Below, in pieces: positions 1-64,000 of a stretch of 64,000 nucleotides of DNA. A program made the translations under genes and the position numbers. Numbering within the stretch: the first letter of the stretch is position 1; every line of letters begins with the position of its first letter. The notes under the pieces are model-generated. The model saw only the letters and a program-made list of their open reading frames with translations. It made no database searches and was not told where the DNA came from. The DNA comes from Alphaproteobacteria bacterium SO-S41 (GTDB taxonomy: Bacteria; Pseudomonadota; Alphaproteobacteria; Micropepsales; Micropepsaceae): the NCBI GenBank assembly GCA_019670725.1, contig AP024629.1:3782001-3846000 (forward strand). Direction: 5' to 3'.

Positions 1-1
1 G

Positions 2-385
2 CAGCCCATCCATTGCGATCCCGATGGCGGCTTCGCGCCGCGCGGGGTGATGGCGCGCTTCTCGGAGGCGCAGGGGCATTTATGGGCGATGCTGGATGCG
101 CCGCGCGCCTGGCAGCGCGAGGCCAATCTGGCAACGGCAACGCTGGAATACCGCATCCGCTATGGCGCGCATCCCCCTGCCGGATCGATCGTCCGCCTGC
201 TGACCAATGTGGTCGCGGCGAGCGCCAAGACGGTGCGGTTTCGCCACTGGCTGTTCGATGCCGAGAGCGGCGAGATGATCGCGGCGGCGGCAGGCGCGGC
301 GCTGTTCCTCGACAAGGCGACGCGGAAGCCCGTGCCGCTGCCCGCCCAAGTCGCGGCGGCGGCCGCGCGGCGGATTACGCCTTAA
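2..385 (+). CDS. Acyl-CoA thioesterase-like hotdog protein, 5' end missing
   Basis: The frame is open from base 2, so the gene starts before the window; about 127 residues of its C-terminal part are visible. The stretch with residues like LEYRIRYGAHPPAGS and RFRHWLFDAESGEMIAAA resembles the long beta-strand region of hotdog-fold acyl-CoA thioesterases of the 4-hydroxybenzoyl-CoA thioesterase/FcbC type, which hydrolyse acyl-CoA to free acid and CoA. That is family inference; the catalytic helix region is only partly present. It ends convergently with the next gene, overlapping it by 11 bp. A GTG at 47 could be mistaken for a start but codons upstream of it continue in the same frame with protein-like composition. 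Confidence 0.6.
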   Translation, partial: QPIHCDPDGGFAPRGVMARFSEAQGHLWAMLDAPRAWQREANLATATLEYRIRYGAHPPAGSIVRLLTNVVAASAKTVRFRHWLFDAESGEMIAAAAGAALFLDKATRKPVPLPAQVAAAAARRITP

Positions 386-1223
386 GCGCGGTCCGGATCG
401 CCGTCCGGACGAGGTCCGGGTGTTCCATCGGCAGGAAGTGCGTGGCGCCCTCGATCGTTTCGAGCCGCGCGGCGGGGTGGTGCGCACGGACAAGGCTGAG
501 GAACTCGTCGCCGGTGGTCGATTCCACCGTGCCGGCAAAGACGGCGATGGGGCAGCGGAGCGTCGGCACCGCCTCGAAGATGCCGGATGGGCCGAGGCGA
601 TAGTTCTGCGCTTCCCATTGCGGGTCACAGGCAAGGCGGACGCCGTCGGGATCGGGCTTCAGGCCCCCGCGCAGATAGGCGTCGAGCATCTCGTCGGGCC
701 AGGTCTTGAAGGCGCCGCGGCCGTGATAAGCGCGGCGCACGGTGGCGACGTCGGGAAAGACCGCGCGGCGCTTCACGGTCATCATGACCAGCGGCATGGC
801 CTCGCGGTCGAGATTCGCAGGGAAACTGCGCGCGACGGGTTCGAACAGGACCAGCGCCTTGACGAGGTCGGGGCGCTGGGCCGCGACGAGCAGGCTGGAG
901 GTCGCGCCCATCGAATGGCCGGCGAGGACGTAGGGGCCGGCGCCAACGGCATCGAGAACGCGGATGAGATCGGCGGGATAGGTCAGCCAGCTCGTATGGG
1001 CGGCGGGATCGGCGGGGAGCGTCGTGAAGCCGTGACCGCGCAGGTCCGACGCCAGCACGCGCGCCTCGCCCGCGAGAGGACCGAGCAGCGGGACATAGGT
1101 TTCGGCGTTGAAGCCGTTGGCGTGGGTGAAGTGGATGGCAGGACCATCGCCGCCCCAGTCGAGCAGGTTCACGCCGCCGTCGGCGAGGGCGATCGTGCGG
1201 TGCTGGGGTTCGGGCTGATTCAC
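375..1223 (-). CDS. Alpha/beta hydrolase
   Basis: A 282-residue alpha/beta-hydrolase-fold protein. The nucleophile elbow GHSMG puts the catalytic serine near residue 104; SDLRGHG around residue 59-65 is the typical strand-loop before it, and the histidine is in EGATHF near residue 264. An oxyanion-type HxNGF segment lies near residue 34. The start is a GTG at 1223 preceded by GAGG at suitable spacing. No signal peptide is visible, so it is probably cytoplasmic. The substrate cannot be told: this group includes esterases, lactonases and haloperoxidase-like enzymes. It overlaps the thioesterase gene tail to tail. The terminator of the gene upstream lies just before its start, so it is probably transcribed separately. 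Confidence 0.85.
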   Translation of the reverse strand: MNQPEPQHRTIALADGGVNLLDWGGDGPAIHFTHANGFNAETYVPLLGPLAGEARVLASDLRGHGFTTLPADPAAHTSWLTYPADLIRVLDAVGAGPYVLAGHSMGATSSLLVAAQRPDLVKALVLFEPVARSFPANLDREAMPLVMMTVKRRAVFPDVATVRRAYHGRGAFKTWPDEMLDAYLRGGLKPDPDGVRLACDPQWEAQNYRLGPSGIFEAVPTLRCPIAVFAGTVESTTGDEFLSLVRAHHPAARLETIEGATHFLPMEHPDLVRTAIRTALKA

Positions 1224-1234
1224 GCGTGCCTCAA

Positions 1235-1273
1235 AAGAAAATGCCCCGGGCGCGCCAGGCGCACCCGGGGCAT
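1235..1273 (-). terminator. Rho-independent terminator
   Basis: A 13-bp GC-rich inverted repeat (1241-1253 with 1261-1273) is followed on the minus strand by TTTTCTTTT. It sits just after the stop of the exported protein gene that ends at 1289 and before the hydrolase start at 1223. Confidence 0.85.
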
Positions 1274-1288
1274 TCGTTCAATCCGGAA

Positions 1289-1864
1289 TTACTCGGCCGT
1301 CTTGTTCAGCGTGCCCGTGACTTCGCGCTGCAGCTGGCCGTCCTTGAAGCGGGTGAACTCAAGGCGCATCGCGTCGCCGTCGACGGTGCGGGCATAGTGC
1401 GTGACGTCATAGGTCCCGTCGGCATCGAGCACGAGGGCCGAGACGTGCAACGTGTTGCCATCGATGCGCGCCCAGTAGTGGGGCTTGCCCGACCAGAGTT
1501 CCGGGGCGCCCTTCTGCTTGAAGACCGTCGCGCTGTCGGTCGCGTCGAAGGTGATCTCGGTCGAGTCCTTGACCTTCACTTCCGAAGGGTTCTCGTCGTC
1601 GATGTAGAGGGTCGACCAGGTGATGGTGAAACCCTTGCCGGCGGCGGTGGTTTCCACGCGCGACATGCGGCCCGAGGCTTCGGCCGTGCCGGCACCGGCG
1701 CCGGTGACGACCTTGGTCGTGCCCTGGAAGATGCCGAAGAAGTACGAGATGGGCTTGGCTTCCTTGGCGGGCGCCGCGGCGGCGGGGGCCTCTTCAGGGG
1801 CCTGCGCAAAGGCCGGAGCGGCGCAAAGAAGGGCAGCGGCAATCGCCGCGACATAGGCTTTCAT
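1289..1864 (-). CDS. Exported protein of unknown function
   Basis: A 191-residue protein with a clear Sec signal peptide (basic MK start, hydrophobic AAIAAALLCAAPAFA, likely cleavage after AFA-Q near residue 21). An Ala/Pro/Glu-rich linker of about 18 residues follows, then a beta-rich domain of alternating polar and hydrophobic residues (for example RMSRVETTAAGKGFTITWS and DGDAMRLEFTRFKDGQLQRE). I do not recognise the family; the pattern suggests a small beta-barrel or beta-sandwich periplasmic protein. It is a single gene ended by a strong terminator. The gene upstream on the same strand ends at 1981, 117 bp away. Confidence 0.8.
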   Translation of the reverse strand: MKAYVAAIAAALLCAAPAFAQAPEEAPAAAAPAKEAKPISYFFGIFQGTTKVVTGAGAGTAEASGRMSRVETTAAGKGFTITWSTLYIDDENPSEVKVKDSTEITFDATDSATVFKQKGAPELWSGKPHYWARIDGNTLHVSALVLDADGTYDVTHYARTVDGDAMRLEFTRFKDGQLQREVTGTLNKTAE

Positions 1865-1980
1865 TTGAATACTCGTCTCCCAAGGGTCATCCCGCAGAGG
1901 GGGAAATCAGCACAGACCGCGGCGGAATGAAAGTGGCAGACGGGCGAGACGCCTAACGGCGCCCGCCCGCCGCCGCCGGA

Positions 1981-3555
1981 CTATTCGTGCTGGGCGGAGA
2001 TGCCCAGAATTGCCAGCATTTCCGCAGGAGGCTTGCCGGCCAGGGTCGCGAAATCGGCGGCCTTGAGGGGGGCCGGCGGGTTCGCCTGGACGGTCAGCTT
2101 GCCGCCATTGTCGATGAAGTCCTTGATCGCCTGGATCAGGGCGGCGCCTTCGGCCGACCCGGCGAGCATGCCGCTCGCCATGTCGAGGCCCATCTTGGCC
2201 TGCTGCTTCAGCTGGTCGGCCGTCACCGGGGTGCCCTGGCCGCCCGCACGCTCGTTGGCCATGTCGGCGCCCATTTCCAGGAACTTCTGGAGGCCGCCCT
2301 CGTCCACCACTTCGACGCGGGCCGCGTTCAGCGACAGCGTCTGCTGGTAGGTCTCGGGCAGCATGAGAAGGCCGGCCAGCTCAAGGCCGCCGCCGGTGAC
2401 CGAGAAGTCAACCGAGCCGAAGCCGCCGAGCTTGATGGCGTAATGGGTGAGCGCGCCGGTGCCGGCGTCCGGATCGTAGGTGGTCTCGACCAGGATGCCG
2501 ATATCCATCGGACCGGTGAAGTGCTTGGCGATCGAGGGCGGCGCCATGAACTCGCCGGCCGGGGCGGGCGTGAACGTGCCGGCGACATCGGCCTTGAAGT
2601 GCTGCGGGATCAGCCAGACGAAGGGGACGGCTTCCGTGCAGATCGACGGGAAGTTCATCGTGCCGATGCCCGGGATCTTGACGTTGTAGTTGTTCGCACA
2701 GGAGGCGCCGATCGAGATCAGGCCTTCGCGTTCCGTCGGCGGCACTTCGCCCTTCATCATGAAGGGCAGCACCTTGCTGACGTCGATGCCGTCCCAGTAG
2801 CCGTCCTGGAGCGAGAGCTCCATCGACCCCATGGGCGGCATCGGCGCAGTGCCGGAGATGCCCTTGAAGGTCAGCTTGCCCCACTTACCGCGATCGACGC
2901 CTTCGCCGGTGACTTCGGCATAGTCGTAGACGGCGGGACCGGCGGCGGGCGGCATCGGCGTGCCCGGCGGCATCATCGCCGCGGCCATCGCGCTGGAGTC
3001 GAATTCGAAATGGATGCCGGTCGCAACCGACGGGCCGATCTTGGTGGAATCGACGAGGTTGCCGATGATCTTGGCGGCCATCTCCTTCTCGGAGGCGAAC
3101 TGCGCCTTGAAGTCGGCGCCGCCGGGCTTGAACCAGAACTGTTTCATCGCCCAGTCGGAGACCGTCCAGCCGGCGATCGAGATGACCTGCTTGCCGTCGA
3201 CGATGAGCGAGACCTCTTTCAGGTCGAGATGGCTGACCAGCGTCTTGAAGGTCTGGTCGGCCTCGGCGCCGTAGCGGTTGGCGTCGAAGATCGAGAGGAT
3301 CGCGTCGCCGTCGAGGCCGGTCAGTTCGGCGTGCTTGATGAAAACCTTGTTGGCCTCGTCGGCGCTGCCGTCGCCGTTCTTCTTGGCGAGGGTGAGGTTT
3401 TCGAGCGCGATGACCCCGCCCAGGTCAGACTTGCTGTCATAGCGGGCGACGACGCCCGGGAGCTGAGCGAGCAGTCCGTCGATGTCGGTGGATTGGGCGG
3501 GCGCCGGAAGCACGAAGGCGATCGCGGCGATGGCAGCTAAGGCGAAACGGCGCAT
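1981..3555 (-). CDS. Large exported protein of unknown function (paralogue A)
   Basis: A 524-residue protein. The start at 3555 is chosen over an upstream ATG at 3663 because GAGGAAACC precedes it and it begins directly with a signal peptide (MRRFALAAIAAIAFVLPAPAQS). The mature part is acidic and rich in Gly, Leu and Asp, with repeated short beta-like units such as LTLAKKNGD, LKEVSLIVDGKQ and KLGGFGSVDFSV. It aligns end to end by eye with the gene at 5163-6698: both start with a VDxLL-type segment, then SKSxxxGV, an FKxL segment, and both finish with LTVxxxPxxPL/I. I cannot name the family. The pair flanks a patatin-like lipoprotein gene, which suggests a shared envelope role, but function is unknown. 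Confidence 0.8.
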   Translation of the reverse strand: MRRFALAAIAAIAFVLPAPAQSTDIDGLLAQLPGVVARYDSKSDLGGVIALENLTLAKKNGDGSADEANKVFIKHAELTGLDGDAILSIFDANRYGAEADQTFKTLVSHLDLKEVSLIVDGKQVISIAGWTVSDWAMKQFWFKPGGADFKAQFASEKEMAAKIIGNLVDSTKIGPSVATGIHFEFDSSAMAAAMMPPGTPMPPAAGPAVYDYAEVTGEGVDRGKWGKLTFKGISGTAPMPPMGSMELSLQDGYWDGIDVSKVLPFMMKGEVPPTEREGLISIGASCANNYNVKIPGIGTMNFPSICTEAVPFVWLIPQHFKADVAGTFTPAPAGEFMAPPSIAKHFTGPMDIGILVETTYDPDAGTGALTHYAIKLGGFGSVDFSVTGGGLELAGLLMLPETYQQTLSLNAARVEVVDEGGLQKFLEMGADMANERAGGQGTPVTADQLKQQAKMGLDMASGMLAGSAEGAALIQAIKDFIDNGGKLTVQANPPAPLKAADFATLAGKPPAEMLAILGISAQHE

Positions 3556-3725
3556 GGTTTCCTCGGGTCGGGGGAACACGGCAAGGTTAGCCCTATTGTG
3601 CACGCAACCGCCAAGCCCGCCAGTGGGGTCATGGTGAAGACTTTGTGTCCGCAACACAGGCAAATCGCCTCGTTGACCGAAGCGACAAGCCCGCTTTAGC
3701 TGGCCCGGCGAAGGAGAACGTTGCC

Positions 3726-5117
3726 GTGAAATCGATCATCGCCCTGGGGCTGGCGGCGGCATTGCTGGGCGGCTGCGCCTCGCTGCAGGCGCAGGTCAAT
3801 GCGCCGCTGAAGTCGTTCGACGAGAGCACAGGCTATCGCCTGACGAACCTGTCGTCGGCGCGCAGTTCCGACGAGTTCCTGATCGTCGTGTCGTTTTCGG
3901 GCGGCGGCAAGCGGTCGGCCGCCTTCGCTTATGGCGCGCTGGAGGCGATGCGCGACATGGGCTTCACCTCGCACGGTCGCACCAGCAGCCTGCTGCACGA
4001 GGTGGACCTGCTGACCGGGGTGTCCGGCGGCAGCTTCCCGGCGGCCTATTACGCGCTTTATCGCGATAAGATGTTTGAGACCTTCCGGCGGGACTTCCTG
4101 AACGAGGATCTCAACGACGAGATCGCCGGCATCTACCTGCTGCCCTGGCGCTGGGACTGGATGGTCAATCCCGACTGGGGGACCAATGACGAGATGGCGC
4201 GGGTCTATGACGAGCTGATGTTCCACGGCGCGACCTTCGGCGACCTCGAGAAGCTGGGGCCGCCCTTCGCGATGGTGCAGGCGACCGATCTCGCCTCGGG
4301 CACCTCGTTCCCGTTCATCCAGAGCCAGTTCGATCTCATCTGTTCGGACCTGTCGAACTATCCGATTTCGCGGGCGGTGGCGGCGTCGAACGGGTTCCCC
4401 ATTCTTTTCACGCCGATCACGCTGCGGAACTACAGCGCCTATTGCGCGACCGAGCCGGCCTGGATCAAGCCGGCGCTCGCCGACCCCGATCCGCTGTCGC
4501 GCCAGCGCCAGCAGGCGCTGATCGCCCGGCGCTATACGCAGGCCGGGCGCGACGACTATGTGCATCTCGTCGATGGCGGGGTCGGCGACAACCTCGCGAT
4601 GCGCGGGCTGCTCAATTATATCGCGCGCTACGACACGCCCGCGAGCGCCCCGGACCCAAGCGGCCGCATTCATCGCCTGCGCCGGGTCATCTTCATCTCG
4701 ATCGACGGCCAGTCCGCCCAAGACCGCGAGATCAACCGCACGCCGGTGGTCGGCGACATATTGCGCATCGTCGATGCGGTCACCTCGAACACGATCGACC
4801 AGTATAATTTCGAAACGCTGCGGCTGGCGCGCAGTTCGGCGAAGGCGGTGGCCGACAATCTGACGGCGATGCGCTGCGCGGGCCATGCGGGCGAAGGTCT
4901 GGGCGCGAGTTCGGCCTTGGTGCATATCGCGCTCAGCGAACAGCCGGGGGCGGCGGCGCTGAAGGAAATCCCGACGGGCCTGACGATCGCCGCGGACCAG
5001 GTCGAGCAGCTCGTCGCCGCCGGGCGCCAGGCGGTGCTGAACGATGCGACGCTGCGCGCCGTCATCGCGGGGATCGACACGCCCGTCCCCTGCCCCGCCA
5101 GCGTGGCGCAGAAATAG
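3726..5117 (+). CDS. Patatin-like phospholipase lipoprotein
   Basis: A 463-residue predicted lipoprotein. A GTG start at 3726 is preferred because GAAGGAGAACG lies at proper spacing and the protein then opens with a lipoprotein signal ending in LLGGC (Cys near residue 17). The patatin fold is supported by the oxyanion segment SGGGKRSAAFAYGAL (about residues 62-76), the nucleophile elbow GVSGGS and the catalytic DGGVGDN near the C-terminal third. Patatins cleave acyl ester bonds of phospholipids or neutral lipids with a Ser-Asp dyad. The protein should be anchored to an envelope membrane. It is flanked by two paralogous exported proteins on the opposite strand. The longer reading from 3645 would bury the signal peptide. 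Confidence 0.9.
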   Translation: MKSIIALGLAAALLGGCASLQAQVNAPLKSFDESTGYRLTNLSSARSSDEFLIVVSFSGGGKRSAAFAYGALEAMRDMGFTSHGRTSSLLHEVDLLTGVSGGSFPAAYYALYRDKMFETFRRDFLNEDLNDEIAGIYLLPWRWDWMVNPDWGTNDEMARVYDELMFHGATFGDLEKLGPPFAMVQATDLASGTSFPFIQSQFDLICSDLSNYPISRAVAASNGFPILFTPITLRNYSAYCATEPAWIKPALADPDPLSRQRQQALIARRYTQAGRDDYVHLVDGGVGDNLAMRGLLNYIARYDTPASAPDPSGRIHRLRRVIFISIDGQSAQDREINRTPVVGDILRIVDAVTSNTIDQYNFETLRLARSSAKAVADNLTAMRCAGHAGEGLGASSALVHIALSEQPGAAALKEIPTGLTIAADQVEQLVAAGRQAVLNDATLRAVIAGIDTPVPCPASVAQK

Positions 5118-5144
5118 AAACGGCGCCCGCGAGGGCGCCGTTTC
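5117..5144. terminator. Bidirectional terminator
   Basis: A perfect 12-bp stem (5117-5128 with 5133-5144) with a GCGA tetraloop, carrying AAA on one side and TTT on the other. It lies between the convergent ends of the patatin gene and the exported protein gene ending at 5163, so it can serve both. Confidence 0.8.
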
Positions 5145-5162
5145 CGGATCGCTGTGCGAGGC

Positions 5163-6698
5163 TTACTGCGGCGTCGCTTCGACGGTGACGCCGAAGAGAT
5201 CGGCGGCGCCCATCGGGTCCATCGCCGCGCCCATGCCGCTCATCGCGGTGATCGGGCTCGCGGGCTGAACCTTCACGGTCAGCGTGCCCGGCGAGGAGAT
5301 GAACGACTTCAGCGCGGCGACGATCGACTTCATGCGCTCGCTGAGGGGCTTGGGCTGGCCGTCGGGGCCGGGAACGCCGCCTTCGAGCGCGGTGAGCTGG
5401 TCCAGCATCTTCTGGCGCTCGGCGTCGGGGGTGGAGTTCTCTTCCTTCGCGGCGAGTTCGAGGACCTTTTCGAAGCCGCCATTGTTCTTCAGGTAGAGCT
5501 GCGCCTGCTTCAGGCCGATCTGCATCGCGGCCATCTGCATCGCGTTGGGATCGATGAGCTGGGCGAGGTCGATGCCGGTGAGGTCGAGCGAAAGCAGCGT
5601 GTCGGCGAGATGCGACTCGGCGATCTTCAGCTCCTTCAACTGCACATTGGTGCCATCGAAGGCCCAGTCGAGACCGAAGTCGAGGTCGAGCTGGGAGATG
5701 CCGATGTCCTGGAGCTCCTTGCTCTCGCTGGGATTGGGCACGATCACCATGTCGGTGAGCGCGACCTTCAGCGCCGAGGGGACGAGCCAGTAGAAGCTGA
5801 TGGGATCGATCGTGTACGAGGCGATCGTCACCTTCGTGCCCATGATGTCGTAGTCGAGGCCGTTGACGCTGCCGCCGCCGATGCTGAGCAGGCCTTCCGG
5901 CGCGACGGGCGGCAGTTCGGCCTTCACCATCCAGGGCAGGACGCGCGAGATGTCGCCGCCGTCAGCGGAGGCCGACGCCATCTTGGTGGTGTTGCCCATC
6001 GACGAGGCTTCGAGCGCCTCGAGCGAGGACTTGCCGTACTGGCCGCGCGTGAAGCCTTCGAGCGCGATGTGCTTCAGCGAGAACTTGCTGCCGTTCGCAT
6101 CGACCGAGACATTGTTGACCTCGAACGGGCCGGCGATGACGCTGTCGAGCACCGCGCCGAGGAACTTGATGTTGTCGGCGTCGGTCGCCGGCGCGCCGCC
6201 GGTGCCCGGCGGCTTCACCTGGAGCTGCTTCATCTGCACGCCGCCGAAGGCGAGGCTTTCGACGGTGCCCGCCTGGGCGCCGTTCATGAAGATTGTGACG
6301 CCCTTGACCGAGATGTCGCCGAAGAGCGGCTTGAAGGTCTCTTCCGGCGTCGCGCCGTACTTGGCGAAGTCGAAGACATAGGCGAAGGCCGCCATGTCGA
6401 CGCCGCGGAGGCCGAGCTCAGCGATTTGGAAGTAGTTGGCGGTCTCGTTGGCGGGATCGGCGAATTTCAGGTTGGTGACGGTGGTGACGCCCGAGATCGC
6501 GTCATAGGACTTCGACTCGTAGCTCGCCTTGACGTTGGGAGGCACGAGCTTCAGCAGCGCGTCGACGTCGACTTCGCCGGGCTGGACCGCCTGCGCCATC
6601 GCGACGGGTGCGACGGGCGTCAGGATCACGGCAGCGCCGAGGCCAAGGCCGGTCGCCAGCGCGGTGGAAAGGAACAGAGCGGAAAGTTTCAGGCGCAT
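5163..6698 (-). CDS. Large exported protein of unknown function (paralogue B)
   Basis: A 511-residue protein. The start at 6698 gives a signal peptide (MRLKLSALFLSTALATG..., likely cleavage after VAMAQA near residue 36), whereas the frame upstream is just unused coding-like sequence. The mature part parallels the protein at 1981-3555: VDALLKLVPPNVKASYESKS, a KYGATPEETFKPLF segment, a VSLDANGSKFSL-like strand pattern and a C-terminal GTLTVKVQP. No enzyme motif is visible; it may be a binding or structural envelope protein. Divergence between the two copies is considerable, so the duplication is not recent. Its promoter must lie between 6699 and 6821. Confidence 0.8.
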   Translation of the reverse strand: MRLKLSALFLSTALATGLGLGAAVILTPVAPVAMAQAVQPGEVDVDALLKLVPPNVKASYESKSYDAISGVTTVTNLKFADPANETANYFQIAELGLRGVDMAAFAYVFDFAKYGATPEETFKPLFGDISVKGVTIFMNGAQAGTVESLAFGGVQMKQLQVKPPGTGGAPATDADNIKFLGAVLDSVIAGPFEVNNVSVDANGSKFSLKHIALEGFTRGQYGKSSLEALEASSMGNTTKMASASADGGDISRVLPWMVKAELPPVAPEGLLSIGGGSVNGLDYDIMGTKVTIASYTIDPISFYWLVPSALKVALTDMVIVPNPSESKELQDIGISQLDLDFGLDWAFDGTNVQLKELKIAESHLADTLLSLDLTGIDLAQLIDPNAMQMAAMQIGLKQAQLYLKNNGGFEKVLELAAKEENSTPDAERQKMLDQLTALEGGVPGPDGQPKPLSERMKSIVAALKSFISSPGTLTVKVQPASPITAMSGMGAAMDPMGAADLFGVTVEATPQ

Positions 6699-6821
6699 CG
6701 TCAGGTAACCCCAAGTGACAGCCCCGAGGGCCGGGACCGGGGTCTTCTTACTGGAATGCGGCGAAAAACAGAACGGCAGGTGGGCCGGAGCGTGACGCAG
6801 GACACGTCCGGGCCATATATT

Positions 6822-6852
6822 GGAAAGGCCGGAACGTGTGTTCCGGCCTTCC
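6822..6852 (-). terminator. Probable terminator after fadJ
   Basis: A 10-bp perfect stem (6825-6834 with 6841-6850) closed by a CGTGTG loop, just after the fadJ stop on the minus strand. The T-tract is short (TTTCC), so efficiency is uncertain. Confidence 0.6.
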
Positions 6853-6873
6853 AAATCGGCGCTGCTGAGCGCG

Positions 6874-9090
6874 CTATGCCGCCTTTTGGGCGGCTTTCCA
6901 CTTGCCGTAGAAGGTCTCGCCGGCGGCGGCCATATCGCGGAGAAGCTGCGGCGGGGCGAAGCGGGGGCCGTAGGCCTGGGCCATGCGGTCGCATTCCTTG
7001 ACGAACTTCGCGAGCCCGACGGTATCGATCAAGCTGATCGGGCCGCCGGTCCAGGGCGCAAAGCCCCAGCCGAGAATGGCGCCGACATCGGCATCGCGCG
7101 GATCGGTGACGACGCCTTCCGCGAAGCAGCGGGCGGCTTCGACGGCCTGGCGGTAGAGGAAGCGCTTCTTCAGCTCGTCGACGACCGGCGGCTCCGCCTC
7201 GGTCACTTTGACGCCGACAAGATCGAGCAGGCCCGGCCACAGCGTCTTCGGTCCCTTGGCGGCGGGATAGTCGTAGAAGCCCTTGAGGTTCTTGCGGCCG
7301 TAGCGGCCGTGCTTGACGACCAGCGCCTCGTAGAGCGCGTCGGCCGGACCCGCGACGTAACGGTCGCCGAGATCCTTCTTCGTCTGCTCGCGCACCTTGT
7401 AGCCGAGGTCGAGGCCGACATCGTCGGAGAGCTCGAGCGGGCCGCGGGGCATGCCGGTCATGCGGCCGACATTGTCGATGATGGCGGGCGCGATGCCCTC
7501 GGCCAGCATCTCCTGGCCCTCGCCGACATAGGTGCCGAAGCAGCGCGAGGTGTAGAAGCCGCGGCTGTCGTTCACGACGATGGGCGTCTTGCGGATCTTC
7601 TTTACGTAGTCGATCGCGACCGCGAGGGCGCGCGGCGAGGTTTGCTTGCCGAGGATCAGCTCGACAAGGCCCATCTTGTCGACCGGCGAGAAGAAGTGGA
7701 TGCCGATGAAGTTCTCGGGCCGCTCGCTGGCTTCCGCGAGGCCGGTGATGGGGAGTGTCGAGGTGTTCGAGCCGAAGATCGCGGTGGCGCTGAGCTGCGC
7801 TTCCGCCTGCTTCGTCACGTTCGCCTTGATCTCACGGTTCTCGAACACCGCCTCGACGACGAGATCAGCGCCCTTCACGTCGGCATAGTCGACGGTCGGC
7901 TTGATGAGGGCGAGCGTCGCCTCGGCGCGATCGCGCGCCAGCTTGCCGCGCTCCACCTGTTTGGCGATGAGGCCTTCGCTATAGGCCTTGCCCTTCTGGG
8001 CGGCCTCGATGGTCGTATCCAGCAGCACCGTCTCGATGCCGGCGAGCGCCTGCACATAGGCGATGCCGGCGCCCATCATACCGGCGCCGATGACTGCGAC
8101 CTTCTTCACGTCGGTCGGCGGCTCGTCCTTGGGGCGGCGCGCGCCTTTGCCGAGCTCCTGCATCGACAGGAACATCGAGCGCATCATGTTGCGCGCGGTC
8201 GGATGGTTGGAAAGCTGGGCGAAATAACGCGACTCGACGCGCAACGCGGCGTCGATCGGCAGCTGGATGCCTTCATAGACGCATTTCATGATGGCGAGCT
8301 GTGCGGGGTAGTTGCCGTAGGTGTTCTTGCGCAGCATGGCGTTGCCGAGCACGAAGACCTGGCCGCCGCCGCCCTGCTGGTGCGGCGTACCACCGGGAAT
8401 GCGGAAGTCCTTCTTGTCCCACGGCGCGGTCGGATCGCCCTTCGTGCGGATCCATTCCTTTGCCGAGGTGACCTCGCTGCCGGTCGGCACGACCGCGTGG
8501 ACGAAGCCGAGCTTCAGCGCTTCGGACGGCGTCGAGGGCTTGCCTTCGAGCAACAGCGGCAGGGCGTTGGCGGCGCCGACGAGGCGCGGGAGGCGCTGGG
8601 TGCCGCCGGCCCCGGGCAGGAGGCCGATCTTGGCTTCGGGCAGGCCGAGCTGGATGCGAGGGTTGTCGCCGACGACACGGTAGTGGCAGGCGAGCGTCAC
8701 TTCGAGACCGCCGCCGAGCGCAAGGCCGTTGATCGCCGCGGCGACCGGCTTGCCGCAGGTCTCCAGCCCGCGCAGCACGCGGTTGAAGGCGAAGGCGCTG
8801 TCGAACTGCTTCTTCAGCTTCTCGTCTTCGGTGAGCGCGACGGTGGAACCGGCATTCCCTTCCATCTCGCCGATATCGGCGCCGGCGCAGAAGCCGGTCG
8901 TCTTGCCGGAGGTGATGACGAGGCCTTTGATCGCGGCCTCGGTCTTCACCCGTTCTGCGATGGCGGTGATCTCGGCGAGCACGCTGGCAGTCAGCGTGTT
9001 CATCGAGCGGCCGGGGACGTCGAACACCGCGAGGGCGATGCCGTCGCTGTCGATCGTGAACTTGAAGTTGTCGTAAGCGGTCATGGCCAT
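6874..9090 (-). CDS. fadJ: 3-hydroxyacyl-CoA dehydrogenase / enoyl-CoA hydratase (fatty-acid oxidation alpha subunit)
   Basis: A 738-residue multifunctional beta-oxidation protein. Residues 1-190 form a crotonase domain: FCAGADIGEMEG and LALGGGLEVTLACHYRV make the oxyanion pocket, and LPEAKIGLLPGAGGTQRLPR carries the second catalytic Glu. A Rossmann motif VIGAGMMGAGIAY near residue 333 begins the NAD-dependent 3-hydroxyacyl-CoA dehydrogenase part, with GIHFFSPVDKM in the active site region. It hydrates trans-2-enoyl-CoA and oxidises the L-3-hydroxyacyl-CoA to 3-ketoacyl-CoA. It follows the thiolase gene by 6 bp, thiolase first, the order of fadIJ rather than fadBA. Length agrees with the family (about 715-740). 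Confidence 0.95.
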   Translation of the reverse strand: MAMTAYDNFKFTIDSDGIALAVFDVPGRSMNTLTASVLAEITAIAERVKTEAAIKGLVITSGKTTGFCAGADIGEMEGNAGSTVALTEDEKLKKQFDSAFAFNRVLRGLETCGKPVAAAINGLALGGGLEVTLACHYRVVGDNPRIQLGLPEAKIGLLPGAGGTQRLPRLVGAANALPLLLEGKPSTPSEALKLGFVHAVVPTGSEVTSAKEWIRTKGDPTAPWDKKDFRIPGGTPHQQGGGGQVFVLGNAMLRKNTYGNYPAQLAIMKCVYEGIQLPIDAALRVESRYFAQLSNHPTARNMMRSMFLSMQELGKGARRPKDEPPTDVKKVAVIGAGMMGAGIAYVQALAGIETVLLDTTIEAAQKGKAYSEGLIAKQVERGKLARDRAEATLALIKPTVDYADVKGADLVVEAVFENREIKANVTKQAEAQLSATAIFGSNTSTLPITGLAEASERPENFIGIHFFSPVDKMGLVELILGKQTSPRALAVAIDYVKKIRKTPIVVNDSRGFYTSRCFGTYVGEGQEMLAEGIAPAIIDNVGRMTGMPRGPLELSDDVGLDLGYKVREQTKKDLGDRYVAGPADALYEALVVKHGRYGRKNLKGFYDYPAAKGPKTLWPGLLDLVGVKVTEAEPPVVDELKKRFLYRQAVEAARCFAEGVVTDPRDADVGAILGWGFAPWTGGPISLIDTVGLAKFVKECDRMAQAYGPRFAPPQLLRDMAAAGETFYGKWKAAQKAA

Positions 9091-9096
9091 GTGCCC

Positions 9097-10302
9097 TTAC
9101 ACGCGCTGGATGACGGTGGCGGTGCCCATGCCGGCGCCGACGCAGAGTGTGACGAGCGCCGTCTCCTTGCCGGTGCGCTCCAGCTCGTCGATGACGGTGG
9201 AGACCAGCATCGCGCCGGTGGCGCCGAGCGGGTGGCCCATCGCGATGGCGCCGCCGTTCACGTTCATCTTGGCGGGGTCGATGTTCAGCTTCTGCTGCAT
9301 GCGCAGCACGACCGAGGCGAAGGCTTCGTTGAGTTCATAGAGGTCGATGTCGTCGACGCTCATGCCGAGCCGCTTCAGCAGCTTCTCGGTCACCAGTGCG
9401 GGGCCGGTCAGCATGATGGAGGGTTCCGAGCCGATCGAGGAGAACCCGAGGATCTTGGCGCGGGGCTTGAGGCCCGCGGCGTCGCCCGCTTCCTTGGAGC
9501 CGAACAGCACCGCCGCGGCGCCGTCGACGATGCCGGAGGAGTTGCCGGCGTGGTGGACGTGGTTGACGCGTTCGACCTGCGGATAGCGCTGCTGCACGAT
9601 GGCGTCGAAGGCCATCTCGCCGGGGATCGCGAAGGAGGGCTGCAATGCGCCCAGCGACTGCATCGTGGTTTCGGGACGCATGTGCTCGTCATGGTCGAGC
9701 AGCGTCATGCCGAGTTGATCCTTCACGGGGACAACCGACTTCTTGAAGCGGCCTTCGGCCCAGGCCTGCGCGGCGCGCTTCTGGCTTTCGACGGCGTAAG
9801 CATCGACATCCTCGCGGGAGAAACCGCCGATGGTCGCGATGAGGTCGGCGCCGATGCCCTGGGGCGCGAAATAGGACTTGAAGGCGAGCGAGGGGTCCGA
9901 CGCCCACGAGCCGCCGTCGGAACCCATGGGGACGCGCGACATGGATTCGACGCCGCCGCCGATGGCAAAATCCGACTGGCCCGACATGACCTGGGCCGCC
10001 GCCATGTTGCAGGCCTCGAGGCCCGAGGCGCAGAAGCGGTTGATCTGGACGCCCGCGACCGTTTCGGCGAAATCCGCGTTCAGCACTGCGAGGCGGGCGA
10101 TGTTCGAGCCCTGCTCGCCCACCGGGGCGACGCAGCCGAGAATGACGTCATCGACCTTTTCGGTATCGAGATTGCTGCGATCGCGCACGGCCTGAAGGGC
10201 CTGGGTCGCCAGCGAGAGCGCCGTGATTTCGTGCAGCTTGCCGTCCTTGCGGCCCTTGCCGCGGGGCGTACGGACAGCGTCGTAGATGAAACAGTCGGTC
10301 AT
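9097..10302 (-). CDS. fadI: Acetyl-CoA C-acyltransferase (3-ketoacyl-CoA thiolase)
   Basis: A 401-residue thiolase that cleaves 3-ketoacyl-CoA with CoA to acetyl-CoA and a shortened acyl-CoA. The active-site Cys is in [10 protein letters not shown] near residue 90, the His in [15 protein letters not shown] near residue 351 and the second Cys in [11 protein letters not shown] near residue 387. It is the first gene of the operon with the multifunctional enzyme, 6 bp downstream. The partner pairing supports a degradative rather than biosynthetic role. The gene is divergent from a TetR regulator; the 194-bp intergenic region holds candidate operators described separately. The symbol follows gene order; fadA is an equally possible name. 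Confidence 0.93.
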
Positions 10303-10359
10303 TCAGGTCTCCCGGCAGCCCTACTTGGCGAGGGCTTGCGCTCGATTTCCGATGGAAAG

Positions 10360-10407
10360 CAGGTAAGTCTCACCTGACGCATTGGTCAACATGACGCTTA
10401 CGTCAAC
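10360..10407. promoter_or_regulatory. Operator-like sites between fadIJ and tetR-type gene
   Basis: The divergent 194-bp intergenic region holds two inverted repeats: CAGGT-N7-ACCTG (10360-10376) and TGACG-CTTA-CGTCA (10392-10405). The second also fits an ACGT-N2-ACGT pattern with one change, as described for MerR-type LiuR operators. The 14 bases 10394-10407 recur exactly at 35741-35754, upstream of a LiuR-like gene. A second AGGTGA element is at 10429-10434. Which regulator binds which site is inference. Confidence 0.6.
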
Positions 10408-10496
10408 GAAAGAATAAACGATTTCGCTAGGTGATATTTCGCAGAAACTCAGGCGCTTAAAATTGACGCCTTGTCTTCAAAGACTATGTTGCCGCT

Positions 10497-11114
10497 ATGA
10501 CGGGCAAACGCGAACAGACGAAAAAAGACAACCGGAACGCCATTCTGGAAGCAGCGCGCGAAGTATTCGTGAAGCTCGGCTACGGCGCAACCACCGTGCG
10601 CGACATTATCCGGGCGACGGAGCTCGCGAGCGGGACATTCTACAATTACTTCAAGTCGAAGGACGAAGTTTTCCAGGCGATTCAGGACGAGAATGCGCTG
10701 CGTGTACGCCCGCGTTTGCGTGCCGAACGGGTGCGGGCGCGCAATGTGGAGGAGTTCATCTCCGGCTCGTTCCACACTTTCTTCGAATATATCGCGACCG
10801 ACCGGCGCACCTTCGCGGTGATCCGCCGCAACGCCGACACGATGCGGGTGCGCATGGACACGCCCGAGATCATCGCCGGCTTCGACGAATTGCGCATTGA
10901 TCTCCTGACCGCGATCGAACAGGGCATCTTCCCGCCGGTCGATGCCGACTACCTGATGGCCTCGCTGGTCGGCGTCGCTTTCGAGATCGGCGAACACATG
11001 CTGACCCGTGAGCCGATCGACACCAAGGCGGCGGCGAATTTCGCGACTGCGCTCTTCATGGGCGGGTTCAAGGCGCTGCCTCACTACGTCGCGGCGACGG
11101 AGGCCGCGGCGTGA
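10497..11114 (+). CDS. TetR/AcrR family transcriptional regulator
   Basis: A 205-residue one-component regulator. The N-terminal helix-turn-helix is typical: RNAILEAAREVFVKLGYGATTVRDIIRATELASGTFYNYFKSKDEVFQ, about residues 12-60, with the recognition helix at ASGTFYNYF. The rest is a helical ligand-binding domain that cannot be assigned a ligand. Being divergent from fadIJ, with inverted repeats between, makes an acyl-CoA-responsive repressor of beta-oxidation the simplest hypothesis; TetR-type regulators such as FadR of Bacillus and PsrA of Pseudomonas have that role. The esterase gene follows after 32 bp and may be cotranscribed. Confidence 0.9.
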   Translation: MTGKREQTKKDNRNAILEAAREVFVKLGYGATTVRDIIRATELASGTFYNYFKSKDEVFQAIQDENALRVRPRLRAERVRARNVEEFISGSFHTFFEYIATDRRTFAVIRRNADTMRVRMDTPEIIAGFDELRIDLLTAIEQGIFPPVDADYLMASLVGVAFEIGEHMLTREPIDTKAAANFATALFMGGFKALPHYVAATEAAA

Positions 11115-11146
11115 TCTAGCGTCGCGCTCCCACGGGAGAGCCGCCG

Positions 11147-12037
11147 ATGAGCGCCGACGAACTGAAGATCGTGAACGACCTGCTGCGCGCCTCGCAAAGC
11201 GAGATGCGCGGCGGCAGCTGGGCCGAACGCCGCGCCGGCATGGAAGCCGCGGTCGCGGTGTTTCCGCTGGCCGAGGGCGTCGCGCTGACGCCGGTCGATG
11301 CGAGCGGCGTGCCCGCGGAGTGGCAGGCGCGCGCGGACGCCGCCGGCGACACCGCGATCCTCTATCTCCATGGCGGCGGCTACGCGATCGGCTCGATCGG
11401 TACGCACCGTTCGATGACGACGGCGATCGCGGCGGCGTTCAACGGACGGGTGCTGTCGGTCGACTATCGCCTCGCGCCGGAACACCCCTGCCCCGCCGCG
11501 ATCGACGATGCGGTGAATGCCTATCGCTATCTGCTCGACCAGGGGATCAAGGGCCAGCGCATCGTGATTGCCGGCGACAGCGCGGGTGGCGGGCTCACCA
11601 TCGCGACGCTGCAGACGATTCGCGATTCGGGACTGCCGGCGCCCGCCGGCGGCTGGGTGCTGTCTCCGTGGGTCGATCTCACCGTCTCCAGCGCGTCGAT
11701 GGCCTCCAAGGACGAGGATCTGATGATCACCGCCGAGGGGCTCAACGAGTATGCCGCGGCCTATGCGCCCGGCGGCGACGTCAAGGACCCGCGCGCGACG
11801 CCGCTGCATGGCGCGCTGGCCGGGCTGCCACCGCTGCTGATCCAGGTCGGGACGTCCGAGCGGCTGCTTGACGATGCGCTGACGCTCGCGCGCGAGGCGG
11901 CGGCGGAGAACGTGCATGTGACGCTGGAGGCCGTACCGGGTCAGCCGCATGTCTTCCAGATGTTCGGACCCCTGCTGAGCGAAGGCCGCGACGCGATCGC
12001 CGGCGCCGTCGCCTGGGCGCATCGGCAGATTTCCTAG
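11147..12037 (+). CDS. HSL-family alpha/beta hydrolase (esterase)
   Basis: A 296-residue member of the hormone-sensitive-lipase-like (family IV) esterases. The oxyanion motif HGGGYAIG sits near residue 75, the nucleophile elbow GDSAGGG near residue 145, and the acid and His (GQPHVFQ near residue 268) close the triad. Such enzymes hydrolyse short to medium acyl esters. No export signal is seen. The RBS is GGGAGAG ahead of the ATG at 11147. It follows the TetR gene by 32 bp and precedes a small membrane protein by 10 bp, so the three may be one transcript. A second, diverged HSL-type gene lies at 16487. Confidence 0.9.
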   Translation: MSADELKIVNDLLRASQSEMRGGSWAERRAGMEAAVAVFPLAEGVALTPVDASGVPAEWQARADAAGDTAILYLHGGGYAIGSIGTHRSMTTAIAAAFNGRVLSVDYRLAPEHPCPAAIDDAVNAYRYLLDQGIKGQRIVIAGDSAGGGLTIATLQTIRDSGLPAPAGGWVLSPWVDLTVSSASMASKDEDLMITAEGLNEYAAAYAPGGDVKDPRATPLHGALAGLPPLLIQVGTSERLLDDALTLAREAAAENVHVTLEAVPGQPHVFQMFGPLLSEGRDAIAGAVAWAHRQIS

Positions 12038-12047
12038 GGAGCGCGAC

Positions 12048-12395
12048 ATGCTGAAGAGCCTCGGTATCGCCTTGCTGCTCGTCGCGATGGGCGCGGTCAT
12101 CGTCTATATCGGCATCTACGAGCCCTATATGCAGATGTCGCGCGGCGAAGACGGCGTCAGCTTTTCCAACAAGATGCAGTTCTTCGGCCCGTTCGTGACG
12201 GTGGCTGCGGCGGTACTGCTGATCGGGACGCCGTTTTCGGGGCCGGCCGGCGTGATGCATCCCTGGGCGCAGTTGCAAGGACGGGGCAAGGTCATCCTCG
12301 TCGTCGCGCTTATCGCGGGCGTGGCGGCGGGCGCCTATGTCGCGTTCGACTGGTTTCCGACCGAGGCGGCGAAGTTCGGCTATGTGCGCGGCTGA
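12048..12395 (+). CDS. Small membrane protein of unknown function
   Basis: A 115-residue protein with three likely membrane segments: about residues 4-24 (GIALLLVAMGAVIVYIGIY), 45-63 (FGPFVTVAAAVLLIGT) and 80-100 (VILVVALIAGVAAGAYVAF). The region between the first two is polar with KMQFFGP. I do not recognise the family. AGGGAGCG precedes the ATG, 10 bp after the esterase stop, which supports cotranscription with the esterase. Confidence 0.75.
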   Translation: MLKSLGIALLLVAMGAVIVYIGIYEPYMQMSRGEDGVSFSNKMQFFGPFVTVAAAVLLIGTPFSGPAGVMHPWAQLQGRGKVILVVALIAGVAAGAYVAFDWFPTEAAKFGYVRG

Positions 12396-12486
12396 GACCG
12401 CGCGGCGCTACAAGATAACGGCAATAGCGTAACAGCGGCCTTGTCGGGCATGAGGGCGGCGTCGCCGCTCTCACCCCATTGCCGCC

Positions 12487-13449
12487 ATGCACGATCACAG
12501 TCACGCCGGACATAGCCACGCTCCCGCCGATTTCGGGCGGGCCTTTGCGCTGGGCGTCGCGCTGAATACCGGTTTCGTCGTGCTGGAAGCGGCGGCGGGC
12601 TGGATCACCGGATCGCTCGCGCTGCTTGCCGATGCCGGACACAATCTCTCCGACGTCGCGGGGCTGCTGCTCGCCTGGGGCGCGGCGGCGATGGCGAAGA
12701 CGCGGCCGACGGCGACGCGCACCTATGGCATGGGGCGCTCGACCATCCTCGCCTCGCTCGCCAATGCCGTGCTGCTGCTGCTCGCGGTGGGCGCGATCGT
12801 GTGGGAGGCGGCGCAGCGCTTCGCGGCGCCTCAGCCGATTGCGGAATGGACGGTCGCTGCCGTCGCCGCGGCGGGCATTCTCGTCAACGGCTTCACCGCA
12901 TGGCTGTTCTTCGCAGGCCGCAAGGACGACCTCAATATCCGCGGCGCCTATCTGCACATGGCCGCAGATGCCGGCGTGTCGCTGGGCGTCGTGCTCGCCG
13001 CCTTCCTGGTGATGGCGACGGGCTGGCTGTGGGTCGATCCGGCCGTCTCCATCGTGATCGCGGTCGTGATCGCCTGGGGGACATGGGGGCTGCTGACCGA
13101 ATCGACCGCGCTGGCGCTCGACGGCGTGCCGCGCGGGCTGGATCACGGCGAGATCGAAAGCTTTCTTGGGACGCTGCCGGGCGTCACGGCGGTGCACGAT
13201 CTGCATGTCTGGGCGCTGAGTACGACGGAAACCGCGCTGACCGCGCATGTCGTGCGACCGGATGCGGGGGTAGACGATGCGTTTCTCAGCGAGACGGCGG
13301 CCGCGCTGCGGACACGGTTCGGCATCGGGCATACGACACTGCAGGTCGAGCGCGGCGACGGCTGCGCGGCGTGCAGCCTGGTGCATCCCGCGCCGGCATC
13401 AGCGCATGACCATCACGATCATGCGCATGACCACGATCACGCGCATTAG
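12487..13449 (+). CDS. Cation diffusion facilitator (zinc/cadmium-type) transporter
   Basis: A 320-residue CDF transporter of the CzcD/ZitB group, which exports Zn2+ or similar divalent ions in exchange for protons. Six membrane segments are visible. The signature LLADAGHNLSDVAGLLLAWGA (TM2, about residue 47) and HMAADAGVSLGVVLAA (TM5; usual HxxxD pair, here HMAAD) provide the metal site. Both ends are His-rich (HDHSHAGHSHAP and a C-terminal run of HDH/HAHD), as is common for metal sensing or delivery. The cytoplasmic C-terminal domain contains VHDLHVWALS. No regulator gene is adjacent. The 3' end overlaps the DUF2855 gene by 4 bp. Confidence 0.95.
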   Translation: MHDHSHAGHSHAPADFGRAFALGVALNTGFVVLEAAAGWITGSLALLADAGHNLSDVAGLLLAWGAAAMAKTRPTATRTYGMGRSTILASLANAVLLLLAVGAIVWEAAQRFAAPQPIAEWTVAAVAAAGILVNGFTAWLFFAGRKDDLNIRGAYLHMAADAGVSLGVVLAAFLVMATGWLWVDPAVSIVIAVVIAWGTWGLLTESTALALDGVPRGLDHGEIESFLGTLPGVTAVHDLHVWALSTTETALTAHVVRPDAGVDDAFLSETAAALRTRFGIGHTTLQVERGDGCAACSLVHPAPASAHDHHDHAHDHDHAH

Positions 13450-14522
13450 CTAAGGACGATGACGTGTCCTTCGTCGGCCTTTACATGGCCGGCGATCAGA
13501 TCGGCGAAGACGCGGCCGGCGGCTTCCAAGCCTTTGCTCTCAACCACCTTGGTCGTGGCGGCGGCGGTCGGCAGGAAGGCTTTCCAGGCGTCGGCGACGC
13601 GCTGGCCGAAGCCGGCCGGTCCCCAATCGCCCATGCGCTTTTCGACGACGGTCGGCGCGAAGAAGAACTGGGGCTGGGGTCCCGGCAGCGCACCGCCTTC
13701 GCGCGCGCCCTTGTCCCAATGCGTCGCGCCGACCGTGAGGCTGTAGGTCAGCGCTTCGCGGAAATGATGATGCACGGCGCTGCGCACCGCGGCATCGCCG
13801 GCGATGTCGACGAAGAGGCTGGGCACCGAGGCGTCGAGCGAGGCGATCGCGTCGTAGGGCACGACGGTATCGTAGGCGCCGAGATCCTTCACGAACGGCA
13901 CGTTGCGCGCCGAGGTGAGGCCGGCAACTGCGACGGACTTCCGTGCCTTCATGAGCTGCGCAGTTGCATAGGCGGTCTTCGCCGACGCGCTGGAGAAGAT
14001 CACCTGCTTCGCGCCGAAGAAATCGCTGTCGGCGAGGAAATCGTCGATCAGGAACGACGTCATGAAGAGCGGCCGGAACAGCATCTGCAGCGCTTCGGTA
14101 TCGCCGGTGTAGAGCGGGTCGGCCTTGGTGAAGGCGTAGCTGTTGTAGACCGGAGACATTTCCTGGCGGTACGGCGTCGTGTCGTTGAAGCCGCTGCGCT
14201 TCACGCCGCCGGGCGCGACCTTGAACGCGTCCGACATGGGCAGGTAGCCATAGACCTTCTCGCCGACGGCGACTTCGGGATGGCGGCTTTCCGCGACGGT
14301 GGCGAAGCCCCAGACCGGGACGCGGCCGAAGCCGTCAGGCGCAGGAAAGAAATTCCAGTACTGCATCATCTCGCCGAAGACGGCGTAGGTGACGTTGTTG
14401 GCGGTCAGCGAAAAGGCGTTGACCCGCAGCAGCGCTTCGCCCTCGGCAAGCTGGGTCGCGGCGGCATCGGCGATCGTCGCCTCGTTAAGCGCCTTGCGGC
14501 TGACGAGAAGGTCCTTGGTCAT
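13446..14522 (-). CDS. DUF2855 family protein (quinone oxidoreductase-like)
   Basis: A 358-residue protein whose N-terminal third (LLRVNAFSLTANNVTYAVFGE, VPVWGFATV, GEKVYGYLP) looks like a degenerate medium-chain reductase/quinone oxidoreductase GroES-like domain, followed by a Rossmann-like part (KQVIFSSASAKTAYATAQLM). This matches the DUF2855 family as I know it; those proteins have no established reaction. The usual zinc ligands and the GxGxxG motif are absent, so NADPH binding is unproven. It is followed after a 15-bp gap on the same strand by nothing but its own stop region; upstream lies a small lipoprotein gene, 15 bp away, and the amidohydrolase gene, suggesting one transcript. Confidence 0.75.
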   Translation of the reverse strand: MTKDLLVSRKALNEATIADAAATQLAEGEALLRVNAFSLTANNVTYAVFGEMMQYWNFFPAPDGFGRVPVWGFATVAESRHPEVAVGEKVYGYLPMSDAFKVAPGGVKRSGFNDTTPYRQEMSPVYNSYAFTKADPLYTGDTEALQMLFRPLFMTSFLIDDFLADSDFFGAKQVIFSSASAKTAYATAQLMKARKSVAVAGLTSARNVPFVKDLGAYDTVVPYDAIASLDASVPSLFVDIAGDAAVRSAVHHHFREALTYSLTVGATHWDKGAREGGALPGPQPQFFFAPTVVEKRMGDWGPAGFGQRVADAWKAFLPTAAATTKVVESKGLEAAGRVFADLIAGHVKADEGHVIVLS

Positions 14523-14537
14523 TGTGCTCTCTCCTCG

Positions 14538-14672
14538 CTAGGGCCGTGGCGACGGCTGTTGGACGCCGTCTTTCGGGGGACTGGTGTCGGCGGTGCAGCG
14601 GTCGATCGTGCCGCACGCCGTCACGGCAAAGGCGACCATGAGCAAGGCGAAGACGGTAGCTGAGCGTTTCAT
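14538..14672 (-). CDS. Small predicted lipoprotein (44 residues)
   Basis: A short gene of 44 codons. AGGAGG lies 5 bases before the ATG at 14672, an excellent Shine-Dalgarno. The product starts MKRSATVFALLMVAFAVTAC, a textbook lipoprotein signal with Cys at residue 20, leaving a mature peptide of about 25 residues with two more... one more Cys (residue 26) and a Pro-rich tail (PSPRP). Small entericidin-like or uncharacterised lipoproteins have this layout; I cannot name it. It lies between the amidohydrolase (stop at 14687) and DUF2855 gene (start 14522) on the same strand with 14-15 bp gaps. Confidence 0.65.
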   Translation of the reverse strand: MKRSATVFALLMVAFAVTACGTIDRCTADTSPPKDGVQQPSPRP

Positions 14673-14686
14673 GGTCGCCTCCTGGA

Positions 14687-16405
14687 TCAATCGAGATCGC
14701 GCGCGCCGCGGACGAGGCGACCCGGCAGCGCGCCGGTCGCCTGGCCATCGCGATAGATCGCCTGGCCGTTGACGATGGTCGCGGTGTAGCCGTCGGCATA
14801 CTGCATCAGGCGACGCCCGCCCGCCGGCAGATCGTAGAGGATGGTCGGCGCGTGCAGGCGCAGATTGTCGTAGTCGATGACGTTGATGTCGGCCTTGTAG
14901 CGGGGCTTCAGCAGACCGCGGTCGTTGAGGCCAACCGCATTGGCGGTGTGGTGGGTCTGCTTGGCGATCATCGTTTCGAGCGCGATCTTCGGCCCGCGGG
15001 TGCGGTCGCGCGTCCAGTGGATGAGGTTCGAGGTCGGGAACGAGCCATCGCAGATCGTGCCGAGATGCGCGCCGCCGTCGGACAGGCCCATGATCGTGTT
15101 GGGATCGTTCATCATCTCGAACGAGGGGTCGAGCGAGCCGCTGGCGTAGTTGAGGAAGGCGAAATAGAGCGCATTGCGCCCATCACCCGCCGTCATCACG
15201 TCGAGCACGTATTCTTCAGGGGTGATGCCGGCCCGGGCGGCCTTGGCGGCGATCGAGTCTTCCGGCAGCGGTTCGTAATTCGGGGGATCGCCGAGTTCGA
15301 ACATCGAACCGAAGCCGCGCAGCACCGATTTCTGGAAGGGATGATCGGCGCGCGGCTTTTCATCCAGCAGGCGGGCGCGGAACCAGGGATCGCGGAGGGC
15401 GGCGAGGCGCTCCTCCAGCGGCTTGTCGGCGATTTCCTTGTAGGCGCTGTGCGCGGTGAAGGGATTGAGCGTCAGCGCGAGGCCGAGCAGCAGGCCGACG
15501 GGGCGGCCGGCGACCTGCGCGCGCATTTCGAGGCCGTCATCGTTCGCCTTCTGCAGCCAGCCAAGCACGTCCTTGTAGAGATTGGGCAGCGCCGGCGCCT
15601 GGGCGAGGCTGACCGAGAGCGGACGGCCGGAGGCTTCGACCATGCGGCGGAAGATATTGAATTCCGCCTCGCCGCCGGGGAAATCCGTCACGACCTGGAG
15701 CACGCCCATGCCGGCCTGCTTCATGCCCATGGCGATGCCGACGAGCTCGCGCTCCGCCGCGCCGTAGCTGGGCGTGTTGTGGCCGTCGGCGCTTTTGTGG
15801 TTGAGCGTGCGGGAGGTGGTGAAACCGAGCGCGCCGTCGCGCATCGCTTCACGGGCGAGCGCCGCCATCTTGAAGATGTCCTGATCGGTGGCGGCTTCCT
15901 GACGCGCGCCGCGTTCGCCCATCACATAGACGCGCAGCGCACCGTGGGGGAGCTGGGCTGCGAAGTCGATGTCGTGCGGCACCTGCTCCATGGCGGTGAG
16001 GAATTCGCCGAAGCTTTCCCAGTTCCACTTAAGGCCCTCGGCGAGGACCGGGTGCGGAATGTCCTCGACACCTTCCATGAGGCTGATGAGGCGGTCGTGG
16101 TCTTCGCCGCGCACCGGCGCGAAGCCGATGCCGCAATTGCCGAAGATCGCCGTCGTGACGCCGTGGATGGAGGAGGGTGCGAGACGGTTGTCCCACGTCG
16201 CCTGGCCGTCATAGTGGGTGTGGACGTCGACGAAGCCGGGGGTGACGATCTTGCCCTTGGCATCGATTTCCTCGGTGCCCGAACCGGCGACCTTGCCGAC
16301 CTCGACGATGCGGCCCTTGGAGACGGCGATGTCGCCTTCGAAGGGAGCGGTGCCGGTGCCGTCGAAGACGGTGCCGTTGCGGACGACCAGATCGTACTGG
16401 CTCAT
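14687..16405 (-). CDS. N-acyl-D-amino-acid deacylase-like amidohydrolase
   Basis: A 572-residue metal-dependent amidohydrolase. The start at 16405 has AGGAAACGCT before it and gives the standard N-terminus DLVVRNGTVFDGTG; an upstream frame to 16465 is not needed. The HxH metal motif is VDVHTHYDGQATWD near residue 65-78, and TTAIFGNCGIGFAPVR is typical of the D-aminoacylase group, as is the later SDGGAHLGT. Members remove the acyl group from N-acyl-D-amino acids or hydrolyse related amides. The substrate here is open. It heads a probable operon with the small lipoprotein and DUF2855 genes and is divergent from an esterase gene. Confidence 0.88.
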   Translation of the reverse strand: MSQYDLVVRNGTVFDGTGTAPFEGDIAVSKGRIVEVGKVAGSGTEEIDAKGKIVTPGFVDVHTHYDGQATWDNRLAPSSIHGVTTAIFGNCGIGFAPVRGEDHDRLISLMEGVEDIPHPVLAEGLKWNWESFGEFLTAMEQVPHDIDFAAQLPHGALRVYVMGERGARQEAATDQDIFKMAALAREAMRDGALGFTTSRTLNHKSADGHNTPSYGAAERELVGIAMGMKQAGMGVLQVVTDFPGGEAEFNIFRRMVEASGRPLSVSLAQAPALPNLYKDVLGWLQKANDDGLEMRAQVAGRPVGLLLGLALTLNPFTAHSAYKEIADKPLEERLAALRDPWFRARLLDEKPRADHPFQKSVLRGFGSMFELGDPPNYEPLPEDSIAAKAARAGITPEEYVLDVMTAGDGRNALYFAFLNYASGSLDPSFEMMNDPNTIMGLSDGGAHLGTICDGSFPTSNLIHWTRDRTRGPKIALETMIAKQTHHTANAVGLNDRGLLKPRYKADINVIDYDNLRLHAPTILYDLPAGGRRLMQYADGYTATIVNGQAIYRDGQATGALPGRLVRGARDLD

Positions 16406-16486
16406 AGCGTTTCCTGCTCTTGTCATGATGGCTTGTGGGGGCGAGGTTAGCACGTTCAGAACCATATAAAATGCCCGGGGAACCCC

Positions 16487-17524
16487 ATGAGCCTCCAGAC
16501 TGTCATGACACGATTGATCTTCTCACTCCCCTCGGGCGTCGTTCAGGCGATTGCCGGCAAGAAAACGGAAGTGGACGGCAAGACGCTGGACCCGCGCATT
16601 GCGCTAATGGCGAAGGAAGCGGCCAAAGCCGGGGCCGGCGCGCCGCCGCTCGCCAGCATTCCCCCTGCGGCCATCCGCGAGGGCATGAAGACCGGTTTTG
16701 CGCTGATCGACGCGAAACGCCGCAGCGGTGTCGGGATCAAGGACCTGACCGTGCCCGGCGGCGACGGCACGCCGCTGGAAGCGCGGCTCTACACCCCGCC
16801 CGGCAGCAAAGGCGGCGAGCCGCTGATCGTCTATTTCCACCAGGGCGGCTGCGTGCTGGGCGGGCTTTGGACCTGCGACACCTGGTGCTCGATCCTCGCG
16901 GAGGACGCCGGCATTCGCGTGCTCAACGTCAATTACCGCCACGCGCCGGAGCAGAAATTCCCGGCCTCGGTCGACGATGCCGTCGCAGCCTATGAATGGG
17001 CGGTCGCCAATGCCGCGAGCCTTGGCGCCGGCGCCAAGATCGGCGTCGGGGGCGACAGCGCGGGCGGGTATCTGTCCGCCGTCGTCTGTCACGCGATGAA
17101 GAAGGCGGGAAAGCCGCAGCCGGCGCTGCAATTGCTGATCTATCCCTGCACCGACTGGACCTCGACCGGAGGCACGATGGTGACGATGGCGACTGCGTAT
17201 CCGTTGAACGCCGAGATGATGAACTGGTTTGCCGGGCACTACCTGAATACCGAGGCGGAGCGCACGGACTGGCGCGTGTCGCCGGGGCTTCTGGAGGACC
17301 AGTCGGGGCTCGCCCCTGCCCTCGTCTACACCGCCGGGTTCGATCCGCTGACGACGCAGGCGGCTGACTATGCCGTGAAGCTGGAGAAGGCGGGGACGCC
17401 GGTGAAATACCGCTGCTACGAGACCCTGTCGCACTCTTTCACGGCGATGTCGGGCGCGGTGCCCGCCGCGCGCAAGGCGCTGGGCGAGATCGCCGCCGAC
17501 GTGAAGGCGCGGTTCGCGGCATGA
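16487..17524 (+). CDS. HSL-family alpha/beta hydrolase (esterase)
   Basis: A 345-residue family IV esterase-like protein. The oxyanion motif reads HQGGCVLGG near residue 120 in place of the canonical HGGG, an atypical second position. The nucleophile elbow GGDSAGGY is near residue 190, VNYRHAPEQKFPA is the usual strand, and the triad His is in ETLSHSFTAM near residue 316. It is longer at the N-terminus than the esterase at 11147, with about 40 extra residues that may form a cap. Its stop overlaps the start of the quinone reductase gene (ATGA), so the two are translationally coupled. Confidence 0.88.
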   Translation: MSLQTVMTRLIFSLPSGVVQAIAGKKTEVDGKTLDPRIALMAKEAAKAGAGAPPLASIPPAAIREGMKTGFALIDAKRRSGVGIKDLTVPGGDGTPLEARLYTPPGSKGGEPLIVYFHQGGCVLGGLWTCDTWCSILAEDAGIRVLNVNYRHAPEQKFPASVDDAVAAYEWAVANAASLGAGAKIGVGGDSAGGYLSAVVCHAMKKAGKPQPALQLLIYPCTDWTSTGGTMVTMATAYPLNAEMMNWFAGHYLNTEAERTDWRVSPGLLEDQSGLAPALVYTAGFDPLTTQAADYAVKLEKAGTPVKYRCYETLSHSFTAMSGAVPAARKALGEIAADVKARFAA

Positions 17525-18492
17525 GGGCGCTGGTCTGTCGCGCAATCGCCGAGGACATCTCGACGGTCAAGGTCGAGGACATGCCGAGCCGCGAGCCCGG
17601 CCCGGGCGAGGCGAAGGTGCGCATCCGCGCGGCTTCGGTGAACTTCCCTGATATCCTGATGATCCAGGGCAAGTACCAGTACAAGCCGCCGCTGCCCTTC
17701 ATCTGCGGGCTTGAGGGCGCGGGCGAAGTCATCGCGGTCGGCGATGGCGTCAGCCACGTGAAGCCCGGCGACCGGGTGGTCGGCGGCGCGAAGACGGGCA
17801 GCTTCGCGGAAGAGGCGATCTGCCCTGCCGCTGCCTTGCGCCATATCCCCAAGGGCATGGACTTCACGGCGGCCGCGGCGTTTCCGGCGGCGTATCTGAC
17901 CGCCTATGTCGCGCTGGTGCGGCGCGGCGCGCTGCAGAAGGGCGAGACGCTGCTGGTGCATGGCGCGGCGGGCGGCGTGGGCCTGGCTGCGGTGGATCTT
18001 GGTCTTGCCTTCGGGGCGAAGGTGATCGCGACGGCGTCGTCTGAGGAAAAGCGCACCTTCCTGAAAGAGCGCGGCGCGCATCTGGTGCTGGAGTCCAGCG
18101 GGTTTCGCGAGCCAGTGAAAGAGTTCACCGGCGGGCGCGGGGCGGATGTCATCTACGATCCCGTCGGCGGCGACGTGTTCGACGAGAGCGTGCGCTGCAT
18201 CGCGTTCGACGGGCGGCTGCTGGTGATCGGCTTCACCTCGGGCCGCATTCCTTCGGTCAGCGTGAATATGCCGCTGATCAAGGGGTTCTCGGTCGTGGGC
18301 GTGCGCGCGGGCGAATACGGCCGCCAGTTCCCCGACCGCGGCCGCGAGAACCTTGCGGCAATTGACGCACTGGCGGAGCAGGGGATCATCCGGCCCTATG
18401 TCTGCGCGACGTTCCCGTTGGATCGCGCGATCGAGGCGATGCGCATGCTCCAGGACCGCAAGGTGATCGGCAAGGTGGTTATCTGCCCATGA
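17521..18492 (+). CDS. NADPH:quinone oxidoreductase family protein
   Basis: A 323-residue zinc-independent medium-chain dehydrogenase/reductase of the quinone oxidoreductase (QOR/Qor-like) group. SVNFPDILMIQGKYQYKPPLPF and GLEGAGEVIAVG are typical of the GroES-like domain; HGAAGGVGLAAVDLGLAFGA near residue 145 is the nucleotide-binding AxxGGVG motif. GGRGADVIYDPVGGDVFDES is the matching segment of the second domain. No zinc-binding cysteines are present. Related enzymes reduce quinones or 2-enoyl-CoA-type compounds with NADPH. It is coupled by 4-bp overlaps both to the esterase upstream and the transporter gene downstream. Confidence 0.92.
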   Translation: MRALVCRAIAEDISTVKVEDMPSREPGPGEAKVRIRAASVNFPDILMIQGKYQYKPPLPFICGLEGAGEVIAVGDGVSHVKPGDRVVGGAKTGSFAEEAICPAAALRHIPKGMDFTAAAAFPAAYLTAYVALVRRGALQKGETLLVHGAAGGVGLAAVDLGLAFGAKVIATASSEEKRTFLKERGAHLVLESSGFREPVKEFTGGRGADVIYDPVGGDVFDESVRCIAFDGRLLVIGFTSGRIPSVSVNMPLIKGFSVVGVRAGEYGRQFPDRGRENLAAIDALAEQGIIRPYVCATFPLDRAIEAMRMLQDRKVIGKVVICP

Positions 18493-19631
18493 CGGAAATC
18501 GTCGTTGTTGAGCCGGAAAAGGATCTCCGCCCCGGCGGCATGACGCTGCGCCAGCAGGCGTGGTTCTGGCTCGGCGCCGTCGTCGTCACGCTGGTCGTGC
18601 TCTATCTGCTCAGCGATATCCTGCTGCCCTTCGTGCTGGGCCTGATCCTCGCCTATCTGCTCAACCCGCTGACGACGCGGCTGGAGCGGTTGCGGATCGG
18701 GCGCACCGGGGCGGCGCTGATCGTCTCCGGCGTCATCATTCTCATCTTCGCGGTCGCCGTGACGCTGCTGGTACCGTTTCTCGCCAACCAGATCACCGAG
18801 CTGATCGCGAGCCTGCCCGAGATCATCAAGAACCTGCAGAAGTTCGCGGCCGAACAGGGCGCGCCGATCATCGAGCGCATCGGCGGGCCGGAAGCGGTCG
18901 GCGAGGTACAGCGCGCGATCGCCGAGATGGTGCGCTCGGCGGGCGGCGCGCTCGGCGACATCCTCGCCTCGATCTGGTCGGGCGGCGAGGCGATCATGAA
19001 CGCCTTCATGCTGATCGTCGTGACGCCGATCATCGCTTTCTATCTGCTGATCGACTGGCCGCGCTTCACGCGCACGATCGACGCCTGGCTGCCGCGCCGC
19101 CACGACGACACGGTGCGCCGCCTTTGGGGCGAGATGGATCATGCGATCGCCGGCTTCCTGCGCGGGCAGACGGCGGTCGTGCTGATGCTCGCCTCGTTCT
19201 ACGCTGTCGTGCTGTTCCTGATCGGGCTGAACTACGGCGTCATAATCGGCATCGGCGCGGGACTGCTCAGCTTCATTCCTCTGGTCGGCGCGGTCACCGG
19301 CTTCATCGTCGCGGGCAGCGTGGCGCTGATCCAGTTCTGGCCGGAATGGTGGATGATCGCGCTGACGCTGGGCGTCTTCGTCTTCGGGCAGATCTTCGAG
19401 GGCTATGTCATCGCGCCCAAGATCGTGGGCGAGGCGACCGGCGTGCATCCGGTGTGGCTGATGTTCGCCCTGTTCGCTTTCGGCTATCTCTTCGGCTTTG
19501 TCGGCCTGCTGCTCGCGGTGCCGCTCGCCGCGATCATCGCGGTGCTGTGCCGCTTCGCGATGGACAAGTATCTGGAGAGTTCGCTCTATCTGGAGATGGA
19601 GCTGCCGGAAGAGGACGAGACGTATCCGTAG
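18489..19631 (+). CDS. AI-2E family transporter (PerM/TqsA-like)
   Basis: A 380-residue membrane protein with about seven to eight membrane segments, including a hairpin pair near the start (WLGAVVVTLVVLYLLSDILLPFVLGLILAYLL) and another pair in the C-terminal half (LLSFIPLVGAVTGFIVAG, FVFGQIFEGYVIAPKIVGE). The GLLSFIPLVGA and FEGYVIAPKIVG motifs are characteristic of the AI-2E exporter-like superfamily, which includes TqsA and Na+/H+ antiporter-type members. The transported substrate cannot be inferred. It overlaps the reductase gene by 4 bp and ends the operon; a hairpin lies at 19661-19694. Confidence 0.9.
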   Translation: MTEIVVVEPEKDLRPGGMTLRQQAWFWLGAVVVTLVVLYLLSDILLPFVLGLILAYLLNPLTTRLERLRIGRTGAALIVSGVIILIFAVAVTLLVPFLANQITELIASLPEIIKNLQKFAAEQGAPIIERIGGPEAVGEVQRAIAEMVRSAGGALGDILASIWSGGEAIMNAFMLIVVTPIIAFYLLIDWPRFTRTIDAWLPRRHDDTVRRLWGEMDHAIAGFLRGQTAVVLMLASFYAVVLFLIGLNYGVIIGIGAGLLSFIPLVGAVTGFIVAGSVALIQFWPEWWMIALTLGVFVFGQIFEGYVIAPKIVGEATGVHPVWLMFALFAFGYLFGFVGLLLAVPLAAIIAVLCRFAMDKYLESSLYLEMELPEEDETYP

Positions 19632-19660
19632 CGCCTTTTTTTGAAACGCTCAGGCATGGG

Positions 19661-19694
19661 TCCTCGGGTTCGCTGCTACGCAGCGCCCCGAGGA
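19661..19694. repeat. REP-like hairpin between convergent genes
   Basis: TCCTCGGG (19661-19668) pairs with CCCGAGGA (19687-19694), with an inner CGCTGC/GCAGCG stem. The TCCTCGGG/CCCGAGGA core recurs inside the larger palindromic unit at 22063-22224. Lying between the convergent transporter and bioB genes, it may end transcription both ways. Confidence 0.6.
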
Positions 19695-19706
19695 TGACGT
19701 CTTCTT

Positions 19707-20669
19707 TCAAGCTGCCGTCAGGCCGAGCTTTTCGAACAGCGCGCTGTCGCGGTCTTCGCCGGGGTTCGGGGTCGTCAGCAGTTTCTCGCCGCGGAAGATC
19801 GAGGCGGCGCCGGCCATGAAGCAGAGGGCCTGGAGCTCGTCGCTCATGGTCTCGCGGCCGGCGGAGAGGCGCACGGTCGAGCGCGGCATGGTGATGCGCG
19901 CGACGGCGATGGTGCGGACGAATTCGAGGCCGTCGATTTCCTGAACCTCGGCGAGCGGCGTGCCCTTCACGCGCACGAGGCGGTTGATCGGCACGGACTG
20001 GGGATGCTGAGGCAGGTTGGCGAGGCTGACGATCATGCCCGCGCGGTCGTCGCGGCTTTCGCCCATGCCCACAATGCCGCCCGAGCAGACATTGATGCCG
20101 GCGGCGCGGACATGCTCCAGCGTGTCGAGGCGCTCCTCGAATGTCCGCGTCGTGATAATTTCCTTGTAGTACTCAGGCGATGAATCGAGGTTGTGGTTGT
20201 AGTAGTCGAGCCCGGCATCGGCGAGGCGCTTCGCCTGGTAATCCTCGAGCATCCCCAGCGTCATGCAGGTCTGGAGACCCATCGCGCCGACGCCTTCGAC
20301 CATCTGAACGATATCGTCGAGATCGCGATCCTTCGGCCGCGTCCATGCAGCGCCCATGCAGAAGCGGCTGGCGCCCGCATCCTTGGCAGCCCGTGCGGCC
20401 GACAGCACCGCATCGAGACCCATCAGCTTCGACGCCTTGAGGCCGGTGTCCTTGGCGAACTTCTGTGCCTGCGGGCAATAGGCGCAGTCTTCCGCGCAGC
20501 CGCCGGTCTTGATCGAGAGGAGCTGCGAGAGCTGGACCTCGTTCGCGGTGTGATAGCGGCGATGGACCGCCTGCGCCTCGAAGACCAGATCCATGAAGGG
20601 GCGGTCGAACAGCGCCAGCACCTCTTCGCGCGACCAGTCGTGGCGCGTATCGGGGACATGGATGTTCAT
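19707..20669 (-). CDS. bioB: Biotin synthase
   Basis: A 320-residue radical SAM enzyme that inserts sulfur into dethiobiotin to form biotin. The CxxxCxxC cluster motif is in [12 protein letters not shown] near residue 53-64, preceded by [38 protein letters not shown] and the second-cluster Arg/Cys segments agree with BioB; length is normal (about 320-346). No other bio genes are adjacent. The start at 20669 follows the leader hairpin region. The C-terminus has [24 protein letters not shown], typical of the family. Confidence 0.97.
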
Positions 20670-20682
20670 GGCGACCTGCTGA

Positions 20683-20727
20683 GATGGAAACGACGCATTT
20701 CCATCGCGTGCGGCGACGCTCGCGTCA
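20683..20727 (-). promoter_or_regulatory. Two inverted repeats in the bioB leader
   Basis: Between the small membrane protein gene and bioB, GATGGAAA-N7-TTTCCATC (20683-20705) forms a perfect 8-bp stem about 14 bp before the bioB start, and GACGC-TC-GCGTC (20715-20726) lies just upstream. They could be an operator, an attenuator-like hairpin or a weak terminator of the upstream gene. The known BioR operator pattern (TTATAGAT-like) is not seen. Confidence 0.45.
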
Positions 20728-20754
20728 ATCTTACCCTTGCGTCAGGCGCGCGCG

Positions 20755-21081
20755 TTAGACGTGCGCTTCGACCTGCCGCTTGAACCAGCGCCGACGGTGG
20801 CTGGAGCGGATCCAGCCCCAGGCGATCAACAGGATGAAGCCAAGTGGGAAGGTGATGAAGAACAGCCAGCCCATGACGAACAGGCTGTAGAGCAGGTCGC
20901 CGCGATCGGTCCCGCCGATCATGCAGGCATTGGCGAACCCCTCGTGCAGCGCGCAGCCGTGACTGTCCGCAACCGATTCCGCGATATTGGCGGCGAGCAG
21001 CGGCCCGATCATGAAGAGGATGATCAGGATGAAGGCGAGCCAATAGGCGAGGCTGGGGAAGCGACGGGTGGTGTCGGCCAT
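20755..21081 (-). CDS. Small membrane protein of unknown function
   Basis: A 108-residue protein with two clear membrane segments: about residues 11-32 (LAYWLAFILIILFMIGPLLA) and 67-90 (LFVMGWLFFITFPLGFILLIAW). The loop between them is about 35 residues and holds two Cys (HGCALHEGFANAC), which could form a disulfide if it is periplasmic. The C-terminus is basic (SSHRRRWFKRQ), consistent with a cytoplasmic tail. I do not recognise it. It lies between the dienoyl-CoA reductase-like gene and bioB on the same strand. Confidence 0.7.
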   Translation of the reverse strand: MADTTRRFPSLAYWLAFILIILFMIGPLLAANIAESVADSHGCALHEGFANACMIGGTDRGDLLYSLFVMGWLFFITFPLGFILLIAWGWIRSSHRRRWFKRQVEAHV

Positions 21082-21115
21082 GCACGTAAAACGCGTGGCC
21101 GAGCCAAGCGTTCCG

Positions 21116-22009
21116 TCAGACGCTGCGCTGCGCCTTGTCCTTCTCGTTGGCCGAGGTCACCTGCTCGCGGACCTTGACCCAATCCTCATCGGTGAGAGCC
21201 GCGAGGCGCGAGAAAGTGCCGGTACCGGCCTGATGCGCGGCGCCGTCGATCGCGATGCACTGGCCGGTCATATACTCGCAGCCGTCGGCCATCATGAAGA
21301 CGGCGAGGTTGACGAGTTCGGGCATCTCGCCGACCCGGCCCATCGGATTGCCGCTGCCGCTCTCGCCGCGATTGGCGGCGCCGGGGCTGAGCCGCGCCCA
21401 GGCGCCCTCGGTGGGGAACGGGCCGGGTGCGATGGCGTTGAGGCGGATGCCGTGCGGTCCCCACTCCACCGCCAGGCTCTGTGTCATCGCGAAGAGACCG
21501 GTCTTCGACATCGCCGATGGCACGGTGAACGGACCGCCGTTCCACACCCAGGTGGTGAGGATTGAGATGACGGAAGCCTTCTTCTTTTCCGCGATCCAGC
21601 GCTTGCCGCAGGCGAGCGTCACATAGAACGAGCCGTGGAAGACGATCGAGGCGATGGCGTCGAAGGCGCGGGGGCTGAGGTCTTTCGTGCGCGAGATGAA
21701 ATTGCCCGCGGCATTGTTGACGAGGCCGTCGAGCGCGCCGCCATCGGCCCAGATCGCGGCGACCATGTCCTCGACCGCCTGCGCCACGCGGATGTCGCAG
21801 GCGATGGCCTTCACCGTGCCGCCGGTTTTCGCGGAGAGGCCCGCGGCGGTTTCTTCAAGGATGCCCTTGCGCCGGCCGCAGATATAGACGGTCGCGCCGA
21901 GCCGCGCGTAACCCTCTGCCATCTCCTTGCCGAGACCCGTGCCGCCGCCGGTGATGAGGATGCGTTTGCCCGCAAGCACTCCGTCGCGGAACATGGTGGC
22001 GTCGGCCAT
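21116..22009 (-). CDS. SDR oxidoreductase, 2,4-dienoyl-CoA reductase-like
   Basis: A 297-residue short-chain dehydrogenase/reductase. The cofactor motif GGGTGLGK is near residue 21-28 and NNAAGNF near residue 99. The usual YxxxK is replaced by VPSAMSKTG (SxxxK), and LAVEWGPHGIRLNAIAPGPF follows with PTEGAWARL. That combination matches the mitochondrial-type 2,4-dienoyl-CoA reductase (DECR) subgroup, in which the classical tyrosine position is also a serine. These enzymes reduce 2,4-dienoyl-CoA with NADPH during oxidation of unsaturated fatty acids, which fits the beta-oxidation genes elsewhere in the window. The exact substrate is inference. Confidence 0.88.
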   Translation of the reverse strand: MADATMFRDGVLAGKRILITGGGTGLGKEMAEGYARLGATVYICGRRKGILEETAAGLSAKTGGTVKAIACDIRVAQAVEDMVAAIWADGGALDGLVNNAAGNFISRTKDLSPRAFDAIASIVFHGSFYVTLACGKRWIAEKKKASVISILTTWVWNGGPFTVPSAMSKTGLFAMTQSLAVEWGPHGIRLNAIAPGPFPTEGAWARLSPGAANRGESGSGNPMGRVGEMPELVNLAVFMMADGCEYMTGQCIAIDGAAHQAGTGTFSRLAALTDEDWVKVREQVTSANEKDKAQRSV

Positions 22010-22062
22010 GGCGTCTCTCCCGTTTTGTTGTTGGGGAGAGTGTGGCGCGGCTAGTTCCTGTT

Positions 22063-22224
22063 GTCATCCCGGCCCCCCGGGTCCGGCCGTAGGCCGGCCC
22101 GAGGACAGGCTCCGCGAAGCGAAGAGCCGGGACCCAGGTACCTGGGCACGGTATTCGCGGCCCCTGGGTCTCGGGTCTCGGAGGTCCTCGGGTCAAGCCC
22201 GAGGACGGCCTCGCCCGGGATGAC
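22063..22224. repeat. Palindromic intergenic repeat unit
   Basis: A 162-bp non-coding unit bounded by GTCATCCCGG (22063-22072) and its inverse CCGGGATGAC (22215-22224). Inside are GTCCTCGGG/CCCGAGGAC (about 22183-22205), CCCAGGTACCTGGG (22133-22146) and a GGCCG/CGGCC stem. It fits the REP/BIME-like repeats widespread in alphaproteobacteria. It separates the ligase gene from the downstream SDR gene. Confidence 0.7.
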
Positions 22225-22230
22225 GAGAAA

Positions 22231-23808
22231 CTAGGACGCCAGCATCGCTTCCAGCGTCTCGACACGGTCAGCGTCGCGCGGGGGTTTGTCCCAGCGGAGG
22301 CGGTTGATGCGGGGGAAGCGCATGGCGACGCCGCTTTTGTGGCGGGCGGAGCGGGCGAGGCCTTCGAAGGCGACTTCGAAGACAAGTCCAACATCGCCGG
22401 TATGGGTGACTTCGCGGACGGGGCCGTAGCTGTTGACTGTGTTGTTGCGGATGAAGCGGTCGATCTGTTTGAGCTCTTCGTCGGTAAAGCCGAAATAGGC
22501 CTTGCCGACGGGGACCAGTTCTTCGCCTTTCCAGCAGCCGAACGTGTAATCGGAATAGAAGGACGAGCGTTTGCCGTGGCCGCGCTGGGCGTACATCAGC
22601 ACGGCATCGACGAGATGCGGGTCGCGCTTCCATTTGAACCATTCGCCGCGGACGCGGCCGGGCAGGTACGAGCTGTCCCACTTCTTCAGCATCAGGCCTT
22701 CGACGGCGGGCGATGGCGGGTTGGCCCGCAGGGCCTGAAGGTCGGGCCAAGTGGTGACAGGGACGAGGGGGGAGAGGTCGAGGCGCTCGCGGCCGCCCTT
22801 GAGGAGGTCTTCCAGCCGGGCGCGGCGTTCGCGGAAGGGGAGTGGGCGGAGGTCGGTCTCGCCGTGCTGGAGCAGGTCGTAGACGCGGATGCCGGCGGGG
22901 TAGTCGCGCAGCATGGGCTTGGTGACGGTCTTGCGGTTCAGCCGCTGCTGCAACTCGTTGAAGCTGGCGGGCTCGCCATCGCGGAAGACGAGGAGTTCGC
23001 CGTCGAGGGCGGCATCGTCGGTCAGGAGGTCCACGACATCAGGGAAGGCGGCGGAGATGTCCTCGCCGGTGCGCGAGTAGAGGCGGGTTTCACCGTGGTC
23101 GCGCACGGCCTGGACGCGGATGCCGTCCCATTTCCATTCGGCGGCGAAGTCGGCGGGGTTCAGGTTTTCGAGGTCGCGGTCCTCGATCGCGTGGGCGAGC
23201 ATCACGGGGCGGAACGGGGCGCGGGCGATGCCGGAGGGTTTCTCGCCCCTGCCCTCCAGCCAGGCGAAGAGCTCCGTGTACGGAGGTTCCAGGCCCGGCC
23301 AGACGAGTTCGATCTCGTCAGGTTCGACGGGACCGATGGCGGCGATGGCGGTCTTGGCGAGACGCGCCGAGACGCCGATGCGCAGCGCTCCGGTCATCAG
23401 CTTGATGAGCGCCCAGCGCCCGTCGGCATCGAGCGCGTCGAGCCAGCCTTCGACGAGGCCGGGAAGTTCGGTCTTCGACGCGGCTTCGAGCCCCGCGACG
23501 ACTTCGTTCAACTCAGGGGCACGGTTGGCGCCGGGGCGCTGGGGCCAGATGAGCGCGACGGTTTCGGCGAGGTCGCCAACATAGTCGTAGGAGAGGTTGA
23601 AGAGGACGGGATCGACGCGCGCCTCGGCGAGGCCGCGGATAAGGGCGGACTTGGCGTGCTTGAAGGAGAGGTTGCTGGTCAGCGCCGCCAGCGCGATGCC
23701 GCGGTCGGGATCGGGCGTGTCGCGCATATAGCGTTCGATCAGCCGCAGTTTGCCGTTGCGCTGGGGCTGGTAGGCGAGACTGTCGAGGAGGGCGGCGAAG
23801 CGGTTCAC
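22231..23808 (-). CDS. Cisplatin-damage-response-type ATP-dependent DNA ligase
   Basis: A 525-residue ATP-dependent DNA ligase. The adenylation Lys is in the KWDG motif at residues 226-229; the later SRTGEDISAAFPD (motif III-like), VEGLMLKKWDSSY (motif IV) and WFKWKRD (motif V, K-x-K) are all present. An N-terminal ligase domain of about 190 residues precedes them. The GTG start at 23808 overlaps the exonuclease stop by 4 bp (GTGA). Together with the adjacent exonuclease, helicase and PdeM genes it matches the four-gene ligase-associated DNA damage response set (TIGR04120-type ligase). It is additional to the replicative NAD-dependent ligase expected elsewhere on the chromosome. Confidence 0.93.
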   Translation of the reverse strand: MNRFAALLDSLAYQPQRNGKLRLIERYMRDTPDPDRGIALAALTSNLSFKHAKSALIRGLAEARVDPVLFNLSYDYVGDLAETVALIWPQRPGANRAPELNEVVAGLEAASKTELPGLVEGWLDALDADGRWALIKLMTGALRIGVSARLAKTAIAAIGPVEPDEIELVWPGLEPPYTELFAWLEGRGEKPSGIARAPFRPVMLAHAIEDRDLENLNPADFAAEWKWDGIRVQAVRDHGETRLYSRTGEDISAAFPDVVDLLTDDAALDGELLVFRDGEPASFNELQQRLNRKTVTKPMLRDYPAGIRVYDLLQHGETDLRPLPFRERRARLEDLLKGGRERLDLSPLVPVTTWPDLQALRANPPSPAVEGLMLKKWDSSYLPGRVRGEWFKWKRDPHLVDAVLMYAQRGHGKRSSFYSDYTFGCWKGEELVPVGKAYFGFTDEELKQIDRFIRNNTVNSYGPVREVTHTGDVGLVFEVAFEGLARSARHKSGVAMRFPRINRLRWDKPPRDADRVETLEAMLAS

Positions 23809-24863
23809 GCGCTGGCCTCGGTGGGCGTCGGGGCGGCCGGTTCGCCTTCGCCGTCTTCGTCGTAGCCGACGAGGTTGAGGGCCGTGGCGGGGACGCCGAT
23901 GGAGTTGGACCAGTGGACGAGGGCTTCCTCGGCGCCGTGGGTGACCCAGAGGGCGCCGGGCTTGATTTCGGTGATCGTGGCGGTGAGTTCGTCCCAGTCG
24001 GCGTGGTCGGAGATGATGAGCGGCAGTTCGACGAGGCGCTGGCGAGCGCGGGCACGGACACGCATCCAGCCGGAGGCGAAGCTGGTGACGACGTCGCCCA
24101 GCTTGCGTGACCAGAGATCGTTCAGCGACGACGGCGGGCAAAGGACGATGGCGCCCTTAAAGACTTCGCGGGTGAGCGGGGTCTTCATCGCGTCGGCGGC
24201 GGGGCGGAGGTCGCCCAGCTTCACGCCGTGCGCGGTGTAGAGGTCGCAGAGCTTCTGCATTGCGCCATGGAGGTAGATCGGGGCGTCATGGCCGGCCTCG
24301 CGCAGCAGGCAGATGACGCGTTGGGCCTTGCCGAGCGAATAGGCGCCGACGAGGTGGCAGCGTTCGGGGAAGGTCTTGAGCGACAGGAGAAGCTTGGCGA
24401 TCTCCTCGGTATCGGGCGGGTGGCGGAAGACCGGCAGGCCGAAGGTCGCTTCGGAGATGAAGATGTCGCAGGGGACCGGCTCGAAGCGCGGACAGGTCGG
24501 GTCGCGGCGGCGCTTGTAGTCGCCCGAGACGACGACGCGTGCCCCACCCTTCTCCACCACCGCCTGCGCGCTGCCCAGGATATGGCCGGCGGGAACGAGG
24601 CGGATGGTGACGCCGTTGATGGTGACGGTCTCGCCATAGGCGGCGGCCTGGCGCCGCTCGGTGAAGGCCTCGCCATAGCGGGAGGCCATGATGGCGAGGG
24701 TCGGCTCGGTCGCCAGCACGACGCCGTGGCCGGCGCGGGCGTGATCGGAATGGCCATGGGTGACGACCGCGCGGTCCACGGGCCGGACGGGATCGATATA
24801 GAAGTCGCCGCTGGGGCAGTAGAGGCCGGCCGGCGTCGGCTTGAGGAGCAGTTCGGGCTTCAT
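23805..24863 (-). CDS. Ligase-associated MBL-fold exonuclease
   Basis: A 352-residue metallo-beta-lactamase-fold nuclease related to the SNM1/Pso2 and mRNA-processing exonucleases. The HxHxDH metal motif is HGHSDHARAGH at residues 36-46; SGDYKRRRDPTCPRFEPV and the later ISDHADWDEL are further family landmarks. It matches the ligase-associated DNA damage response exonuclease (TIGR04122-type), thought to resect or trim DNA ends for ligation. It is the first gene of the leftward pair, 4 bp overlapped with the ligase, and is divergent from the helicase gene 76 bp away, so the promoters face each other in 24864-24939. Confidence 0.92.
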   Translation of the reverse strand: MKPELLLKPTPAGLYCPSGDFYIDPVRPVDRAVVTHGHSDHARAGHGVVLATEPTLAIMASRYGEAFTERRQAAAYGETVTINGVTIRLVPAGHILGSAQAVVEKGGARVVVSGDYKRRRDPTCPRFEPVPCDIFISEATFGLPVFRHPPDTEEIAKLLLSLKTFPERCHLVGAYSLGKAQRVICLLREAGHDAPIYLHGAMQKLCDLYTAHGVKLGDLRPAADAMKTPLTREVFKGAIVLCPPSSLNDLWSRKLGDVVTSFASGWMRVRARARQRLVELPLIISDHADWDELTATITEIKPGALWVTHGAEEALVHWSNSIGVPATALNLVGYDEDGEGEPAAPTPTEASA

Positions 24864-24939
24864 GGGGCCGCCGCCGAGGTGGGAAAAAGCTGTTCGTTCT
24901 GCATCTGTTCAATATAGGGTGTGTGATCGCGAAAGTCAG

Positions 24940-27504
24940 ATGACGAAGACCACACTGACAACCCCGACCGCCCCGATTCCGATCCCGCCCCGTTTCGCCG
25001 ACTGGTTCGCCAGCCGGGGCTGGGCGCCGCGCGCGCATCAATTGGCGATGATCGACGCCGCGCAGGCGGGCGAGCATGTGCTGCTGACCGCGCCGACCGG
25101 CGGGGGCAAGACGCTGGCGGGGTTTCTGCCGAGCCTGATCGACCTGGCCGAGCCGAAACCGGCGGAAGACATCCCCGATACCCGGCGCAACGCACTGACG
25201 ACCGAAACCTGGACACCGCATCGGAAGCGATCGGTGCACACGCTTTACATCTCGCCGCTGAAGGCGCTGGCGGTGGATATTGCGCGCAATCTTGAGATGC
25301 CGGTTGCGGAGATGAAGCTGGATATCCGCATCGAGACGCGGACCGGCGATACCTCGGCGCACAAGCGCCAGCGGCAGAAGATCGATCCGCCGGACATCCT
25401 GCTCACCACGCCGGAGCAGCTGGCGCTGCTGCTCGCGAGCAAGGAGGCGAAGAACCTTTTTCGCTATCTGAACACGATCGTGCTGGACGAGCTGCATGCG
25501 CTGGTCGCCAACAAGCGGGGCGATCTGCTGGCGCTGGACCTGGCGCGGCTGGCGCGGCTGGCGCCGCAGCACCGGCGGGTGGGGCTGTCGGCGACCGTGG
25601 CCGATCCCGATCACCTGCGCCGCTATCTGGTGCCACAGACGATGGAGGAGCCACGGCTGGCGCGGCTGGTGACCGGGCTGGCGGGGGCGCGGCCGCATAT
25701 CTCGGTGCTGGACTCGGAGGCGCGCATCCCTTGGGCGGGGCATACGACGCGGCACGCGATCCCCGAGATTATGGCCGAGATCGCCAAGGCCCGGATGGCG
25801 ATCATCTTCGTCAACACGCGCAGCCAGGCCGAGTTCACCTTTCAGGAGATGTGGCGGCTGAACGATGCGAACCTGCCGATCGCGCTGCATCACGGCTCGC
25901 TGGATGCCGGGCAGCGGCGCAAGGTCGAGGCGGCGATGGCGGCGGGCAAGCTGCGCGCGGTGGTCGCGACCTCGACGCTCGATCTCGGGATCGACTGGGG
26001 CGATGTCGATCTGGTCGTGCAGATGGGCGCGCCCAAGGGCGTTTCCCGCATGCAGCAGCGGATCGGCCGCGCGAACCATCGGCTGGATGAATCCTCCAAG
26101 GCAATGTTGGTGCCCTCCAATCGTTTCGAAGTGCTGGAGTGCATCGCGGCGAAAGAGGCGGTGGCGGCGGGCAAGCAGGACGGCGAGACACGGCGGATCG
26201 GCGGACTGGACGTGCTGGCGCAGCACATCCTCGGCATGGCGTGCGCCGATCCGTTCGATGCGGATGAATTGTACGAGGAGATCACCACCGCCGAGCCTTA
26301 TCGCCTGCTGACGCGGGAGACGTTCGACCAGGCGCTCGATTTCGTAGCGACCGGGGGCTACGCGCTGCGGACCTATGAGCGGTTCGCGAAATTGCGCCAG
26401 ACGGCAGACGGATTGTGGCGGGTCGCCAATCCCATGGTGGCGCAGCGTTACCGCCTGAATGCGGGCACCATCGTCGAAGCGCAGATGCTGAACGTGCGCA
26501 TGGTGCGCTCGTTCAAGGGCAAGGCGATCACCGCGGGGCGCACGCTCGGCAAGATGGAGGAATGGTTCTTTGAGCAGATGACGCCCGGCGACACGTTCGT
26601 GTTCGCGGGCCAGATCCTCCGCTTCGAGACCATCGTCGAGACCGACGCGCTGGTGACGCTGGGCAGCACCGATACGCCCTCGGTGCCGAGTTGGCAGGGC
26701 GGTAAATTCCCGCTGACGACGTATCTGGCGGAGCGGGTGCGCGCGATGATCGCCGACCCGGAAGCGATCGACGATCTGCCGCCGCAGGTGGCGGAGTGGC
26801 TGGCGCTGCAGGCATGGCGCTCGATCCTGCCTGATGCCGATACGATGCTGATCGAGACGTTTCCGCGGGGCTCGCGCTATTACCTCGTCTGCTATCCGTT
26901 CGACGGGCGGCTGGCGCATCAGACGCTGGGCATGCTGCTGACGCGGCGGCTGGAGCGGATGGGGATGCGGCCGCTGGGGTTCGTCGCCGGCGAATATGCG
27001 CTGTCGGTGTGGGGACTGCGCGACCTTTCCAAGCTGGACATGGGTAAGCTGTTCGCGCCGGACCTGCTGGGCGACGACCTGGAGGAGTGGCTGGCGGAAT
27101 CGATCATGCTGAAGCGCCAATTCCGCAACTGCGCGATCATCGGCGGGCTGATCGAGACGCGATTTCCCGGCAAGGAGAAGACCGGGCGGGCGATCACCTT
27201 CTCGTCGGACCTGATCTACGACGTGCTGAAGGAGCACGAGCCCGATCACATCCTGCTGAAAGCCGCGCGCCAGGACGCGCTGACGGGCTTGCTGGACTTG
27301 CAACGGCTTAGCGACCTGTTGCACAGGATTCGCGGGCGACTCGTGGTGCGTGATCTCGACCGCGTCTCGCCGCTGGCGGTGCCCGTGCTGCTGGAGATCG
27401 GCAAGGAGCCGGTCTATGGCGCGGCGCAGGACGAATTGCTGAGCGAGGCCGCGTCGGAGACGCTGGCCGAAACCCTGATCGAAGAGGCGATGCGGCGTGA
27501 TTGA
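24940..27504 (+). CDS. Ligase-associated DEXH-box helicase (Lhr-type)
   Basis: An 854-residue superfamily 2 helicase. Walker A is APTGGGKT at residues 51-58, the DEXH box reads DELH near residue 181 and SAT motif GLSATVADP follows. Motif V/VI segments are TSTLDLGIDWGDVDLVVQ and QQRIGRANHRLDESS. A long Lhr-core C-terminal region follows. It fits the ligase-associated DEXH-box helicase (TIGR04121-type, also called Lhr-core/Lhr2). The ATG at 24940 is favoured because upstream residues lie antisense to the exonuclease gene start. Its stop overlaps the pdeM start by 8 bp. Confidence 0.95.
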   Translation: MTKTTLTTPTAPIPIPPRFADWFASRGWAPRAHQLAMIDAAQAGEHVLLTAPTGGGKTLAGFLPSLIDLAEPKPAEDIPDTRRNALTTETWTPHRKRSVHTLYISPLKALAVDIARNLEMPVAEMKLDIRIETRTGDTSAHKRQRQKIDPPDILLTTPEQLALLLASKEAKNLFRYLNTIVLDELHALVANKRGDLLALDLARLARLAPQHRRVGLSATVADPDHLRRYLVPQTMEEPRLARLVTGLAGARPHISVLDSEARIPWAGHTTRHAIPEIMAEIAKARMAIIFVNTRSQAEFTFQEMWRLNDANLPIALHHGSLDAGQRRKVEAAMAAGKLRAVVATSTLDLGIDWGDVDLVVQMGAPKGVSRMQQRIGRANHRLDESSKAMLVPSNRFEVLECIAAKEAVAAGKQDGETRRIGGLDVLAQHILGMACADPFDADELYEEITTAEPYRLLTRETFDQALDFVATGGYALRTYERFAKLRQTADGLWRVANPMVAQRYRLNAGTIVEAQMLNVRMVRSFKGKAITAGRTLGKMEEWFFEQMTPGDTFVFAGQILRFETIVETDALVTLGSTDTPSVPSWQGGKFPLTTYLAERVRAMIADPEAIDDLPPQVAEWLALQAWRSILPDADTMLIETFPRGSRYYLVCYPFDGRLAHQTLGMLLTRRLERMGMRPLGFVAGEYALSVWGLRDLSKLDMGKLFAPDLLGDDLEEWLAESIMLKRQFRNCAIIGGLIETRFPGKEKTGRAITFSSDLIYDVLKEHEPDHILLKAARQDALTGLLDLQRLSDLLHRIRGRLVVRDLDRVSPLAVPVLLEIGKEPVYGAAQDELLSEAASETLAETLIEEAMRRD

Positions 27505-28192
27505 GGCCGGGATCCAGCACCCATTGACTGTCGCGGGGGCGCATCTGACGCCCGATCGCAGCGGCGCGCTCTATTGGGCGGCGGAGCGGATGCTGATCGT
27601 TGCGGACCTGCATCTGGAGAAGGGCTCGGCCTATGCGGTGCGGGGGCAGATGCTGCCGCCCTATGACACGCAGACGACGCTGGGGCGGCTGGAGGATGCG
27701 GCGAAGCGCTTGAACCCGCTGCATATCGTGCTGCTGGGCGACACGTTTCACGACAAGAAGGCCGAGAGCCGTCTCGCGCCGGATGCACGGATGCGGCTGG
27801 AGCGGCTGATCGCGGCGGCCCATCGCTGGACCTGGATTTTGGGCAATCACGACCCTGCCCCGCCCCAGAACATGGGCGGCGCGGTCGCCGAGGAAATCCG
27901 CGTCGGCCCACTGGTCCTGCGCCACGAACCGCGCGAGCGGCCGGTGGCCGGCGAGATCGCCGGGCATTTGCATCCCGCGGCGACGGTGACGGTGAAGGGC
28001 CGGTCGATCCGGCGGCGCTGCTTTGCGACCGATGGCGAGCGGCTGGTGATGCCGGCCTTCGGCGCTTATGCAGGGGGACTGGATGTTTTCGATCCCGCCC
28101 TGCGCGAGCTGTTCGCCCGCCGCTTCCACGCGTGGATGCTGGGCGACGACAAGGTCCACGCGATTTCCAGCACGCGGCTGGCGCGGCGCTAG
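27497..28192 (+). CDS. pdeM: Ligase-associated endonuclease/phosphoesterase PdeM
   Basis: A 231-residue calcineurin-like metallophosphoesterase. The metal motifs are VADLHLEKG (D-x-H) near residue 36, GDTFHD near residue 83, GNHDP near residue 116 and GHLHP near residue 158. It matches the DNA damage response endonuclease PdeM of the ligase cluster (TIGR04123-type). The start is a GTG overlapping the helicase reading frame, so the pair is coupled. It completes the four-gene set; the gene after it is on the opposite strand and abuts its stop codon. Confidence 0.92.
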   Translation: MIEAGIQHPLTVAGAHLTPDRSGALYWAAERMLIVADLHLEKGSAYAVRGQMLPPYDTQTTLGRLEDAAKRLNPLHIVLLGDTFHDKKAESRLAPDARMRLERLIAAAHRWTWILGNHDPAPPQNMGGAVAEEIRVGPLVLRHEPRERPVAGEIAGHLHPAATVTVKGRSIRRRCFATDGERLVMPAFGAYAGGLDVFDPALRELFARRFHAWMLGDDKVHAISSTRLARR

Positions 28193-28945
28193 TTACTCCC
28201 GCTCGCGGAAGATGAACGAGGCGCTGAGGCCGATCAGGATGCCCATCAGGATCGCCGCGATGCCGTAGAACGGCGCGTAGGCGTGCGCGAAGTCGTAGAG
28301 CGTGCGCTCGATGCCGAGCTTGTCGATCACCAGCGGGGCGGAATAGGCGCTGATCTCCTGCCCGTTCCGGAAGAGATAGGCCTCCACCTGATAGGCGCCG
28401 ACGGGAACGTTGGCGGGCATGCGGATGCGGGTCTGGAAGAGGGCGGGACCGTTCATCTCAATGGCGCCGATGTCTTCGACGTAGAGATGGGATGCGGTGC
28501 GGTTGCGGATCATCGCTTTGCGGAAGTCGCCGACATCCTTCCGGTCGGGGCCGTCCCAGGTGAGGTTGTCGAGGCCGATGCCCTTGCGCTTCAGCACGGC
28601 GGGCGCGGTGATGCGGTCGAGCGGCGCGGTGCTGGCGACGAAATAGAAGCTGGGCACGCCGACGAAAACGACCTCGTCGGCATTGACCCAGATGCCGGCG
28701 ACGCGGTCGCGCTTGCGCACCTTCTCGATCTTGTTGGGACCGCGCACCACGATGACGATGTCGCGTTCGGAAGCGCCCTTGAAAGCATCGGGCGCCTCGA
28801 TCGTGCCGTAGACGACGAACTCAGCGCCCGTGAAGCTGGAGGTGATGTGGATAACGTCTTCGGTCAGGCCGACGACGAGTTGGTCCTCGCCGCGCGCCAG
28901 GCTGGCGGTGAAGAGGAGTGCGAGGAAAACGAGGACGCGCTTCAT
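28193..28945 (-). CDS. TIGR02186 family exported/membrane protein
   Basis: A 250-residue protein that starts at 28945 with a signal peptide (MKRVLVFLALLFTASLARG). The central domain is beta-rich (LTEDVIHITSSFTGAEFVVYGTIE, DIVIVVRGPNKIEKVRKRDR) and a single C-terminal membrane segment (FYGIAAILMGILIGLSASFIF) is followed by the charged tail RERE. This layout and the start of the mature domain match the TIGR02186 family, which is regularly found next to TauE/SafE permeases. It may be a periplasmic accessory to that permease; the exact role is unknown. It overlaps the permease gene by 4 bp. A longer open frame to 29404 lies antisense-like over the permease and is not used. Confidence 0.85.
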   Translation of the reverse strand: MKRVLVFLALLFTASLARGEDQLVVGLTEDVIHITSSFTGAEFVVYGTIEAPDAFKGASERDIVIVVRGPNKIEKVRKRDRVAGIWVNADEVVFVGVPSFYFVASTAPLDRITAPAVLKRKGIGLDNLTWDGPDRKDVGDFRKAMIRNRTASHLYVEDIGAIEMNGPALFQTRIRMPANVPVGAYQVEAYLFRNGQEISAYSAPLVIDKLGIERTLYDFAHAYAPFYGIAAILMGILIGLSASFIFRERE

Positions 28946-29865
28946 CGCGCTTCCTCGGGTGGCGCAATGAGGAAGAGATCGGCGGGCGCGGCGACCAGTT
29001 CGATGCCGAGGCGCAGCGCCATGCCGACGATCAGCAAGGCGATGAAGAAGCGGAGCTGATCGGAGCGCAGCCGCGCGCCGACGCGGGCGCCGTATTGCAC
29101 GCCGACGACGCCGCCGACCATCAGGATCAGCGCCAGGATCACGTCGACGGTGTGGTTGATCCAGGCCTGCAGGAAGGTCGTGAAGGTGGTGACGCAGAGC
29201 ACCTGGAGCAGCGAGGTGCCGATCACTGCCGCCGTCGGCATACGCAGGATGTAGATCATGGCGGGCACCATGATGAAGCCGCCGCCGATGCCCATGACGC
29301 CGGAGAGGACGCCGCTGATGAAGCCGAGGCCGAGCGGCGGCAGCGCTGAAATGTAGAGCTTGGAGACACGGAAGCGCATCTTGAAGGGCAGGCCGTGGAC
29401 CCAATAGTGCTGCGAGGCGCGCACCGGCACGGCCACCTTCTTGCGCGCCTTCAGCAGCGTGCGGGTGCTCTCACTCAGCATCATCAGGCCGACCGAGCCG
29501 AGCAGGACGACGTAGCTGAGCTTGATGACGAGATCGGTCTGGCCGGTCGCTTTCAGCAGCGACAGGATATAGACGCCGACGAATGAACCCGGGACGCCCG
29601 CGGCGACCAGGACAAGCCCCATCTTGAAGTCGACGGACTTGCGGCCCAGCTGGGTCGCGACGCCGGAAACGGAGGAGGCGACGATCTGGCTGGCCCCGGT
29701 CGCCACCGCGACGGCGGGGGAGACGCCGGCGAAGATGAGGAAGGGCGTCATCAGGAAGCCGCCGCCGACGCCGAACATGCCTGTGACGAAGCCGACGGCC
29801 CCGCCCATCGCCAGGATCAGCCAGACATTGACCGACATCTCTGCGATGGGGAGATAGATCTGCAT
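28942..29865 (-). CDS. TauE/SafE-family sulfite/organosulfonate exporter
   Basis: A 307-residue permease with about eight membrane segments. The repeated TauE/SafE signature is seen twice: GGAVGFVTGMFGVGGGFLMTP near residue 20-40 and GVLSGVMGIGGGFIMVPAM near residue 185-203. Both halves are related, as usual for this family, whose members move sulfite, sulfoacetate or related anions. No sulfur-metabolism genes are next to it, so the substrate is open. It is the first gene of a two-gene transcript with the TIGR02186 protein, coupled by an ATGA overlap. Its own start at 29865 lies 115 bp from the large PodJ-like gene's stop. Confidence 0.9.
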   Translation of the reverse strand: MQIYLPIAEMSVNVWLILAMGGAVGFVTGMFGVGGGFLMTPFLIFAGVSPAVAVATGASQIVASSVSGVATQLGRKSVDFKMGLVLVAAGVPGSFVGVYILSLLKATGQTDLVIKLSYVVLLGSVGLMMLSESTRTLLKARKKVAVPVRASQHYWVHGLPFKMRFRVSKLYISALPPLGLGFISGVLSGVMGIGGGFIMVPAMIYILRMPTAAVIGTSLLQVLCVTTFTTFLQAWINHTVDVILALILMVGGVVGVQYGARVGARLRSDQLRFFIALLIVGMALRLGIELVAAPADLFLIAPPEEAR

Positions 29866-29910
29866 GTCACATCGCGGGCAGGCGGCCCGGCCTTCCGGAA
29901 CAGCGCCTGC

Positions 29911-29951
29911 AAAAAAGAAACCGGCGCGCCGTCTTTAGGACTGCGCGCCGG
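29911..29951 (-). terminator. Rho-independent terminator of the PodJ-like gene
   Basis: A 9-bp CCGGCGCGC/GCGCGCCGG stem (29921-29929 with 29943-29951) followed on the minus strand by TTTCTTTTTT. It stands 30 bp after the stop of the gene ending at 29981 and before the permease start. Confidence 0.9.
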
Positions 29952-29980
29952 ATATCTCCAGCCTGAAAGGCCGCCACCGG

Positions 29981-32900
29981 TTAATCGAGCGTCGGAACGT
30001 CGTTGGCGGCGGCGTTCATCGGCTTCGCCTTGAAGTCGGCGGCAGCCTGTTTCGCGAGCTTGAGGTCGGCTTCCGGCATGCGGCCTTCCAGCGCCGTGGC
30101 GCGGGCGGCGGCGTCGGTGTCGCCCTGGACACCAGCGGCGGCGTACCACTTGTACGCTTCCACCAAGTTCACTTCGACGCCGAGGCCGCGCTCGTAGAGG
30201 ATCGCGATGTTGAACTGCGAGTCCTTCAGGCCGAGTTCGGCGGCGCCGAGGAACCACTTGGCGGCGTTCTTATAGTCGGGCTTGCCGGTCGAACCGTCGG
30301 CCAGAAGGACCGCGAGATTGTACATCGCCTTGCGGTTACCGGCGTTCGCGGCATGCTCGTACCAGATCTTGGCCTGGCCCATGTCGCGCGGCACGCCGAG
30401 GCCGCGCTCGTAGAGCACGCCCATGCGGTACTGCGCCGGGGGCAGACCGGCCTGGGCGGCACGGAGCATCCACTTGGCGGCTTCCTTGGGGTTCTTCTTG
30501 ACGCCCTCGCCATCGGCATAGCGCAGGCCAAGTTCGAACTGGGCGCGGGGGTCGCCGGCTTCGGCATCCGCGGTCAGCTTCTCGATCTTGGTCTGCGGCT
30601 TGGCTTCGGCAGGCGGCGTCGCTTCGGCGACCGGCTCGGCGGCAGGAGTCGCCGGCTCGGGCGTCGCGGCCGGCGGCTCAGGGGCCGGCGGGGTCGCTTC
30701 CGGGGCGGTGCCTTCCGGAGGCGTCGCTTCCGGCGTCGCGGCCGGGGGCGTGCCTTCGGGCTGGGCGGCCGGCTCGCCCGAGATCGGCGGGGCGGGCGGC
30801 AGCTCTTCATAGGGCTGCTCGGCCGTGGGCGCGGCAGGCTCGGCCGGGGTCTCGGCACCGACGGGCGGCGGCGCCTCGGTTCCGGCCGGCTTCTTCAAGA
30901 CGAGGAAGTAATAGAGCGCCGCGGTGATCGCGAGGACCGCCAGGAGCATCAAGGCGAGCCGCACCCAGTTGGTCTTGGTCTCCCCTTCCGATGCATCGAA
31001 GCGCGTCAGGCGATCCTTGCCCTTGGCGGAGATGACATCGGCGTCAGCAGCAGCGGCGGCCTGAGCAGCCCGGCGGGCAGCAGCGAGGAAATCGTCGGTA
31101 CGGCGGGTCGGCGGCTCGTCGGGACGGCCAAGGACTTCGGCAATCGCGGCCTCGACTTCGGGATCATGGTCGCCCGCGGGCGGCGGCGCGGGTTCGAACG
31201 CTTCGGGCGCGCGCTCGATCTCTTCCGCGGTCAGCGGCGCGAAATCGTCTTCGTCCTCGAAGGGCGCTTCGTCCTCGTCCTCGACATAAGCGACGGGCGC
31301 AGCCTTGGGCGCTTCCGGCTCATAGGCGGGAGCCGGCGGCGGCGGGGCGGCGGTGACATAGCCATCGTCGATTCCCGCCCGGCCATGGGGCGAGAGCTCC
31401 AGCGCTTCGAGGCGGCGCATCGCCGTTTCGAGCTGGGCCTGGATCGCGCCCAGCATGTCGCGCTGGCGCTTCTCGCCGGCTTCGACGCGCGTGCCGACCC
31501 CGCGCAGCGCCTGCTCGACCGTCGAGGCGGCTTCGCCCTGGCGGCGCTCAGCATGGCCGATCTGGACGGCCAGCGTTTGCAGGTTCTGCTCGATGGTCGC
31601 GACGCGGCCGAGCGTTTCCGTATCGGGCGTTGCGACCGGCGCGGGCGGCGGTGTCGCGACGAATTCCTCGAGGCGGCGGCGCAGTTCGTGCTGGCCGTTG
31701 GCGGCTTCTTCCGCGAGGGCGCGGACCGATGCGAGTTCAGGACCCGCGGTCTCACGGCCACCGGACGCGGCGGCAGCTTCGGCAGCCTTGCGCACGGTGG
31801 CGAGTTCGGCGGCGAGCGAGTCCAGGCGATCGGCCTGGGCCAGCATGCCCGTCGAGGTATCGGTGACCGCGATGCGCAGCGTGTCGATATCGCCCTTGCC
31901 CGCAAAGGACTGCGGCTCATGGCTGCGGCGTTCGAGCGTCTCGAGGCGACGCGCATAGTCAGAGAGCGCACCAAGCTGCGGCTTGATGCCGCCGAGTTCC
32001 GCGGCGAGCGCGTCGAGCTGCGGCTCGAAAGCGCCGGCGCGGGCGACGGCATCCTCGATCTGCGGCTTCAACTTGCCGACTTCGGCGAGCAGCGTGCCGA
32101 ATTGCGGCTTCAGCTCACCGAGCTGGGCGCCGACATCGTCGATCTGGGGCTTCAGCCCGCCGAGTTCAGCCTTCGCGGCATCGAGCTGGGGCTTCAGGCC
32201 ACCGATTTCGGTCTTCAGCGCATCAAGCTGGGGCTTCATCCCGCCGAGTTCGGCACTGACCGCGTCGAGCTGCGGCTTGAAGGCGCCGATCTGCGACAGC
32301 ATCGCGCCGAGCTGGGGTTTCAGCTCGCCGAGCTGTGCGCCGACATCATCGAGCTGCGGCTTGAAGGCGGCCATTTCGGCCGAGACGGCATCGACCTTCG
32401 GCGCGAAGGTGCCGAGCTGCGCCGCGACGGCTTCACGGACGCGGGCGGCGAGACGGCTCTCGGCGTCCGACAGGCGCGCATCGGCGGCTCGGAGCGCTTC
32501 GTCGACGAGGCCGAAGCGCCCGTCCTGCTGGCGGGTGCGGGCGTCGAGCGCCTTCAGCGCATCGTCATGGGTCTTGAAGAGATTGGAGTGGGCCTGGAGC
32601 GACGTGCCGAACGACTTCAGGTCGTCGCTGTGTGCCTTCAGCGCCAGCGCGGCCTGGGCCGGCTCGTTGCCGCGTTCTTCCCAGCGCTGGACCAACTTGA
32701 CCAGCGTGTCCTTGAGATTGCGCGCGGTTTCGGCGTTGCGGGTTTCGAGCGCGCCGAGGCGGTCGGCCAGCGCGCGGTACTCGCCGTCCTGGCGGCCGTT
32801 GACCTGCGCCAGCGCGTTCTCGGCGGTGCGCGACGACGAGGCATGGCGGCCGTCGAGGTCGCTCAGCTTTTCGGTGAGGCCCTTAATCTCGGCCGCATGC

Positions 32901-34171
32901 GCCGCCGTGACATCCTCGATCGAGCGCTTGAGATCGCGCGCCGCGGAGGTCTGGCGTTCCTCGAAGCCGGCGAGACGCTCGGAGATCGCCGACAGCGAGG
33001 CGTTGACCGCGGTCGCGGCTTCGCCAGCGCGGGTTTCGGACTGCGCCGCCTGCGCCTTCAGCGAGGCGAGCGACTGCTCGAAGGTCTCGAAGGCGCCGCG
33101 GGTACGGTCCTGATCGGCGGCGGAAAGCGCCTGGCGGCTTTCGAACGACGCGAGACGTTCGGCGACCTGGGCGAGCGAGGTGGAGAGTTCGCGCGCGATT
33201 TCATGCGCGCGGGTCTCGGCATTGCTCGCCTGGCCGCGCAGGTGATTGACGGTCGCCTCGAGCGAGGCGAGCGTTTCGCGCGAGCGGTTGGTTTCCTGGC
33301 CGAACAGGCCATGGCGTTCGTCGAGCCCGTTGAGGCGACCCGAGAGGGCCGCGAAGGACGAGGTGACGGCGTTGGCCGATTCCAGCGCGCGCGCCTCGGC
33401 GGCGGCGAACTGGCGCTTCATGTCGGCGAAGGTCGAGTCGATCGCGGTCGCCTGCGAGCCTTCCAGCGCGGTCATGCGCTGGGCGATCGCGGCGAAGGCC
33501 TTTTCGAGTTCGGTGCCGGAGGTCGTGGCGCGCGACGAGGCTTCGTCGATGCGGCCCTTCAGTTCGGAGATCGCGGTCTGGACCGCGGGGAGGACCTGGG
33601 CCGCGGCGATGGCGCTTTCGGCCTTGCCGGAGGTTTCCTCGAGCCGGGCGACCATACCGTCGACCGAGCGCTCGAGCGATTCGAACGCCGAGGTCTGTTC
33701 ACGGGTCGAGGCGTCGAAGGCTTCTGCCGCGGCGCGCATCGCGCTGTCGGCGGCCGATTTCAGCCGGTCGGCCGATTCGAGCCGGTCGGCGACCGCTGCG
33801 ACGGCCTTGTCGAGCTGCTCGACCGCCATGAACTGGCGCCGTTCGGCATCCTCGATCCGGCGGTGCAGATCGCTGAGCGAACCGCCCCCGCCGCCGCCCT
33901 GATCGGCATAGCCATAGGCCGGGTCGCGCGGGCGATTGCCCGGGACGCGGCTGTAATAAGACGTATCGTCGCGACGCTGATAACCCGCGCTCATGTCGGC
34001 GGCTCCTTGCTCGGCTGGCGGCCGTTCTGGCTCCAGTCCGGCGGTACGATCCGTGATGATGGCCTCAAGCCACTCGCCGAGGGGCACGCCGGCGCGCTCT
34101 GCGGCGCGGCGTGCCGCATCGCGAAGCTCTGGCGGAATGCCCGACACGTTCCACGGAACGCGCGATCTCAT
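29981..34171 (-). CDS. PodJ-like polar localization protein (coiled-coil, TM, Sel1 repeats)
   Basis: A 1396-residue protein with the order seen in PodJ of Caulobacter. Residues 1-45 carry a conserved NVSGIPPELRDAARRAAERA segment. About residues 90-900 are coiled coil, including ten 14-residue repeats at about 603-742. An acidic linker leads to one membrane segment (LALMLLAVLAITAALYYFLV, about residues 1068-1091) preceded by basic residues. A Pro/Ala/Glu-rich periplasmic stalk follows, then four Sel1-like repeats (about 1205-1375). PodJ organises a cell pole, recruiting stalk and pilus or division factors; I infer a similar role. A peptidoglycan-binding end, present in PodJ, is not seen. A CtrA-type box lies upstream at 34304-34318. 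Confidence 0.85.
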   Translation of the reverse strand: MRSRVPWNVSGIPPELRDAARRAAERAGVPLGEWLEAIITDRTAGLEPERPPAEQGAADMSAGYQRRDDTSYYSRVPGNRPRDPAYGYADQGGGGGGSLSDLHRRIEDAERRQFMAVEQLDKAVAAVADRLESADRLKSAADSAMRAAAEAFDASTREQTSAFESLERSVDGMVARLEETSGKAESAIAAAQVLPAVQTAISELKGRIDEASSRATTSGTELEKAFAAIAQRMTALEGSQATAIDSTFADMKRQFAAAEARALESANAVTSSFAALSGRLNGLDERHGLFGQETNRSRETLASLEATVNHLRGQASNAETRAHEIARELSTSLAQVAERLASFESRQALSAADQDRTRGAFETFEQSLASLKAQAAQSETRAGEAATAVNASLSAISERLAGFEERQTSAARDLKRSIEDVTAAHAAEIKGLTEKLSDLDGRHASSSRTAENALAQVNGRQDGEYRALADRLGALETRNAETARNLKDTLVKLVQRWEERGNEPAQAALALKAHSDDLKSFGTSLQAHSNLFKTHDDALKALDARTRQQDGRFGLVDEALRAADARLSDAESRLAARVREAVAAQLGTFAPKVDAVSAEMAAFKPQLDDVGAQLGELKPQLGAMLSQIGAFKPQLDAVSAELGGMKPQLDALKTEIGGLKPQLDAAKAELGGLKPQIDDVGAQLGELKPQFGTLLAEVGKLKPQIEDAVARAGAFEPQLDALAAELGGIKPQLGALSDYARRLETLERRSHEPQSFAGKGDIDTLRIAVTDTSTGMLAQADRLDSLAAELATVRKAAEAAAASGGRETAGPELASVRALAEEAANGQHELRRRLEEFVATPPPAPVATPDTETLGRVATIEQNLQTLAVQIGHAERRQGEAASTVEQALRGVGTRVEAGEKRQRDMLGAIQAQLETAMRRLEALELSPHGRAGIDDGYVTAAPPPPAPAYEPEAPKAAPVAYVEDEDEAPFEDEDDFAPLTAEEIERAPEAFEPAPPPAGDHDPEVEAAIAEVLGRPDEPPTRRTDDFLAAARRAAQAAAAADADVISAKGKDRLTRFDASEGETKTNWVRLALMLLAVLAITAALYYFLVLKKPAGTEAPPPVGAETPAEPAAPTAEQPYEELPPAPPISGEPAAQPEGTPPAATPEATPPEGTAPEATPPAPEPPAATPEPATPAAEPVAEATPPAEAKPQTKIEKLTADAEAGDPRAQFELGLRYADGEGVKKNPKEAAKWMLRAAQAGLPPAQYRMGVLYERGLGVPRDMGQAKIWYEHAANAGNRKAMYNLAVLLADGSTGKPDYKNAAKWFLGAAELGLKDSQFNIAILYERGLGVEVNLVEAYKWYAAAGVQGDTDAAARATALEGRMPEADLKLAKQAAADFKAKPMNAAANDVPTLD
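31946..32365 (-). repeat. Ten tandem 42-bp units encoding 14-residue repeats
   Basis: Within the PodJ-like gene the minus strand encodes ten consecutive 14-residue units of the form (F/L/M/I)KPQLDAVxAELGG. Units start every 42 bp from 32365 downward, with the last beginning at 31987. Fourteen residues are two heptads, so the block keeps the coiled-coil register. It is a coding repeat, not an intergenic one. Confidence 0.9.
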
Positions 34172-34244
34172 GCGAAGCCCTTCGACCGGTCATCCCGGCA
34201 GCAGTGGTTAAAACGCTCCGACAGCCGATGAGCCTGATCGCGCC

Positions 34245-34340
34245 GAATCACACGCGTCCGGACTCATCCCCCTCCCGGCCGTGCCACGTTGGGACAATTG
34301 GCGTTAATGACGGGTTAAAAGTTAACGCCCGCGATTAACC
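34245..34340 (-). promoter_or_regulatory. CtrA-type box and GANTC sites upstream of the PodJ-like gene
   Basis: On the minus strand TTAACCCGTCATTAAC (34303-34318) fits the full CtrA consensus TTAA-N7-TTAAC. Two GANTC sites for CcrM methylation, GAATC (34245-34249) and GACTC (34261-34265), lie between it and the start codon at 34171. A GGCGTTAA-N14-TTAACGCC inverted repeat (34300-34329) overlaps the box. The region is upstream only of the PodJ-like gene. Confidence 0.7.
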
Positions 34341-34360
34341 AAGATGAAGAGGGGTGAAGA

Positions 34361-34714
34361 TCAGGCGACGCCGGCGCGCACGAGATGCGGGCGGAGCCGG
34401 CCGGCGGCCCAGAGGCCGGCCATGCGGAAATCGCTTACCAGCGACCACAGCGGATAGGTGAAGGTCGCGGGGCGATTATGCTCGATGAAGAAATGGCTGA
34501 CCCAGGCGAAGCCGTACCCGCCGACCGCCGTGCCGATATAAAACCAGGGCGAGACAATGAGGCCGAGCGCCAGCGAGATGAAGACAAGGCCGGTGCCGGC
34601 ATAGTGCATGGCGCGGGTTTCGGGCTTGTGGTGTTCCTGCAGATAGAACGGCCAGAACGCCGCATAGGAGCGGATCGGGTGGCTGGCCCGGTTGGCGGTG
34701 GCGGCGTCGGACAT
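34361..34714 (-). CDS. Mpo1-like / DUF962 family membrane protein
   Basis: A 117-residue protein. The segment YAAFWPFYLQEHHKPETRAMHYAGT followed by a membrane pair and SHFFIEHNRPATF is characteristic of DUF962/Mpo1-like proteins; the yeast Mpo1 is a dioxygenase of 2-hydroxy fatty acid alpha-oxidation that uses iron bound by conserved histidines. The histidines of HHKPETRAMHY and SHFFIEHN are all present here. Two membrane segments (about residues 42-75) are seen. Divergent from the gene at 34815. The enzymatic role in bacteria is not established, so I name only the family. Confidence 0.85.
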   Translation of the reverse strand: MSDAATANRASHPIRSYAAFWPFYLQEHHKPETRAMHYAGTGLVFISLALGLIVSPWFYIGTAVGGYGFAWVSHFFIEHNRPATFTYPLWSLVSDFRMAGLWAAGRLRPHLVRAGVA

Positions 34715-34814
34715 GGCGCGTTCCTTCTCGCGGCTCGCCGGTGAATGTGACGCGTGGCCGCAGAGGCTTCAAGGGCGGCTTCTCATGAGGCCCGCGCTCT
34801 GGTGTGGTCGCCCC

Positions 34815-35720
34815 ATGACAATTCCCGACGAACCCCAAGAGCCACGTGCCGAACAACCGGCCCCCGAAGCGGAGGCGGCCGCTCCGCCGCCCGGCGGTGC
34901 GGAGCCCGATAGCGAAGCGCCCGATCCCGCCGAGCCGCCGGCGGCGAAGACCGGCCTGTGGTCGCGGATGCAGAAGACCGCGCAGAAGATCGCGAGCGCG
35001 ACGAAGGACGCCGCGAGCAAGGTCGGCCATGTCACCTCCGAGATTGCGCGCGAAACCGTCAATGTCGCGCGCGACGGGGCGCACGAAACCTCGGAAATGG
35101 CGAAGCACACGGTTTCGCATTTTGACGAAGTGCGCCAGCAGACCGGCGCCGCCTTCGCCAAGGTCGGCAAGTCGGTTTCCGACACGACGATCGGCATCGC
35201 CCAGAGCGCCTCGAAGACCATCGCGGTCGCCTCGACCGAGGCGGTAAAGGCGCTGGTCAACAACATGAACGAGGCGCTGCCCTATATCGAACGCGCCGGC
35301 TACAAGGTGTCGGAGATCGAGCTCGGCATCTCCATCCCGCCCAAGGTCGTGCTGCACCTGACGCTCGGTCCGGAACTCAGCGACGAGGTGCGTGAGGCGC
35401 TGCTGAAGGACTGCGAAGGCAAGTGGTTCACGCGCCAGCTCATCGAGCGGCTGCACAATGTGCGGCAGATCCAGCGCGCGACGCAGTTCGTCGGCATGGC
35501 GTTCGACGAGATTGAGGTCGAGCTCGCGATGATCCCGCAGGTCCTGCTGCACTATCGCAAAAAGTACATCAACCGGCCGCTGGAGGCGGAGACGCCGTTG
35601 GCGGACGCCGCCGCGGCGCGCGAGGAGATCGCGCAGGCGGCCTCTGGAGAGCCGGTGCCCGAGGTGGCGGTCGATAAGGTGGAAGAAATCGAGGTGGAAC
35701 AACAAAAAGAGGTGGATTAA
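34815..35720 (+). CDS. Helical protein of unknown function
   Basis: A 301-residue protein. The first 45 residues are Pro/Ala/Glu-rich and probably disordered. About residues 46-150 form an amphipathic helical stretch with repeating 11-mer-like units (IASATKDAASKVGHVTSEIARETVNVARD...), reminiscent of apolipoprotein or LEA-type helices. The C-terminal half (about 160-260) is a folded domain: YIERAGYKVSEIELGISIPP, LHLTLGPELSDEVREALLKD, EVELAMIPQVLLHYRKKY. I do not recognise the family. The ATG at 34815 is the likely start; ATG at 34785 is also in frame. It has no signal peptide, and ends 18 bp before the regulatory region of the MerR gene. Confidence 0.65.
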   Translation: MTIPDEPQEPRAEQPAPEAEAAAPPPGGAEPDSEAPDPAEPPAAKTGLWSRMQKTAQKIASATKDAASKVGHVTSEIARETVNVARDGAHETSEMAKHTVSHFDEVRQQTGAAFAKVGKSVSDTTIGIAQSASKTIAVASTEAVKALVNNMNEALPYIERAGYKVSEIELGISIPPKVVLHLTLGPELSDEVREALLKDCEGKWFTRQLIERLHNVRQIQRATQFVGMAFDEIEVELAMIPQVLLHYRKKYINRPLEAETPLADAAAAREEIAQAASGEPVPEVAVDKVEEIEVEQQKEVD

Positions 35721-35738
35721 CCGCCCTACGAAATTACA

Positions 35739-35809
35739 TTACGCTTACGTCAACTTTCGCGTAAATAACGCAAACTTGACGTTGCCGCTTACGTCACGGG
35801 TGTTATACT
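35739..35809 (+). promoter_or_regulatory. LiuR-like operators and promoter of the MerR-type gene
   Basis: ACGCTTACGTCAAC (35741-35754) is identical to a site in the fadIJ/tetR intergenic region. A second cluster, TTGACGTTGCCGCTTACGTCA (35776-35796), contains ACGT-type half sites spaced by 2. A likely -10, TATACT, is at 35804-35809, with TTGCCG (35782-35787) a possible -35 at 16-bp spacing. The arrangement suggests autoregulation by the MerR protein. Confidence 0.6.
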
Positions 35810-35869
35810 TCCGTCGCGCGAGGTCGCAGAGTCTTGCGCACGAATGGTGGCGTAGGGAGCCGGAGCGGT

Positions 35870-36313
35870 ATGAAGACGAATTTTTCCATCAGCGAGTTGG
35901 CGCGCGAATACGTCATCACCCCGCGGGCGATCCGCTTCTATGAATCGGAAGGCATGATCGCGCCGGCCCGTCAGGGTCAGACGCGGATTTTTTCGATTCG
36001 CGATCGCGCCCGCCTCGGCCTCATCGTGCAGGGCAAGCGCGTCGGCTTCTCGCTCGCCGAGATCCGCGAGATGCTCGACCTCTATGACATCGGCGATGGC
36101 CAGATCACGCAACTGAAGGTCAGCCGCAAGAAGTTCTCCGACCGCATCGTGGCGCTGGAACAGCAGCGTATCGACATCGACGCCTCGGTCGCGGGTCTCC
36201 GCCAGTCGATCGCGTGGATGGACGAGCGCATCAAGGCGGGCGAGGAAGCCGAAGCCCGCGACAAGTCGATGAACCTGGTCGGCTATGGCGTGATGCCCCG
36301 CACGGGCACCTGA
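35870..36313 (+). CDS. MerR family regulator, LiuR-like
   Basis: A 147-residue MerR-type regulator. The start at 35870 (GGGAGCCGGAGC before it) gives the family N-terminus FSISELAREYVITPRAIRFYESEGM, a winged helix. Residues 40-75 contain the QGQTRIFSIRDRARLGLI segment and FSLAEIREMLDLYD, which are typical of LiuR, the MerR regulator of branched-chain amino-acid and fatty-acid catabolism genes. A C-terminal dimerisation helix (about 90-120) follows. No cysteine cluster is seen, so it is not a metal or redox sensor. Acyl-CoA dehydrogenase follows after a terminator. The effector is probably an acyl-CoA intermediate, by analogy. Confidence 0.88.
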   Translation: MKTNFSISELAREYVITPRAIRFYESEGMIAPARQGQTRIFSIRDRARLGLIVQGKRVGFSLAEIREMLDLYDIGDGQITQLKVSRKKFSDRIVALEQQRIDIDASVAGLRQSIAWMDERIKAGEEAEARDKSMNLVGYGVMPRTGT

Positions 36314-36337
36314 GCCTCCAACCCAGCGAATTCCATC

Positions 36338-36369
36338 GGGCCGCGCGCAAGCGTGGCCCAATTTCGTTT
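36338..36369 (+). terminator. Terminator after the MerR-type gene
   Basis: A GGGCCGCGC/GCGTGGCCC stem (36338-36346 with 36351-36359, one G-U) with a GCAA loop, followed by AATTTCGTTT. It sits 24 bp after the MerR stop, so the acyl-CoA dehydrogenase gene probably uses its own promoter in 36370-36434 or reads through a partial terminator. Confidence 0.65.
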
Positions 36370-36434
36370 CTGGACCTATGCTGACATCGTGATGACTCGC
36401 GGACCTCGAACGGCCGCGCCCAAGGGGAAACGCT

Positions 36435-38219
36435 ATGCCGAGCTACAAGGCGCCGCTGCGCGACTATCGCTTCATCCTGAATGAAGTGCTGAACGTCCAG
36501 AACTACGCGAATCTCGCGGGCTTCGCCGATGCGACGCCGGATACGATCGACGCGATCCTGGACGGCGCCGCGCAGCTGGCCGAAGAGGTGCTGCAGCCCC
36601 TCAACCTCTCGGGCGACCAGGAAGGCTGCACGCGTCACCCCGACGGCAGCGTCACGACACCCAAGGGCTTCAAGGACGCCTACAAGCTGTTCACCGATGG
36701 CGGTTGGGGCGCCCTCACCTCAGATCCCGACTTCGGCGGCCAGGGCATGCCGGCCGTTCTGGGTTCATGTTTCAGCGAGATCGTCTCGGCCGCCAACATG
36801 GCGTTCGTGATGTATCCGGGACTGAGCCATGGCGCCTATTCGGCGATCCACGTTCACGGCACCGACGAGCAGCGCCAGACGTATCTCCCCAAGATCGTCG
36901 AGGGCGTGTGGACCGGCACGATGAATCTGACGGAGCCGAACTGCGGCACCGATCTTGGCCTCATGCGCACGCGCGCCGAGCCGCAGGCGGACGGCAGCTA
37001 CAAGATCTCGGGCACCAAGATCTTCATCTCCGCCGGCGAACACGACATGTCGGAGAACATCATCCACCTGGTGCTGGCCAAGATTTCCGGACCCGACACG
37101 CCCGCGGGGATCAAGGGCGTCTCGCTGTTCATAGTGCCGAAATTCATGGTGGAGAAGGACGGCAGCCTTGGCGCGCGCAACGGCGTCTCGTGCGGTTCGA
37201 TCGAGCACAAGATGGGGATTCACGGCAACGCGACCTGTGTCCTCAACTATGACGGCGCGACGGGCTTTCTGATCGGCGAAGCGCACAAGGGCATGCGCGC
37301 CATGTTCACGATGATGAACGAAGCGCGGCTCGGCGTCGCGATCCAGGGCCTCAGCCAGAGCGAGGTCGCCTACCAGAACGCGGTCAATTACGCGAAGGAT
37401 CGCCTGCAAGGCCGTTCGCTGACCGGGCCGAAATTCCCCGAGAAGCCCGCCGATCCCATCATCGTGCATCCCGACATCCGCCGCGTGCTGATGAACATCA
37501 AGGCGTTCAACGAGGGCGCCCGCGCGCTGATGCTGTGGACCTCGCTGCACGGCGATCTCGCGCACAAGTCGGACGACGCCAAGGCGCGCGAGCTGGGCGA
37601 GGACGTCATGGGCATCCTCACCCCCGTGTTGAAGGGCTATCTGACCGACAAGGGCTATGCCAACGCGACCGATGCGCAGCAGGTCTATGGCGGCCACGGC
37701 TATATCGCCGAATGGGGCGCGGAGCAGTTCGTGCGGGATGCCCGCATCGCCATGATCTATGAGGGCGCCAACGGCATCCAGGCGCTGGACCTCGTCGGCC
37801 GCAAGCTCGCCTCCAATGGCGGGCGCGCGATCTTCGCCTGGTTCAAGATCGTCGACGACGCGATCGCGGCGGGCGGCGACGAGACCGTGAAGCCCTTTAT
37901 CGACGGGCTGACCACGGTGCGCAAGCAGCTGGAAGAGGCGACGACCTGGCTGATGAATAACGGCCTGTCGAACCCCGACAATGCCGGCGCGGGGTCGATG
38001 GACTATCTTTATCTCTTCGGTCTCTGCGGCCTCGCCTTCTCGTGGACCGAAATGGCGAAGGTCGCGGCAGCCAAAGCGGGCGCTGACGCGTTCTATGCCA
38101 ACAAGCTGACCACCGGCCGCTATTTCATCGAACGCATGCTGCCCGACGCGGCCGCCCACCTCGCGAAGCTCAAGACCGGCGCCGCCCCGCTGATGGCGCT
38201 GGACATGGAGGCGTTCTGA
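36435..38219 (+). CDS. Acyl-CoA dehydrogenase, DmdC-like
   Basis: A 594-residue FAD-dependent acyl-CoA dehydrogenase with the extended C-terminal domain of the DmdC group. The FAD-binding and active-site segments are MNLTEPNCGTDLGLMRTRAEP, KISGTKIFISAGEHDMSENI, HGNATCVLNYD and the catalytic-base region MIYEGANGIQALDL near residue 440. It oxidises an acyl-CoA to the trans-2-enoyl-CoA. DmdC itself acts on 3-methylmercaptopropionyl-CoA, but most relatives act on fatty acyl-CoA of unknown length, so the substrate is not assigned. The start is supported by AAGGGG. It follows the LiuR-like gene and precedes DoxX and acyl-CoA synthetase genes. Confidence 0.92.
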   Translation: MPSYKAPLRDYRFILNEVLNVQNYANLAGFADATPDTIDAILDGAAQLAEEVLQPLNLSGDQEGCTRHPDGSVTTPKGFKDAYKLFTDGGWGALTSDPDFGGQGMPAVLGSCFSEIVSAANMAFVMYPGLSHGAYSAIHVHGTDEQRQTYLPKIVEGVWTGTMNLTEPNCGTDLGLMRTRAEPQADGSYKISGTKIFISAGEHDMSENIIHLVLAKISGPDTPAGIKGVSLFIVPKFMVEKDGSLGARNGVSCGSIEHKMGIHGNATCVLNYDGATGFLIGEAHKGMRAMFTMMNEARLGVAIQGLSQSEVAYQNAVNYAKDRLQGRSLTGPKFPEKPADPIIVHPDIRRVLMNIKAFNEGARALMLWTSLHGDLAHKSDDAKARELGEDVMGILTPVLKGYLTDKGYANATDAQQVYGGHGYIAEWGAEQFVRDARIAMIYEGANGIQALDLVGRKLASNGGRAIFAWFKIVDDAIAAGGDETVKPFIDGLTTVRKQLEEATTWLMNNGLSNPDNAGAGSMDYLYLFGLCGLAFSWTEMAKVAAAKAGADAFYANKLTTGRYFIERMLPDAAAHLAKLKTGAAPLMALDMEAF

Positions 38220-38272
38220 CCCATCGCGACACCGCCACGGCCCAGCCCGCAAACAGCCGCCACCGCGCGGTC

Positions 38273-38674
38273 ATGCGCTGGATCATGGCGGCGTTTTATG
38301 CATTCGCGGGGGTCGTCCATCTCGCCTACCCCGCCGTGTTCATGCCGGTCATGCCGGCCTGGGTGCCCTATCCCCATGAGGTGATCCTGCTGACGGGCAT
38401 CGCCGAGCTGTTCGGCGCGGCGGGCCTGCTGACCCGGCGTTTCCGCTGGTGGGCGGGCGTGATGCTGGCGGCCTATGCGGTCTGCGTCTTTCCCGCCAAT
38501 CTGCGCCATGCCTGGCTCGATATTGTCGAGGCGCAGCGTTACGGGATGCTCTGGTATCATGTGCCGCGCCTGCCGATGCAGCCGGTGCTCATCTGGTGGG
38601 CGCTCTATTCCGCTGGGGTGATCAACTGGCCCTGGCGGCGTGCGGCGGTGGCGCAGGGGACAAGCGCGCATTAA
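38273..38674 (+). CDS. DoxX-like small membrane protein
   Basis: A 133-residue integral membrane protein with about four membrane helices: MAAFYAFAGVVHLAYP, VILLTGIAELFGAAGLL, WWAGVMLAAYAVCVFPANL and a final VLIWWALYSAGVI. The GIAELFGAAGLLTRRFR-type second helix is characteristic of the DoxX family; members are often linked to quinone or thiosulfate oxidation, but no function follows here. It starts 53 bp after the acyl-CoA dehydrogenase stop and ends 36 bp before the acyl-CoA synthetase start, so it lies inside that likely transcript. Confidence 0.75.
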   Translation: MRWIMAAFYAFAGVVHLAYPAVFMPVMPAWVPYPHEVILLTGIAELFGAAGLLTRRFRWWAGVMLAAYAVCVFPANLRHAWLDIVEAQRYGMLWYHVPRLPMQPVLIWWALYSAGVINWPWRRAAVAQGTSAH

Positions 38675-38710
38675 TCTCCGTCCCAACAGACAAGAAAGTA
38701 CGGGACGGAT

Positions 38711-40258
38711 ATGACGCATTCAGGAAACGCGCCGCGCGCGGTGGAAGTGGCGATGGCGCGTTCGGCGGCCCGGGTCGCCGAAATCGCGGCGCATCCCGAA
38801 AAACTGCTGCCGCTGGGCACCACGCTGGCGCGCATCGCGGCGGCCAAGCCGAACACCGTCGCGGTCTGGTTCGAGGGCGAGCAGCTGACCTGGGACGCGT
38901 TGCACAAGCGCTCCAACCGGATCGCCCGGGGTCTCAGCGCGAAGGGCGTGAAGCAGGGCGATTTCGTCACCATCGCGCTACCGAACGGGCTCGGCTTCAT
39001 CGAGGCCTGTTATGCCGTGTGGAAGATCGGCGCGATCCCGCAGCCGGTGTCCTCGCGCCTGCCGCAGAGCGAAATGCGGGCGATCGCCGATCTCGCGAAC
39101 GGCCCAGTCGCCATCGGCGCGCCGTTCGATATCGGGCGCCCATCGTTCGACATCGCTGCGCTGCTGGCGGCGAGCGACGACGACAGCGACTTGCCCGACA
39201 TCATCGCGCCCTATTGGAAGGCGCCGACTTCGGGCGGTTCGACCGGACGGCCCAAGCTGATCGTCGCCGGATCGCCCTCGGTTTCGACCGGTGCGATGGC
39301 GATCGTCTGGCGCCTTTCAGCCGACGACATCGCCCTGATGCCGGGGCCGCTTTATCACAACGGGCCGTTCATCACGGCCTTCACGGCGCTGGATGAGGGC
39401 GCGACGCTGGTACTGATGCCGCGCTTCGATGCGGAGAAGACGCTGGCACTGATCGACCGCTTCAAGGCGACCTGGATCTACACCGTGCCCACCATGATGG
39501 GCCGCATCTGGCGCCTGCCCGACGAGGTGAAGGCGAAATACGATGTCTCGTCGCTGAAGACGCTGTGGCATCTCGCGGCCCCCTGCCCGCCCTGGCTGAA
39601 GGAAGCATGGATCGGCTGGCTGGGGCCGGACGTGATCTGGGAGCTCTATGGCGGCACCGAAGGCGTCGCGAGCACGGTGCTGGACGGCCATGAATGGCTG
39701 GAGCATCGCGGCTCGGTCGGGCGGGTATTCGGGACCAGCGAGATCGCGGCCTTCGCGCCCGACGGCACGCGCCTGCCGCCCGGCGAGACTGGCGAGGTCT
39801 TCATGCGCCGCGCCGAGGGCACGCCGCCGACCTATCACTATCTGGGCGCGGAGACGCGCGCGATGGAGGGCGGCTGGGAGTCGATCGGCGATATCGGCTG
39901 GCTGGATGCGGAGGGCTATCTCTATCTCGCGGATCGCCGCACCGACATGATCCTGGTGGGCGGCGCGAACGTCTACCCGGCCGAGGTGGAAGCGGCGATC
40001 GATGATCATCCGCTCGTCCAGTCGAGCTGCGTCATCGGCCTACCCGACGAGGATCTCGGCAACAAGGTCCACGCCATCGTACAGGCGAAGCCGGGCCTGA
40101 CCGAGGAGGCGTTGCTCGCCCATCTCGCCGAGCATCTGGTCGTCTACAAGCGGCCCCGCACGATCGAGTTCACCAACGAGGCGTTGCGCGACGATGCCGG
40201 CAAGGTGCGCCGCTCGCAGCTGCGCGAGGAACGCATCGCGGCGCAGAAGAAGGCATAG
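38711..40258 (+). CDS. AMP-binding acyl-CoA synthetase
   Basis: A 515-residue member of the ANL superfamily, which activates a carboxylate with ATP to acyl-AMP and then transfers it to CoA. The phosphate loop is SGGSTGRPK near residue 175, the adenine motif ELYGGTEG near residue 317, and YLYLADRRTDMILVGGANVYP holds the hinge Asp-Arg. The catalytic Lys is in DDAGKVRRSQL near the C-terminus. Shape and size (about 515) suggest the fatty-acid or bile-acid CoA ligase type; chain specificity cannot be read from sequence. With the acyl-CoA dehydrogenase upstream it would form activation and first oxidation steps of one catabolic route. Confidence 0.92.
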   Translation: MTHSGNAPRAVEVAMARSAARVAEIAAHPEKLLPLGTTLARIAAAKPNTVAVWFEGEQLTWDALHKRSNRIARGLSAKGVKQGDFVTIALPNGLGFIEACYAVWKIGAIPQPVSSRLPQSEMRAIADLANGPVAIGAPFDIGRPSFDIAALLAASDDDSDLPDIIAPYWKAPTSGGSTGRPKLIVAGSPSVSTGAMAIVWRLSADDIALMPGPLYHNGPFITAFTALDEGATLVLMPRFDAEKTLALIDRFKATWIYTVPTMMGRIWRLPDEVKAKYDVSSLKTLWHLAAPCPPWLKEAWIGWLGPDVIWELYGGTEGVASTVLDGHEWLEHRGSVGRVFGTSEIAAFAPDGTRLPPGETGEVFMRRAEGTPPTYHYLGAETRAMEGGWESIGDIGWLDAEGYLYLADRRTDMILVGGANVYPAEVEAAIDDHPLVQSSCVIGLPDEDLGNKVHAIVQAKPGLTEEALLAHLAEHLVVYKRPRTIEFTNEALRDDAGKVRRSQLREERIAAQKKA

Positions 40259-40335
40259 GCGACTTCACGCGCTTGTGCTTGTGAAGCGCGGGCGCGCTGG
40301 TGAAGACTTCCCCGGGGTTTGGAGGGGAACATCAC

Positions 40336-41658
40336 ATGCGCGCTTTCGGTCTGGCTCTCATTCTCGCGCTCGCGGCGTTCAGCGGCCTGGCGGCGGCGGA
40401 CGATCTGGGGCGGCGCGGGCTCATGGGGCTTGAGTTGCGCCAGCCCGAAAAGGGTCCGCTGATCATCGTCAAGGTTCTGAACCCCTCGCTGTCGGCGGCG
40501 CAGAAGGACGATCAGGTCATCAGCGTCGACGGCCAGCCCGCGCCTAGCGTGCCGGCGATCGGCGCGATCCTGGCGGGCCGCAAGGGCGGCGATCCCGTCA
40601 CGCTGAAGGTGAAGCGCGGCGCGAGCGAACTCGACATCGCCGGCACGGTGATGCCGGCACCGGAGCCCGCGCTGGACGGCGAGAAGCTGGCGCTGTCGTC
40701 CGTCACGCTCGCCTCGGGCGCGCGCATCCGCACGATGATGCTGCCCGCCAAATCGGACGCGCTGAAGAAGAACGGGCTTACCCCCGCCGTGCTGATGCTG
40801 GGCGGCATCAATTGCTCGACCTCCGAAGTCTTCGCGCTGACCGATCATCCCGACGTGCGGCTGTATCGCCTGCTGACCAAGGCCGGCTTTGCCGTCTTCA
40901 TCATCGACAAGCCGGGCGTCGGCGATTCCGAGGGCGAGCGTTGCCCGGTCGGTGGGTTCGATGTGGAGATCGAGGCCTACAGCAAGGCGGCTGAGGCGCT
41001 CGCGGCGTCTCCTGGCATCGACAAGCAGCGCCTGTTCGCCATCGGCCTTTCGATGGGCGCTGTGCAGGCGCCGTTGATCAGCCGCGCGGTGCCGCTGAAG
41101 GGCATCGTCACCTGGGGCGGCGCGGTCATGCCGTGGTACGACTATCTGCTCGCAACCTTCCGCCGCCGCACCGTGCTGGAAGGCGTGGACGCCGTGGCCG
41201 CGGAACCGACGCTGCGCCATTGGCGCACGGTGCTCGCCGCCGCTTTTGTCGACGGGCTGACGCGGGATGAGATCGCCGCCAAGATGCCGGAGACGCTCGC
41301 CGCCTTCGAGGCCGAGACCGGCCCGCTCGACGCGATCGGCGGGCGGAGCCTCAAATTCCAGAAAGAGTGCGATAAGGCCGGCGTCGTTGCGGCGTGGCAG
41401 GCGTTCCAGGGGCAGCTGCTGTCGCTGCATGGCGAGTTCGACTGGGTGTCGGAGGATTACGACCACCGCCTCGCCTCGGTCATCGTCAACGCCAAGCGGC
41501 CGGGGGCGGCGATATTCGAAGTCGTGCCCGGTCTCGATCATGGCGGCACGCAGTTCAAGACGCTGGCCGACAGTTTCAGCCATCCCGGCGAGGGCAAGAA
41601 GAGCGACGCTTTCAACCTGCGCGCGGCGGACTGGCTGATCCAGCAGGCGAAGTCATAA
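40336..41658 (+). CDS. Exported PDZ domain / alpha-beta hydrolase fusion
   Basis: A 440-residue protein. GGAGGGGAACATCAC precedes the ATG at 40336 and it opens with a signal peptide (MRAFGLALILALAAFSGLAAA). Residues about 30-105 form a PDZ-like domain: RRGLMGLELRQPEKGPLIIVKVL, QKDDQVISVDGQP, VTLKVKRG. The rest is a hydrolase: MLGGINCSTSEVFA, VFIIDKPGVGDSEG and the nucleophile elbow GLSMGA near residue 245; HGEFDWVSE and LDHGGTQF give acid and His candidates. The PDZ may bring a partner or protein C-terminus to the hydrolase. The substrate is unknown. It is likely periplasmic. Confidence 0.82.
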   Translation: MRAFGLALILALAAFSGLAAADDLGRRGLMGLELRQPEKGPLIIVKVLNPSLSAAQKDDQVISVDGQPAPSVPAIGAILAGRKGGDPVTLKVKRGASELDIAGTVMPAPEPALDGEKLALSSVTLASGARIRTMMLPAKSDALKKNGLTPAVLMLGGINCSTSEVFALTDHPDVRLYRLLTKAGFAVFIIDKPGVGDSEGERCPVGGFDVEIEAYSKAAEALAASPGIDKQRLFAIGLSMGAVQAPLISRAVPLKGIVTWGGAVMPWYDYLLATFRRRTVLEGVDAVAAEPTLRHWRTVLAAAFVDGLTRDEIAAKMPETLAAFEAETGPLDAIGGRSLKFQKECDKAGVVAAWQAFQGQLLSLHGEFDWVSEDYDHRLASVIVNAKRPGAAIFEVVPGLDHGGTQFKTLADSFSHPGEGKKSDAFNLRAADWLIQQAKS

Positions 41659-41746
41659 GCAGACGGCATCAAAGACGTCCTGCAAGGGGACTTGCACCAC
41701 GTCTGCGCGGCGCTCTAGTCACGGGCGCAGCAAGGCAGGGACATCC

Positions 41747-43366
41747 GTGGCGGAAGACGGCGGCGCGTTCGACTATATCATCGTGGGGGCGGGCTCGGCG
41801 GGCTGCGTGCTGGCCAACCGCCTGTCGGCCGATCCGAAGACGCGCGTGCTGGTGCTGGAGGCCGGCGGGCGCGACAACTGGATATGGTTCCACATTCCCG
41901 TCGGCTATCTCTTTGCCATCGGCAATCCGCGCGCCGACTGGATGTATGAGACTGAGAAAGAGGCGGGGCTTGGCGGGCGGTCGCTGAAATATCCGCGCGG
42001 CAAGGTGATCGGCGGGTCGTCCGCGATCAACGCGATGATCTCGATGCGCGGCCAAGCGGCCGATTACGACCACTGGCGCCAGTTGGGGCTGACGGGTTGG
42101 GGTTGGGACGATGTGCGGCCGCTGTTTCGCCAGCTCGACAATCACTTCCTCGGCGAGACCGAGCATCACGCAAGCAGCGGCGAATGGCGGGTCGAGCAGC
42201 CGCGCGTGCGCTGGGCGGTGCTGGATGCGGTGGCCGCGGCCGCGAACGAGATGGGCATCCCTTCGACGCCCGATTTCAATACCGGCGACAATACGGGCGT
42301 CGGCTATTTCCATGTAAACCAGAAGCGGGGGCTGCGCTGGTCCGCCGCCCGCGCCTTCCTGAAGCCGGCGCTGAAGCGGGCCAATCTGACGCTGGAGACC
42401 GGCGTTCTAGCGGAGGCCGTGACGTTCGACGGCACGCGTGCGACGGGCGTGCGCTATCGCAAGGGCGGCCAGGTGTTCGAGGCGCGTGCGCGGGGCGAGG
42501 TCATTCTTGCGGCCGGGTCGATCGGCTCAACCCAGTTGCTACAACTTTCCGGGGTCGGCCCAACGGAAGCGCTTGGCGCGCATGGGATTGCCGTGGTCGC
42601 CGACCGGCCCGGTGTCGGCGGCAATCTGCAGGACCATCTGCAGCAGCGCGCCATCTTCAAAGTGCATGGCGTCAAGACGCTGAACGAGACGTATCATTCG
42701 CTGATCCGCCGCGGCCTGATGGGGCTGGAGTTCGCGCTGTTCCAGAGCGGGCCGCTGACCATGGCGCCCTCGCAGCTCGGTATCTTCACGACATCCGCGC
42801 CGGATCACGAGCGCGCCAATATCCAGTTCCATGTCCAGCCGCTGTCGCTCGACAAGTTCGGCGATCCCCTGCACCGCTTTCCCGCGATCACGGTTTCGGC
42901 CTGTAATCTGAGGCCGACCTCGCGTGGGCGTATCGCGTTGCGCTCCGCGGACCCTGCCGCGGCGCCGCTGATCGCTCCGAACTATCTGGCGACGCCGGAA
43001 GACCGGCGCGTTGGGGCCGATGCGATCCGCGTGACGCGGCGGTTGATGAAACAACAGGCGCTGCAACGCTTTCGGCCCGAGGAGTTCCTGCCAGGCCCCG
43101 CCGTGGACGACAGCGACGCGGCGCTGGCCGTCGCGGCCGGTCAGATCGGCACTACGATATTCCATCCCGTCGGCACCGCGAAGATGGGCCTCGCGTCAGA
43201 TCCCCAGGCCGTCGTCGATGAGCGGTTGCGGGTGATCGGGCTGCAGGGCCTGCGCGTGATCGACGCCTCGATCATGCCGACGATCACGTCAGGTAATACC
43301 AACACGCCGACCATCATGATCGCCGAGAAAGGCGCGCGGCTGGTGCTGGAGGATGCGCGCCGTTGA
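41747..43366 (+). CDS. GMC family oxidoreductase (choline/alcohol dehydrogenase-like)
   Basis: A 539-residue FAD-dependent glucose-methanol-choline oxidoreductase. The FAD motif is IIVGAGSAGCVLANRLSADP at residues 9-28, followed by the Glu-containing LEAGG. GKVIGGSSAINAMISMRGQ is the first GMC signature and AAGSIGSTQLLQLSGVGP the second. The active-site His is in FHPVGTAKMG near residue 470, and SGNTNTPTIMIAEKGA ends the FAD domain. Close relatives (AlkJ, BetA-like) oxidise primary alcohols or polyols. The start is GTG at 41747 with AGGG before it. Neighbouring lipid genes suggest an aliphatic alcohol substrate, but this is inference. Confidence 0.93.
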   Translation: MAEDGGAFDYIIVGAGSAGCVLANRLSADPKTRVLVLEAGGRDNWIWFHIPVGYLFAIGNPRADWMYETEKEAGLGGRSLKYPRGKVIGGSSAINAMISMRGQAADYDHWRQLGLTGWGWDDVRPLFRQLDNHFLGETEHHASSGEWRVEQPRVRWAVLDAVAAAANEMGIPSTPDFNTGDNTGVGYFHVNQKRGLRWSAARAFLKPALKRANLTLETGVLAEAVTFDGTRATGVRYRKGGQVFEARARGEVILAAGSIGSTQLLQLSGVGPTEALGAHGIAVVADRPGVGGNLQDHLQQRAIFKVHGVKTLNETYHSLIRRGLMGLEFALFQSGPLTMAPSQLGIFTTSAPDHERANIQFHVQPLSLDKFGDPLHRFPAITVSACNLRPTSRGRIALRSADPAAAPLIAPNYLATPEDRRVGADAIRVTRRLMKQQALQRFRPEEFLPGPAVDDSDAALAVAAGQIGTTIFHPVGTAKMGLASDPQAVVDERLRVIGLQGLRVIDASIMPTITSGNTNTPTIMIAEKGARLVLEDARR

Positions 43367-43440
43367 GCGATATTGTCCGCTGACGCGTGAGCACAACGGA
43401 CCTTGCCTGACCCAGGGTTAGAGCCGCTAAGCAACCGATC

Positions 43441-44364
43441 ATGGCCGACGAGGCAAAGACCATTTCCGTCCCCGGCGTCATCGCACGCAGCGCGGATCGC
43501 ATGATGGACGAGGCGATGAGACCCGCCGGCGGGTACAAGACGGACTTCACGCAGCCCGCCGGTGAGGCCGCGCTCGCGGCCGCCGATTCGGTGTCGTGGC
43601 GGGTCTTCAAGAACCCGATCTCGCTCTTCGTCGGCGGCATCACCGCGGTGCTGATGGAATTCGCCGAGCCCAAGGTGCGCGATGGCGTCTGGCAGAATTC
43701 GACCTTCCGTACCGATCCGCTCGGCCGGCTGAAGCGCACGGGCCTCGCGGCGATGGTCACCGTTTACGGCCCGCACAGCCAAGCGGAGAAGATGATTGCC
43801 GGTGTGACCCGGATGCATGGCCGGGTGCGCGGTGTCACCAGCGAGGGCGAGGCCTATGAAGCGATGGACCCGGTCCTGCTCGACTGGGTGCAGGCGACGG
43901 CGAGCTATGGCTTCATGGAAGCCTATCACCGCTTTGCAAAGCCGTTGAGCGCTGCCGAGCGTGACCGGTTCTATGCCGAGGCGAAACCTGCCGCCGCTCT
44001 CTATGGCGCGGTCGGTGCGCCCGCATCCGTCGTTGAATTCGAGGCATTGATGATGCGGATGACCCGGCGCTTTGTGCCCTCGCCCATCGCGACAGAATTC
44101 CTGGACATCATGATGAAGGTGCCGGCACTGCCCGGGATCGCGCGGCCTTTGCAACGCATGCTGGTCCGGGCGGCAGTCGACATTCTGCCGGACCAGGTGG
44201 AGACCGCGCTTGCGCTCTGCCCGCGCTGGCGGCTCGGTGGCGTCCAGCGGCGTATCGTTGGCCTCGCCGCACGAACGGCCAATCGCATCGTGTTGCGCAC
44301 CTCGCCGGCCGTGCAATCCTGCCGCCGCATGGGACTGCCGGACGACTATCTCTATCGCGGCTAG
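43441..44364 (+). CDS. Oxygenase MpaB family protein (DUF2236)
   Basis: A 307-residue protein of the DUF2236 family, which includes the heme-dependent rubber oxygenase Lcp and MpaB-like enzymes. Landmarks are RLKRTGLAAMVTVYG, the TRMHGRVRGV segment with its histidine and AMDPVLLDWVQATASYGFMEAYHRF. The conserved His of RMHGRV is a candidate heme ligand by family analogy. It has no signal peptide. The C-terminal part is helical and basic. I infer a heme-containing oxygenase; the substrate is unknown. It is 74 bp after the GMC gene. Confidence 0.85.
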   Translation: MADEAKTISVPGVIARSADRMMDEAMRPAGGYKTDFTQPAGEAALAAADSVSWRVFKNPISLFVGGITAVLMEFAEPKVRDGVWQNSTFRTDPLGRLKRTGLAAMVTVYGPHSQAEKMIAGVTRMHGRVRGVTSEGEAYEAMDPVLLDWVQATASYGFMEAYHRFAKPLSAAERDRFYAEAKPAAALYGAVGAPASVVEFEALMMRMTRRFVPSPIATEFLDIMMKVPALPGIARPLQRMLVRAAVDILPDQVETALALCPRWRLGGVQRRIVGLAARTANRIVLRTSPAVQSCRRMGLPDDYLYRG

Positions 44365-44448
44365 CCACCCGGCATACTTTGGTCTTCGTTGCGCCCGCCG
44401 CAGCGGCGCGGCACAAGGGTGCAGCCACAGGGGAGAGGCCGCATCGCC

Positions 44449-45054
44449 ATGACCAAGGAACGCTTGCTCGCCTTTACCGACGCGGTCATCGCCATCGCCC
44501 TCACCATCATGGTGCTGGAGTTGAGAGCGCCGCATGAAGCGACGCTGGAGGCGCTCGGCGAAGTCGTTCCGATCTTCCTCTCCTATGTGCTCAGCTTCGT
44601 CTACATCGCGATCTACTGGAACAACCACCACCACATGTTCCAGCTTGTCGAGCATGTGAACGGCGCAGTGCTGTGGGCCAACATGCATCTCATCTTCTGG
44701 TTGTCGCTGATCCCCTTCACGACGGCGTGGATGGACGAGACCCATGCCGAGACGATGCCGGTTGCGGTCTACGGCGTCTCGCTGCTGATGCCGGCGATCG
44801 CGTATTACGTCCTGCAGCTCGTGGTCATCAAAGCGCAGGGCAGCGACGGCTCGCCGCTGCGCGCCGCGCTCGGCAGCGATCTCAAGGGGAAGCTGTCACC
44901 GATCGGTTATCTCGCGGGAATCGCGCTGGCCTTCGTCAATCCTTATGCGGGCATCGCCTGCTACGTCGCCATGGCGCTGGTCTGGCTGATCCCCGACCGC
45001 CGCGTTGAACGCCACCTCGCCGCGCACCGCGCCGATGACGACCGACGCGCATGA
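44449..45054 (+). CDS. TMEM175 family potassium channel-like protein
   Basis: A 201-residue protein with six membrane segments. The first helix reads ERLLAFTDAVIAIALTIMVLEL (residues 4-25); the F(S/T)D motif and following isoleucine ring are the selectivity signature of TMEM175, a tetrameric K+ channel in bacteria. Later, NNHHHMFQLVEHVNGAVLWANMHLIFWLSLIPF is the second conserved block. The start at 44449 follows AGGGGAGAGG. The protein ends in a charged, histidine-containing tail. Overlaps the next gene's start by 20 bp. Confidence 0.88.
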   Translation: MTKERLLAFTDAVIAIALTIMVLELRAPHEATLEALGEVVPIFLSYVLSFVYIAIYWNNHHHMFQLVEHVNGAVLWANMHLIFWLSLIPFTTAWMDETHAETMPVAVYGVSLLMPAIAYYVLQLVVIKAQGSDGSPLRAALGSDLKGKLSPIGYLAGIALAFVNPYAGIACYVAMALVWLIPDRRVERHLAAHRADDDRRA

Positions 45055-45637
45055 TCCCGCGACGCTCGCCTTCTACGACGCGGAGGCCGTGCCCTATGCC
45101 GCCCGCCGCGCCGCCGAAGGGACGTGGGCGCTTGACGGGTTCCTGACGCGGCTCGGGCTCGGCGCGCGTATTCTCGAGCTTGGCTGCGGCGGCGGGCAGG
45201 ACGCGGCGGTGATGGTCGCCGCCGGGTTCGACGTGACGCCCACCGACGGCTCGCCGGGGCTCGCGGAGGTGGCGGAACGGCGCCTTGGCCGTCCTGTCCG
45301 CGTGATGCGTTTCGACGAGCTGGACGACGTCGCGGCGTATGACGCGGTCTGGGCCAATGCGTGCCTGCTGCATGTGCCCGAGGACGCGTTGTCCGACGTC
45401 CTGCGCCGGGTCCACACCGCGCTTGTCCCAGGCGGGCTGTTTCAGGCGAGCTTCAAGGCGGGGAGCGGCGGCGGGCGGGACAGTCTTGGCCGATACTATA
45501 ACTTCCCGAGCGCCGCCTCGCTGGAAGCGGCGTATCGGGCCGCGGGACCATGGACGGTGCTTGAATTCACGGCGTCCTCAGGCGGCGGCTATGACGGCGT
45601 CCAGCGCGACTGGCTGCTGGTCAGCGCTTCAAAGTGA
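45035..45637 (+). CDS. SAM-dependent methyltransferase
   Basis: A 200-residue class I methyltransferase. Motif I, ILELGCGGGQDAAVMVAAGFDVTPTDGSP (about residues 45-73), binds S-adenosylmethionine; ANACLLHVPEDALSDVLRRVHTALVPGGLF corresponds to motifs II-III. The N-terminus DPATLAFYDAEAVPYAAR is common in small-molecule methyltransferases of this size. The acceptor is unknown. The ATG at 45035 is the start; it overlaps the TMEM175 gene by 20 bp. Its end overlaps convergently with the exonuclease III gene by 17 bp. Confidence 0.88.
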   Translation: MTTDAHDPATLAFYDAEAVPYAARRAAEGTWALDGFLTRLGLGARILELGCGGGQDAAVMVAAGFDVTPTDGSPGLAEVAERRLGRPVRVMRFDELDDVAAYDAVWANACLLHVPEDALSDVLRRVHTALVPGGLFQASFKAGSGGGRDSLGRYYNFPSAASLEAAYRAAGPWTVLEFTASSGGGYDGVQRDWLLVSASK

Positions 45638-46400
45638 GCCAGACCGGCGCGTGATCGCTCGTGCCCTGCTCGCCCCTCACGTCGCGATCGACGCCGGCCT
45701 TTTTGAGCCGCGGCGCAAGCGACGGGCTCACCAGCATGTGGTCGATGCGCAGGCCCTTGTCCTGCGCATAGCGGTTCCGCCAGTAGGTCCAGAATGTGTA
45801 AGTCGGCGTTTTTGGTCCCTTGGCGATCAAGGCATCGGTCCAACCCTGCGCCAACAGACGGCGGAAGGCGGCGCGCGGTTCAGGCTGGAGCAGCGCGTCC
45901 TTTGCCCATGATGCAGGCGAATAGATGTCGCTGATGTCGTCGCTGGGCACGACATTGTAGTCGCCCGCCAGCACGACGGGCGCGCCTGACTTGAGCAAGG
46001 ATTTCGCGTGTCTGTTCAGCCGCGCGAACCAGGCCTGTTTGTAATCGAAGGTCGGGCCGGGCTGTGGGTTGCCGTTGGGCAGATAGAGGCAGCCGACCAC
46101 GATCCCCTTTACCGCCGCCTCGATATAGCGCGCCTGCTTGTCGCCGGGATCGCCCGGCAGCCGCTCGCGCGTCAGCACCGGCGTCGCGCCCCGTGACAGG
46201 ATCGCGACACCGTTCCAGCTCTTCTGCCCCGCCCATACCGCTTCGTAACCAGCATCGCGCAAAGCGCCGGCGGGGAAGCGGAGACCAGGCGTCTTTAGTT
46301 CCTGAAGGCACACGATGTCGGGCCGGCTGTCCTCAAGCCATTTCAGCAGCAGCGGCAGGCGCGTGTTGATGCCGTTGATGTTGAAGGTCGCGAGCTTCAT
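45621..46400 (-). CDS. xthA: Exodeoxyribonuclease III
   Basis: A 259-residue member of the AP endonuclease/exonuclease III family, which cleaves at abasic sites and removes 3' blocking groups in base excision repair. Conserved blocks are NINGINTRLPLLLKWL (start), DIVCLQELKT (metal Glu), GDYNVVPSDDISD, RIDHMLVS and GTSDHAPVWL (catalytic His at the end). Length is normal. It is followed 6 bp upstream in the transcript by a flavin reductase-like gene with the same direction. Confidence 0.95.
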   Translation of the reverse strand: MKLATFNINGINTRLPLLLKWLEDSRPDIVCLQELKTPGLRFPAGALRDAGYEAVWAGQKSWNGVAILSRGATPVLTRERLPGDPGDKQARYIEAAVKGIVVGCLYLPNGNPQPGPTFDYKQAWFARLNRHAKSLLKSGAPVVLAGDYNVVPSDDISDIYSPASWAKDALLQPEPRAAFRRLLAQGWTDALIAKGPKTPTYTFWTYWRNRYAQDKGLRIDHMLVSPSLAPRLKKAGVDRDVRGEQGTSDHAPVWLTLKR

Positions 46401-46406
46401 CGCGGC

Positions 46407-46961
46407 CTAGAGCATTTCGGGCTTGAACAGGCGGCGACGGCTGATCGTCTGGCCCGCGACCGTGAACTCGCCGTGACCGCGATAGTGGATCGTCCGCGGG
46501 TTCTTCGGTGAGATCGCAACATGGGCCTTCACGACTTCCCACACGAAGAGCGAATATTTGCGCGCCAGCTTCGCGTCGTAGAGGCGGCATTCGAAATTCG
46601 CATAGCACTCCTTGATCAGCGGTGCGCCGACCTTCGCGGCCTTGACCGGCGTCAGGCCGAAAGCCGCGAACTTGTCGATCTCCGCGCTGGAGGAATTGCC
46701 GATCTTCACGACGGTATCGATGAGATCGACGGTGGGTATGTTGATGACACATTCCTTGCTGGTCTGCGCCAGCGTGCGGCTGTGGTTCTCAGTCCACATG
46801 TAACAGCCGATCAGGGCCGGCTCGAATTCCATGACCATGTGCCAACCCATGGTCATGATGGCGGTTTCGCCCTTGTAGGCCGCGCTCACCAACACGATCG
46901 GCCCGGTTTCGAGATGGCGGCGAATGTCGCCCAATGGATAGTCGCGCTTTCGATAGGTCAT
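46407..46961 (-). CDS. Flavin reductase-like FMN-binding protein
   Basis: A 184-residue protein of the flavin reductase/flavoredoxin-like split-barrel family. The segment PIVLVSAAYKGETAIMTMGWHMVMEFEP near residue 22-50 and ENHSRTLAQTSKECVINIPTVDL near residue 58-80 are the usual FMN-binding blocks. Such proteins reduce FMN with NAD(P)H or carry electrons; partners are not adjacent. It is 6 bp from the exonuclease III gene and probably cotranscribed, although no functional link is known. Confidence 0.85.
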   Translation of the reverse strand: MTYRKRDYPLGDIRRHLETGPIVLVSAAYKGETAIMTMGWHMVMEFEPALIGCYMWTENHSRTLAQTSKECVINIPTVDLIDTVVKIGNSSSAEIDKFAAFGLTPVKAAKVGAPLIKECYANFECRLYDAKLARKYSLFVWEVVKAHVAISPKNPRTIHYRGHGEFTVAGQTISRRRLFKPEML

Positions 46962-47046
46962 CCCTGCAAAACGAGCGCTCTCCTGTTTTGTTCAGCGAGG
47001 AATGGGTGCGCGGTTGCGGCCCATGCGGAACGCCGAGTCCAGCGCC

Positions 47047-47466
47047 CTACACGCCGAAGGTCACGTGGCCATCTGCGTCGATCTTCCATGCCGGGTTCCA
47101 CGCGATCTCCCAGGCATGATCGTCGGGATCGGCGATGTGGCCGCGCATCCCGCCATGCGGCGGCGCCTCGGCGGACCGCAGGATACGTCCGCCCGCCGCG
47201 GCGAGGCGTTCGAGCAGCGGCTGGACCTCGGCCGCTGAAGGGACGTTGTGCGCCAGTTCAAAGGCGCCCGGCCGGGAGAGCGGGCGCTGCATGTCTTCCT
47301 CGAGCTTGGGCTGCAGCCAAGTGCCGAGCATCAGCCCGTTCATCTGATAGAACGCGATCTCCTCGTTCTCGAAGACCGGCGTCCAGCCGAAGCCCTCGCT
47401 GTAGAAGCGCTTTGAGCGCTCGAGATCGGCAATGCCGAGCGTAATGACGGATATCTGTTGCTGCAT
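47047..47466 (-). CDS. VOC (glyoxalase/dioxygenase) family protein
   Basis: A 139-residue member of the vicinal oxygen chelate superfamily. It begins QQQISVITLGIADLERSKRFYSEGFGW, the usual first beta-alpha-beta unit, and ends with a matching second half (PHGGMRGHIADPDDHAWEIAWNP, with the metal-type Glu in WEIAW). The start at 47466 has GGGAGC at good spacing and is preferred to 47484. The reaction is unknown; glyoxalase I, fosfomycin resistance and ring-cleavage members share the fold. It is divergent from the TPR protein gene with operator-like repeats between. Confidence 0.85.
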   Translation of the reverse strand: MQQQISVITLGIADLERSKRFYSEGFGWTPVFENEEIAFYQMNGLMLGTWLQPKLEEDMQRPLSRPGAFELAHNVPSAAEVQPLLERLAAAGGRILRSAEAPPHGGMRGHIADPDDHAWEIAWNPAWKIDADGHVTFGV

Positions 47467-47550
47467 GGCGAGCTCCCTTTCCACGCAGGAGGAAACACGG
47501 CACGGCGGAAAAGGTCGCGGAAAAGGGCCGTGCGGCGTCCAAAGTATCTA

Positions 47551-47610
47551 AACGTCAACTAAACTGACGTTACGTAAATATTGATAAGTGAACATTTTTG
47601 ATTTTGTTCA
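47551..47610. promoter_or_regulatory. AT-rich divergent regulatory region with two inverted repeats
   Basis: The 279-bp gap between the VOC and TPR genes is unusually AT-rich. It holds AACGTCA-N7-TGACGTT (47551-47571) and TGAACA-N10-TGTTCA (47589-47610), with TTACGTAAATATTGATAA between. The first repeat has TGACGT half sites like those at the MerR gene but with a different spacer. The repeats are clear; the binding proteins are unknown. Confidence 0.55.
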
Positions 47611-47745
47611 TTGACGCCGGTTGTGCCCGCCCTTATCTCTTGCTTCGCAGGTGCAGCAATTGTGCTGCCCACCGGCTCACTCAGGCGGAAAGCCCGGCTC
47701 TTGGGTCAACCGCCAAGCGCCGCAACGCATGGCAAGGAGTCCTCC

Positions 47746-48327
47746 ATGACCACCAGTGCCCCCCGTACCTCCCTTCTCGCCGCCCTCGCGACCGCCCTTG
47801 TTGGCGGTCTTTTCATGTTCGGCGGCTCGGCGTCCGCCGCCACCGCGGTACTCGGCTCCGGCTCGGAGCAGGCCTGCTTCCAGGCCGCCGAAACCGACTC
47901 GCCCGCCCACACCGCCCTCGCGAGCTGCGATGCGGCGCTTGAGAACATCGCCCTGCCCCCGGCCGATCGCGCGGCGACCTATGCCAATCGCAGTGTGATC
48001 CTGCTCTCGCGCGAACAGCCCGCCGCGGCGCTCGCCGATGCCGAGATGGCGCTGAAGCTCGCCCCCACCATGAAAGCTGCGGTCGTCAACAAGGCCGGCG
48101 CGTTGATGATGCTGGGCCGTTATGCCGAGGCGCGCGCGGCGCTGGACGACGCGCTGCCCGGCATCGAAGGGGCGGCGCTCGAGCGCGGCCTCTATAACCG
48201 CGCCGTCGCGTCGGAGGAGCTGGGCGACCTCAAGGCCGCCTATCGCGACTACAAGCGCGCCGCGGACCTGAACCCCAATTTCGAAGCCGCGCATGTCGAA
48301 CTCGCGCGCTTCAAGGTGGGCAAATAG
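47746..48327 (+). CDS. Exported tetratricopeptide repeat protein
   Basis: A 193-residue protein. The ATG at 47746 with AAGGAGT before it gives a signal peptide (TSLLAALATALVGGLFMFGGSASA) and a mature protein made of TPR-like helical pairs: ATYANRSVILLSREQPAAALADAEMALKLAP, AAVVNKAGALMMLGRYAEARAALDDALP and RGLYNRAVASEELGDLKAAYRDYKRAADLNP. TPR domains mediate protein-protein contacts. Two Cys lie before the first repeat. A terminator follows at 48372. The product is probably periplasmic. Confidence 0.85.
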   Translation: MTTSAPRTSLLAALATALVGGLFMFGGSASAATAVLGSGSEQACFQAAETDSPAHTALASCDAALENIALPPADRAATYANRSVILLSREQPAAALADAEMALKLAPTMKAAVVNKAGALMMLGRYAEARAALDDALPGIEGAALERGLYNRAVASEELGDLKAAYRDYKRAADLNPNFEAAHVELARFKVGK

Positions 48328-48371
48328 CCGAACCGCCGCCTTCTCGGGGATAAGGCTCGCAATTGAGGATG

Positions 48372-48403
48372 GGGCGGCCGCATTGCGCGCCGCCCTTTCT
48401 TTT
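48372..48403 (+). terminator. Rho-independent terminator of the TPR gene
   Basis: GGGCGGC (48372-48378) pairs with GCCGCCC (48389-48395), followed by TTTCTTTT. It lies 45 bp after the TPR protein stop. Confidence 0.8.
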
Positions 48404-48441
48404 GAGGTCCATCTCATGAAGCCTCGCCACATCCGGCGGGC

Positions 48442-48873
48442 ATGTGCGCGCGTAGTATGGTCATGCACGCCGCTCCCCTCAGCTGGCGCCGGATAGGCGA
48501 ATGGTACCGGCCGGGAACGCCGAAAGGCGTGGTTGGCATCCAGCTTGCGCTCAACAGTTCGATGCTGACCTTGATGTTGGCACTGCATCAGACGCCGTGG
48601 CTGGCGCTTGCCGGGCTGACGCTTTGCCTCGTTGCGACGCTCTGGCTGCACGCGGCCCGGCGCCGGGTGCTGATCGTGCTCTACGGCCTCGCGGGCTGGG
48701 GCGCCGAGGCGTGGCTTGTCGGCGTCGGCAAGATCTGGCGTTTCGACCAGGCCGCGACGGGGTTTTGGGACGGCGGCCTCTTCGGTGTGCCGTTCTACAT
48801 GATCGTCACCTGGTCGCTCAGCGGCGCGCTGATGATCGCGCTGATGGACTGGCTGGAGCGGCCGGAACGCTGA
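48442..48873 (+). CDS. Small membrane protein of unknown function
   Basis: A protein of about 143 residues with roughly four membrane segments: GIQLALNSSMLTLMLALHQ, LALAGLTLCLVATLWLHAA, VLIVLYGLAGWGAEAWLVG and FYMIVTWSLSGALMIALMDW. Short polar loops carry basic residues (HAARRR). I do not recognise the family. ATGs at 48442, 48457 and 48463 are all in frame; the true start is not decided by an obvious RBS. It is followed by the Anbu gene 80 bp downstream. Confidence 0.6.
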   Translation: MCARSMVMHAAPLSWRRIGEWYRPGTPKGVVGIQLALNSSMLTLMLALHQTPWLALAGLTLCLVATLWLHAARRRVLIVLYGLAGWGAEAWLVGVGKIWRFDQAATGFWDGGLFGVPFYMIVTWSLSGALMIALMDWLERPER

Positions 48874-48952
48874 CGCCGCCCCGGCGTCCAAGCGCCTCGC
48901 ACGGCCCAGCGTTCTTCGCTAAAGACCACGGGCGTCTCATGAGTATCCCGCC

Positions 48953-49672
48953 ATGACCTATTGCCTCGGCATCATCCTGCCCGCCGGCCTCGTGCTCGCC
49001 TCGGACTCGCGGTCCAATGCGGGGGTGGACCAAATCACGGTGGTCGAGAAGCTGACCCTGTTCACCCAGCCCGGCGAGCGGCTGATCGCGATCCTGGGCG
49101 CCGGCAATCTCGCGACGACACAGGCGGTCATCACGACGCTGCGTCAGGGTCTGGATGCGCCGCCCGACCCGGATATCCGCACCCTCTTCAACGTGCGGAC
49201 CCTTTTCGACGCGGCCGAACTCGTCGGCGACACGCTGCGCGTCGCGACCTCGCGCAGCACGCCCTATGTCGAGGAGGCCAGCGCGTCCTTTCTGGTCTCG
49301 GGCCAGATCAAGGGTGAGGCGCACCGCCTCTTCCGCATCTTCCCCGAGGGCAATTTCGTCGAGGCCTCGGAACGCGCCCAGTTCTTCCAGCTGGGCGAGA
49401 CCAAATACGGCAAGCCCATTCTGGACCGCGCGCTCGCGCGCGCCACGACGCTGGACGAGACCGCCAAGCTTGCGCTGCTGTCCTTCGACGCGACGATGCG
49501 CAGCAATGTCGCAGTCGGGCCGCCGATCGATATGCTGCGCTATACGGCAGACAGCTTTGCGCCGGGGCAGCGCGACAAGTTCGACGAGGACAATTCCTAT
49601 TGGCGCGACCTGACCGGGCACTATAGCGAGGGTCTCGTCCGGCTGGTCGAGAGCCTGCCACCGCCGCCCTGA
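48953..49672 (+). CDS. Anbu proteasome-type peptidase
   Basis: A 239-residue Ntn hydrolase of the Anbu (ancestral beta subunit) family, related to HslV and proteasome beta subunits. It starts MTYCLGIILPAGLVLASDSRSN; removal of Met1 exposes the likely nucleophile Thr2, and ASDSRSNAGVDQ and the VEKLT lysine match the family active site. Members form large helical or ring assemblies with unknown substrates. In most genomes Anbu is encoded beside ATP-grasp, alpha-E and transglutaminase-like genes; none is visible here. Its function is unsettled in the literature as I know it. Confidence 0.88.
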   Translation: MTYCLGIILPAGLVLASDSRSNAGVDQITVVEKLTLFTQPGERLIAILGAGNLATTQAVITTLRQGLDAPPDPDIRTLFNVRTLFDAAELVGDTLRVATSRSTPYVEEASASFLVSGQIKGEAHRLFRIFPEGNFVEASERAQFFQLGETKYGKPILDRALARATTLDETAKLALLSFDATMRSNVAVGPPIDMLRYTADSFAPGQRDKFDEDNSYWRDLTGHYSEGLVRLVESLPPPP

Positions 49673-49745
49673 TCCTGCCCTTGAACCCGCCCGCGCGCGC
49701 AGACATGCTCGCGCCGACAGACACAACCGCCTTGAGGACCCGCCC

Positions 49746-50900
<1,155 letters not shown>

Positions 50901-52037
50901 CTACATCCGGTACGCGCCCGTCACTGGGTCGGAGAAGGCGCGGCACCATAAAGCGGCGAGGTGTTGTTTGGAGGGGGCGTCGACTTCGATGACGCCGCCG
51001 CCGGGGGTGGCCGTGGCGAGGGTTTTCACGGCGGCCATGATCTCGGCCTGGACCAGTGAGAGTGCGGGGCCGCCGATGCCGCCGTCGAGGAAGTTCAGCG
51101 GCGCGCCGTTGCCGAGCAGATAGAGGGTCTGGTCGCCCTTGGTGTAGGCGTCGACATGCGGGGCGATGTTGGTCTTGGCGTAGTCGCGGTCGAGCGTGAC
51201 GACATCGAACTCGACGCGCTTGGAGCTGCAGGAGACGAGGATCGCGCCGGATTTGAGATGCGCCAGTTCCGCGGCGCCGACACTGGTCGTGCCGGTGCAA
51301 CCGAAGACGATGTCGGCATTGGCGAGGGCGTGCTCGCGTTCGGGAATGGGGAAGCCTTCGCTCATGGCGAGGGCGCGCTGCACGGGGTTGGTGTCGTAGA
51401 CGCTGGCGGGCGCGTCGCGGCCGTCGAGCGCGCGGGCAGCGCCGCGGCCGACCTTGCCGTAGCCGAGCACCAGGGCACGGCGGGCGTGAAGATAGAGCCC
51501 CTGCCCCTTCAGCAGACGCTCCGCCGAGAAGACGCAGGAGGGGCCGACCAGCGTGTCTTCCGCCTGTTTCAGCTTGCTGCGCGCCACGGAGACGCAGGGA
51601 TAGAGCAGCGGCGCGGCGGCGTCGTAGCGGCGATGGCCGGCTTCGGTGTCTTCGAGGCAGCCGAGGATGCGATCGCCATACTTCGCCTTCAGCAGCGGCA
51701 GCGCCGGGGCGAAATAGCCGCCGATCTCGATCAGCGCGGTGCGGCCTTTGCCGAGATAGGGTTCGATCAGGTCCGTCATCGCCTGGGGATCGAGCATGGT
51801 CTCCAGCGTGGGCTGCGCGACCGGATAGGATTTGCGGATCAGCTCCAGCGTTTCAGCGTGGACCGAATAGGGGATCGGGATGACGGCGGCGATCGGCGCC
51901 ACCTGGTTGAGGGCGTCCAGGAACTCGCCGCGCTGGGGTAGGAGATGGGTGATGACGATGGAGGCATCCGCCTGACGCCCCACCCATCCGGCGACATCGG
52001 CGAAGAAGGCGCGGCGGGCGGGCGAGATGAGGCTCAT
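50901..52037 (-). CDS. S-adenosylhomocysteine-hydrolase-like protein, copy 2
   Basis: A 378-residue protein, second of a tandem pair (the other at 52034-53173). The central Rossmann motif is VLGYGKVGRGAA, the pattern of the SAHH NAD+-binding domain, and VFGCTGTTSVGAAELAHLKSGAILVSCSSK resembles the SAHH strand-loop after it. LLGNGAPLNFLDGGIGGPALSL parallels the SAHH LxGRLVNLxxxxGHPS segment. N-terminal SAHH substrate residues (His/Asp of GxTxEE, catalytic Lys) are not clearly conserved, so a different reaction is likely. It is translated coupled to copy 1 by a 4-bp overlap. Function unknown. Confidence 0.75.
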   Translation of the reverse strand: MSLISPARRAFFADVAGWVGRQADASIVITHLLPQRGEFLDALNQVAPIAAVIPIPYSVHAETLELIRKSYPVAQPTLETMLDPQAMTDLIEPYLGKGRTALIEIGGYFAPALPLLKAKYGDRILGCLEDTEAGHRRYDAAAPLLYPCVSVARSKLKQAEDTLVGPSCVFSAERLLKGQGLYLHARRALVLGYGKVGRGAARALDGRDAPASVYDTNPVQRALAMSEGFPIPEREHALANADIVFGCTGTTSVGAAELAHLKSGAILVSCSSKRVEFDVVTLDRDYAKTNIAPHVDAYTKGDQTLYLLGNGAPLNFLDGGIGGPALSLVQAEIMAAVKTLATATPGGGVIEVDAPSKQHLAALWCRAFSDPVTGAYRM

Positions 52038-53173
52038 GCGCGATACGAGCCCGAACGCGGATCGCAGAACGTGTCGATCCAGATGTCCGCGAGGCGCTTG
52101 CGGCGCTCCTCGCCGATCTCGGCGATGGTCGTGCGGTCGCGCGGCGTGTTCAGGAGTTCCGCCGTTGCCATGAGGATCTCGGCTTGCACCAGCGGCAGCG
52201 CGGGGCCGCCGACGCCGCCGTCGAGGAAGTTCACGGGGGCGCCGCCGGCGAGGAGATAGAGCGTCTGGTCGCCGCGGTCGAAGCGGTCGATGTTGGGTGC
52301 GATTTCGGTGCGTGCGTAGTCGCGATTGAGGGCTGCAAGGTCAAACTCGTGCCGCTTGGAGCTGCACGAAACGAGGATGGCGCCGTGTTTCAGGAGCGGG
52401 AAATCGGCGGCGCCGAGGCTGGTTGCGCCGGTGCAGCCGAAGATGAGATCGGCCTGCGCCAACGCCTGCTCGCGTTCGGGGATGCGGAAGCCGTCGCCCA
52501 TCGCGACGGTGCGCTTGATCGGGTTGAGATCGTAGACCGTCACGGAATTGTGCCGGCCTGCCAGCGACTGCGCCGCGCCGCGGCCGACCTTGCCGTAGCC
52601 GATCACCAGGCAGCGGCGAGCATGCATGTACATGCCGCGCGACTTCAGCAGGCGCTCGGCCGAGAAGGTGCAGGCGGGACCGACGAGCGAATCCTCCTGC
52701 TGCTTCACCGGACTGCGCGCAACGGACAGCGTCGGATAGACCAGCGGCTCGGCGCGGACATAGCGGCGGTGGCCGGCTTCGGTGTCTTCCACGAAGCCGA
52801 GGATGCGTTCGCCGAATTCGGATTTGAGGCGCGGCATCGCCGGCGCGAAATAGCCGCCGACTTCGAGGATCGCGGTGCGGCCTTCCTGGAGGTAGGGCCG
52901 CACGACCGAGGCCAACGCCTCGTGATCGAGCAGTTCTTCCATCTTCGGCTTGGCGACGCGGAACTTCTGTTCGATGCGCGGCAGGACTTCGGCATTGATC
53001 GAATAGGGCACCGGGATGAAGAGCGAGATCGGCGCGATGGCGTTCGCGGCATCCAGCAGATCGGGCAGGTCAGGCAGGCTGTGATTGAGGACGATCAGCC
53101 GCATGTCGAGGCGCCCGACCTCCGCCGCGACGCGGGCGAAGAAAGCCTTGGGATGTTCGCTGCCGAGACTCAT
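52034..53173 (-). CDS. S-adenosylhomocysteine-hydrolase-like protein, copy 1
   Basis: A 379-residue protein closely parallel to copy 2: MSLxS start, EVGGYFAPAMPRLKSEFGERI, EDTEAGHRRY, VARSPVKQQEDSLVGPACTFSAERLLKSRG, CLVIGYGKVGRGAAQSL and NFLDGGVGGPALPLVQAEILMA. ATG at 53173 is preferred to 53230 because the N-termini of the two copies then match and AAGGAT lies before it. The GYGKVGRG motif indicates NAD(P) binding. Sharing length, start and order with the neighbour shows tandem duplication with later divergence, so both may form a hetero-oligomer. The substrate is unknown. Confidence 0.75.
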   Translation of the reverse strand: MSLGSEHPKAFFARVAAEVGRLDMRLIVLNHSLPDLPDLLDAANAIAPISLFIPVPYSINAEVLPRIEQKFRVAKPKMEELLDHEALASVVRPYLQEGRTAILEVGGYFAPAMPRLKSEFGERILGFVEDTEAGHRRYVRAEPLVYPTLSVARSPVKQQEDSLVGPACTFSAERLLKSRGMYMHARRCLVIGYGKVGRGAAQSLAGRHNSVTVYDLNPIKRTVAMGDGFRIPEREQALAQADLIFGCTGATSLGAADFPLLKHGAILVSCSSKRHEFDLAALNRDYARTEIAPNIDRFDRGDQTLYLLAGGAPVNFLDGGVGGPALPLVQAEILMATAELLNTPRDRTTIAEIGEERRKRLADIWIDTFCDPRSGSYRA

Positions 53174-53248
53174 GCCGCTGATCCTTGTCCCCTGAAGCTC
53201 AATTGGACGGCATTCGGCGATGCCCGCCAAGACCCCCGAAAAGAGGGG

Positions 53249-54244
53249 TCAGGCCGCGGCATCGCGGCGGGCGCGCACGAACAGTCGGGCGAACCAGTCG
53301 TCCTTGGCGTTGAGCGCGAAGGTCAGCGGCTTGCCGGTGGCACGGCGCACTTCGACGCCGTCGTCGAAGATGTCGTAGTCGACGATCGTGTTGAGGCGGA
53401 TGGCGAAGTTCTTCACGCCGCCGTTGAAGATGAGGCGCTTGCTGGTCAGCACGATGTCGCCGGCGCCGTAGCTGTGCGTGAAGTGCTTGGAGCCGCGGCT
53501 GCGCGGTTCCTGCGCCTGGCCATAACCGGCGAAGAGGCAGGTTTCGGTCTTGGGCAGGTCGATCGGCGAGGCGACCGCCTCAAGCGGGCCGTCCTCGACC
53601 TGCCAGAGGCGGCGGGCGCGGATGAGGGCGTCCTGGGTGGGGGCGTCGATCTCGAGCCGGGCGCTGAGGGCGTGGCCGAGCTGTTCGATCTTGGCCTCCT
53701 CGTCGGCGGTCAGCTTGCCGTCGGCGAGGGAGGCGGCGATCTCGTCCTTCATACGCGCGGTGACGGCGTCGGCGAGAATGGCGGCGACGGCATCGGGCGC
53801 GACGCCGCAGGCTTCGGCTGCGGCGGTGAAGGCGGCACGGTCGGCGTCGGACAATTCGTCGTCGGCGATCAGGATCTGCGCGGCTTCGCCGAGGGCACGG
53901 CGGGCGCGGCCCTGGACGATGGTCTCGGTGTCGGCGGCGATGCCGAGCGCAGCGCCGAGGCTGCGCAGGCGGTCGGCGCCGCCTTCGACCATCTGTTGCG
54001 GGGTGAGGTTGTCGGCGGCGCGGCAGAACAGAAGAACCGCTTCATTGCGGGCGTCGCCGGCGAGCGTGCCGCCGTATTTGGCTTCGAGCGCGGCGACGGC
54101 ATCGCGCGGGACAGTCGCCCAGTCGTCCGCCTGGGCCAGCAGGGTCTCGACTTCGGCGATCAGGGCTTCGCTGTTGGCGCGCCCGAAAAGGCGGCCGAAG
54201 AAACCCTGTTCGGGCAGCGGGACGATCTGGAACGGAGATGCCAT
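53249..54244 (-). CDS. TerB-like / PH-like domain protein of unknown function
   Basis: A 331-residue cytoplasmic protein. Residues about 100-205 form a helical TerB-like region with acidic turns (DDELSDADRAAFTAAAEACGV, DGKLTADEEAKIEQLGHALSARLEID), as in tellurite-resistance-type metal-binding domains. The C-terminal part (about 225-320) has strands like DIVLTSKRLIFNGGVKNFAIRLNTIVDYDIFDDGVEV, which resemble bacterial PH/YokE-like domains. The association of the two suggests a membrane- or stress-related sensor. No partner gene is next to it. Start ATG at 54244; no signal peptide. Confidence 0.65.
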   Translation of the reverse strand: MASPFQIVPLPEQGFFGRLFGRANSEALIAEVETLLAQADDWATVPRDAVAALEAKYGGTLAGDARNEAVLLFCRAADNLTPQQMVEGGADRLRSLGAALGIAADTETIVQGRARRALGEAAQILIADDELSDADRAAFTAAAEACGVAPDAVAAILADAVTARMKDEIAASLADGKLTADEEAKIEQLGHALSARLEIDAPTQDALIRARRLWQVEDGPLEAVASPIDLPKTETCLFAGYGQAQEPRSRGSKHFTHSYGAGDIVLTSKRLIFNGGVKNFAIRLNTIVDYDIFDDGVEVRRATGKPLTFALNAKDDWFARLFVRARRDAAA

Positions 54245-54288
54245 GGCCGGGTCCTAGCGCGCGCGTGACAGGCGCTCAAGACCGGCGC

Positions 54289-54624
54289 TCATTCGACGCC
54301 CGGCCGGCCGGCGCGGTCAGCGGCGCCCTGGACCTGGCACTGATAGGCGGATTTCTCGCGGCCCGGCGGGGCGTAGAGGATGTCGGTCCAGTTGAAGGGG
54401 CGCACCATATAGCCCTGGCCGCGCAGGACGGCCGGCGGCTCGCCCTTGTGGGGCTCCAGCGTGATGATGCCGGTGCCGAGGTCGAGATAGCCGGCGCTGG
54501 CGGGGCGGTCGCCGAGGAGCGCGAGGCGGATGGTCGGGCCGCTTTCGCAGACATAGGTCTCCCAGGTGGGGTCGCCGGCCGCGGGGGTAGCGGAAACGGC
54601 GGCCAGAAGAACCAGGGACAACAT
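54289..54624 (-). CDS. Exported MliC-like small protein
   Basis: A 111-residue protein with a short signal (MLSLVLLAAVSATPAAG). The mature part is about 90 residues with two Cys, at YVCESGP and SAYQCQV, spaced as the disulfide in MliC/PliC lysozyme inhibitors, plus FNWTDILYAPPG near the position of the usual Trp. The match is by pattern and is weak in detail. If right, the protein would bind host or phage lysozyme in the periplasm. It lies 9 bp after the related lipoprotein gene on the same strand. Confidence 0.5.
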   Translation of the reverse strand: MLSLVLLAAVSATPAAGDPTWETYVCESGPTIRLALLGDRPASAGYLDLGTGIITLEPHKGEPPAVLRGQGYMVRPFNWTDILYAPPGREKSAYQCQVQGAADRAGRPGVE

Positions 54625-54633
54625 GCGCGACCT

Positions 54634-54987
54634 TTACTGCATGATCGCGACACAATCCTGCATCACGGGCTGGCCGTTGTAGTAGACGATCGCGCGGTTC
54701 GCCATCGTCACGACCGTGAAATTTCCGCCATCATAGCGCACGCCCGAGGTGGAGCCGGAGATCCGCATCGGGATGACGCCGCCGACGCCGGTGGAGAAGA
54801 GGATGCCCCAGTCGAGATAGCCGAGGGTGAAGTGCTTCTCGTTGCCGCAGAGGAAGGACGTGATCTGGTCGCCGTCGACATCGATCGGCAGGCCGAGCGG
54901 GCCGACCGGAATATCCGGCGGCGGCGGGCCGGAACAGGCCGCAAGCGCGGCGGTAAGCAGCGCCGCGCAGATCCCCCTCAACGTCAC
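54634..54987 (-). CDS. MliC-like lipoprotein
   Basis: A 117-residue lipoprotein with lipobox LAAC at about residue 18 (TLRGICAALLTAALAACSG). The mature domain has TSFLCGNEKHFTLGYLDWG and ends with VYYNGQPVMQDC, two Cys about 70 residues apart, and SGVRYDGGNFTVV in between, which resembles the SGARY segment of the MliC lysozyme-inhibitor domain. The family is named with caution. It is adjacent to a related exported protein at 54289. Confidence 0.55.
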   Translation of the reverse strand: MTLRGICAALLTAALAACSGPPPPDIPVGPLGLPIDVDGDQITSFLCGNEKHFTLGYLDWGILFSTGVGGVIPMRISGSTSGVRYDGGNFTVVTMANRAIVYYNGQPVMQDCVAIMQ

Positions 54988-55008
54988 GCCGGCCCCCTCA
55001 GACCAAAC

Positions 55009-56397
55009 TCACGCAGCTCGCGCCTCGATGCCAGGCCCCGCTTCGGCCAGCGCCGGAATCGGCAGCTTGTCCTTACCATAGCCTGCCGCGACGGCGCGCG
55101 CGCGTCCCCGCTGGCGCTCCATCTCGGTATCGGCGCAGTACTTGTCGAAATTGATCTGCATCGTGTGGCGGCGCGACTTGTAGTAGCGGCCCATCGCGGC
55201 CTCCTCGTCAGAGACGATGACCTTTTCCATCTCCTCGACGGAGGGCAGCGCGTATTCGCCGAGCAGGAAGCCCGCGAGCCACTTCGCCTGGCGTTCGGCG
55301 AGATTGACGAGGGTGGGCAGCGGCTGGGCGAGCGCCATGAAGAAGAGGTTGGGAATGCCGGGGCGCCAGATGCGCTTGAAGAGGCCGATATGGTTGTCGA
55401 CGACCGGCGCCGTGTCCTGGCTGAGGAACGGGAAGGTGATGTTGTAGCCGGTGGCGTAGATGATGGCGTCGACATCCTCCACCGAGCCGTCAGTGAACTT
55501 GACCTGCTTGCCGGCCTTCTCCGCGATGTTCGGCTTGATCGTCACGTCGCCGCAGCCGGCGCGGGTGAGGAACTCGCCGGAGACGGACGGGTGTGCGTCG
55601 GCCGGGTGATGGGCGGGTTCGGGCAGGCCGTAATTCTTCATATGGCCGACCGCCTTGATGACCATGCGCTTCATGATGATGCGCATCAGCCATTGCGGCA
55701 TCCACGAGGGCGCGGCGCCCTTATCGGGGGGATGGCCGTTGATGTATTTGGGAAAGATCCACACGCCGCGGCGCGCCGCGACCATCAGCTTTTTCGCGAT
55801 CGGCTTCTGGGCGAGTTCGCTCGCGATATCCATCGCGCTGTTGCCCATGCCGACGACCAGCACGTTCTTGCCGACGAGATTGTACGGCTCGAAGGGCGTC
55901 CGATAGGCGTGGCTGTGGATCTCGATGCCGTCGAACGTACCGGGGAAGCTGGGCGTGTTGGGGTCCCAGTGGTGGCCGTTACACACGAAGAGCGCATCGT
56001 AGAGGCGGGTTTCGCCGGTCGAGAGCGTCACTTCCCAGACGCCGTCGGCGCGGCGCGCGGCGCGTTCGACGCGGGTGTTGAAGGTGATCTTCTCGCGCAG
56101 TTTGAAGTGATCGACGTAGTCGTTGAAGTACTGAAGAATCTGCGCGTGGTGCGGGTAGTCCGGAAAACTGTCCGGGATCGGATAGTCCGCGAACTGCATC
56201 CGCGTCTTCGAGGTGTCGATGTGCAGCGACTGGTAGCAGGCCGAGGCGCTGCCGGGATTGTTGTAGTTCCAGGTGCCGCCGATCGCGCCGGTCGCCTCGA
56301 ACAGATCGAACGGCAGGCCACGATCCTGAAGCGCCTTGGCCGTCGTGAAGCCGGAACAGCCGGCACCGATGATGCAGGACTTGGGCAGAGCGGTCAT
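55009..56397 (-). CDS. Flavin-containing monooxygenase
   Basis: A 462-residue FAD/NADPH class B monooxygenase. The first nucleotide motif is CIIGAGCSGFTTAKAL near residue 8; FPGTFDGIEIHSHAYRTP is the FMO identifying sequence FxGxxxHxxxY/F, and VLVVGMGNSAMDIASEL near residue 178 binds NADPH. GIWTDGSVEDVDAIIYATGY-like residues (DAIIYATGYN) are the later C-terminal motif. FMOs and Baeyer-Villiger enzymes oxidise heteroatoms or ketones; the substrate is open. Upstream is a TGACG-N4-CGTCA palindrome (56433-56446) and a long AT-richer leader. Confidence 0.92.
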   Translation of the reverse strand: MTALPKSCIIGAGCSGFTTAKALQDRGLPFDLFEATGAIGGTWNYNNPGSASACYQSLHIDTSKTRMQFADYPIPDSFPDYPHHAQILQYFNDYVDHFKLREKITFNTRVERAARRADGVWEVTLSTGETRLYDALFVCNGHHWDPNTPSFPGTFDGIEIHSHAYRTPFEPYNLVGKNVLVVGMGNSAMDIASELAQKPIAKKLMVAARRGVWIFPKYINGHPPDKGAAPSWMPQWLMRIIMKRMVIKAVGHMKNYGLPEPAHHPADAHPSVSGEFLTRAGCGDVTIKPNIAEKAGKQVKFTDGSVEDVDAIIYATGYNITFPFLSQDTAPVVDNHIGLFKRIWRPGIPNLFFMALAQPLPTLVNLAERQAKWLAGFLLGEYALPSVEEMEKVIVSDEEAAMGRYYKSRRHTMQINFDKYCADTEMERQRGRARAVAAGYGKDKLPIPALAEAGPGIEARAA

Positions 56398-56432
56398 TTC
56401 ATGGGTCCGTCAATGTCGTGATGGCACGACCA

Positions 56433-56446
56433 TGACGCCAGCGTCA
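56433..56446. promoter_or_regulatory. TGACG-N4-CGTCA palindrome upstream of the monooxygenase
   Basis: TGACGCCAGCGTCA is a perfect 14-bp palindrome 36 bp before the monooxygenase start. It has the same arm sequence and spacing as the site at 10392-10405 (TGACGCTTACGTCA). Confidence 0.5.
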
Positions 56447-56586
56447 CGGCGGAGCAAGGCACGGTTCAATCTGATTTCACACGGGAAAGGACGGAAAACC
56501 GTGCGATGGTTCTGGATTCCGGTTTCGGTTCTATTTATTGTTTTATAACAATGGCTTACGATGAAACGGGGGTGCAATTGGGGTGG

Positions 56587-57198
56587 CTAGCGGCAGGTCG
56601 CGATGCCGGGGGCTTCGCGGCGGAGGCGGGCGCAGGTGTAGGTGGTCACCATCTCGGAGCCGACATGGTAGATCTCGATCGCGTGGCCGGCGGTGCGGAG
56701 GCGGATGATGGCGTCGAGCACGGCGTAGTGCAGGACGTCGGGGAGAACCTTGGGCGGGGTGTGATGCTCGGCGGCCCATTTGCGGTCATAGGCGGAGTCG
56801 ATCGCCGCGCCGAAGAAGAGGCGGTAGGCGGTATCGAAATGTCCGGCGGCCTCGGCGTGGAAGGCGACGCAGGCCTTCTTGCGGGCATCCATGATGTCAT
56901 GGCCGACGGAGAGGCCGAGCGCTTCGGCCCGCGCCGCGTTCGTCTTCAGTGCGGCCGTGTCGCGATAACCGGTTTCGATGCCGGCGCATAAGGCGGTGAG
57001 ATCAGCGACGGCTTTCTGCGCATCGGCGTTCCATTGGCGCTGGTCGGCTTCACTGGGGCCTTCGCCGCTGACGGCATCGGCGACCGCGATCGTGCCGAGC
57101 ACGATGGGATTGTCATAGCCGCGCTGACAGGCGCCGAGCAGTACCGCCGCCACGCACAGCACCGCGACGGTTGCAGCAATCCAGATCCAGGAGGACAC
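56587..57198 (-). CDS. Membrane-anchored protein of unknown function
   Basis: A 203-residue protein starting with GTG at 57198. An N-terminal hydrophobic stretch (WIWIAATVAVLCVAAVLLGAC) ends in LLGAC, which could be a lipobox or just a transmembrane anchor; the n-region lacks basic residues, so cleavage is doubtful. The rest is soluble and helical with several Cys (CAGIETGYRD, ARKKACVAF, YTCARL) that could form disulfides if exported. I do not recognise it. The GTG start has no clear RBS. The nearest gene upstream on the same strand begins at 57845. Confidence 0.6.
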   Translation of the reverse strand: MSSWIWIAATVAVLCVAAVLLGACQRGYDNPIVLGTIAVADAVSGEGPSEADQRQWNADAQKAVADLTALCAGIETGYRDTAALKTNAARAEALGLSVGHDIMDARKKACVAFHAEAAGHFDTAYRLFFGAAIDSAYDRKWAAEHHTPPKVLPDVLHYAVLDAIIRLRTAGHAIEIYHVGSEMVTTYTCARLRREAPGIATCR

Positions 57199-57215
57199 GC
57201 GTCAGCCGCTTCGTA

Positions 57216-57845
57216 TCAATTGCTGGGCGGCACGTTCATGCCGCGCTGCACGGCGGGACGCTCGCCGATATGCTTCAACCACTTGTCGATATGCTCGTGA
57301 TGCTTCACGAGGCCCTTGAAGTTCTTGGTCACCACCGGAAGCGTCGCGGCGACCCAGGGATAGGCCGCGATGTCGGCGATCGTGTACTCGTCGCCCGCGA
57401 GATATTCGGCCTCGACGAGGCGCTTCTCCAGCACGTTCATGAGGCGGGCATATTCGTTGGAGTAGCGGTCGATAGCGTAGGGAATCTTCTCCTTCGCGAA
57501 GACCGCGAAATGGTTGAGCTGGCCGGCCATCGGGCCGAGGCCCGCCATCTGCCACATCAGCCATTCCATGGCCTTCCAGCGGGCATCCCCGGATTTCGCG
57601 AGATAGCGACCCGTCTTTTCAGCTAGGTAGACAAGGATCGCGCCCGATTCAAAGATCGTGGAGCCGGTCTCGCGATCGACGATCGCCGGGATCTTGTTGT
57701 TGGGGCTGATCTTCAGGAAGTTCGGTTCGAACTGCTGGTTGAGGGAGATGTTCACGGGATGCACGGTATAGGCGAGGCCGCATTCCTCGAGCATGATCGA
57801 AACCTTGCGGCCGTTCGGCGTCGTCCAGGAATAGAAGTCGATCAT
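57216..57845 (-). CDS. Glutathione S-transferase family protein (YfcG-like)
   Basis: A 209-residue protein of the Ure2p/YfcG-type glutathione transferase group. The thioredoxin-like N-domain reads MIDFYSWTTPNGRKVSIMLEECGLAY with a Thr/Asn near the active site (PNGRKVS) and the cis-Pro loop NNKIPAIVD; TIFESGAILVYLAEK begins the helical C-domain. YfcG of E. coli is a disulfide reductase using glutathione. No cysteine is at the classic position. Length is normal. Start ATG at 57845. Confidence 0.9.
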   Translation of the reverse strand: MIDFYSWTTPNGRKVSIMLEECGLAYTVHPVNISLNQQFEPNFLKISPNNKIPAIVDRETGSTIFESGAILVYLAEKTGRYLAKSGDARWKAMEWLMWQMAGLGPMAGQLNHFAVFAKEKIPYAIDRYSNEYARLMNVLEKRLVEAEYLAGDEYTIADIAAYPWVAATLPVVTKNFKGLVKHHEHIDKWLKHIGERPAVQRGMNVPPSN

Positions 57846-57928
57846 GCGCAGGCTCCCAAATCTGATGCAGGTCGAGTAAAGCCGACCCTTGGGCGCGTGT
57901 CACCCGCGCCCGGCGAGGGGATCACAGC

Positions 57929-58381
57929 ATGACGGCTGCCAGCAATGAAGCGGTTGACTTTGTGAATATGATGCTGCGGTCGATCCCGCATGCCGATGCG
58001 CTGGGCATGACGCTGGTCGAGATCGGCGACGGCAGCGCGGTCGCCAAGATCGCCTATGCCGAGCACCTGATCGGCAATCCCGATACCGGCGTCGTGCATG
58101 GCGGGGTGATCACCTCGCTGCTGGACAACACAGCGGGCCTTGCCGTGCAGGCGCGGCTGCAATCGCTGGGCGGAATCGCGACGCTGGATCTGCGCATCGA
58201 CTACATGAAGCCGGCGGTGGCGGGCGAGGACATCTACGCCTTCGTCGAATGCTATCGCGCGACCTCGTCGATCGCCTTCGTGCGCGGCGTCGCCTATCAC
58301 ACCGATCGCGCCGACCCGATCGCCGCCGTCGCCGGCGCCTTCATGCTGGGCACCAATACGGTCCGCAAACCCGTCAACTGA
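57929..58381 (+). CDS. PaaI-type hotdog thioesterase
   Basis: A 150-residue single-domain hotdog protein. The segment DTGVVHGGVITSLLDNTAGLAVQ (about residues 57-79) matches the PaaI/HGG-type thioesterase signature, with the Asp and Gly of the active site, and RIDYMKPAVAGEDI follows. PaaI-like enzymes hydrolyse acyl-CoA thioesters, including phenylacetyl-CoA intermediates. The substrate is unknown. A GCGAGGGGAT precedes the ATG. It is the first of a three-gene run with a small exported protein and another thioesterase of the same family. Confidence 0.9.
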   Translation: MTAASNEAVDFVNMMLRSIPHADALGMTLVEIGDGSAVAKIAYAEHLIGNPDTGVVHGGVITSLLDNTAGLAVQARLQSLGGIATLDLRIDYMKPAVAGEDIYAFVECYRATSSIAFVRGVAYHTDRADPIAAVAGAFMLGTNTVRKPVN

Positions 58382-58390
58382 GAGGCCAAG

Positions 58391-58882
58391 ATGAACAAGC
58401 ATTTCCAGAGCGCCGCAGTAGCGGCGCTGATCCTGACCTGCGTCCCCGCGGCTGACGCCGGACAGGCGGCGGGGCAGGTCTGCCTCAACCAGAAGACCAA
58501 GCAGGTGGATGCCGCACAGACCCGGGACTGGCAGCAGCGGCTCGCCAATTCCAATCCGCAGGCGGTCCAGGTGCTGGTCGGGACTTGGTATAACGAGACC
58601 GGGTCGCCGGGCACGGGCCAGGTCAGCTATCTCTATTACAATTACGAGGCGAATGGCGGCTTCACCTATCAGAACCGCGTGTGTTCGCAGCGCGGCTGCA
58701 ACGACTATTCCGGCTATGGCGTGTTCGCGGCCGAGATGACGGGCAGCAGCTCGATCTATGTCGCCTACAATATTTCCGACCGGAGCCGGAACAGCGCCTG
58801 TTCGGCGATCCAGATGAATTTCGCCGACATGAATACCGTGCTAGGCCCTGACGGCAGTATGGCCTGGAGACGTACCCGGTAG
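58391..58882 (+). CDS. Exported protein of unknown function
   Basis: A 163-residue protein with a signal peptide (MNKHFQSAAVAALILTCVPAADA). The mature part has five Cys (for example VCLNQK, VCSQRGCNDYSG and ACSAIQMNF), which suggests disulfides, and a Tyr-rich beta-like segment (GQVSYLYYNYEANGGFTYQNRV, SIYVAYNISDRSR). The family is unknown to me. It lies 9 bp after one thioesterase and 3 bp before the next, so all three are probably translated from one message. Confidence 0.75.
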   Translation: MNKHFQSAAVAALILTCVPAADAGQAAGQVCLNQKTKQVDAAQTRDWQQRLANSNPQAVQVLVGTWYNETGSPGTGQVSYLYYNYEANGGFTYQNRVCSQRGCNDYSGYGVFAAEMTGSSSIYVAYNISDRSRNSACSAIQMNFADMNTVLGPDGSMAWRRTR

Positions 58883-58885
58883 GCG

Positions 58886-59335
58886 ATGACACCATCAGAG
58901 ATTTTGCGTAGCGCCGCAGCCGCCGGCGTCAAACCCGACCTGGCGCAGTTGATCGCGGCGATTCCGTATGCGTGCTATCTGGGCATCACCGTGGACCGCA
59001 AAGGCACGGAGGTGACGACCGTGCTGAAGTTCCAGCCTCATCTGGTGGGCAATGTCGGGCTGCAGGCGCTGCATGGCGGGGTGGTCGGCGGCTTCCTGGA
59101 AACCACCGCGATGATGCAGGTGATCTTCGAGGTCGGCGCGGCCGAGATGCCCAAGCCCGTGGACATCAATATCGACTATCTGCGCTCGGGCCGGGCGGTC
59201 GACACCTATGGCCGCGCGGTGATCACGAAGCAGGGGCGGCGCGTCGTGAACGTCCATGCCGAGGCCTGGCAGGAAGAACACGACCGGCCGATCGCCGCGC
59301 TGCACGGGCACTTCCTGCTGCCGGCGGAGAAGTAG
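58886..59335 (+). CDS. PaaI-type hotdog thioesterase
   Basis: A 149-residue hotdog thioesterase with LQALHGGVVGGFLETTAMMQVI (about residues 55-76) as its HGG-type active-site segment and NIDYLRSGRAVDTYGRAVITKQGRRV following. It is a paralogue of the protein at 57929 by layout, though the two differ considerably in sequence. Substrate unknown. It starts 3 bp after the exported protein stop. The intergenic repeat at 59391-59462 separates it from convergent pyrD. Confidence 0.9.
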   Translation: MTPSEILRSAAAAGVKPDLAQLIAAIPYACYLGITVDRKGTEVTTVLKFQPHLVGNVGLQALHGGVVGGFLETTAMMQVIFEVGAAEMPKPVDINIDYLRSGRAVDTYGRAVITKQGRRVVNVHAEAWQEEHDRPIAALHGHFLLPAEK

Positions 59336-59390
59336 GCGTCCCGGCCTCGCGACAATTGGGGATCGCCAACCCTCTCATTCCCACCTTCAT

Positions 59391-59462
59391 CGTCATGGCC
59401 GCCCTTGAGGCGGCCATCCAGCCCGGCGCCACTGGATGGCCGGGTCAAGCCCGGCCATGACG
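59391..59462. repeat. REP-like tandem hairpins between convergent genes
   Basis: CGTCATGGCCG (59391-59401) pairs with CGGCCATGACG (59452-59462). Within it are ATGGCCGCC/GGCGGCCAT and ATGGCCGGG/CCCGGCCAT stems, and the pattern GTCATGGCCGGGCTTGACCCGGCCAT is common in alphaproteobacterial intergenic repeats. A GA-rich tract (59471-59492) follows. Confidence 0.7.
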
Positions 59463-59500
59463 GATAGGTATGGAGAGAGACAGAGAGAGATGGATCGATC

Positions 59501-60562
59501 TTACGTCCAGTGGCCGGCGTCGCGGCCGCAGAGGGTTTCGAGCGTGAGGTTCTCGCGCACGAGGCGCTCGTTCAGGCCGCGGGCGATGCGGGCGGCGAGA
59601 TCGGGGCCTTCATAGACCATGGCGCTGTAGAGCTGCACCAAGCGCGCGCCGGCGGCGATCTTCACATAGGCATCGTCGGCGCTGGCGACGCCGCCCGCGC
59701 CGATCAGCGGCAGGCGCCCGCGCGCGGCGACGAAGGCGGCGGCGAGCGCGCGGTTGGATGGGGCAAAGAGCGGCGCGCCGGAGAGGCCGCCGGTCTGCTT
59801 CGCGTGGCGGCTGCGGAGACTTTCGGGGCGCGCGATCGTCGTATTGGAGACGATGAGCGCGTCGAGCCCATGGGCGATGCAGGCCTCGACGATGGCAGCG
59901 ATGGCTTCGGCGTAGAGATCGGGCGCGATCTTGAGGAAGATCGGGCGGGCGATGCCGGTGGTGCGGCGCGCCTCGGTGACGCGGCCGAGGAGTTCGGCGA
60001 GCTCGTCCGGATTCTGCAGGCCGCGCAGGCCCGGCGTGTTGGGCGAGGAGATGTTGATCGTGACGTAGGAGGCGAGCGCGGCGAGGCGCTCGTAGCCCGC
60101 GACATAGTCGGCCGTGCGATCGGCGGCGTCCTTGTTGGCGCCGAGATTGATGCCGACCGTGCCGCTGCGCCCCTTGCGTTTTTCGAGCCGCGCGAGCGCG
60201 GCGGCGTGGCCGCGATTGTTGAAGCCGAGGCGGTTGATGACGGCGCGGTCGCGCGTCAGGCGGAAGATGCGCGGGCGCGGATTGCCGGATTGCGGCAGCG
60301 GCGTAACCGTGCCGCATTCCGCGAAGCCGAAGCCGAGGCGGAGAACCGCGTCGGGCACGTCGGCATTCTTGTCGAAGCCGGCGGCGAGGCCGACGGGGTT
60401 TGGGAAATCGAGACCGAAGAGACGCTGCGCGAGACGCGGCGCGGTGATCGGCCCCGGTCCGCCGGCGAGGCCCCATTTCAGCGCGCGGATGGTGAGCCCA
60501 TGCACGCGCTCAGGATCGAGCGCGAAGAGCGCCGGACGCAACAAGCGATAGCCGAGGCTCAT
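59501..60562 (-). CDS. pyrD: Dihydroorotate dehydrogenase (quinone), class 2
   Basis: A 353-residue FMN enzyme that oxidises dihydroorotate to orotate in pyrimidine synthesis. Landmarks are the N-terminal hydrophobic/amphipathic helix (MSLGYRLLRPALFAL), NPVGLAAGFDKNADV (FMN-binding), the catalytic serine in NISSPNTPGLRG and the C-terminal IGAGGVASADDAYVKIAAGA phosphate loop. The N-terminal helix and Ser nucleophile are those of class 2 enzymes that use ubiquinone at the membrane. It overlaps the upstream DUF952 gene by 4 bp. Confidence 0.96.
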   Translation of the reverse strand: MSLGYRLLRPALFALDPERVHGLTIRALKWGLAGGPGPITAPRLAQRLFGLDFPNPVGLAAGFDKNADVPDAVLRLGFGFAECGTVTPLPQSGNPRPRIFRLTRDRAVINRLGFNNRGHAAALARLEKRKGRSGTVGINLGANKDAADRTADYVAGYERLAALASYVTINISSPNTPGLRGLQNPDELAELLGRVTEARRTTGIARPIFLKIAPDLYAEAIAAIVEACIAHGLDALIVSNTTIARPESLRSRHAKQTGGLSGAPLFAPSNRALAAAFVAARGRLPLIGAGGVASADDAYVKIAAGARLVQLYSAMVYEGPDLAARIARGLNERLVRENLTLETLCGRDAGHWT

Positions 60563-60906
60563 GGAAGGCTCGCAGGAAACTGATGCGCGCCGTCAGGGTC
60601 GAGCGGCAATGCGTCTTCGGCGACGGCGCGCGCGGGGTCGAGCGGCGCGTAGAGATGGGGAAACAGCGCGCCGCCGCGCGAGGGTTCCCATTTGAGCTGC
60701 GGCCCCAGCGCCTCGGCGTCGAACGCGACGAGCACGAGATTTGTGACACCGGCGAAGTGTCGCGCCGCGGTTTCGCGGAGCTGGGCGGCGGTGGAGAAAT
60801 GGATATAGCCGTCCTTCAGATCGACCGGCGCGCCGGCGAACACCCCTGCCCGCTTCGCGTCGGCCCAGGCCGCAGCGTCGAGGATCTTGTAGATTTTTTC
60901 AGCCAT
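60559..60906 (-). CDS. DUF952 domain protein
   Basis: A 115-residue protein (start ATG at 60906, directly beginning AEKIYKILDAAAWADAKRAGVF). The GYIHFSTAAQLRETAARHFAG segment and VLVAFDAEAL-PQLKWEPSRGGALFPHLY are the family landmarks of DUF952, whose function is not established; some authors suggest a nucleotide-related role. It is the first gene of a two-gene unit with pyrD, coupled by a 4-bp overlap. Reading further upstream would cross the divergent promoter with the palindrome at 60936. Confidence 0.85.
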   Translation of the reverse strand: MAEKIYKILDAAAWADAKRAGVFAGAPVDLKDGYIHFSTAAQLRETAARHFAGVTNLVLVAFDAEALGPQLKWEPSRGGALFPHLYAPLDPARAVAEDALPLDPDGAHQFPASLP

Positions 60907-60935
60907 TTCGAAATTAAACGCCCCCGCCACGAAAA

Positions 60936-60951
60936 GGGTTGATCTCAACCC
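60936..60951. promoter_or_regulatory. Palindrome between the DUF952/pyrD operon and the S24 regulator
   Basis: GGGTTGA-TC-TCAACCC is a perfect 16-bp palindrome in the 96-bp divergent intergenic region, flanked by AAAA on the left and CCCTTTTA on the right. It is a candidate operator of the adjacent S24-type regulator; its position covers both likely promoters. Its binding protein is not proven. Confidence 0.6.
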
Positions 60952-61002
60952 CCTTTTAGGCCTATTTTCCCAGCAACATTCCTCTGTCCAATAAGACCGG
61001 CC

Positions 61003-61638
61003 ATGCTGTCGCACAAGCAGATTTGGACCGCCATCGACGCCCTCGCGGGGCGTTATGGCATGTCGCCGTCGGGGCTCGCCCGCAAATCGGGCCTCGATGC
61101 GACAACGTTCAACCCCTCCAAGCGGATCGCCGACGACGGCAAGAAGCGCTGGCCGTCGACGGAAAGCGTCTCGAAAGTGCTGGCGGCGACGGGCGCGAGC
61201 CTGGAGGAATTCGTCTCGCTGATCGTGCCGAAGGCCAAGCAGGCGGCGCAGACGCGCGCCGTGCCGCTGATCGGTCTCGCGAAGGCGGGCGGCCAAGGCT
61301 ATTTCGACGATGCGGGCCTGCCGGCGGGCACCGGCTGGGACCAGATCAAGCTGCCGACGATCGACGAAGACGGCGCCTATGCGCTGGAAGTGTCGGGCGA
61401 ATCCATGATGCCGCTCTATCGCGCGGGCGACATCCTGGTGCTCTCGCCGCACGCCCAGGTGCGCAAGGGCGACCGCGTCGTGGTGCGGACGCGCAGCGGC
61501 GAAGTGCTGGCGAAGATCCTTGCCAAGAAGTCGGGCAAGAAGGTCGAACTGCACTCGCTCAACCCCGCCTATCCGCCGCGGACGCTCGACACCGACGAGA
61601 TCGAGTCGATGCATCGCATCGTCTGGGTGAAGCAGTAG
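61003..61638 (+). CDS. HTH/S24 family regulator (LexA/CI-like)
   Basis: A 211-residue protein combining an N-terminal helix-turn-helix region (about residues 1-70, with SPSGLARKSGLDATTFNPSKR as its second helix pair) and a C-terminal S24 peptidase domain. The nucleophile is Ser134 in EVSGESMMPLYR and the Lys partner is probably Lys171 in LAKILAKK. A possible self-cleavage dipeptide is Ala95-Gly96 in GLAKAGGQG. Such proteins resemble phage repressors and LexA and may cleave themselves when RecA is active. Its own SOS link is untested. Divergent from DUF952/pyrD, with a palindrome between. Confidence 0.85.
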   Translation: MLSHKQIWTAIDALAGRYGMSPSGLARKSGLDATTFNPSKRIADDGKKRWPSTESVSKVLAATGASLEEFVSLIVPKAKQAAQTRAVPLIGLAKAGGQGYFDDAGLPAGTGWDQIKLPTIDEDGAYALEVSGESMMPLYRAGDILVLSPHAQVRKGDRVVVRTRSGEVLAKILAKKSGKKVELHSLNPAYPPRTLDTDEIESMHRIVWVKQ

Positions 61639-61641
61639 GCC

Positions 61642-63255
61642 TCAGGCCGCCTTCAGGAACGCGCCGCTCAGCGCTTCGCGGATGAGGGCGGCGGTCTTCT
61701 TGGGGCCGAAGAGCGCGGCGAACGAGCCGAAGCGCGGGCCTTGCGTTTCGCCCAGCACGACCTCGTAGAACGCCTTGAACCAGTCGCGCAGCTTGTCGGC
61801 GAAACCATTGGTCTTGCCGATTTCGAAGCTGAGATTCTGCAGCGTGTCGCTGTCGGTGGTCTCGGCCGCATCGAGCGCGGTCGCGAGGATTTCGAGGCCG
61901 GCGCGTTCTTCATCCGTCGGGGCGCGGTAGGTCTTCGCGGGCAGGACGAAGTCGGCATAGTAGCGCATCGCATAGCCGACGAGGCGGTCGAGCGCGGGAT
62001 AGTTCTCGCGCGTGACGCCGGGGCGGTAGGCGTTGATGAAGCCCCACAGGACATCGGCGCTGTCGGGGTTCGACGCGGCGGTGAGGTTCAGCAGCAGCGC
62101 GAACGACACCGGCCAGGGCTCCTGCGGCGGCAGGCCGGCATGGATGTGCCAGACGGGGTTTTCGAGCTGCTCGGCCGGCGACTGGCGCTGATAGGCGTCG
62201 AGCAGCGCGGCGTAGTCGTCGACGACCTTGGGGATCGCGTCGAAATAGAGCTTCTTGGCCGTGCGCGGCTTCTGGAACATGAAAAGCGCGAGGCTTTCGG
62301 GCGCGGCATAGGTCAGCCAATCGTCGACACTGAGGCCGTTGCCCTTGGACTTCGAGATCTTCTGGCCGATCTCGTCGAGGAAGAGCTCGTAGACGTAATG
62401 CTGAGGCGCGGTGCCGCCGAGGATTTCGCAGATCTTGTCGTAGACAACGGCGTTGGTCTGGTGGTCCTTGCCGAACATCTCGAAATCGACGTCGAGCGCG
62501 GCCCAGCGCATGCCGAAGTCCGGCTTCCACTGCAGCTTGCAGGCGCCGCCGGTGACGGGGACCGTCGTCTCGCGGCCGTCCTCGTCGTCGAAGGTGACGG
62601 TGCCGGCCTTGGCGTCGACATGCTTCATGGGCACGTAGAGGACGCGGCCCGTGGTCGGCGAGATCGGCAGGAAGGGGCTGTAGGTCGCCTGGCGCTCGGC
62701 GCCGAGGGTGGGGAGCATCACCTTCATGATGTCGTCGAAGCGCTCAGCAGCGCGCAGCAGTACTTCGTCGAAGCGGCCGGCCTTGTAGTAATCGGTCGCG
62801 GACGCGAATTCGTAGTCGAAGCCGAAGACGTCGAGGAAGCGCCGGAGCATGGCGTTGTTGTGGTGGCCGAAGCTGGCGAAGTCGCCGCCGAAGGGATTGG
62901 GCACCGAGGTCAGCGGGAGGTGCAGGTAGGGCTGCAGGGCCGCGGGATCAGGCACGTTGTCGGGGATCTTCCGCATCCCATCCATGTCGTCGGAGAAGAC
63001 GAGCAGCTTGGTCGGGACGTCGCTCAGCTCCTGAAACGCGCGGCGGACCATCGAGGTGCGCGCGACCTCGCCGAACGTGCCGATATGCGGCAGGCCCGAG
63101 GGGCCGTAACCGGTCTCGAACAGGACATGGCCCTTGTCCGGCACGCCGGCCGCGGCGCGGCGTTCGCGGCGGGCCAGCAGCTTGCGCGCCTCCTCGAACG
63201 GCCAGGCCTTGGCGGTAGCGGCGATGTCGCGAAAAGCGGTCAAGGGAGCCAACAT
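61642..63255 (-). CDS. lysS: Lysyl-tRNA synthetase, class I
   Basis: A 537-residue class I lysyl-tRNA synthetase, of the kind used by archaea, spirochaetes and many alphaproteobacteria in place of the class II enzyme. The HIGH-like motif is LPHIGTFGE near residue 50, within [20 protein letters not shown], and the KMSKS-like motif is [12 protein letters not shown] near residue 282. The start at 63255 gives the usual opening [11 protein letters not shown]; the reading from 63300 adds 15 unneeded residues. The end is 3 bp from the S24 gene's stop. The start is 43 bp from a divergent histidine kinase gene. Confidence 0.95.
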
Positions 63256-63298
63256 CCTTAATGGGTCTGAAAGGGGCGGGAACCTATGCTTCGTCACC

Positions 63299-64000
63299 AT
63301 GGCTCGTCAACGCGATCCGTCCTTGCGCGAACGCGTCGCTACGCGGCGTGCATTGCTGCGCGCGCGCCGCTCGCGGGCGGGCGACGGCGAACGCGCCAAG
63401 GCGGCGTTCCTGTCCGTCATCAGCCATGAGCTGCGGACCCCGCTCAATACCATACTCGGCCAGACCGATCTGCTCGCCACCGACGGGCTGCCGCCGCATG
63501 TCCACGATGCGATCGAGGCGATCCGCACGGCGGGCGAAGGGCTGAACGCGCTGCTGAGCGACGTGCTGGAACTCGCCAGACTGGAAGCCGGCGCCGCGGC
63601 GCCGGAGCGCGCCGATCTCGACATCCGCAACCTCGCGGAAAGCGTCCGCCGCCTCTGCCAGCCCAAGGCCTGGGCGCAAAATCTCGATCTGGAGGTCGCG
63701 GTCGACCGCGCCGTGCCGCAGCGCCTGCGCGGCGATGGCGGCCGGATCCGCCAGACGCTGATCAATCTGGCCGGAAATGCGCTGAAATTCACCGAACGGG
63801 GCGGCATTTCGATTTCGGTCGAGATGCAGTCGCAGGGCGCGCGGGGCCTGAAGATCTCGGTCTCCGATACCGGCATCGGCATCGAGCCGCGCGACGTCAA
63901 ACGGATCTTCGCCAGCTTCGAGCAGAGCGACCGCGTGCTGACCCGGCGTCATGGCGGACTGGGCCTCGGTCTCGCGCTCTGCAACCGCCTGGTCGAGTCG
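63299..64000 (+). CDS. Histidine kinase, 3' end beyond the window
   Basis: The first 234 residues of a sensor histidine kinase (ATG at 63299). The HisKA phospho-acceptor is His43 in [14 protein letters not shown]. The kinase core follows: N box [19 protein letters not shown]1 box SDTGIGIE, F box IFASFEQSD and G2 box [15 protein letters not shown] at the edge of the window. No membrane segment or sensor domain precedes HisKA; only a 35-residue basic N-terminus does, so it is probably a soluble or hybrid kinase with a receiver domain beyond the edge. Response regulator and stimulus are unknown. Confidence 0.9.

Follow-up and report, generated by a model that had tools for sequence, protein, structure and literature searches.

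The window, as we call the whole 64-kb stretch of DNA that was analysed, carries on its minus strand a large PodJ-like gene and a neighbour that bounds the intergenic region between them:

29981..34171, minus strand: PodJ-like gene of 1396 aa, with an N-terminal motif, a coiled-coil-like middle, one predicted membrane span and four Sel1 repeats
34361..34714, minus strand: Mpo1-like gene (PF06127), the upstream neighbour on the same strand

The encoded protein has the PodJ-type layout of a coiled coil, one span and Sel1 repeats. Its N-terminal motif, PWNVxGIPPE, is conserved and common to podJ-type orthologues, with a single good match in its own genome. The middle matches coiled-coil families (SMC/Rad50-type), and it is these matches alone that imply the coiled coil; the one hydrophobic membrane span is predicted at about 1072-1092, and the four Sel1 repeats are putatively periplasmic. 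Among solved structures, the matches cover the C-terminal part and are to proteins with Sel1 repeats or to similar ones. In Caulobacter, podJ organises the new swarmer pole with a timing set by two promoters, and PodJ carries a C-terminal PF01471 peptidoglycan-binding domain. This domain is absent from the window protein and from all three family members scanned, and is present in four of the five orthologues scanned from other families (L102, L103, L104 and L109; not L108), these orthologues sharing the Sel1 part.

Upstream of the ATG at 34171 lie a CtrA box, additional TTAA half-sites and two CcrM-type methylation sites:

34303..34318, minus strand: CtrA box TTAACCCGTCATTAAC, a direct repeat TTAAC-N6-TTAAC (equivalent to TTAA-N7-TTAAC) 147 bp upstream of the ATG, spanning -147 to -132
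34322-34325 and 34335-34338, minus strand: two further TTAA half-sites beside the box, at the same offsets from it in all five genomes of the genus
34208..34211, minus strand: lone TTAA half-site at -40, found in four of the five genus genomes
34245..34249, minus strand: GATTC, a CcrM-type site at -78 inside TGATTCG, which fits the extended GcrA motif YGAKTCK
34261..34265, minus strand: GAGTC, a CcrM-type site at -94, without a counterpart there in the other four genus genomes

The sequence-only reading of this locus had reported a full TTAA-N7-TTAAC in the minus-strand direction and two GANTC sites, all within 170 bp of the start, and each of these is borne out, the distance because the offsets from the ATG are -147, -78 and -94. 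The box is the single exact match to TTAA-N7-TTAAC in the window, and none of 100 shuffles contained any. TTAA itself occurs 16 times in the window, with four of these occurrences inside 34304-34338 and a fifth at 34208. GANTC is strongly depleted in the window (64 observed versus 328.7 expected), and at least two GANTC are found in 1.8% of its 189-bp stretches (1174/63811), which makes the pair a milder oddity. The palindromic (full) SciP motif was found in the upstream region of none of the five genus genomes.

To follow the box through evolution we used 48 orthologues, drawn from the 54 of 100 genomes that had a match after leaving out six weak class-level matches (G065, G068, G074, G077, G091 and G092) and the second match of G026; the loci L043, L062 and L063 are duplicates of L017, L014 and L015, respectively. 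Whether orthologues keep the box had been proposed as a check, and most of them do. All five genus genomes have the exact box, at -147 to -149, and the relaxed form YTAAC-N6-TTAA is found within 250 bp upstream in 33 of the 48 orthologues, where shuffled sequence gave 0.10 on average. It is missing from the other 15, and the exact TTAA-N7-TTAAC is found in just 14 of the 48. At other spacers, the half-sites of the relaxed box occur in six of the 48 orthologues with N5, five with N8 and one with N9, and in none with N3, N4 or N7. Across the five genus genomes 13 of the 16 box positions are invariant, while the other three, all in the spacer, vary; family-wide, the box positions cluster at -142 to -151. 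The surrounding sequence is unevenly conserved in the genus, with invariant positions making up 45 of 74 from -173 to -100, 27 of 99 from -99 to -1, and 90 of the first 150 coding bases. An assignment of the box to the Mpo1-like gene was rejected: the two genes share a strand, with the Mpo1-like one further upstream, and in the genus genome L014 it was not found ahead of podJ although the box is retained.

Genes for CtrA (425 bits, cut-off 350) and GcrA (161.8 bits) are present in the 4.44-Mb genome, as is one for a methylase bearing the RAMA domain seen in CcrM. When its 16S gene was compared with a plasmid collection, the top full-length matches among the 15 rows listed reached 89.0% or less, and 11 records outside that list were counted above 90%. 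Genome-wide, the exact TTAA-N7-TTAAC gave nine matches (seven distinct places) versus four for a backward control, and the relaxed box YTAACNNNNNNTTAAS gave 11 versus nine, and we found no clear excess of the box in either form. Because of the exact count, the string by itself is weak evidence, and it is conservation and gene context that carry the case. One of the exact matches is the following:

L001:1501-1516 (G000:C1:194282-194297): exact CtrA box in the stretch that separates a PF03618 gene from hemE

The Caulobacter replication origin has these same gene neighbours, and we therefore call the PF03618-hemE stretch Cori-like. Among exact and relaxed matches, boxes are also found at fliL-fliM and, two of them, in the fliP/flgB region, and ctrA itself has a TTAA-N7-TTAA some 150 bp upstream; the remaining places are, to our knowledge, not known CtrA targets. 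The podJ-like gene has the same box as the CtrA-activated flagellar promoters (fliL, fliOP/flgB), although its product is a polarity scaffold and the gene is not a flagellar operon. If the box were a chance product of TTAA-rich intergenic DNA without CtrA function, little genome-wide motif excess would be expected, which is what we see, but half-sites conserved around a variable spacer, a fixed position and the frequency of the relaxed box among orthologues (33 of 48, shuffle mean 0.10) argue so strongly the other way that we rejected a chance origin as barely credible. As a prediction from sequence, CtrA control of the podJ-like gene is well supported, because the box is conserved, CtrA is present and like boxes stand at classical CtrA loci. 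On these same grounds the CtrA part of the Caulobacter-like control by DnaA, GcrA and CtrA claimed in the sequence-only reading is supported; its further suggestion that the sites support the PodJ identification holds to the extent that the box is consistent with that identification, of which it is no proof.

The scan of 34100-34420 found neither a sigma-70 consensus promoter nor a terminator signal, and because it gave no such promoter we infer the distal core promoter from position:

34286..34291, minus strand: CAACGT, candidate -10 of the distal promoter, at -120 to -115 and invariant in all five genus genomes
34274..34284, minus strand: zone in which the distal promoter is predicted to start transcription, at about -103 to -113, from geometry alone

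The start zone was placed there because the 5' end of the box was taken to lie near -39 of the start, as the accessible text of PMC4287350 describes for Caulobacter ctrA P2, and because the conserved block ends near -100. With the box so placed, CAACGT would sit where a -10 element falls. When 37 of the 48 orthologue rows were aligned on the box, any first base being allowed, the A-A at +27/+28 from the box was enriched (0.8 and 1.4 bits), and in the genus this dinucleotide falls within the invariant CAACGT. The main rival to activation keeps the CtrA site but makes it repressive: CtrA would occupy a promoter that coincides with the box or lies immediately before it, and would silence podJ in swarmer as well as late predivisional cells. 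Such an arrangement would suit the two extra TTAA half-sites upstream of the full box in all five genus genomes, and CtrA half-sites lying over the -10 do repress in Caulobacter, as far as the available portion of PMC4287350 reports. The same portion describes full CtrA motifs as mostly activating, however, and a box at about -39 agrees both with the A-A enrichment 27-28 bp past the box 5' end and with a conserved block that stops near -100, so that we regard repression as unlikely.

Closer to the start codon, the genus departs from its relatives. The comparison within the family sets 41 rows outside the genus against the five genus genomes. For other families, a wider search gave a match in 67 of 289 genomes, of which the best 30 places were taken as loci and no others were counted from that search. 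From 27 loci read we obtained 12 other-family rows, which cover six families, several of which contribute two rows from a single genus; two of the 12 stand through the earlier copies L028 and L054. The locus L081 was left out as a misread with an incomplete locus, and 14 others (L086-L094, L096-L099 and L101) were left out as not podJ orthologues, having short open frames or several copies per genome; of the loci so excluded, L091 carries a GANTC at -8 and TTTACA is found in L094 at -64 and in L101 at -54.

An element consisting of TTTAC[AT] and a hexamer starting with TA, at -72 to -50, is present in 37 of the 41 family rows outside the genus and 11 of the 12 other-family rows, and a GANTC at -10 to -5 in 30 of the 41 and again 11 of the 12. 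In contrast, neither the proximal promoter element nor the start-codon-proximal GANTC is found in any of the five genus genomes. For the promoter element, the five genus genomes versus the 41 family rows give a Fisher p of 9e-5, which is descriptive because the rows have common ancestry. Since other families have both the proximal element and the GANTC, a loss in this genus explains the pattern more simply; most of the family retains the proximal promoter, as do five of the six other families sampled. The genus has instead a fixed GATTCG at -78 to -85 (5/5) and the two extra TTAA half-sites at fixed offsets (5/5). The gene is orthologous to those of the other families by its N-terminal motif, and an upstream YTAAC-N6-TTAA is shared with two of the 12 other-family rows.

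Core-promoter GANTC sites lie at about -24 to -29 at both podJ P2 and ctrA P1 of Caulobacter. As given in the accessible parts of PMC4287350, Caulobacter podJ P1 starts at -120, has a CtrA TTAA-N6-TTAA at -49 of its start and peaks late, while P2 starts at -22, has a GANTC at -24 and a DnaA box and peaks early. The gene studied here resembles Caulobacter podJ in its distal full CtrA box and in the presence of CtrA, GcrA and CcrM in the genome, but differs from P1 in spacing (TTAAC-N6-TTAAC) and from the Caulobacter gene as a whole in having no P2-like proximal promoter, no GANTC near the ATG and no DnaA-box core in the 200 bp upstream. That core, TCCACA, was the sole string sought for DnaA, and it is absent within 200 bp upstream on either strand in all five genus genomes, so the DnaA part of the three-way control claim finds no support within these limits.

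For the GANTC part the outcome is mixed. Being private to the window sequence, the -94 site was rejected as a regulatory site; the GATTCG at -78 to -85 is kept in all five genus genomes, as the sole conserved one of the two upstream GANTC of the window, and fits the extended GcrA motif YGAKTCK, which is given in the accessible text of PMC7987155. The proximal, GANTC-bearing promoter is gone from the genus. It could still be argued that the Caulobacter control is unchanged, CtrA, GcrA/CcrM and DnaA all acting and the -78 GATTC replacing the lost proximal GANTC. The conservation of this GATTCG in five of five genomes and its match to YGAKTCK would agree with that, as would the requirement of Caulobacter podJ activity for GcrA and its GANTC sites, stated in the part of PMC3667746 available. 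Set against this, the sequence scan recognised no -35/-10 core promoter around the GATTC, TCCACA is missing within 200 bp and the proximal TTTACA promoter is missing, the latter two in all five genus genomes, and we hold unchanged control to be improbable. Elsewhere, according to the accessible portion of PMC7987155, podJ is predicted to be GcrA-regulated in most of 23 species analysed, and in a Brevundimonas gcrA mutant podJ expression is not lowered; podJ is not mentioned in the accessible portion of Brilli et al. (PMC2877005).

We consider it probable that 34172-34360 is a podJ-type promoter region in which CtrA activates a distal promoter like Caulobacter P1, the proximal P2-like promoter having been lost in the genus and podJ depending mainly on CtrA. 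Under this scheme, phosphorylated CtrA would bind the full box at -147, helped by the neighbouring TTAA half-sites, and would cover the -35 zone of the distal promoter, whose start is predicted near -108. CtrA would then activate podJ at the predivisional stage, in the manner of P1 in Caulobacter. The proximal promoter of the ancestor (TTTACA...TA, with GANTC beside the ATG), similar in position to Caulobacter P2, would have been lost in the genus, and with it lost, podJ here should therefore rely mainly on CtrA; the GATTC at -78, in the predicted leader, would be the remaining candidate for CcrM or GcrA input. What we observed directly is the sequences, how they are conserved and which regulators the genome encodes; it is from these and from position that we infer CtrA binding, activation over repression, the start site and the timing.

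A bolder form of this reading, which we put forward tentatively and find somewhat less than even in likelihood, is a genus-wide rewiring in which the methylation-linked proximal podJ promoter was discarded and podJ was handed to a reinforced CtrA promoter, made up of the full box and two half-sites at fixed offsets, together with a newly fixed leader GATTC, polarity then being set by CtrA alone. If true, this would have removed the early wave of podJ transcription known from Caulobacter. A genus that has CtrA, GcrA and CcrM but no proximal podJ promoter would offer a natural experiment on the need for both podJ transcription waves, and the footprint of a distal CtrA box, a proximal TTTACA promoter and a start-codon GANTC could be used to recognise podJ promoters in uncultured alphaproteobacteria. 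In the accessible portions of open-access papers on podJ with CtrA, GcrA or GANTC, we found no account of a podJ promoter without the proximal element; the one-promoter podJ layout appears to be new, and the CtrA box itself is of an already known kind.

Several further observations were made on these promoters. A GANTC almost at the ATG of the podJ-like gene (-6 to -8), accompanied by TTTACA around -56 to -64, is conserved across families, being found at L073, L074, L077-L080, L082-L084, L095, L100 and most family loci, with the GANTC downstream of the predicted start. At L095 and L100, two genomes of one family, a CtrA-like half-site pair, TTAACCACRCGTTTACAC, at about -75 to -55 overlaps the proximal -35. 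The string AACGTGGC, located downstream of a TTAAC, occurs both in the region upstream of ctrA (L067) and in the genus's podJ region. Finally, eleven GANTC are packed into about 320 bp (L066:330-648, G000:C1) directly upstream of ccrM (L066:670-1878), compared with about one per kb in the window, and this cluster suggests CcrM or GcrA feedback on ccrM.

Follow-up and report, generated by a model that had tools for sequence, protein, structure and literature searches.

Two adjacent genes in the window, the stretch of 64,000 nucleotides analysed here, encode proteins that are a variant on the fold of S-adenosylhomocysteine hydrolase (SAHH) and have clearly diverged from SAHH itself. We put at roughly one in two the probability that the pair are NAD-dependent enzymes which oxidise the 3'-hydroxyl of a ribofuranosyl nucleotide or nucleoside and do not hydrolyse SAH. 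The chemistry is suggested by the pattern of active-site residues kept and lost, and the class of substrate also by the nucleotide-phosphate-cleaving enzymes that accompany relatives.

The gene pair and its fold

The upstream member, copy 1 (P0002, 379 aa), lies at 52034..53173 (-), and the downstream member, copy 2 (P0001, 378 aa), at 50901..52037 (-), its start falling inside the final 4 bp of copy 1. These coordinates, with 4 bp shared, agree with the original prediction, which was also right that the two proteins parallel each other along their whole length (58% identity across 378 residues, with one gap) and that both carry the NAD-binding motif GYGKVGRG (in copy 1, residues 192-199, 52577..52600 (-)). 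An in-frame TTG further upstream would make copy 1 a protein of 398 aa, but the protein of a second species lines up with the start at the 53173 ATG (MSLGSEH). Both copies are found in that species, at 80% and 83% identity and with dN/dS of about 0.2, and hence both genes are taken to be real. Purifying selection acts on both copies, with dN/dS of 0.22 and 0.19 for the pair and 0.19 for the acyl-CoA dehydrogenase gene. Degeneration of one copy was ruled out, as both hold every invariant residue and their dN/dS values are alike.

Both proteins match the Pfam family AdoHcyase_NAD (PF00670) at 58.8 and 61.9 bits (cut-off, 27), and the closest PDB entries by sequence are SAHHs (E 1e-18), in line with the predicted SAHH homology and NAD-binding fold. 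Two features of the NAD site, the GxGxxG motif (G192/G194/G197) and an acidic residue, D215 (SAHH E243), are retained. An AlphaFold model of P0002, built with 40 family sequences, has a mean pLDDT of 93.5 and a pTM of 0.88, and Foldseek matched it to the SAHHs 7r39 and 3x2f with a TM of 0.82 (query-normalised) over ~380 columns. Structure prediction, proposed at the outset as a check, thus returned the SAHH fold and no other family. The layout of the SAHH C-terminal domain, claimed earlier, is present, and the claim understated the likeness: in the model the architecture of SAHH is complete, extending beyond the NAD domain to the N-terminal substrate domain, with only the C-terminal tail missing. 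P0001 presumably adopts the same fold, given its 58% identity to P0002.

Active-site residues kept and lost

Residues were mapped by aligning 18 SAHHs jointly with 25 family members (SAHH numbering is given first and P0002 numbering second). Kept are H55=H31, S83=S58, E155=E129, E156=D130 (conservative), T157=T131, S183=S154, K186=K157, D190=D161, N346=N315 and the glycine loop; H31, E129, D130, T131, K157, D161 and N315 show no variation across the 25 family members. The counterpart of the SAHH ribose-binding motif EETTTG is found at residues 121-138 of copy 1 (GERILGFVEDTEAGHRRY; 52760..52813 (-)), which include E129, D130 and T131. Residues 152-161 (ARSPVKQQED; 52691..52720 (-)) hold K157 and D161, with A152 at the place of N181.

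Lost are T57 (Leu), D131 (Val/Ile; V105/I105), D134 (Tyr), T158 (Glu132, invariant in the family), N181 (Ala), N191 (variable), H301 (Ser; S272) and H353 (Pro or small residues), and the position of SAHH D130 is Asp/Glu104. The C-terminal K426/Y430 tail (DHYRY), which completes the NAD site, is absent from both proteins and from 24 of the 25 aligned members, the remaining row having unrelated residues. D131, H301, N181 and the tail are kept by all 18 SAHHs compared, and T57 by 17 of the 18, whereas their counterparts are lost in the family. The mapping from E155 to N346 is also given by a phmmer alignment. H55 and S83 are mapped with less certainty, from a single multiple alignment and predicted secondary structure, in which strand 25-32 ends at H31 and is followed by helix 36-46, and S58 lies near the end of strand 49-59; H31 and S58 are probably the true counterparts.

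In mouse SAHH, the 2'-OH of the ribose is held by E156/D190, the 3'-OH by T157/K186 and the 5'-OH by H55/D131/H301; K186 is the acid for 3'-keto reduction, D131, the acid/base at C4', donates the C4' proton, and T57 contacts the adenine (PMC4647836). The set for 3'-oxidation (K186, D190, T157 and E156) is retained in the family as K157, D161, T131 and D130, and D131 and H301, which serve the 5'-chemistry, have given way to V105/I105 and S272. From this pattern we infer that the family has retained the 3'-oxidation half of SAHH and that most of the 5'-elimination half is gone. The original statement that SAHH substrate residues are not recognisable was half right: the ribose 2'/3'-OH set, N346 and probably H55 and S83 can be recognised, and D131, D134, N181, N191, H301, T57, H353 and the tail cannot. 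Its suggestion of a changed reaction is supported as probable by the loss of the 5'-chemistry residues; an intact SAHH active site was not seen, with D131, H301, N181, N191 and the tail missing.

Homology, and the annotation of relatives as adenosylhomocysteinase, might suggest a diverged but true hydrolase of SAH (or of S-inosylhomocysteine), kept as a backup for the housekeeping enzyme. This reading is hardly credible, given that a canonical SAHH with the DHYRY C-terminal tail is already encoded elsewhere in the genome (C1:4323193, 263 bits to PF00670), that the pair scores 76.6 and 79.8 bits against the NCBIfam ahcY model, whose cut-off is 497.6, and that the pair lacks D131, H301, N181, N191 and the tail. 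The canonical SAHH, the low ahcY scores and the lost residues likewise rule out a duplicate of the housekeeping SAHH.

A changed reaction in an SAHH homologue has a precedent in the angustmycin dehydratase AgmF, which uses NAD, alters a nucleoside sugar and is inactive on SAH; its essential residues are H56, D129, K184, D188 and H299 (PMC8599513). Like AgmF, the pair would be SAHH homologues recruited for a nucleoside sugar, and one could envisage an AgmF-like elimination or dehydration on another substrate, with the acid/base residues relocated, e.g. to E104/D104 or E132. Retention of H31 (the H55 counterpart), the change of T158 to the invariant Glu132 and the presence of Asp/Glu104 at D130 would fit such an arrangement. 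However, two of the five residues essential in AgmF, D129 and H299, correspond to Val/Ile and Ser in the family, and we regard relocated elimination as quite improbable.

Distribution, genomic slot and partner genes

Scanning a single genome from each species for the family yielded 79 loci, and searches of plasmids and viruses added more. A tree of 51 sequences sets the family apart from SAHH on a long branch with 100/100 support. The window proteins, the sister-species copies, two Legionellales sequences and one from Nevskia form one group (100/98 support); some branches in this tree are long, making other placements unsure. Each window copy pairs with its counterpart from the sister species, and the duplication therefore predates that species split. 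Tandem arrangement is not a trait of the family, as other members turned up only as single copies. The pair is present in 2 of 96 genomes of the bacterial family, namely the window genome and that of one sister species, and in 1 of 398 genomes in a sample of the phylum. Viral contigs contributed four family loci, mostly of actinobacterial appearance. A phage origin was considered and rejected; just two weak matches were obtained, on Acinetobacter phage-labelled contigs annotated ahcY.

Invariant columns of the family alignment define the motifs GGYF, EDTExGxxxY, VARSxxKxxEDxLVG, GxGKxG, NF and W, all of which occur in the window pair. Judged by its sequences, this unnamed family stands clearly apart from SAHH. 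Its members carry the database labels adenosylhomocysteinase or NAD(P)-dependent oxidoreductase, and the first of these is contradicted by the residue pattern. The papers found on SAHH-like proteins mostly concern animal AHCYL, and biochemistry of any member of the family was not found. Compared to the majority of members, which are linked to NUDIX genes, the window group has PYS for PKS (PKPKS), SCSSK for VTSSxDE and NFxD for NFxH. Because of these departures, the reaction of the window group may differ again.

The pair occupies a slot bordered by an upstream neighbour of 331 aa with no confident Pfam family (53249..54244 (-)) and a convergent acyl-CoA dehydrogenase gene (49746..50900 (+)), both outside the system. 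These two genes are neighbours across the genus. In G001, a further sister species, the slot between them is empty, in G002 a GNAT gene fills it, and in G000 and G003 (the window genome and the sister species with the pair) it contains the pair; in G004 the bordering genes are on separate contigs. None of the G001, G002 and G004 sites showed traces of the pair. Since the content of the slot varies, the window neighbours say little about function, and we rejected a function deduced from them. Anti-phage defence was likewise ruled out for the pair, neither protein matching PADLOC. Two further genes in the window may be mentioned in their own right. The 331-aa gene, conserved in the genus, scores weakly (E 8e-5) against PDC-S48, a candidate defence model, and the gene at 48953-49672, in this alphaproteobacterial genome, is weakly similar to proteasome beta-subunits (PF00227, E 5e-5).

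Of the 91 loci examined, 78 have a gene for a NUDIX or HD phosphohydrolase next to the SAHH-like gene or fused with it (NUDIX, 73; HD, 5; neither, 13), although the NUDIX-linked loci come mainly from Actinomycetota and are not mutually independent. Single-chain fusions of NUDIX and SAHH-like domains occur at three loci, in two phyla (Moranbacteria and a Bacteroidota genome). Within the window's own clade, a NUDIX gene overlaps the SAHH-like gene in Nevskia, and an HD partner occurs in one Legionellales genome; the other HD partners are on Bacillota plasmids. The search for genomic neighbours elsewhere, suggested originally, thus uncovered a recurrent association, but one with no such partner at the window pair. 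No NUDIX or HD gene, adjoining or fused, was seen at the window pair, at the sister-species locus (L036) or at L038, and neither an MFS gene beside the window pair nor a product-like gene cluster around it was found. A profile search of the window genome did not detect an HD protein of the partner type, and the NUDIX matches obtained were weak and partial. Both Legionellales loci have a conserved protein of 446-475 aa without a Pfam match, encoded directly upstream of the SAHH-like gene (L037, 2671-4011; L038, 4247-5674).

Several catalytic SAHH residues are lost and the window pair has no metabolic partner alongside, features that would also suit a non-enzymatic regulator which binds NAD and a nucleotide or nucleoside and acts through protein contacts, as in animal AHCYL1/IRBIT; a sensor pair is conceivable from tandem paralogues. 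Two considerations argue instead for catalysis, namely the invariance of K157, D161, T131, D130 and H31 across several phyla and the direct fusion to NUDIX. In AHCYL/IRBIT regulators, moreover, an N-terminal regulatory extension is attached to the SAHH-like domain. No such extension is seen here; the proteins have 378-379 aa and their structured SAHH domain starts near residue 6. We consider a purely regulatory role unlikely and favour an enzyme, because the ribose-handling residues are invariant while others are lost.

MFS exporter genes join the association in several places. On Lactobacillales plasmids the gene run is MFS-HD-SAHH-like. One such operon, at L033 (5931-9128), recurs on many plasmids of Lactiplantibacillus and other lactic acid bacteria, and some related plasmids match just short stretches of the SAHH-like gene. 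A Staphylococcus epidermidis plasmid has phosphoribosyltransferase, HD, SAHH-like and MFS genes in a single run with further enzymes. In full, this run (L183; NZ_CP121491.1, 1439-8568) comprises HpaB-like, NUDIX, peptidase-like, PLP enzyme, phosphoribosyltransferase, HD, SAHH-like and MFS genes and looks like an uncharacterised nucleoside pathway. SAHH-like, NUDIX and MFS genes occur together in one Streptomyces genome. At ~15 Streptomyces loci (L063, L076, L095 and similar), the SAHH-like gene lies among genes for a carbamoyltransferase, sugar epimerase, cytidylyltransferase, kinase-like protein, methyltransferase and phosphatase, possibly a product cluster. No HD protein of the partner type was found with an HD profile in 393 Streptomyces genomes, and in the Streptomyces neighbourhoods inspected no HD gene lies beside the SAHH-like gene.

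The solved relatives of the HD partners include 5dqv, which is YpgQ, an NTP pyrophosphohydrolase (PMC8177086). Nucleotide pyrophosphohydrolases include both YpgQ-type HD and Pur7-type NUDIX enzymes, which raises the prospect of a catabolic rather than biosynthetic role, in which the SAHH-like enzyme would work with NUDIX or HD to clear damaged or non-canonical nucleotides. The scattered, single-copy occurrence of the family is consistent with such house-cleaning or salvage, as is the setting of the Moranbacteria NUDIX fusion, which sits by ordinary, housekeeping-looking genes. Yet the patchy distribution (2 of 96, 1 of 398), the frequent plasmids and the MFS exporters fit an accessory product pathway better, and we view house-cleaning as unlikely.

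A proposed ribose 3'-oxidation and its parallels

In the reading we prefer, ribose 3'-oxidation, both paralogues would bind NAD and oxidise the C3'-OH of the substrate ribose, the retained Lys/Asp/Thr set making a 3'-keto intermediate. The usual deprotonation at C4' and 5' elimination should not follow, because D131 and H301 are missing. The enzyme might stop there as a 3'-dehydrogenase, or the acidified C2' might be used for ribo-to-arabino epimerisation, with the ketone then reduced back. The NUDIX or HD phosphohydrolase of relatives could take off phosphate before or after the ribose step, and in some of these relatives an MFS exporter could remove the product, the pathway serving to make or to clear a modified nucleoside. 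C2' epimerisation is the more specific and weaker idea, and amounts to a guess. Only tentatively do we extend the proposal to a widespread family that performs NAD-dependent 3'-oxidation, probably with C2' epimerisation to arabinosides, coupled to NUDIX/HD, of which the window pair would be a duplicated, two-subunit offshoot with a further changed pocket. A hetero-oligomer of the two copies, raised in the original prediction, is possible.

In summary of the comparison with SAHH, the pair shares the whole-chain fold, the GxGxxG site, the acidic residue after the NAD strand, the ribose 2'/3'-OH residues and N346, and differs in length (378-379 aa) and in lacking D131, D134, N181, N191, H301, T57, H353 and the K426/Y430 tail. 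A second parallel is the pentostatin/vidarabine cluster (KJ856912), in which penD and penG are annotated as SAH hydrolases, penE as MFS and penF as an HD nucleotidase preferring Ara-AMP; the published role of PenD/PenG, interconversion of SAH and adenosine, appears to be a proposal (PMC12648386, PMC11592144). Going by its gene letters, this cluster would have an MFS-HD-SAHH-like run, like the Lactobacillales plasmids, and the likeness serves as a lead.

In puromycin biosynthesis, the NAD-dependent ATP dehydrogenase Pur10, described as RifL-like, works with the NUDIX enzyme Pur7 (PMC11641026), and a Photorhabdus operon contains Pur10/Pur7-type homologues together with an MFS exporter (PMC9239236). 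The activities combined in our proposal are thus known to occur together, if with a dehydrogenase of another family. As is proposed for relatives of the window pair, a nucleotide dehydrogenase and a NUDIX enzyme here act in one pathway. Pur10 belongs to a different oxidoreductase family from the SAHH-like proteins.

The residue pattern suggests that the two halves of SAHH are separable, with oxidation retained and elimination lost in this family. If the family does oxidise or epimerise nucleotide ribose, it would be a candidate source of enzymes for arabinonucleosides such as vidarabine, and would provide a handle for nucleoside products encoded by plasmids of food and skin bacteria.
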